NCBI GenBank assembly: GCA_903970355.1
Contig: CAJCIF010000264.1
Coordinates: 1 to 10,539, forward strand
DNA: 10,539 bases
Source of the DNA: Actinomycetota bacterium
Lineage (GTDB): Bacteria > Cyanobacteriota > Vampirovibrionia > Obscuribacterales > Obscuribacteraceae
Direction: 5' to 3'
The position numbers and the translations under genes are program-made. The notes under the pieces were generated by a model. The model ran no database searches. It was not told the origin of the DNA and was given only the letters and a program-made list of their open reading frames with translations. This document shows, in pieces, positions 1 to 10,539 of the stretch; within the stretch, counting starts at the first letter, position 1; each line of letters starts with the position of its first letter.

Positions 1-1
1 T

Positions 2-1876
2 AATTTCCAATACGGTAATCAATTGGGCGATCCGCTTGCCGGCAATCTCTGGTACAGCGGCAGCACGGCCTTCAGCCAAGATCCGAATAATCCGCTTTAC
101 AGACTGCGCATTGAATCATCGGGAGCTTTTAGAGGCAGCGCAATTGGGCAGTCACCTCCTGTGAAGGACTACACCCATAACAATCGCTGGGATATCAACT
201 CACTTACAAAATTGCAGTACACGATTTCGGAACAAGACGTTATTAGCATGACGCTTGGTATCAACCATACGCTTTTTCAAGTGCCAATCTCTCGCACATC
301 TGCAGCAGCCGGAGTCAATGAAAACCAGCAGGATGCAACGGATTACGTCATCGTCAATTACAAACACAAATTCAAGAAATTTTTTGATGAAGGTAATCTG
401 CACATTTTGAATGCTGTTTATTGGGAAACTTTCCGCAGTCGAACCGCATTTGATCCAACTCCAGTTATAAATGGAGGCCAACCGTTTCAATCGGTATCAC
501 CGCAAGCTCTTCGCTTCGATTACATCTTTTCGGCACAAGGAGATCTCAGAAAGACTTTTCACAAAACTCATTTTCTCAAGTTGGGCTTCTTAAGCGAAGT
601 ACGTCCTGTCTACACCGATTTCAGCGGCACATATTTCAATAATGATCCAACCAGCACGACAGCTCCATACGGAGCCGTAATTAGTCCATTCACAAACGCA
701 CCAGGCGGACCGCAATTTACAAAAAATATGGGTAAATACCATGGCTTCCGCTATGTGCAGAGCGGCTATTTTCAAGATACATGGCGACCACAAACAGGCA
801 TTTTGAAACGACTAACTGTTGATGCCGGTGTGCGTGTCGATGTTTATCACGGTGTATTTGGAAATACCATGCAGGTTGCTGATGCGATCGCAAGCATTCC
901 TGGCGCTGCGCCGTTCAATCTTCAACCATTCCAAACTCAACGTGTGACGGATGCGCAGGTAAGCGGACGATATGGCGGATCTTTCGTACTAGACAAAAAC
1001 ACAGTCATTAGAGGTTCGTATTCAGATCTGTTCATGCCACCAAACGTCGATATATTTTCGACACCACCGAGTGTAGCTGGAGGTCTCGTGAATGGCTATT
1101 TCAACGGACTTGTTGAAAACGTTTACAACGGCACAATCAGACCAATGCGAGCAACGCGTGGACATTTGATCGATACCAGCTTAGAGCGTCAAATTGGACC
1201 GCGCTTTGTCGGAAGAAGCAATCTTTTTTACAAAACACTAGAGAATTACGGTGACTCCGGTGTGATCGGCAATACCACCCTATACAACCGGCAGAGCGTG
1301 GATAAGCAAGAAGCGTATGGTGTTGAAAATCGCTTTGATTTGAAGCCGGATAAGCGTGGTTATGGTTGGAATGGTTTTGTTTCAAACACTATAGCGGTAG
1401 CCTATCTAAGAGGCTCCAAACAAGTCATAGGTGGCATATACGACATTCAAACTACACCTGTAGAGCAGAAGTATCCGGATCACGATCGCCGCATCTCTCT
1501 TAACGCCGGTTTAGGCTATACAACGAGGTTTGGCTGGTGGACGTTAGCAGATTTTCAATTTTTGAGTGGCTTGCAAAACGATTTGCCTGTACCGCCTTAT
1601 CCGCCGCATGCCAGCCGTACACCTGTTCTTGCCACCTTTAACTTCAGTACTGGTTTTAAAATACCCCAAAAGTTAAAGAGGAGTCATCCTTACTTCCCAG
1701 ACGCTATAGATCTGCGCATCCAGAACCTTTTAAACAATCGTGAGGCAACGAACTTAGGCAGTCCATTTCAGGGAACTCGCTATCTGTTACCCTTTAACTT
1801 TCTTGTAGGTTGCAGTTGGAACTTCGGCAAAACGCCGCAACAGCTAGGATCTGCGTCCCCATCAAAACCAATCTAG
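2..1876 (+). CDS. TonB-dependent outer-membrane receptor, C-terminal beta-barrel part (5' end outside window)
   Basis: The reading frame is open from base 2, so the gene begins upstream; the TTG at 23 is not its start. The 624 visible residues alternate short aromatic/polar strands with Gly/Asn/Pro-rich loops, as in a 22-strand TonB-dependent receptor barrel. Recognisable barrel features are YFQDTWRP followed by LTVDAGVRVDVY, a GSFVLDKNTVIRGSYSDLF strand pair, DHDRRISLNAGLGY, and near the end DLRIQNLLNNREA with a closing strand RYLLPFNFLVGCSWNF. The plug domain, TonB box and signal peptide are not visible. The family imports siderophores, cobalamin, glycans or other large solutes across the outer membrane using TonB-ExbBD energy; the substrate cannot be told from the barrel alone. 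The last strand is followed by a 16-residue hydrophilic tail, whereas such proteins usually end on an aromatic residue. pheA follows 78 bp downstream on the same strand with no obvious terminator between them. Confidence 0.85.
   Translation, partial: NFQYGNQLGDPLAGNLWYSGSTAFSQDPNNPLYRLRIESSGAFRGSAIGQSPPVKDYTHNNRWDINSLTKLQYTISEQDVISMTLGINHTLFQVPISRTSAAAGVNENQQDATDYVIVNYKHKFKKFFDEGNLHILNAVYWETFRSRTAFDPTPVINGGQPFQSVSPQALRFDYIFSAQGDLRKTFHKTHFLKLGFLSEVRPVYTDFSGTYFNNDPTSTTAPYGAVISPFTNAPGGPQFTKNMGKYHGFRYVQSGYFQDTWRPQTGILKRLTVDAGVRVDVYHGVFGNTMQVADAIASIPGAAPFNLQPFQTQRVTDAQVSGRYGGSFVLDKNTVIRGSYSDLFMPPNVDIFSTPPSVAGGLVNGYFNGLVENVYNGTIRPMRATRGHLIDTSLERQIGPRFVGRSNLFYKTLENYGDSGVIGNTTLYNRQSVDKQEAYGVENRFDLKPDKRGYGWNGFVSNTIAVAYLRGSKQVIGGIYDIQTTPVEQKYPDHDRRISLNAGLGYTTRFGWWTLADFQFLSGLQNDLPVPPYPPHASRTPVLATFNFSTGFKIPQKLKRSHPYFPDAIDLRIQNLLNNREATNLGSPFQGTRYLLPFNFLVGCSWNFGKTPQQLGSASPSKPI
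884..891. repeat. HIP1 octamer GCGATCGC
   Basis: Exact palindromic octamer inside the TonB-receptor gene. This word is greatly over-represented in many cyanobacterial genomes. Alone it is weak lineage evidence. Confidence 0.4.
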
Positions 1877-1954
1877 ATTTCGTCTAAGGTAGCCTGAAAA
1901 CTTAGTTACAGTAGTCAATGGTAAACTAGCCCAGTCGTTGTGGCGGTAGTCTAA

Positions 1955-2947
1955 GTGCAATCTATTCGAATTGGCTTCCAGGGAGAGCCTGGTGCTTTCA
2001 GCCATCGTGCTTGTCTTGTATTTGTGCAACAGAGTTCTGTTGCGCATAAAGTCGAATTTGTATCGCTTAAAAACTTCGAAGCAGTATTCAACAGTGTCAA
2101 TGACGGTGAATGCGATTTCGGTGCAATTCCACTAGAGAACTCTACCGTTGGTTCGATATTAGGCAATTACGACTTTTTGTGGAAACTCGATGTTGCTATC
2201 GAGGCAGAAATTCTTTTGCCCGTTCGTCATCAGTTAATTGGATTTGCCGGCAGTGATCCCGAAAAACTGCAAGCGATATATTCGCATCCAGCTGCTCTCG
2301 ATCAATGCAGAAATTTCCTCAGATCACTGCCCGAAGCAAGACCTGTTCCATTTTGGGACACTAGCGCTTCGGCTCTCTTTGTGAGGGAATCAGGCAATAA
2401 GCATCTTGCTGCAATCGGTTCTGAATACGCAGCAAACGAAGCCGGTTTGGTTGTGTTGAAAGAGAATGTCGAAGACCATGAAGGCAACAACACCAGATTC
2501 GGTATCGTAAGCAAACAAGGAAGAATCGACTTTAGTGTGCCTAACGGTAACGGCAAACGAAAGTTTCATTCGATGAACACTGAATTCAACGGCTGCCCAG
2601 CCCCATATAAAGTGACATTTGCAGTGCAATTGGCTCACGAACCGGGTTCATTGGCACGATTACTGGCAGCAATCTCCGAGCTAGAGATAAACCTTACGAA
2701 AATCGAGTCTCGTCCTATACCAGAAACTCCGTGGCACTATCGTTTCTTTATCGATTTTGAATTGCCTTCCAGCGAGAAGGACGCAGCCCTGAGAGATGTG
2801 TTGGTATCACATGCGGAAGCCCACAAGTTTCTGGGCAGATATCAAAACTGGAGCGAGCCTTTAGAGGCGAAAGACCTAATGCACGGTGACAACAATTTGA
2901 CCCTGCCAGTAGAACCTGTGCGCGTCAGTGGGCGAGATATCGTATAA
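1955..2947 (+). CDS. pheA: Prephenate dehydratase with C-terminal ACT regulatory domain
   Basis: Converts prephenate to phenylpyruvate, the committed step of phenylalanine synthesis, in the cytoplasm. The start is GTG at 1955: an in-frame TAA lies directly before it (1952-1954), and the conserved N-terminus IRIGFQGEPGAFSH begins at residue 4. The dehydratase domain covers about residues 4-186 and includes IPLENSTVGSI (58-68) and the catalytic NNTRFGIVSK motif (178-187, Thr180 expected to be catalytic). The ACT domain covers about 218-295, with the phenylalanine-site motifs HEPGSLARLL (228-237) and ESRP (251-254), so feedback inhibition by Phe is expected. There is no chorismate mutase domain, so this is a monofunctional enzyme, and that activity must be encoded elsewhere. 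A tail of about 30 residues follows the ACT domain, and its last 24 codons (with the stop) overlap the 3' end of the convergent secreted-protein gene. The ribosome binding site is weak (GGCGG about 10 nt upstream). Confidence 0.95.
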   Translation: MQSIRIGFQGEPGAFSHRACLVFVQQSSVAHKVEFVSLKNFEAVFNSVNDGECDFGAIPLENSTVGSILGNYDFLWKLDVAIEAEILLPVRHQLIGFAGSDPEKLQAIYSHPAALDQCRNFLRSLPEARPVPFWDTSASALFVRESGNKHLAAIGSEYAANEAGLVVLKENVEDHEGNNTRFGIVSKQGRIDFSVPNGNGKRKFHSMNTEFNGCPAPYKVTFAVQLAHEPGSLARLLAAISELEINLTKIESRPIPETPWHYRFFIDFELPSSEKDAALRDVLVSHAEAHKFLGRYQNWSEPLEAKDLMHGDNNLTLPVEPVRVSGRDIV

Positions 2948-3316
2948 GCCAGCCCTAACGGTATAGGTGCCGGGCTTCGAATAGACGTGATATCCAGCCG
3001 TATGGTTCGGTTGGTCGGCTGGTTTTACACCGATGACAGCGGAGTCACCCACGCCGCTATCGTCACCCCAACTAATGTAAAATTGGTCTCCCCATTTGTT
3101 TCGCTGCACGTTTTTCGTTTCCCAGTCGTCCCATGCTTCTTGCAATTCCTTTGGAGTTACGATTCGAACGGAAAGTGGTGCCTTGCCTTCTGTGTGATCC
3201 AGGGTTAGTGCCTCAGTCAAATGCGGATGTGGACTATCATATGCCCTTGCAAACGGGGCTAGAATAAGAGCTGCCAGGGCAATTAAAACTAGCGCTCCTA
3301 ACATCTGCTTTTTCAT
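2876..3316 (-). CDS. Small secreted PKD-like domain protein
   Basis: 146 residues from the chosen start. A Sec signal peptide is clear: MKKQ, then a hydrophobic Leu/Ala core, then a likely cut after ARA before YDSPHPH. The mature part looks like a single immunoglobulin-like PKD domain: GKAPLSVRIV as the first strand, YISWGDDSG (about 80-88) matching the WxFGDGS turn, HVYSKPGTYTVRAGLYD (about 110-126) matching HxYxxPGTYTVxLxxxD, and a final strand GQIVVTV. A helical, Trp-rich insert (EAWDDWETKNVQRNKW) separates the first strand from the rest. PKD domains mediate protein or glycan contacts outside the cytoplasm; no catalytic motif is seen. ATG at 3316 is preferred over ATG at 3322 because a GAGG lies 8 nt before the former but only 2 nt before the latter, and MKK is a typical signal-peptide start. 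The 3' 72 bp overlap the end of pheA on the opposite strand. Confidence 0.78.
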   Translation of the reverse strand: MKKQMLGALVLIALAALILAPFARAYDSPHPHLTEALTLDHTEGKAPLSVRIVTPKELQEAWDDWETKNVQRNKWGDQFYISWGDDSGVGDSAVIGVKPADQPNHTAGYHVYSKPGTYTVRAGLYDISPTDAHRFYWQGQIVVTVH

Positions 3317-3337
3317 GCCCATATCCTCGCAAAGAAG

Positions 3338-3359
3338 TTCTCAGGAGAATCTTATTTTA
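3338..3359 (-). promoter_or_regulatory. Candidate -10 element and short palindrome upstream of the PKD-like gene
   Basis: In the 58-bp gap between the 422-residue gene and the PKD-like gene, the minus strand carries TAAAAT (3359-3354), a good -10 match. Just downstream lies a perfect inverted repeat TTCTC-N2-GAGAA (3338-3349), placed where it would straddle the transcription start. I see no good -35 at 16-18 bp spacing, so the promoter is tentative. The palindrome could be an operator or chance. Confidence 0.25.
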
Positions 3360-3374
3360 GCGCGGTTGATGGCC

Positions 3375-4643
3375 CTAGTGTTTTGTATGAGGACCGTTCC
3401 AATCATGAGAACTTCGTACGAAACGATCGCTCTCTTTCGTTAGAACGTCTGCCTTTTTTAAGTGTTCCATCTCGCTCGGAAATGACCAGGGCCGGGAAGT
3501 TACTTCGTCTTTCGCAGCGTTATAAAAAAGATGCGTCCGATTGTCGCAAAGCGAAAAGAATCGTGAAGGGCAGGAGTACTCCGTGATGCCTGTGCGTTTG
3601 TCATGGCGTTGCCAAAGTGTCATAGGAGATCCTTCAACAATCGACCATCCAGAATCACTCGGAGGTTGAGTGTGTATGGCATCCCGATCTTCTTGTGTCA
3701 TAGGTCTGTACAATTCACCATTTTTTCTTTCCTTCCACCCATGTGCATCAGCGTCACTTCCGGGATTCCTTCTTTCAGAGCCATTATCACCAGCCTTGCA
3801 ATATGACACCAACTCTTCAAATTGCTTATGGAAAGGTGCATACGGACCTGGTGCAAAATTTTCGCCAGAATTTGCAACTGCAAAATTAAGCTGTCTACCA
3901 CCAACAAACTTTTGTATTTCCGTTTGCACATCTTTTAGCACTTTATTGGCTGTTTCTATTGGAGCCGAAATATCGACTTTCGGCAGGTGAAGGGCTGCAT
4001 CTCTACTCAGGGCATTTCCAGCTTTAAATGCATATGCCGTCGTGGCAAGATCAACAGCAGCATTAGCGACTGGCGGTGTGATCTCGTTTCTCATTACGTC
4101 CGTGCTCGCAACAAGTCCGACACTGTCCAAATGACCAATTGAACTTATTGCCTTCGAAAATCTTGTATTACGTTCTTTATGTTCATTCCCAAATAGTTCA
4201 TTCGAACCATTTGCAAGGCCCAATGCCGAACCGACAGCTAACACTCCCAGTCCAATCGGAGGGGCAACTGTTTCCACCAAACCGACTGCGGCACCGCCTA
4301 AAGCATTAGTAATTGTGTCTTTTGCAGATTCAACAGGATGTGTAATGCCATTTTTTAGTTGATCGCCAATACCATATAGTGGTGCACCAGCAAATAAAAT
4401 AGTGCCTTGTCCAATCTGCCGAACCTTTTCTTCACCCAGCAACTTTGCTGCATCCGGTCCGACAACATAAACACCAACCGCCGCGCCTAGATCATTCGGG
4501 CGAACATGCAAGTTGTCGATTTGCTTTTTTCCGTATAGCCGTTCATCTTCAGCCAACATCTTTGAGCATGCTTCTATGGCTTTCTGCTCGCATACTGCTT
4601 TATCCGGCTCGGTATGTGTTACGCCTGAATCCAATCCACTCAT
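3375..4643 (-). CDS. Hypothetical protein, two-part, with Gly/Ala-rich hydrophobic centre
   Basis: 422 residues; I do not recognise the family. The start is well fixed: ATG at 4643 has a strong AAAGGAG 7 nt upstream. There is no N-terminal signal peptide. Residues 1-50 are charged and helical. Residues 55-146 are rich in Gly, Ala and Val (for example GGAAVGLVETVAPPIGLGVL, 116-135) and could be membrane-associated. Residues 189-250 are Ala-rich and helical. After about residue 260 the composition changes: the rest is hydrophilic and rich in Trp, His, Asp, Ser and Arg, with a compact region SGWSIVEGSPMTLWQRHDKR (331-350) followed by TGITEYSCPSRFFSLCDNRT. The shift from a hydrophobic Gly/Ala segment to a polar, Trp/His/Cys-containing C-terminus resembles the plan of some secreted effectors with a variable tip. 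No known toxin or immunity motif is identifiable and no immunity gene is apparent, so that reading is speculative. Confidence 0.8.
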   Translation of the reverse strand: MSGLDSGVTHTEPDKAVCEQKAIEACSKMLAEDERLYGKKQIDNLHVRPNDLGAAVGVYVVGPDAAKLLGEEKVRQIGQGTILFAGAPLYGIGDQLKNGITHPVESAKDTITNALGGAAVGLVETVAPPIGLGVLAVGSALGLANGSNELFGNEHKERNTRFSKAISSIGHLDSVGLVASTDVMRNEITPPVANAAVDLATTAYAFKAGNALSRDAALHLPKVDISAPIETANKVLKDVQTEIQKFVGGRQLNFAVANSGENFAPGPYAPFHKQFEELVSYCKAGDNGSERRNPGSDADAHGWKERKNGELYRPMTQEDRDAIHTQPPSDSGWSIVEGSPMTLWQRHDKRTGITEYSCPSRFFSLCDNRTHLFYNAAKDEVTSRPWSFPSEMEHLKKADVLTKESDRFVRSSHDWNGPHTKH

Positions 4644-4690
4644 TGGTCTACTCCTTTAATTAGCACCGATCCACATGTGCCTTTTCGATG

Positions 4691-4719
4691 AGTAGATTGA
4701 ACTGTGCTATGAGTGGCAA
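4691..4719 (-). promoter_or_regulatory. Candidate sigma70-type promoter of the 422-residue gene
   Basis: On the minus strand TTGCCA (4719-4714) and TCTACT (4696-4691) are separated by exactly 17 bp. They match TTGACA in 5 of 6 and TATAAT in 4 of 6 positions. The predicted start near 4684 would leave a leader of about 40 nt carrying the AAAGGAG ribosome binding site. The element lies in the 107-bp gap after the four-gene operon, so the gene probably has its own promoter. Confidence 0.35.
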
Positions 4720-4750
4720 TGCGGTGACATAGCTAATGGGGAAATTCCCA

Positions 4751-5434
4751 TCACTTCTTTTTAGACTTGTCGTGAACGGGTGCCAAACTGTCCAGAATGT
4801 CTATAGCCATACCGGCATCGTCCATTTTGATAATTGACATGAGTGGAACTTCCGGAAAGTTCTTCTCGTAAGCGATTTTGACCTCACTTGGTTTGAGTCG
4901 TTCAATTTTGGACGTATCGATTCGTTTGTACTTGTTCTGGCCATTAATGGTGGTATCCCAAATAACAACTGGAAGCAATCGCGAATCTATGCCCAGTCTG
5001 TAAACGCCAAGCACAACCTTTTGCATATACTCACTTAGTTGAACATCACGCATAAAAGCCGCCCTAGAATTTTCCACGCAGTCGACTCCGGCTATTTTTG
5101 TTTCATGCAATGGACGCGTTTGTTTTAAGTAAACAAACGGGCGTAGTATCAATGTAGGTGCGCCGTTTTTAACCCAGGTATCGATATCTTCCCAAGCCAT
5201 TTGCTTGGTCTTTCTATTTACTATTTGGACGCGATTATCAGGTTCAATGGCTATAAGATCCATGTCTTGCTTGACGCAGGTACATTTGAAGCGGCCCGGC
5301 TTCATTTGAATAATCATGGGACCTGAAAAATTAGAAATCTGCTCGAGCCGATATGCGTTGCCTTCGCTACTTTGAGCTGGCAGCACACTGGCTAAGATGG
5401 CAAAGATAAGACATGCTAGTTGAATGAGGTTCAT
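4751..5434 (-). CDS. Secreted protein of unknown function, last gene of the operon
   Basis: 227 residues. It begins with a signal peptide (hydrophobic stretch about residues 4-19, likely cut near LPA-QSS). The mature region holds Cys51, Cys53 and Cys119. It has a strand-rich segment about 37-75 (SGPMIIQMKPGRFKC, then LIAIEPDNRVQIVNRKTKQ) whose rhythm recalls LolA/DUF4412-like beta folds, where a charged ligand-free face alternates with hydrophobics; this is only an impression, not a family call. The C-terminus is Lys-rich (DKSKKK). It starts 6 bp after the stop of the TPR gene. GAGGGG, its only ribosome-site candidate, lies inside the end of the TPR gene about 12 nt from the ATG, which suggests translational coupling. 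Together with the TPR protein it gives the operon two exported products. Confidence 0.75.
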   Translation of the reverse strand: MNLIQLACLIFAILASVLPAQSSEGNAYRLEQISNFSGPMIIQMKPGRFKCTCVKQDMDLIAIEPDNRVQIVNRKTKQMAWEDIDTWVKNGAPTLILRPFVYLKQTRPLHETKIAGVDCVENSRAAFMRDVQLSEYMQKVVLGVYRLGIDSRLLPVVIWDTTINGQNKYKRIDTSKIERLKPSEVKIAYEKNFPEVPLMSIIKMDDAGMAIDILDSLAPVHDKSKKK

Positions 5435-5440
5435 ATCTAA

Positions 5441-5986
5441 CTAATACCCCTCTAGCGGAGAATGGACAAGACCAAACGCTCGTTTGTTATCAGATTCGGC
5501 ATTTTCGTTCTTGCCAAGTTTGATATACGCCTTGGCTCTTGTTCTCCAATTCATTGCGTAATCCGGTCTCAAATTGATAGCCGATGTAGCTGTATCAACG
5601 GCCTTTTGAAATTGATTTTGTGCCAGGTAAATGAGGGCCAAGTGCTGGTAGCAAAAACTCAAATACGTGCGTCCGTCATCGTAATCTGAAATCGGTTCTT
5701 TACTTGGCTTGTTGCGTGGATTAAGACGTATGGAGGTATTGAAATCCTCAATTGCTTTAGCATTTTCTTTACTGTCCATATAACACCGTCCACGGTGATA
5801 GTAAGAAACGAAATCTTTCGGGTTGGTTTTGATCTTTTCAGTATATTTTTTGATCCATACGGCTGGATTTCTGGAATCGTGCACGAGAAAGTCAGGCGTG
5901 TCACCAAGATCTTTCGTCTCTTTGGCAAACATTGCTGTTTGGAAAGACGCAAGGATACAAACCAGCAATACGAAACGAATAATCAT
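5441..5986 (-). CDS. Secreted tetratricopeptide-repeat protein
   Basis: 181 residues with a signal peptide (MIIRFVLLVCILASFQTAMFA, likely cut before KETKD). Three TPR-like units follow: about residues 58-91 (DFVSYYHRGRCYMDSKENAKAIEDF and onward, ending LNPRN), 111-143 (YQHLALIYLAQNQFQKAVD and onward, ending LRPDY) and 144-175 (NWRTRAKAYIKLGKNENAE). A loop of about 19 residues separates units 1 and 2. TPR arrays are scaffolds for protein contacts, so this is probably a periplasmic or envelope adaptor; no enzymatic motif is present. It begins 6 bp after the GH57 stop and ends 6 bp before the next gene, so all are expected on one mRNA. The ribosome site is weak (AGAGA 2-6 nt before ATG), again suggesting coupling. 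Confidence 0.85.
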   Translation of the reverse strand: MIIRFVLLVCILASFQTAMFAKETKDLGDTPDFLVHDSRNPAVWIKKYTEKIKTNPKDFVSYYHRGRCYMDSKENAKAIEDFNTSIRLNPRNKPSKEPISDYDDGRTYLSFCYQHLALIYLAQNQFQKAVDTATSAINLRPDYAMNWRTRAKAYIKLGKNENAESDNKRAFGLVHSPLEGY

Positions 5987-5992
5987 TATCTC

Positions 5993-7681
5993 TTACGAGA
6001 TTGCTACAACCGGAGGCATTTCTGCCCGAACTAGCTCGGTAACACTCTTGTCTAACTCAACCGGATACTTCTCACCCAGAATTGTGTAAACGTTTTGAAG
6101 CCTCAGCCTGAACTGCTGATCGAAAACCGAATCATGTGCGGAATTGTTCGGCTCTCCAAACCACCAGAACCAATCACTTCCCTCCGCTGCGTAGATTTCT
6201 TCCCAGGCCCGTTTCTGTGTGTCCTCAGATACCGAGTTTTTCTTCAGATATTCAACGAGAAAGTTGCGTGTTTCACCCAAGAGATCCCAGGCTTTGTTTT
6301 TGAACGGATCGCCAATCCAAATGTGAAAGTCCGAGCCAATCCATGAGCCACTGTGCACATTGTAGAGCTTTGCCGTTGGCGGATTTCTTTCCAGATAATC
6401 ACTTACGGTACAAACGTTAAACGTGCTGTCTTCCGAAAGTCGTCGATAAAGTTCGCGCAAAAATGGATTACCGTCCAGTTCATAGGTTTCCCAGCAATTT
6501 TCGCCATCGAGTGCAATAACAATTACACCCTCGCGGTCCCAATTGAACAATCTTTGCTGGACGTGCTTGAGACGCATATACATTGCTGTCGCCGCTTCAA
6601 TCACACCTCTGCCGCCATATGAGAAACTGAGTTCGTTCGAAAGAACGACTTCTCGGAAGAATATCGTGACCTTTTGATTGCCTACATAAAAGTCATAGGG
6701 TTGGCACAATATTTCGGCGCTGTTTAGATTGCCGTGCTCATCCCGAAAAATATAGTTACCGGTTGTGCGAGACAAAATTGCTTCGTCTAATACAACCCAC
6801 TGCACACCAGTATTTGCGATCAACTCAAGTGCAGCTGGACTGCAAGCCATTTCAGATGGCCACATTCCGCGAGTCTTTCTTCCCATCGCGCTTTCATATG
6901 ATTTCAGACCAGCTTCCAATTGATGGATTGCATCTTCTCGATGGAAATAGAGTTTTTTCGGTAAGGTGCATAAAGGGTTGGAAAGTTTCGCGGCATTCGA
7001 ATCTATCAACAAGGGTAAAATCGGATGGTAATAAGGCGTGGTTGTAACTTCGATTTGCCCTTTCTCTTGCCGTGCTTTATATACTGGCAAGATTTGACGC
7101 ATGAGTTCCCGTTGCATCTCAATGAGAGATTGACGTTGTTCGACAGTGAAATTAGAGCCTTGTGCAATTAGCTCTTTAAGTCCCTTAATGCGATCGCGCC
7201 AAAGTGGATCGAACCAGGCAAGGTTCATCCAGGTTGCCATGTCTGCGAATTCTTGATCGGTAAAATCATGAATCATATGTTCTAAGGAATGTCCGGCTTC
7301 TATGCAGGCGGCACGCTTCTCATAGAGCCTTAGATAAGGCGGATGGACAGCTATTTGCCGATCGTAATTGGCGTGAAATGATTCGGTAAGCAGATATAAT
7401 TTATCCGCTTCGGTATAGGTGGTTGGTGCTTTGCAGGTGAGCAACAACTGCTCATCCACCGCATTGTGGTGCGCATAATCTTCTATTTGTTCCATTAGCG
7501 ATGGCACAAGGTTGAAGGTTTGGCGTACCTTCGGAAAATCGTCCAAAATCTCAACCATGTCCAAATAATCTTTAATGGCATGCAGTCGCACCCATGGCAT
7601 GAGATAGTGCCCGGTAAGCCGATCTTTATAGAGCGGCTGGTGCATGTGCCAAACAAAACAAACTGATAAATGCTCTGTCAA
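5993..7681 (-). CDS. Glycoside hydrolase family 57 (alpha-amylase/amylopullulanase-like, COG1449 type)
   Basis: 562 residues, no signal peptide, so cytoplasmic. GH57 enzymes act on alpha-glucans (amylase, amylopullulanase, 4-alpha-glucanotransferase or branching activity) with a (beta/alpha)7 barrel. Visible family signatures: HMHQPLY (12-18, metal/substrate His of region 1), TTTPYYHPILPLL (213-225), GMWPSE (272-277, Glu277 in the place of the catalytic nucleophile), ALDGENCWE (390-398, Asp392 in the place of the acid/base) and the C-terminal EGSDWFWWFGE (500-510). Both catalytic residues are present, so the enzyme should be active. The precise specificity cannot be read from sequence. The start is TTG at 7681, overlapping the TGA stop of the upstream phosphatase gene (TTGA), with GAGG 7 nt before it. 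The N-terminus LSVCFVWHMHQP fits the family. A role in glycogen or storage-glucan turnover is likely. Confidence 0.93.
   Translation of the reverse strand: MTEHLSVCFVWHMHQPLYKDRLTGHYLMPWVRLHAIKDYLDMVEILDDFPKVRQTFNLVPSLMEQIEDYAHHNAVDEQLLLTCKAPTTYTEADKLYLLTESFHANYDRQIAVHPPYLRLYEKRAACIEAGHSLEHMIHDFTDQEFADMATWMNLAWFDPLWRDRIKGLKELIAQGSNFTVEQRQSLIEMQRELMRQILPVYKARQEKGQIEVTTTPYYHPILPLLIDSNAAKLSNPLCTLPKKLYFHREDAIHQLEAGLKSYESAMGRKTRGMWPSEMACSPAALELIANTGVQWVVLDEAILSRTTGNYIFRDEHGNLNSAEILCQPYDFYVGNQKVTIFFREVVLSNELSFSYGGRGVIEAATAMYMRLKHVQQRLFNWDREGVIVIALDGENCWETYELDGNPFLRELYRRLSEDSTFNVCTVSDYLERNPPTAKLYNVHSGSWIGSDFHIWIGDPFKNKAWDLLGETRNFLVEYLKKNSVSEDTQKRAWEEIYAAEGSDWFWWFGEPNNSAHDSVFDQQFRLRLQNVYTILGEKYPVELDKSVTELVRAEMPPVVAIS
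7190..7197. repeat. HIP1 octamer GCGATCGC
   Basis: Second exact copy, inside the GH57 gene. About 0.16 copies would be expected by chance in 10.5 kb of equal base composition, so two is suggestive but not conclusive. Confidence 0.4.
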
Positions 7682-8469
7682 CTTCCAACCTCATGTAACT
7701 GTTCTGCTAACGCACCAACTACTTCTTCATGAATAAGAGCGTTGGAAGCAATAATGTGTCCTTCTCTTAGATCAAATTTTTTGCCTGATAGATCAGTTAC
7801 TTTGCCGCCGGCTTCTTCGACAATCAGGCTTGCCGCAGCGACATCCCATGGTGACAACTTTCTTTCCCAGAATCCATCCAACCTGCCGCAGGCAACAAAG
7901 CAGATATCGAGGGCAGCCGCACCATCGCGCCTTACTCCATGAGACAAACTCGTAAGCGTTTGAAACTGTTCCATATTGGTCCGTTCCGCGTGAGCCGTGT
8001 TTGGTGGAAAGCCCGTTGCCAACAGGCTTTCGTTAAGATGTGGCACAGAAGATACACGGATTTCTTCATCGTTACAAAAGGCGCCTCCACCTTTTTCAGC
8101 CCAAAACAATTCGTCTGCGACCGGATTTAAGACCACTCCTAATATGCGTTCGTTGTCTTCTACTAAACCGATCGAGACACAAAAGAACGGATAGCCATGC
8201 GCAAAGTTCGTGGTGCCGTCAATTGGGTCAATTACCCAGAGACGACTGGATTTTTGTTTTGAGGCGCCGCTTTCTTCGGCAAGAATCTCATCTTCCGGAA
8301 ATTCGGAGCGAATAATTTCGAGAATCAGGGCTTCGGAAGCTTTATCGACATCGGTTACCAGATTAAATGGGCTCTTGTAATCGATCTTGTGCTTGTCTCC
8401 GACTCTCTCAAGAATAAGCTTGCCGGCCTCAAGCGCCGCTCGGAAAGCAGTCTTTCTTTCTTTTTTCAA
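7678..8469 (-). CDS. Inositol-monophosphatase-family phosphatase (SuhB-like)
   Basis: 263 residues, the usual length. The fold and motifs of Mg-dependent, lithium-sensitive sugar phosphatases are complete: ILAEESG (62-68, metal ligand Glu65/66), DPIDGTTNFAHGYP (81-94, Asp81 and Asp84), and WDVAAASLIVEEAGGKVTD (208-226, Asp209). The DPIDGTTN form and overall length fit inositol-1-phosphatase/SuhB rather than CysQ or fructose-bisphosphatase, but the substrate could be another sugar phosphate or histidinol phosphate. The start is TTG at 8469: the frame closes upstream at 8494-8496 with no other start codon between, and GGTGATC just before it matches the extended anti-Shine-Dalgarno tail with good effective spacing. 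It is the first gene of the operon with the GH57 enzyme and overlaps it by 4 bp. A CRP/FNR-type site and -10 element lie upstream (8504-8547). Confidence 0.92.
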   Translation of the reverse strand: MKKERKTAFRAALEAGKLILERVGDKHKIDYKSPFNLVTDVDKASEALILEIIRSEFPEDEILAEESGASKQKSSRLWVIDPIDGTTNFAHGYPFFCVSIGLVEDNERILGVVLNPVADELFWAEKGGGAFCNDEEIRVSSVPHLNESLLATGFPPNTAHAERTNMEQFQTLTSLSHGVRRDGAAALDICFVACGRLDGFWERKLSPWDVAAASLIVEEAGGKVTDLSGKKFDLREGHIIASNALIHEEVVGALAEQLHEVGS

Positions 8470-8503
8470 AGGATCACCAAATAAGTTGCCGCGTCACTTG
8501 CAG

Positions 8504-8547
8504 ACTGTAAGGCGAAAACACGCCTCCAGTGTACTAAAAACTACACT
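8504..8547 (-). promoter_or_regulatory. Putative CRP/FNR-family (NtcA-like) activated promoter of the phosphatase-GH57 operon
   Basis: A perfect palindrome AGTGTA-CTAAAAAC-TACACT occupies 8528-8547 and contains GTA-N8-TAC exactly. On the minus strand a TACAGT hexamer (8509-8504), fitting TAN3T, begins 21 bp after the GTA-N8-TAC core. The classical NtcA-dependent promoter is GTA-N8-TAC, about 22 bp, then TAN3T, with no -35. A start near 8497 would put the palindrome centre about 41 bp upstream and give a leader of about 28 nt before the TTG start. The sequence match is direct; the identity of the regulator (NtcA or another CRP/FNR protein) is inference. Confidence 0.4.
8510..8525. repeat. Small inverted repeat between operator and -10
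   Basis: AGGCG (8510-8514) and CGCCT (8521-8525) are perfectly complementary around AAAACA. It lies between the palindrome and the -10 element of the operon promoter. No T-run follows on either strand, so it is not a terminator; function unknown. Confidence 0.3.
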
Positions 8548-8586
8548 AAACAGAAATAATAATAGTTAAGTCGTGAGCGGAATACA

Positions 8587-8615
8587 TTGACGGTTGGACG
8601 CTATCGGATTATTCT
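8587..8615 (+). promoter_or_regulatory. Candidate sigma70 promoter for the ileS leader
   Basis: TTGACG (8587-8592, 5 of 6 consensus) and TATTCT (8610-8615, 4 of 6) are separated by exactly 17 bp on the plus strand. A start near 8622 gives about 37 nt before the leader ORF and about 139 nt to the end of the terminator, the size expected of a trp-type attenuator leader. Confidence 0.45.
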
Positions 8616-8654
8616 TCAATTTATATACGTAACTTTGTGCCCTGAGGTTCTCAA

Positions 8655-8734
8655 TAACATGCCGACTATCGACGCCATTATTATGAGGTTATGTTAGGGC
8701 TGGCTCCATGAACCCGGAAGTTTTCGATGCCAGC
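8655..8734 (+). promoter_or_regulatory. Alternative RNA structures of the putative ileS attenuator
   Basis: Antiterminator: GCTGGC (8699-8704) is perfectly complementary to GCCAGC (8729-8734), the core of the terminator 5' arm, so the two stems are mutually exclusive. The first of these closely mimics the terminator 3' arm (GTTGGC, 8743-8748). A competing early hairpin can form between TAACAT (8655-8660), which covers part of the leader start codon, and ATGTTA (8691-8696). Another, GGTT/ATG (8687-8693) with CAT-G-AACC (8707-8714), would enclose 8699-8704 in its loop. A clean strong 1:2 protector stem is not obvious; GCCGACT (8661-8667) with 8698-8704 gives only an interrupted pairing. Confidence 0.45.
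8659..8697 (+). CDS. Putative isoleucine-rich leader peptide of ileS (MPTIDAIIMRLC)
   Basis: A 12-codon ORF: ATG at 8659, TAG at 8695-8697. Three of 12 codons are Ile (ATC 8668-8670; ATT ATT 8677-8682), two of them adjacent. A GAGG lies 11 nt upstream (8644-8647), a usable but loosely spaced ribosome site. The stop codon is 1 nt before a sequence (8699-8704) that can pair with the 5' arm of the downstream terminator. A ribosome stalled at the paired Ile codons would leave that sequence free. A ribosome reaching the stop codon would cover it. This is the logic of a leader peptide sensing charged tRNA-Ile. The ORF is too short to prove translation from sequence alone. Confidence 0.45.
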   Translation: MPTIDAIIMRLC

Positions 8735-8760
8735 GCAAAAGCGTTGGCATTTTGTTTTCT
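8727..8760 (+). terminator. Intrinsic terminator in the ileS leader
   Basis: A 10-bp stem, ATGCCAGCGC (8727-8736) with GCGTTGGCAT (8741-8750), has a single G-U pair, an AAAA loop and a following T-rich tract TTTTGTTTTCT. It is oriented on the plus strand, 82 bp before the ileS start. No plus-strand gene precedes it within more than 5 kb, so it must act on a transcript that starts in this intergenic region, as expected of an attenuator (or of a short RNA). Confidence 0.8.
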
Positions 8761-8842
8761 AGAGCCATGGATGACGAACAATCAGCGCCAAAGTATGAAA
8801 CGAGAGTACAAGAAAATACCTAAAGATAAGGTAGAGGAAGAC

Positions 8843-10539
8843 ATGAGCGTGACGAAGGCCTATAGCATCAATAATCCCCAGACGGACTTTCCCATGAAGG
8901 CCAATAGCGCTGTGCGTGAGGTGGAAACCCAGAGGCGTTGGGATGAGATCAATGTTTATCAACGCAGTGTCGATAAACGCAAGAACGGACAAAAGTTTGT
9001 GTTGCACGATGGTCCGCCGTATTTAAGCTCCGCCAAAATACACATTGGTACAGCCCTCAACAAAATCCTGAAAGACATCGTTACTCGTTACAAAGCACTG
9101 CGCGGCTACTACGCGCCTTACGTGCCCGGATACGACAGCCATGGTTTGCCGATTGAAACTGCCGTGCTCAAAGACGTTAAGGGCGGCCGACATGCACTTT
9201 CGCCCGTTGAGCTTAGAAAGCGTTGTCGAGAATTTGCTCTCAACAATTTGAAAGGGCAGGAAGCCAACTTCAAACGGCTGGGCGTTTGGGGCGATTGGGA
9301 CCATCCGTATATAACACTTGATAAGCACTTTGAAGCAGCTCAGCTGCGGGTGTTCGGAGAAATGGCGGCCGCCGGATACTTATATAAAGGTCTGAAATCG
9401 GTATATTGGTGTACGCATTGCGAAACAGCGCTTGCAGAAGCGGAAATCGAATACGCGGATCATAAATCGCATTCGATTTACGTAAAGTTTGGGGTGGCTG
9501 AATCGTCAGTCTCGAAACTGCCAAAGTTTGCACAAGGCAAAGCAGTTTCATTCGTAATATGGACGACGACACCATGGACCCTTCCTGCCAACCTCGGTAT
9601 CGCCCTGCATCCCGAGTTCGACTATTCCTTTGTTGAATCGAAAGAACATGGCGTTCTAATCGTAGCGACTGAACTATTGCAAGACTTTCTTGCCAAAGTT
9701 GGGTTAGATCCGGCCGAAGTCACCACACTCGGTACCGTTAAAGGTGCCACTCTTGAATATGTCGAAGCTCTCCATCCCTATGCGGATCGCAAGAGTCTCG
9801 TCATTCTCGGAAACCACGTTACACTCGAAGCCGGTACGGGTTGTGTCCACACAGCTCCCGGACACGGTCCTGAAGACTTTGAAATTGGAGCTAAATACAA
9901 TCTTGGCGTTCTATCTCCTGTAAATGAACGAGGCATCTACACTGATGAAGCCTTGCAATTTGCTGGTATGCATTACGAGAAGGCACAAGAAGCAATCCTG
10001 AATACCTTGAGAGAGAAACATGCCCTCTTGCACAACTCAAGTTATACACACTCGTACCCGCATTGCTGGCGATGCAAAAACCCAGTTATCTTCCGTGCCA
10101 CCGAACAATGGTTTGCTTCTGTTGATGGCTTCCGTGCCAAGGCCTTGAAAGCAATCGATGAAGTGCAGTGGTTGCCTAACTCGGGACGCAATCGTATCTT
10201 TAACATGGTAGAAAATAGAGCAGATTGGTGCATAAGCCGTCAACGTTCCTGGGGTGTGCCGATCCCAGTTTTTTACTGCGATAAATGCAGAACACCGATC
10301 ATGACTGCCAAGAGTATCAACAAAGTGGCTGATATTTTTGATGAAGAAGGATCAGATTCCTGGTGGGAAAAGGATGCCTCTTACTTCCTTGAAAAAGGCA
10401 CAAAGTGCGAGAAATGCTCTGCCACCGAATTTATAAAAGAAACAGACATTATGGATGTCTGGTTTGATTCTGGATCTACACACGCCGCTGTACTCGATCA
10501 AAGACCAGAACTTAAAGGCACTCCTTGTGAAATGTATCT
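8843..10539 (+). CDS. ileS: Isoleucyl-tRNA synthetase (3' end outside window)
   Basis: Charges tRNA-Ile in the cytoplasm; class I synthetase. About 565 residues are visible. ATG at 8843 is chosen because GAGG lies 5 nt upstream and the N-terminus (NPQTDFPMKAN at 11-21) then has normal length; in-frame ATGs at 8708, 8771 and 8795 lack good ribosome sites. Seen in order: KFVLHDGPPY (51-60), the HIGH-box position reading HIGT (67-70), ALNKILKDIV (71-80), YVPGYDSHGLPIE (93-105), editing-domain WTTTPWTLPAN (240-250) and GTGCVHTAPGHGPEDF with His336 and Asp345 in the editing-site positions. These are followed by CWRCKNPVIFRATEQWF, DWCISRQRSWGVPIPVFY (ISRQR at 464-468), two CxxC pairs of a zinc-binding insert, and DVWFDSGSTHAAVL. 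The KMSKS loop and anticodon domain lie beyond the window. Features fit bacterial IleRS type 1. Transcription probably passes through the leader attenuator upstream. Confidence 0.95.
   Translation, partial: MSVTKAYSINNPQTDFPMKANSAVREVETQRRWDEINVYQRSVDKRKNGQKFVLHDGPPYLSSAKIHIGTALNKILKDIVTRYKALRGYYAPYVPGYDSHGLPIETAVLKDVKGGRHALSPVELRKRCREFALNNLKGQEANFKRLGVWGDWDHPYITLDKHFEAAQLRVFGEMAAAGYLYKGLKSVYWCTHCETALAEAEIEYADHKSHSIYVKFGVAESSVSKLPKFAQGKAVSFVIWTTTPWTLPANLGIALHPEFDYSFVESKEHGVLIVATELLQDFLAKVGLDPAEVTTLGTVKGATLEYVEALHPYADRKSLVILGNHVTLEAGTGCVHTAPGHGPEDFEIGAKYNLGVLSPVNERGIYTDEALQFAGMHYEKAQEAILNTLREKHALLHNSSYTHSYPHCWRCKNPVIFRATEQWFASVDGFRAKALKAIDEVQWLPNSGRNRIFNMVENRADWCISRQRSWGVPIPVFYCDKCRTPIMTAKSINKVADIFDEEGSDSWWEKDASYFLEKGTKCEKCSATEFIKETDIMDVWFDSGSTHAAVLDQRPELKGTPCEMY

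Follow-up and report, generated by a model that had tools for sequence, protein, structure and literature searches.

The window, that is, the whole stretch of 10,539 nucleotides analysed here, is contig C264 of a 3.7-Mb draft genome of the Cyanobacteriota that is 66% complete. It carries the 5' part of ileS, the gene for isoleucine--tRNA ligase, which runs off the window after 565 encoded amino acids; this partial IleS scores 660.4 bits against TIGR00392, for which the cut-off is 621.4. The closest ileS among the named records that we searched, at 68% identity, belongs to the 'Candidatus Melainabacteria' MAG SJ878 (L031, JADZFV010000306.1). Together with further hits, Gastranaerophilales among them, this match probably places the genome in the Obscuribacteraceae (Cyanobacteriota, Vampirovibrionia, Obscuribacterales), a family of non-photosynthetic cyanobacterial relatives and the one meant by "the family" below. 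A gene of the inositol-monophosphatase family lies upstream of ileS on the opposite strand. Elsewhere in the window, open frames at 2-1876 (624 aa), 2876-3322 (148 aa) and 3375-4643 (422 aa) have no Pfam or NCBIfam match at E 0.001, and the 624-aa frame resembles a beta-barrel receptor by eye. The features that concern us lie directly before ileS:

8555..8570, + strand: diverged copy (12/16) of an upstream promoter motif, (A/T)ATAAGAATCATTAAC, 16 bp before the -35 box
8587..8592, + strand: -35 box TTGACG, with a 17-bp spacer to the -10 box; of the 33 loci with a leader described below, 28 have TTGAC ahead of the ORF
8610..8615, + strand: -10 box TATTCT; TAT(C/G/T)CT-like boxes stand at 17-18 bp in many relatives
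8659..8697, + strand: leader peptide ORF of 12 codons, MPTIDAIIMRLC, stop TAG; equivalents in 33 of 47 family loci, the window included
8668-8670, + strand: third leader isoleucine, ATC (codon 4), from the sequence
8677..8682, + strand: putative regulatory Ile-Ile codons ATT ATT (codons 7 and 8), from the sequence and the spacing comparison over 33 loci
8699..8704, + strand: S2, antiterminator 5' strand, GCTGGC, directly 3' of the leader stop, from folding and covariation
8726..8736, + strand: S3, the shared strand that is also the terminator 5' arm; in the antiterminator it binds S2 through GCCAGC (8729-8734)
8741..8751, + strand: S4, terminator 3' arm, from folding and covariation
8750..8758, + strand: T tract of the intrinsic terminator, from the sequence
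8834..8840, + strand: Shine-Dalgarno-like GAGGAAG of ileS, from the sequence
8843..10537, + strand: ileS, 5' part

The ileS frame is open back through the terminator to an ATG at 8708 (8708-8842). We favour a start at 8843 over this ATG, in line with the relatives and the Shine-Dalgarno-like site.

An initial annotation had interpreted the region as a possible isoleucine leader-peptide attenuator of ileS, pointing to a promoter-like pair with 17-bp spacing, a 12-codon ORF with three isoleucine codons of which two are adjacent, a 6-nt segment after the stop codon complementary to the 5' arm of a terminator (GCTGGC at 8699-8704, GCCAGC at 8729-8734), and a strong intrinsic terminator ahead of ileS. 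All of these elements are where they had been placed; the terminator spans 8726-8751, with 11 pairs and a T tract. Within the window, promoter-like sites (8 against 15.2 in shuffled sequence) and terminator-like sites (12 against 10.7) are not over-represented, and the S2:S3 hairpin reaches p=0.065 against dinucleotide shuffles, with p=0.027 in a separate duplex test. The window alone is therefore weak evidence, and judged by itself the arrangement could be due to chance. That it is real is settled by the relatives.

Occurrence of the arrangement in the family and beyond

We read the ileS upstream regions of 47 of 50 genomes of the family individually; two genomes (G061, G024) had no ileS match at threshold, in a third (G014) the gene is cut by a contig end, and one of the loci read (L114) offers only 179 nt of upstream sequence. 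The same layout recurs in 33 of the 47 regions, the window included, and in 15 genera: a short ORF with two to four adjacent isoleucine codons among its last nine, then S2, mostly GCTGGC-like, then a terminator hairpin whose tail is T-rich, and then ileS. Related sequences among these loci are not independent of one another. The initial annotation had looked to relatives with conserved isoleucine codons and covarying stems for corroboration; the 33 loci provide it, and the comparison strongly supports the attenuator reading.

The leader ORF is absent from the other 14 loci (L008, L011, L013, L014, L017, L018, L023, L025, L029, L119, L121, L122, L123 and L125), which touch 10 genera, 8 of them wholly leaderless. 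Relatives that keep the terminator and lack the ORF, the pattern named beforehand as contrary evidence, amount to one locus of the 47, L121 of genome G070. This locus still has the promoter motif and, followed by a T-rich tail, a terminator-like hairpin; it represents a switch in decay or else an error of assembly, and the combination is not seen at the other 13 ORF-less loci. At L011 a small GCCAGC-TT-GCTGGC hairpin persists with neither T tract nor leader, and at L029 and L123 the upstream motif and a -35 box stand close to the gene without the device. A tree of IleS from 39 of the 47 family loci (29 with a leader, 10 without) requires 5 state changes for the leader trait, compared with a mean of 9.0 when shuffled. 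This count fits an old trait that has been lost repeatedly, which is probably how the leaderless loci arose; separate gains within the family could also have occurred.

The 12 ileS loci sampled from the other family of the order and from the class show no leader. A detector run on 92 loci from outside the family search (80 from named records and the 12 from the order and class) gave a single weak flag, L098; it skipped L101, which lacks upstream sequence, had nothing meaningful to scan at L089, which has none, and had 138 nt at L059. The detector undercounts, since it missed L031, which carries a leader when read.

A covariance model, R1, was built from the 33 sequences and searched against the 50 family genomes. 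It recovered those 33 ileS sites, which are its own training set, at E 4.1e-4 or better, together with four weak matches at E between 0.05 and 0.42. Two of the latter, in G000:C364 (E 0.05) and G026:C139 (E 0.34), lie antisense inside open frames and were discarded; one, G070:C690 (E 0.07), is the hairpin upstream of ileS at L121, and the last is in G008:C5 (E 0.42). When 292 genomes from the phylum were scanned under strict filters, with 15 candidates scored per listed genome, the candidates scored included just one match besides the genome of the window: a weak one (E 0.007) to a terminator lacking an isoleucine ORF, which we rejected. Within what was searched, the arrangement is restricted to ileS.

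Competing hairpins and the predicted position of the ribosome

An intrinsic terminator lies between the leader ORF and ileS in the window and in all 33 loci, and the antiterminator shares a strand with it. When the transcript is folded only up to S3, the minimum-energy structure pairs S2 into S3 in 33 of 33 loci, through 4-9 base pairs. Against dinucleotide shuffles of the part before S3, this pairing has p<=0.05 in 27 of the 33; the six that singly miss this level are L001 (the window), L009, L016, L117, L118 and L120. Folded at full length, some loci favour the terminator and others the antiterminator, and RNAalifold applied to the whole alignment returns the terminator only.

Both hairpins carry compensatory change. 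When strands are re-partnered between the 15 genera, mean energies weaken from -16.0 to -13.3 kcal/mol for S2:S3 and from -14.0 to -10.4 kcal/mol for S3:S4, and for either pairing not one of 2000 permutations attained the observed sum, whichever of the 50 resamplings with one locus per genus was used. In alignment A1, 85.4% of antiterminator cells and 93.5% of terminator cells are paired, with 16 two-sided changes against 7.3 in shuffles for the former and 41 against 13.1 for the latter, the shuffles ignoring relatedness; sliding the partner strand destroys both signals. Counting instead how many pairs show two-sided change gives no excess over shuffles (218 and 248 out of 500 scored at least as high), and the same applies to antiterminator pair types (350 out of 500); for terminator pair types 37 of 500 shuffles were as high.

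The spacing of these elements can be set against the dimensions of a ribosome, whose leading edge reaches some 12 nt past the start of the codon in its A site. Across the 33 loci S2 begins 11-20 nt from the first base of the run's last isoleucine codon (19 nt in the window) and 3-13 nt from that of the stop codon. With a footprint of this size, S2 would be largely or wholly accessible while a ribosome waits on isoleucine, and covered when a ribosome stands at the stop codon. At two loci where isoleucine adjoins the stop (L028, L030) and one where it is near the stop (L016), S2 lies 12-13 nt from the stop, compared with 3-8 nt elsewhere, so that the distance from isoleucine to S2 is kept. Over all 33 loci the isoleucine-to-stop and stop-to-S2 distances have a rank correlation of -0.53 (p=0.0015); taking the first locus per genus (n=15) gives -0.64 (p=0.011), and omitting L016, L028 and L030 gives -0.34 (p=0.065). 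One further single isoleucine codon lies nearer the stop in L006 and L022.

From this architecture we infer a course of events that would run from promoter use through translation, stalling and termination to a response to isoleucine. RNA polymerase would start at TTGACG/TATTCT, and a ribosome would follow on the short leader ORF. With Ile-tRNA scarce, that ribosome would stall on the isoleucine codons and leave S2 uncovered, free to pair with S3 as soon as S3 is made; S3 held in this antiterminator could not join S4, and polymerase would read on into ileS. With Ile-tRNA plentiful, the ribosome would reach the stop codon and cover S2, whereupon S3 would pair with S4 to form the terminator.

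In attenuators of the trp type a further hairpin, the protector, is formed by the leader ORF with S2. The initial annotation had called the protector stem of the window poor; the comparison corrects this, as no such stem is detectable above chance across the 33 loci. Judged by the energy of its duplex with the 75 nt that precede the stop, S2 reaches p<=0.05 in one locus of 33 (L016, p=0.04), and the probability that S2 is paired before S3 is made averages 0.61, compared with 0.62 in shuffles, with p<=0.05 again in one locus of 33 (L010, p=0.02). Neither test thus reveals the 1:2 hairpin of a four-segment trp/his/ilv-type attenuator, and the best model has three segments. We consider a build lacking the protector likely; in such a build S2 should stay free whenever the leader is not translated, and ileS would be on by default.

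A classical four-segment attenuator, in which a 1:2 protector would force termination whenever the leader goes untranslated, fits all the other parts, and the pairing of S2 with the leader at L016 and L010 could be taken as its trace. Pairing at p<=0.05 in a single locus per test, and at shuffled levels overall, tells against it; a weak or long-range protector might escape both tests, and we regard this classical form as rather unlikely.

Isoleucine specificity and the upstream motif

A scan blind to the amino acid, which recorded codon doublets within the last nine codons before any stop lying 6-75 nt upstream of a terminator-like hairpin, found an isoleucine doublet at 31 of the 47 ileS loci, with alanine, leucine and serine next at 5 each; under a looser rule for the T tail the figures are 33 of 47 for isoleucine and 8 of 47 for leucine, the next in rank. 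Comparison loci were taken from the matches listed, at most 30 per gene and fewer than all genomes that have the genes. Among these, 30 loci each of valS, thrS and pheS showed no doublet of isoleucine or of the gene's own amino acid (one thrS locus, L194, has only 43 nt upstream), and 21 ilvB loci none of isoleucine, leucine or valine; of 30 leuS loci, 1 has a leucine doublet, 2 have at least three leucines and none has an isoleucine doublet. Leader attenuators at these five genes were accordingly set aside, the scan having turned up nothing comparable to ileS. Neighbouring codons for the amino acid of the downstream gene mark the short leader ORF at 33 of 47 ileS loci, and in these scans isoleucine alone is enriched in this way.

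Of the 297 codons that the 33 ORFs contribute from their last nine positions, 116 encode isoleucine (88 ATT, 22 ATC, 6 ATA), a share that is not independent evidence because the loci were picked for an isoleucine doublet. Outside the isoleucine run the leader peptides differ between genera. Within genus g23 (7 loci) the start, the 14-codon length and four isoleucine columns are kept, with one silent change, and in genus g13 one leader isoleucine codon is replaced by threonine. Variable sites in g23 number 4, 6 and 5 at codon positions 1, 2 and 3, and none of the three genera compared (g23, g12 and g13, with L007 of g12 one codon out of register) shows a third-position bias, so that conservation of the peptide beyond its isoleucine codons is unsupported. 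Shine-Dalgarno pairing is weak in many of the leader ORFs.

These results bear on whether the hairpin might be an ordinary constitutive or partial terminator, for example of a small RNA, that happens to follow an AT-rich stretch read as isoleucine codons. L121, with its hairpin and T-rich tail and no isoleucine ORF, is a case in its favour. Against it, isoleucine stands out over all other amino acids; the isoleucine run, the stop and their spacing are kept over 15 genera whose peptides otherwise differ; and S2 covaries with S3. Such a terminator is a very unlikely explanation.

In searches against Rfam, the window gave no match at E up to 5, and 16 family loci (the 14 leaderless ones and two with a leader) gave none at gathering scores; as positive controls, 3 of 4 Firmicutes ileS loci returned a T-box. 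A T-box-like or other riboswitch that binds tRNA-Ile directly, beside which the short ORF would be incidental, is therefore scarcely credible here: ileS T-boxes occur in Firmicutes and some Actinobacteria (available portions of PMC2494555 and PMC1262725) and were recovered in our controls, but the window and the 16 family loci have no T-box match, the conserved parts are in-frame isoleucine codons near a stop at ribosome spacing, and T-boxes are listed for 0 of 13 cyanobacterial genomes in the accessible part of PMC2494555.

Taken together, the region is very probably a conserved, isoleucine-specific leader-peptide transcription attenuator that would tune ileS to the supply of charged tRNA-Ile.

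A second element lies further upstream. The motif (A/T)ATAAGAATCATTAAC, at 11 or more matches of 16, precedes a TTGA(C/T) box at 22 of the 47 family loci, by 16 bp in 19 and 17 bp in 3, a count that has no null since the motif was drawn by eye from the same loci as the best of several placings; four of the 22 loci are leaderless (L011, L029, L121, L123). Exact search for its 14-mer core ATAAGAATCATTAA, an independent test, found one occurrence in each of 8 of the 50 genomes, all 8 upstream of ileS; the reversed 14-mer, as a control, occurs once in the 50 genomes. The motif forms an imperfect dyad, TAA-N6-TTA. It is perhaps an activator site, and our guess would be that a protein in contact with RNA polymerase binds there. 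We think it somewhat better than an even bet that the whole is a minimal three-segment attenuator serving ileS alone, in which S2 is hidden solely by the ribosome at the stop codon and the untranslated default is expression, joined in many genomes by a promoter element of its own that suggests a second, protein-mediated layer for the same gene.

The large subunit of acetolactate synthase (TIGR00118, E up to 1e-150) is found in 21 of the 50 family genomes and in 6 of 21 high-quality ones, and was not found in the other 29, some of which are incomplete. Many members of the family may thus not make isoleucine, and a shortage of it may be sensed chiefly at ileS in many of these genomes.

Relation to known attenuation systems

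The trp, his, ilvGMEDA and pheST operons of E. coli are controlled by leader-peptide attenuators. The predicted ileS switch resembles them in having a short ORF rich in the regulatory amino acid, a ribosome whose position is the switch, and an antiterminator and intrinsic terminator that are mutually exclusive. It differs from them in its target, ileS, in its host among the Cyanobacteriota, in the placing of S2 close behind the stop codon, and in that no 1:2 protector was detected in it.

For control of a single aminoacyl-tRNA synthetase gene by a leader peptide coding for its own amino acid, the nearest parallels are attenuators predicted for Streptomyces trpS and leuS, as described in the available passages of PMC1262725; these concern other amino acids in another phylum, and ileS there is, according to the same passages, under translational T-boxes. 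The ileS T-boxes of Firmicutes and Actinobacteria, as far as the accessible parts of PMC2494555 and PMC1262725 describe them, act on the same gene and respond to the same signal, uncharged tRNA-Ile, but they bind the tRNA directly, independently of translation, and no T-box match is present here. The S. aureus ilv-leu attenuator (accessible text of PMC5794164) likewise combines a terminator with a leader peptide, containing leucine and isoleucine codons; unlike the switch proposed here, it controls biosynthesis, mainly by leucine, and no synthetase gene.

The initial annotation knew of no well-described leader-peptide attenuator for ileS. This holds for the mechanism: literature on ileS and synthetase leaders, T-boxes and attenuation in cyanobacteria and Melainabacteria, taken mostly at the level of titles and the opening of abstracts, yielded no description of such a device. 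It needs qualifying as to the ORF, since CCNA_03934 of Caulobacter crescentus is already named an ileS leader CDS, appearing as a negative control in a figure legend of a ribosome-profiling study (passages of PMC4117421), so that a leader ORF at ileS is not entirely without precedent. CCNA_03934 is likewise a short ORF ahead of ileS; it belongs to a different phylum, and those passages give neither its sequence nor its mechanism. Further cases may appear in Lopatovskaya et al. 2010, a comparative study of attenuation that covers operons for amino acids and for synthetases, known to us through its citation in PMC4833913; the consulted portion of the latter, a 2016 paper, states that there are no reliable data on attenuation in cyanobacteria.

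We judge the arrangement upstream of ileS, on what its sequence and those of its relatives suggest, to be a new form of ribosome-mediated attenuation, with three segments, directed at ileS and found in the Cyanobacteriota. It would provide that phylum with a well-supported case of attenuation, for a synthetase gene usually tied to T-boxes and in a build simpler than that of the textbook. The three-segment model also parts from trp-type control in what it predicts: with the leader untranslated, expression would be on.
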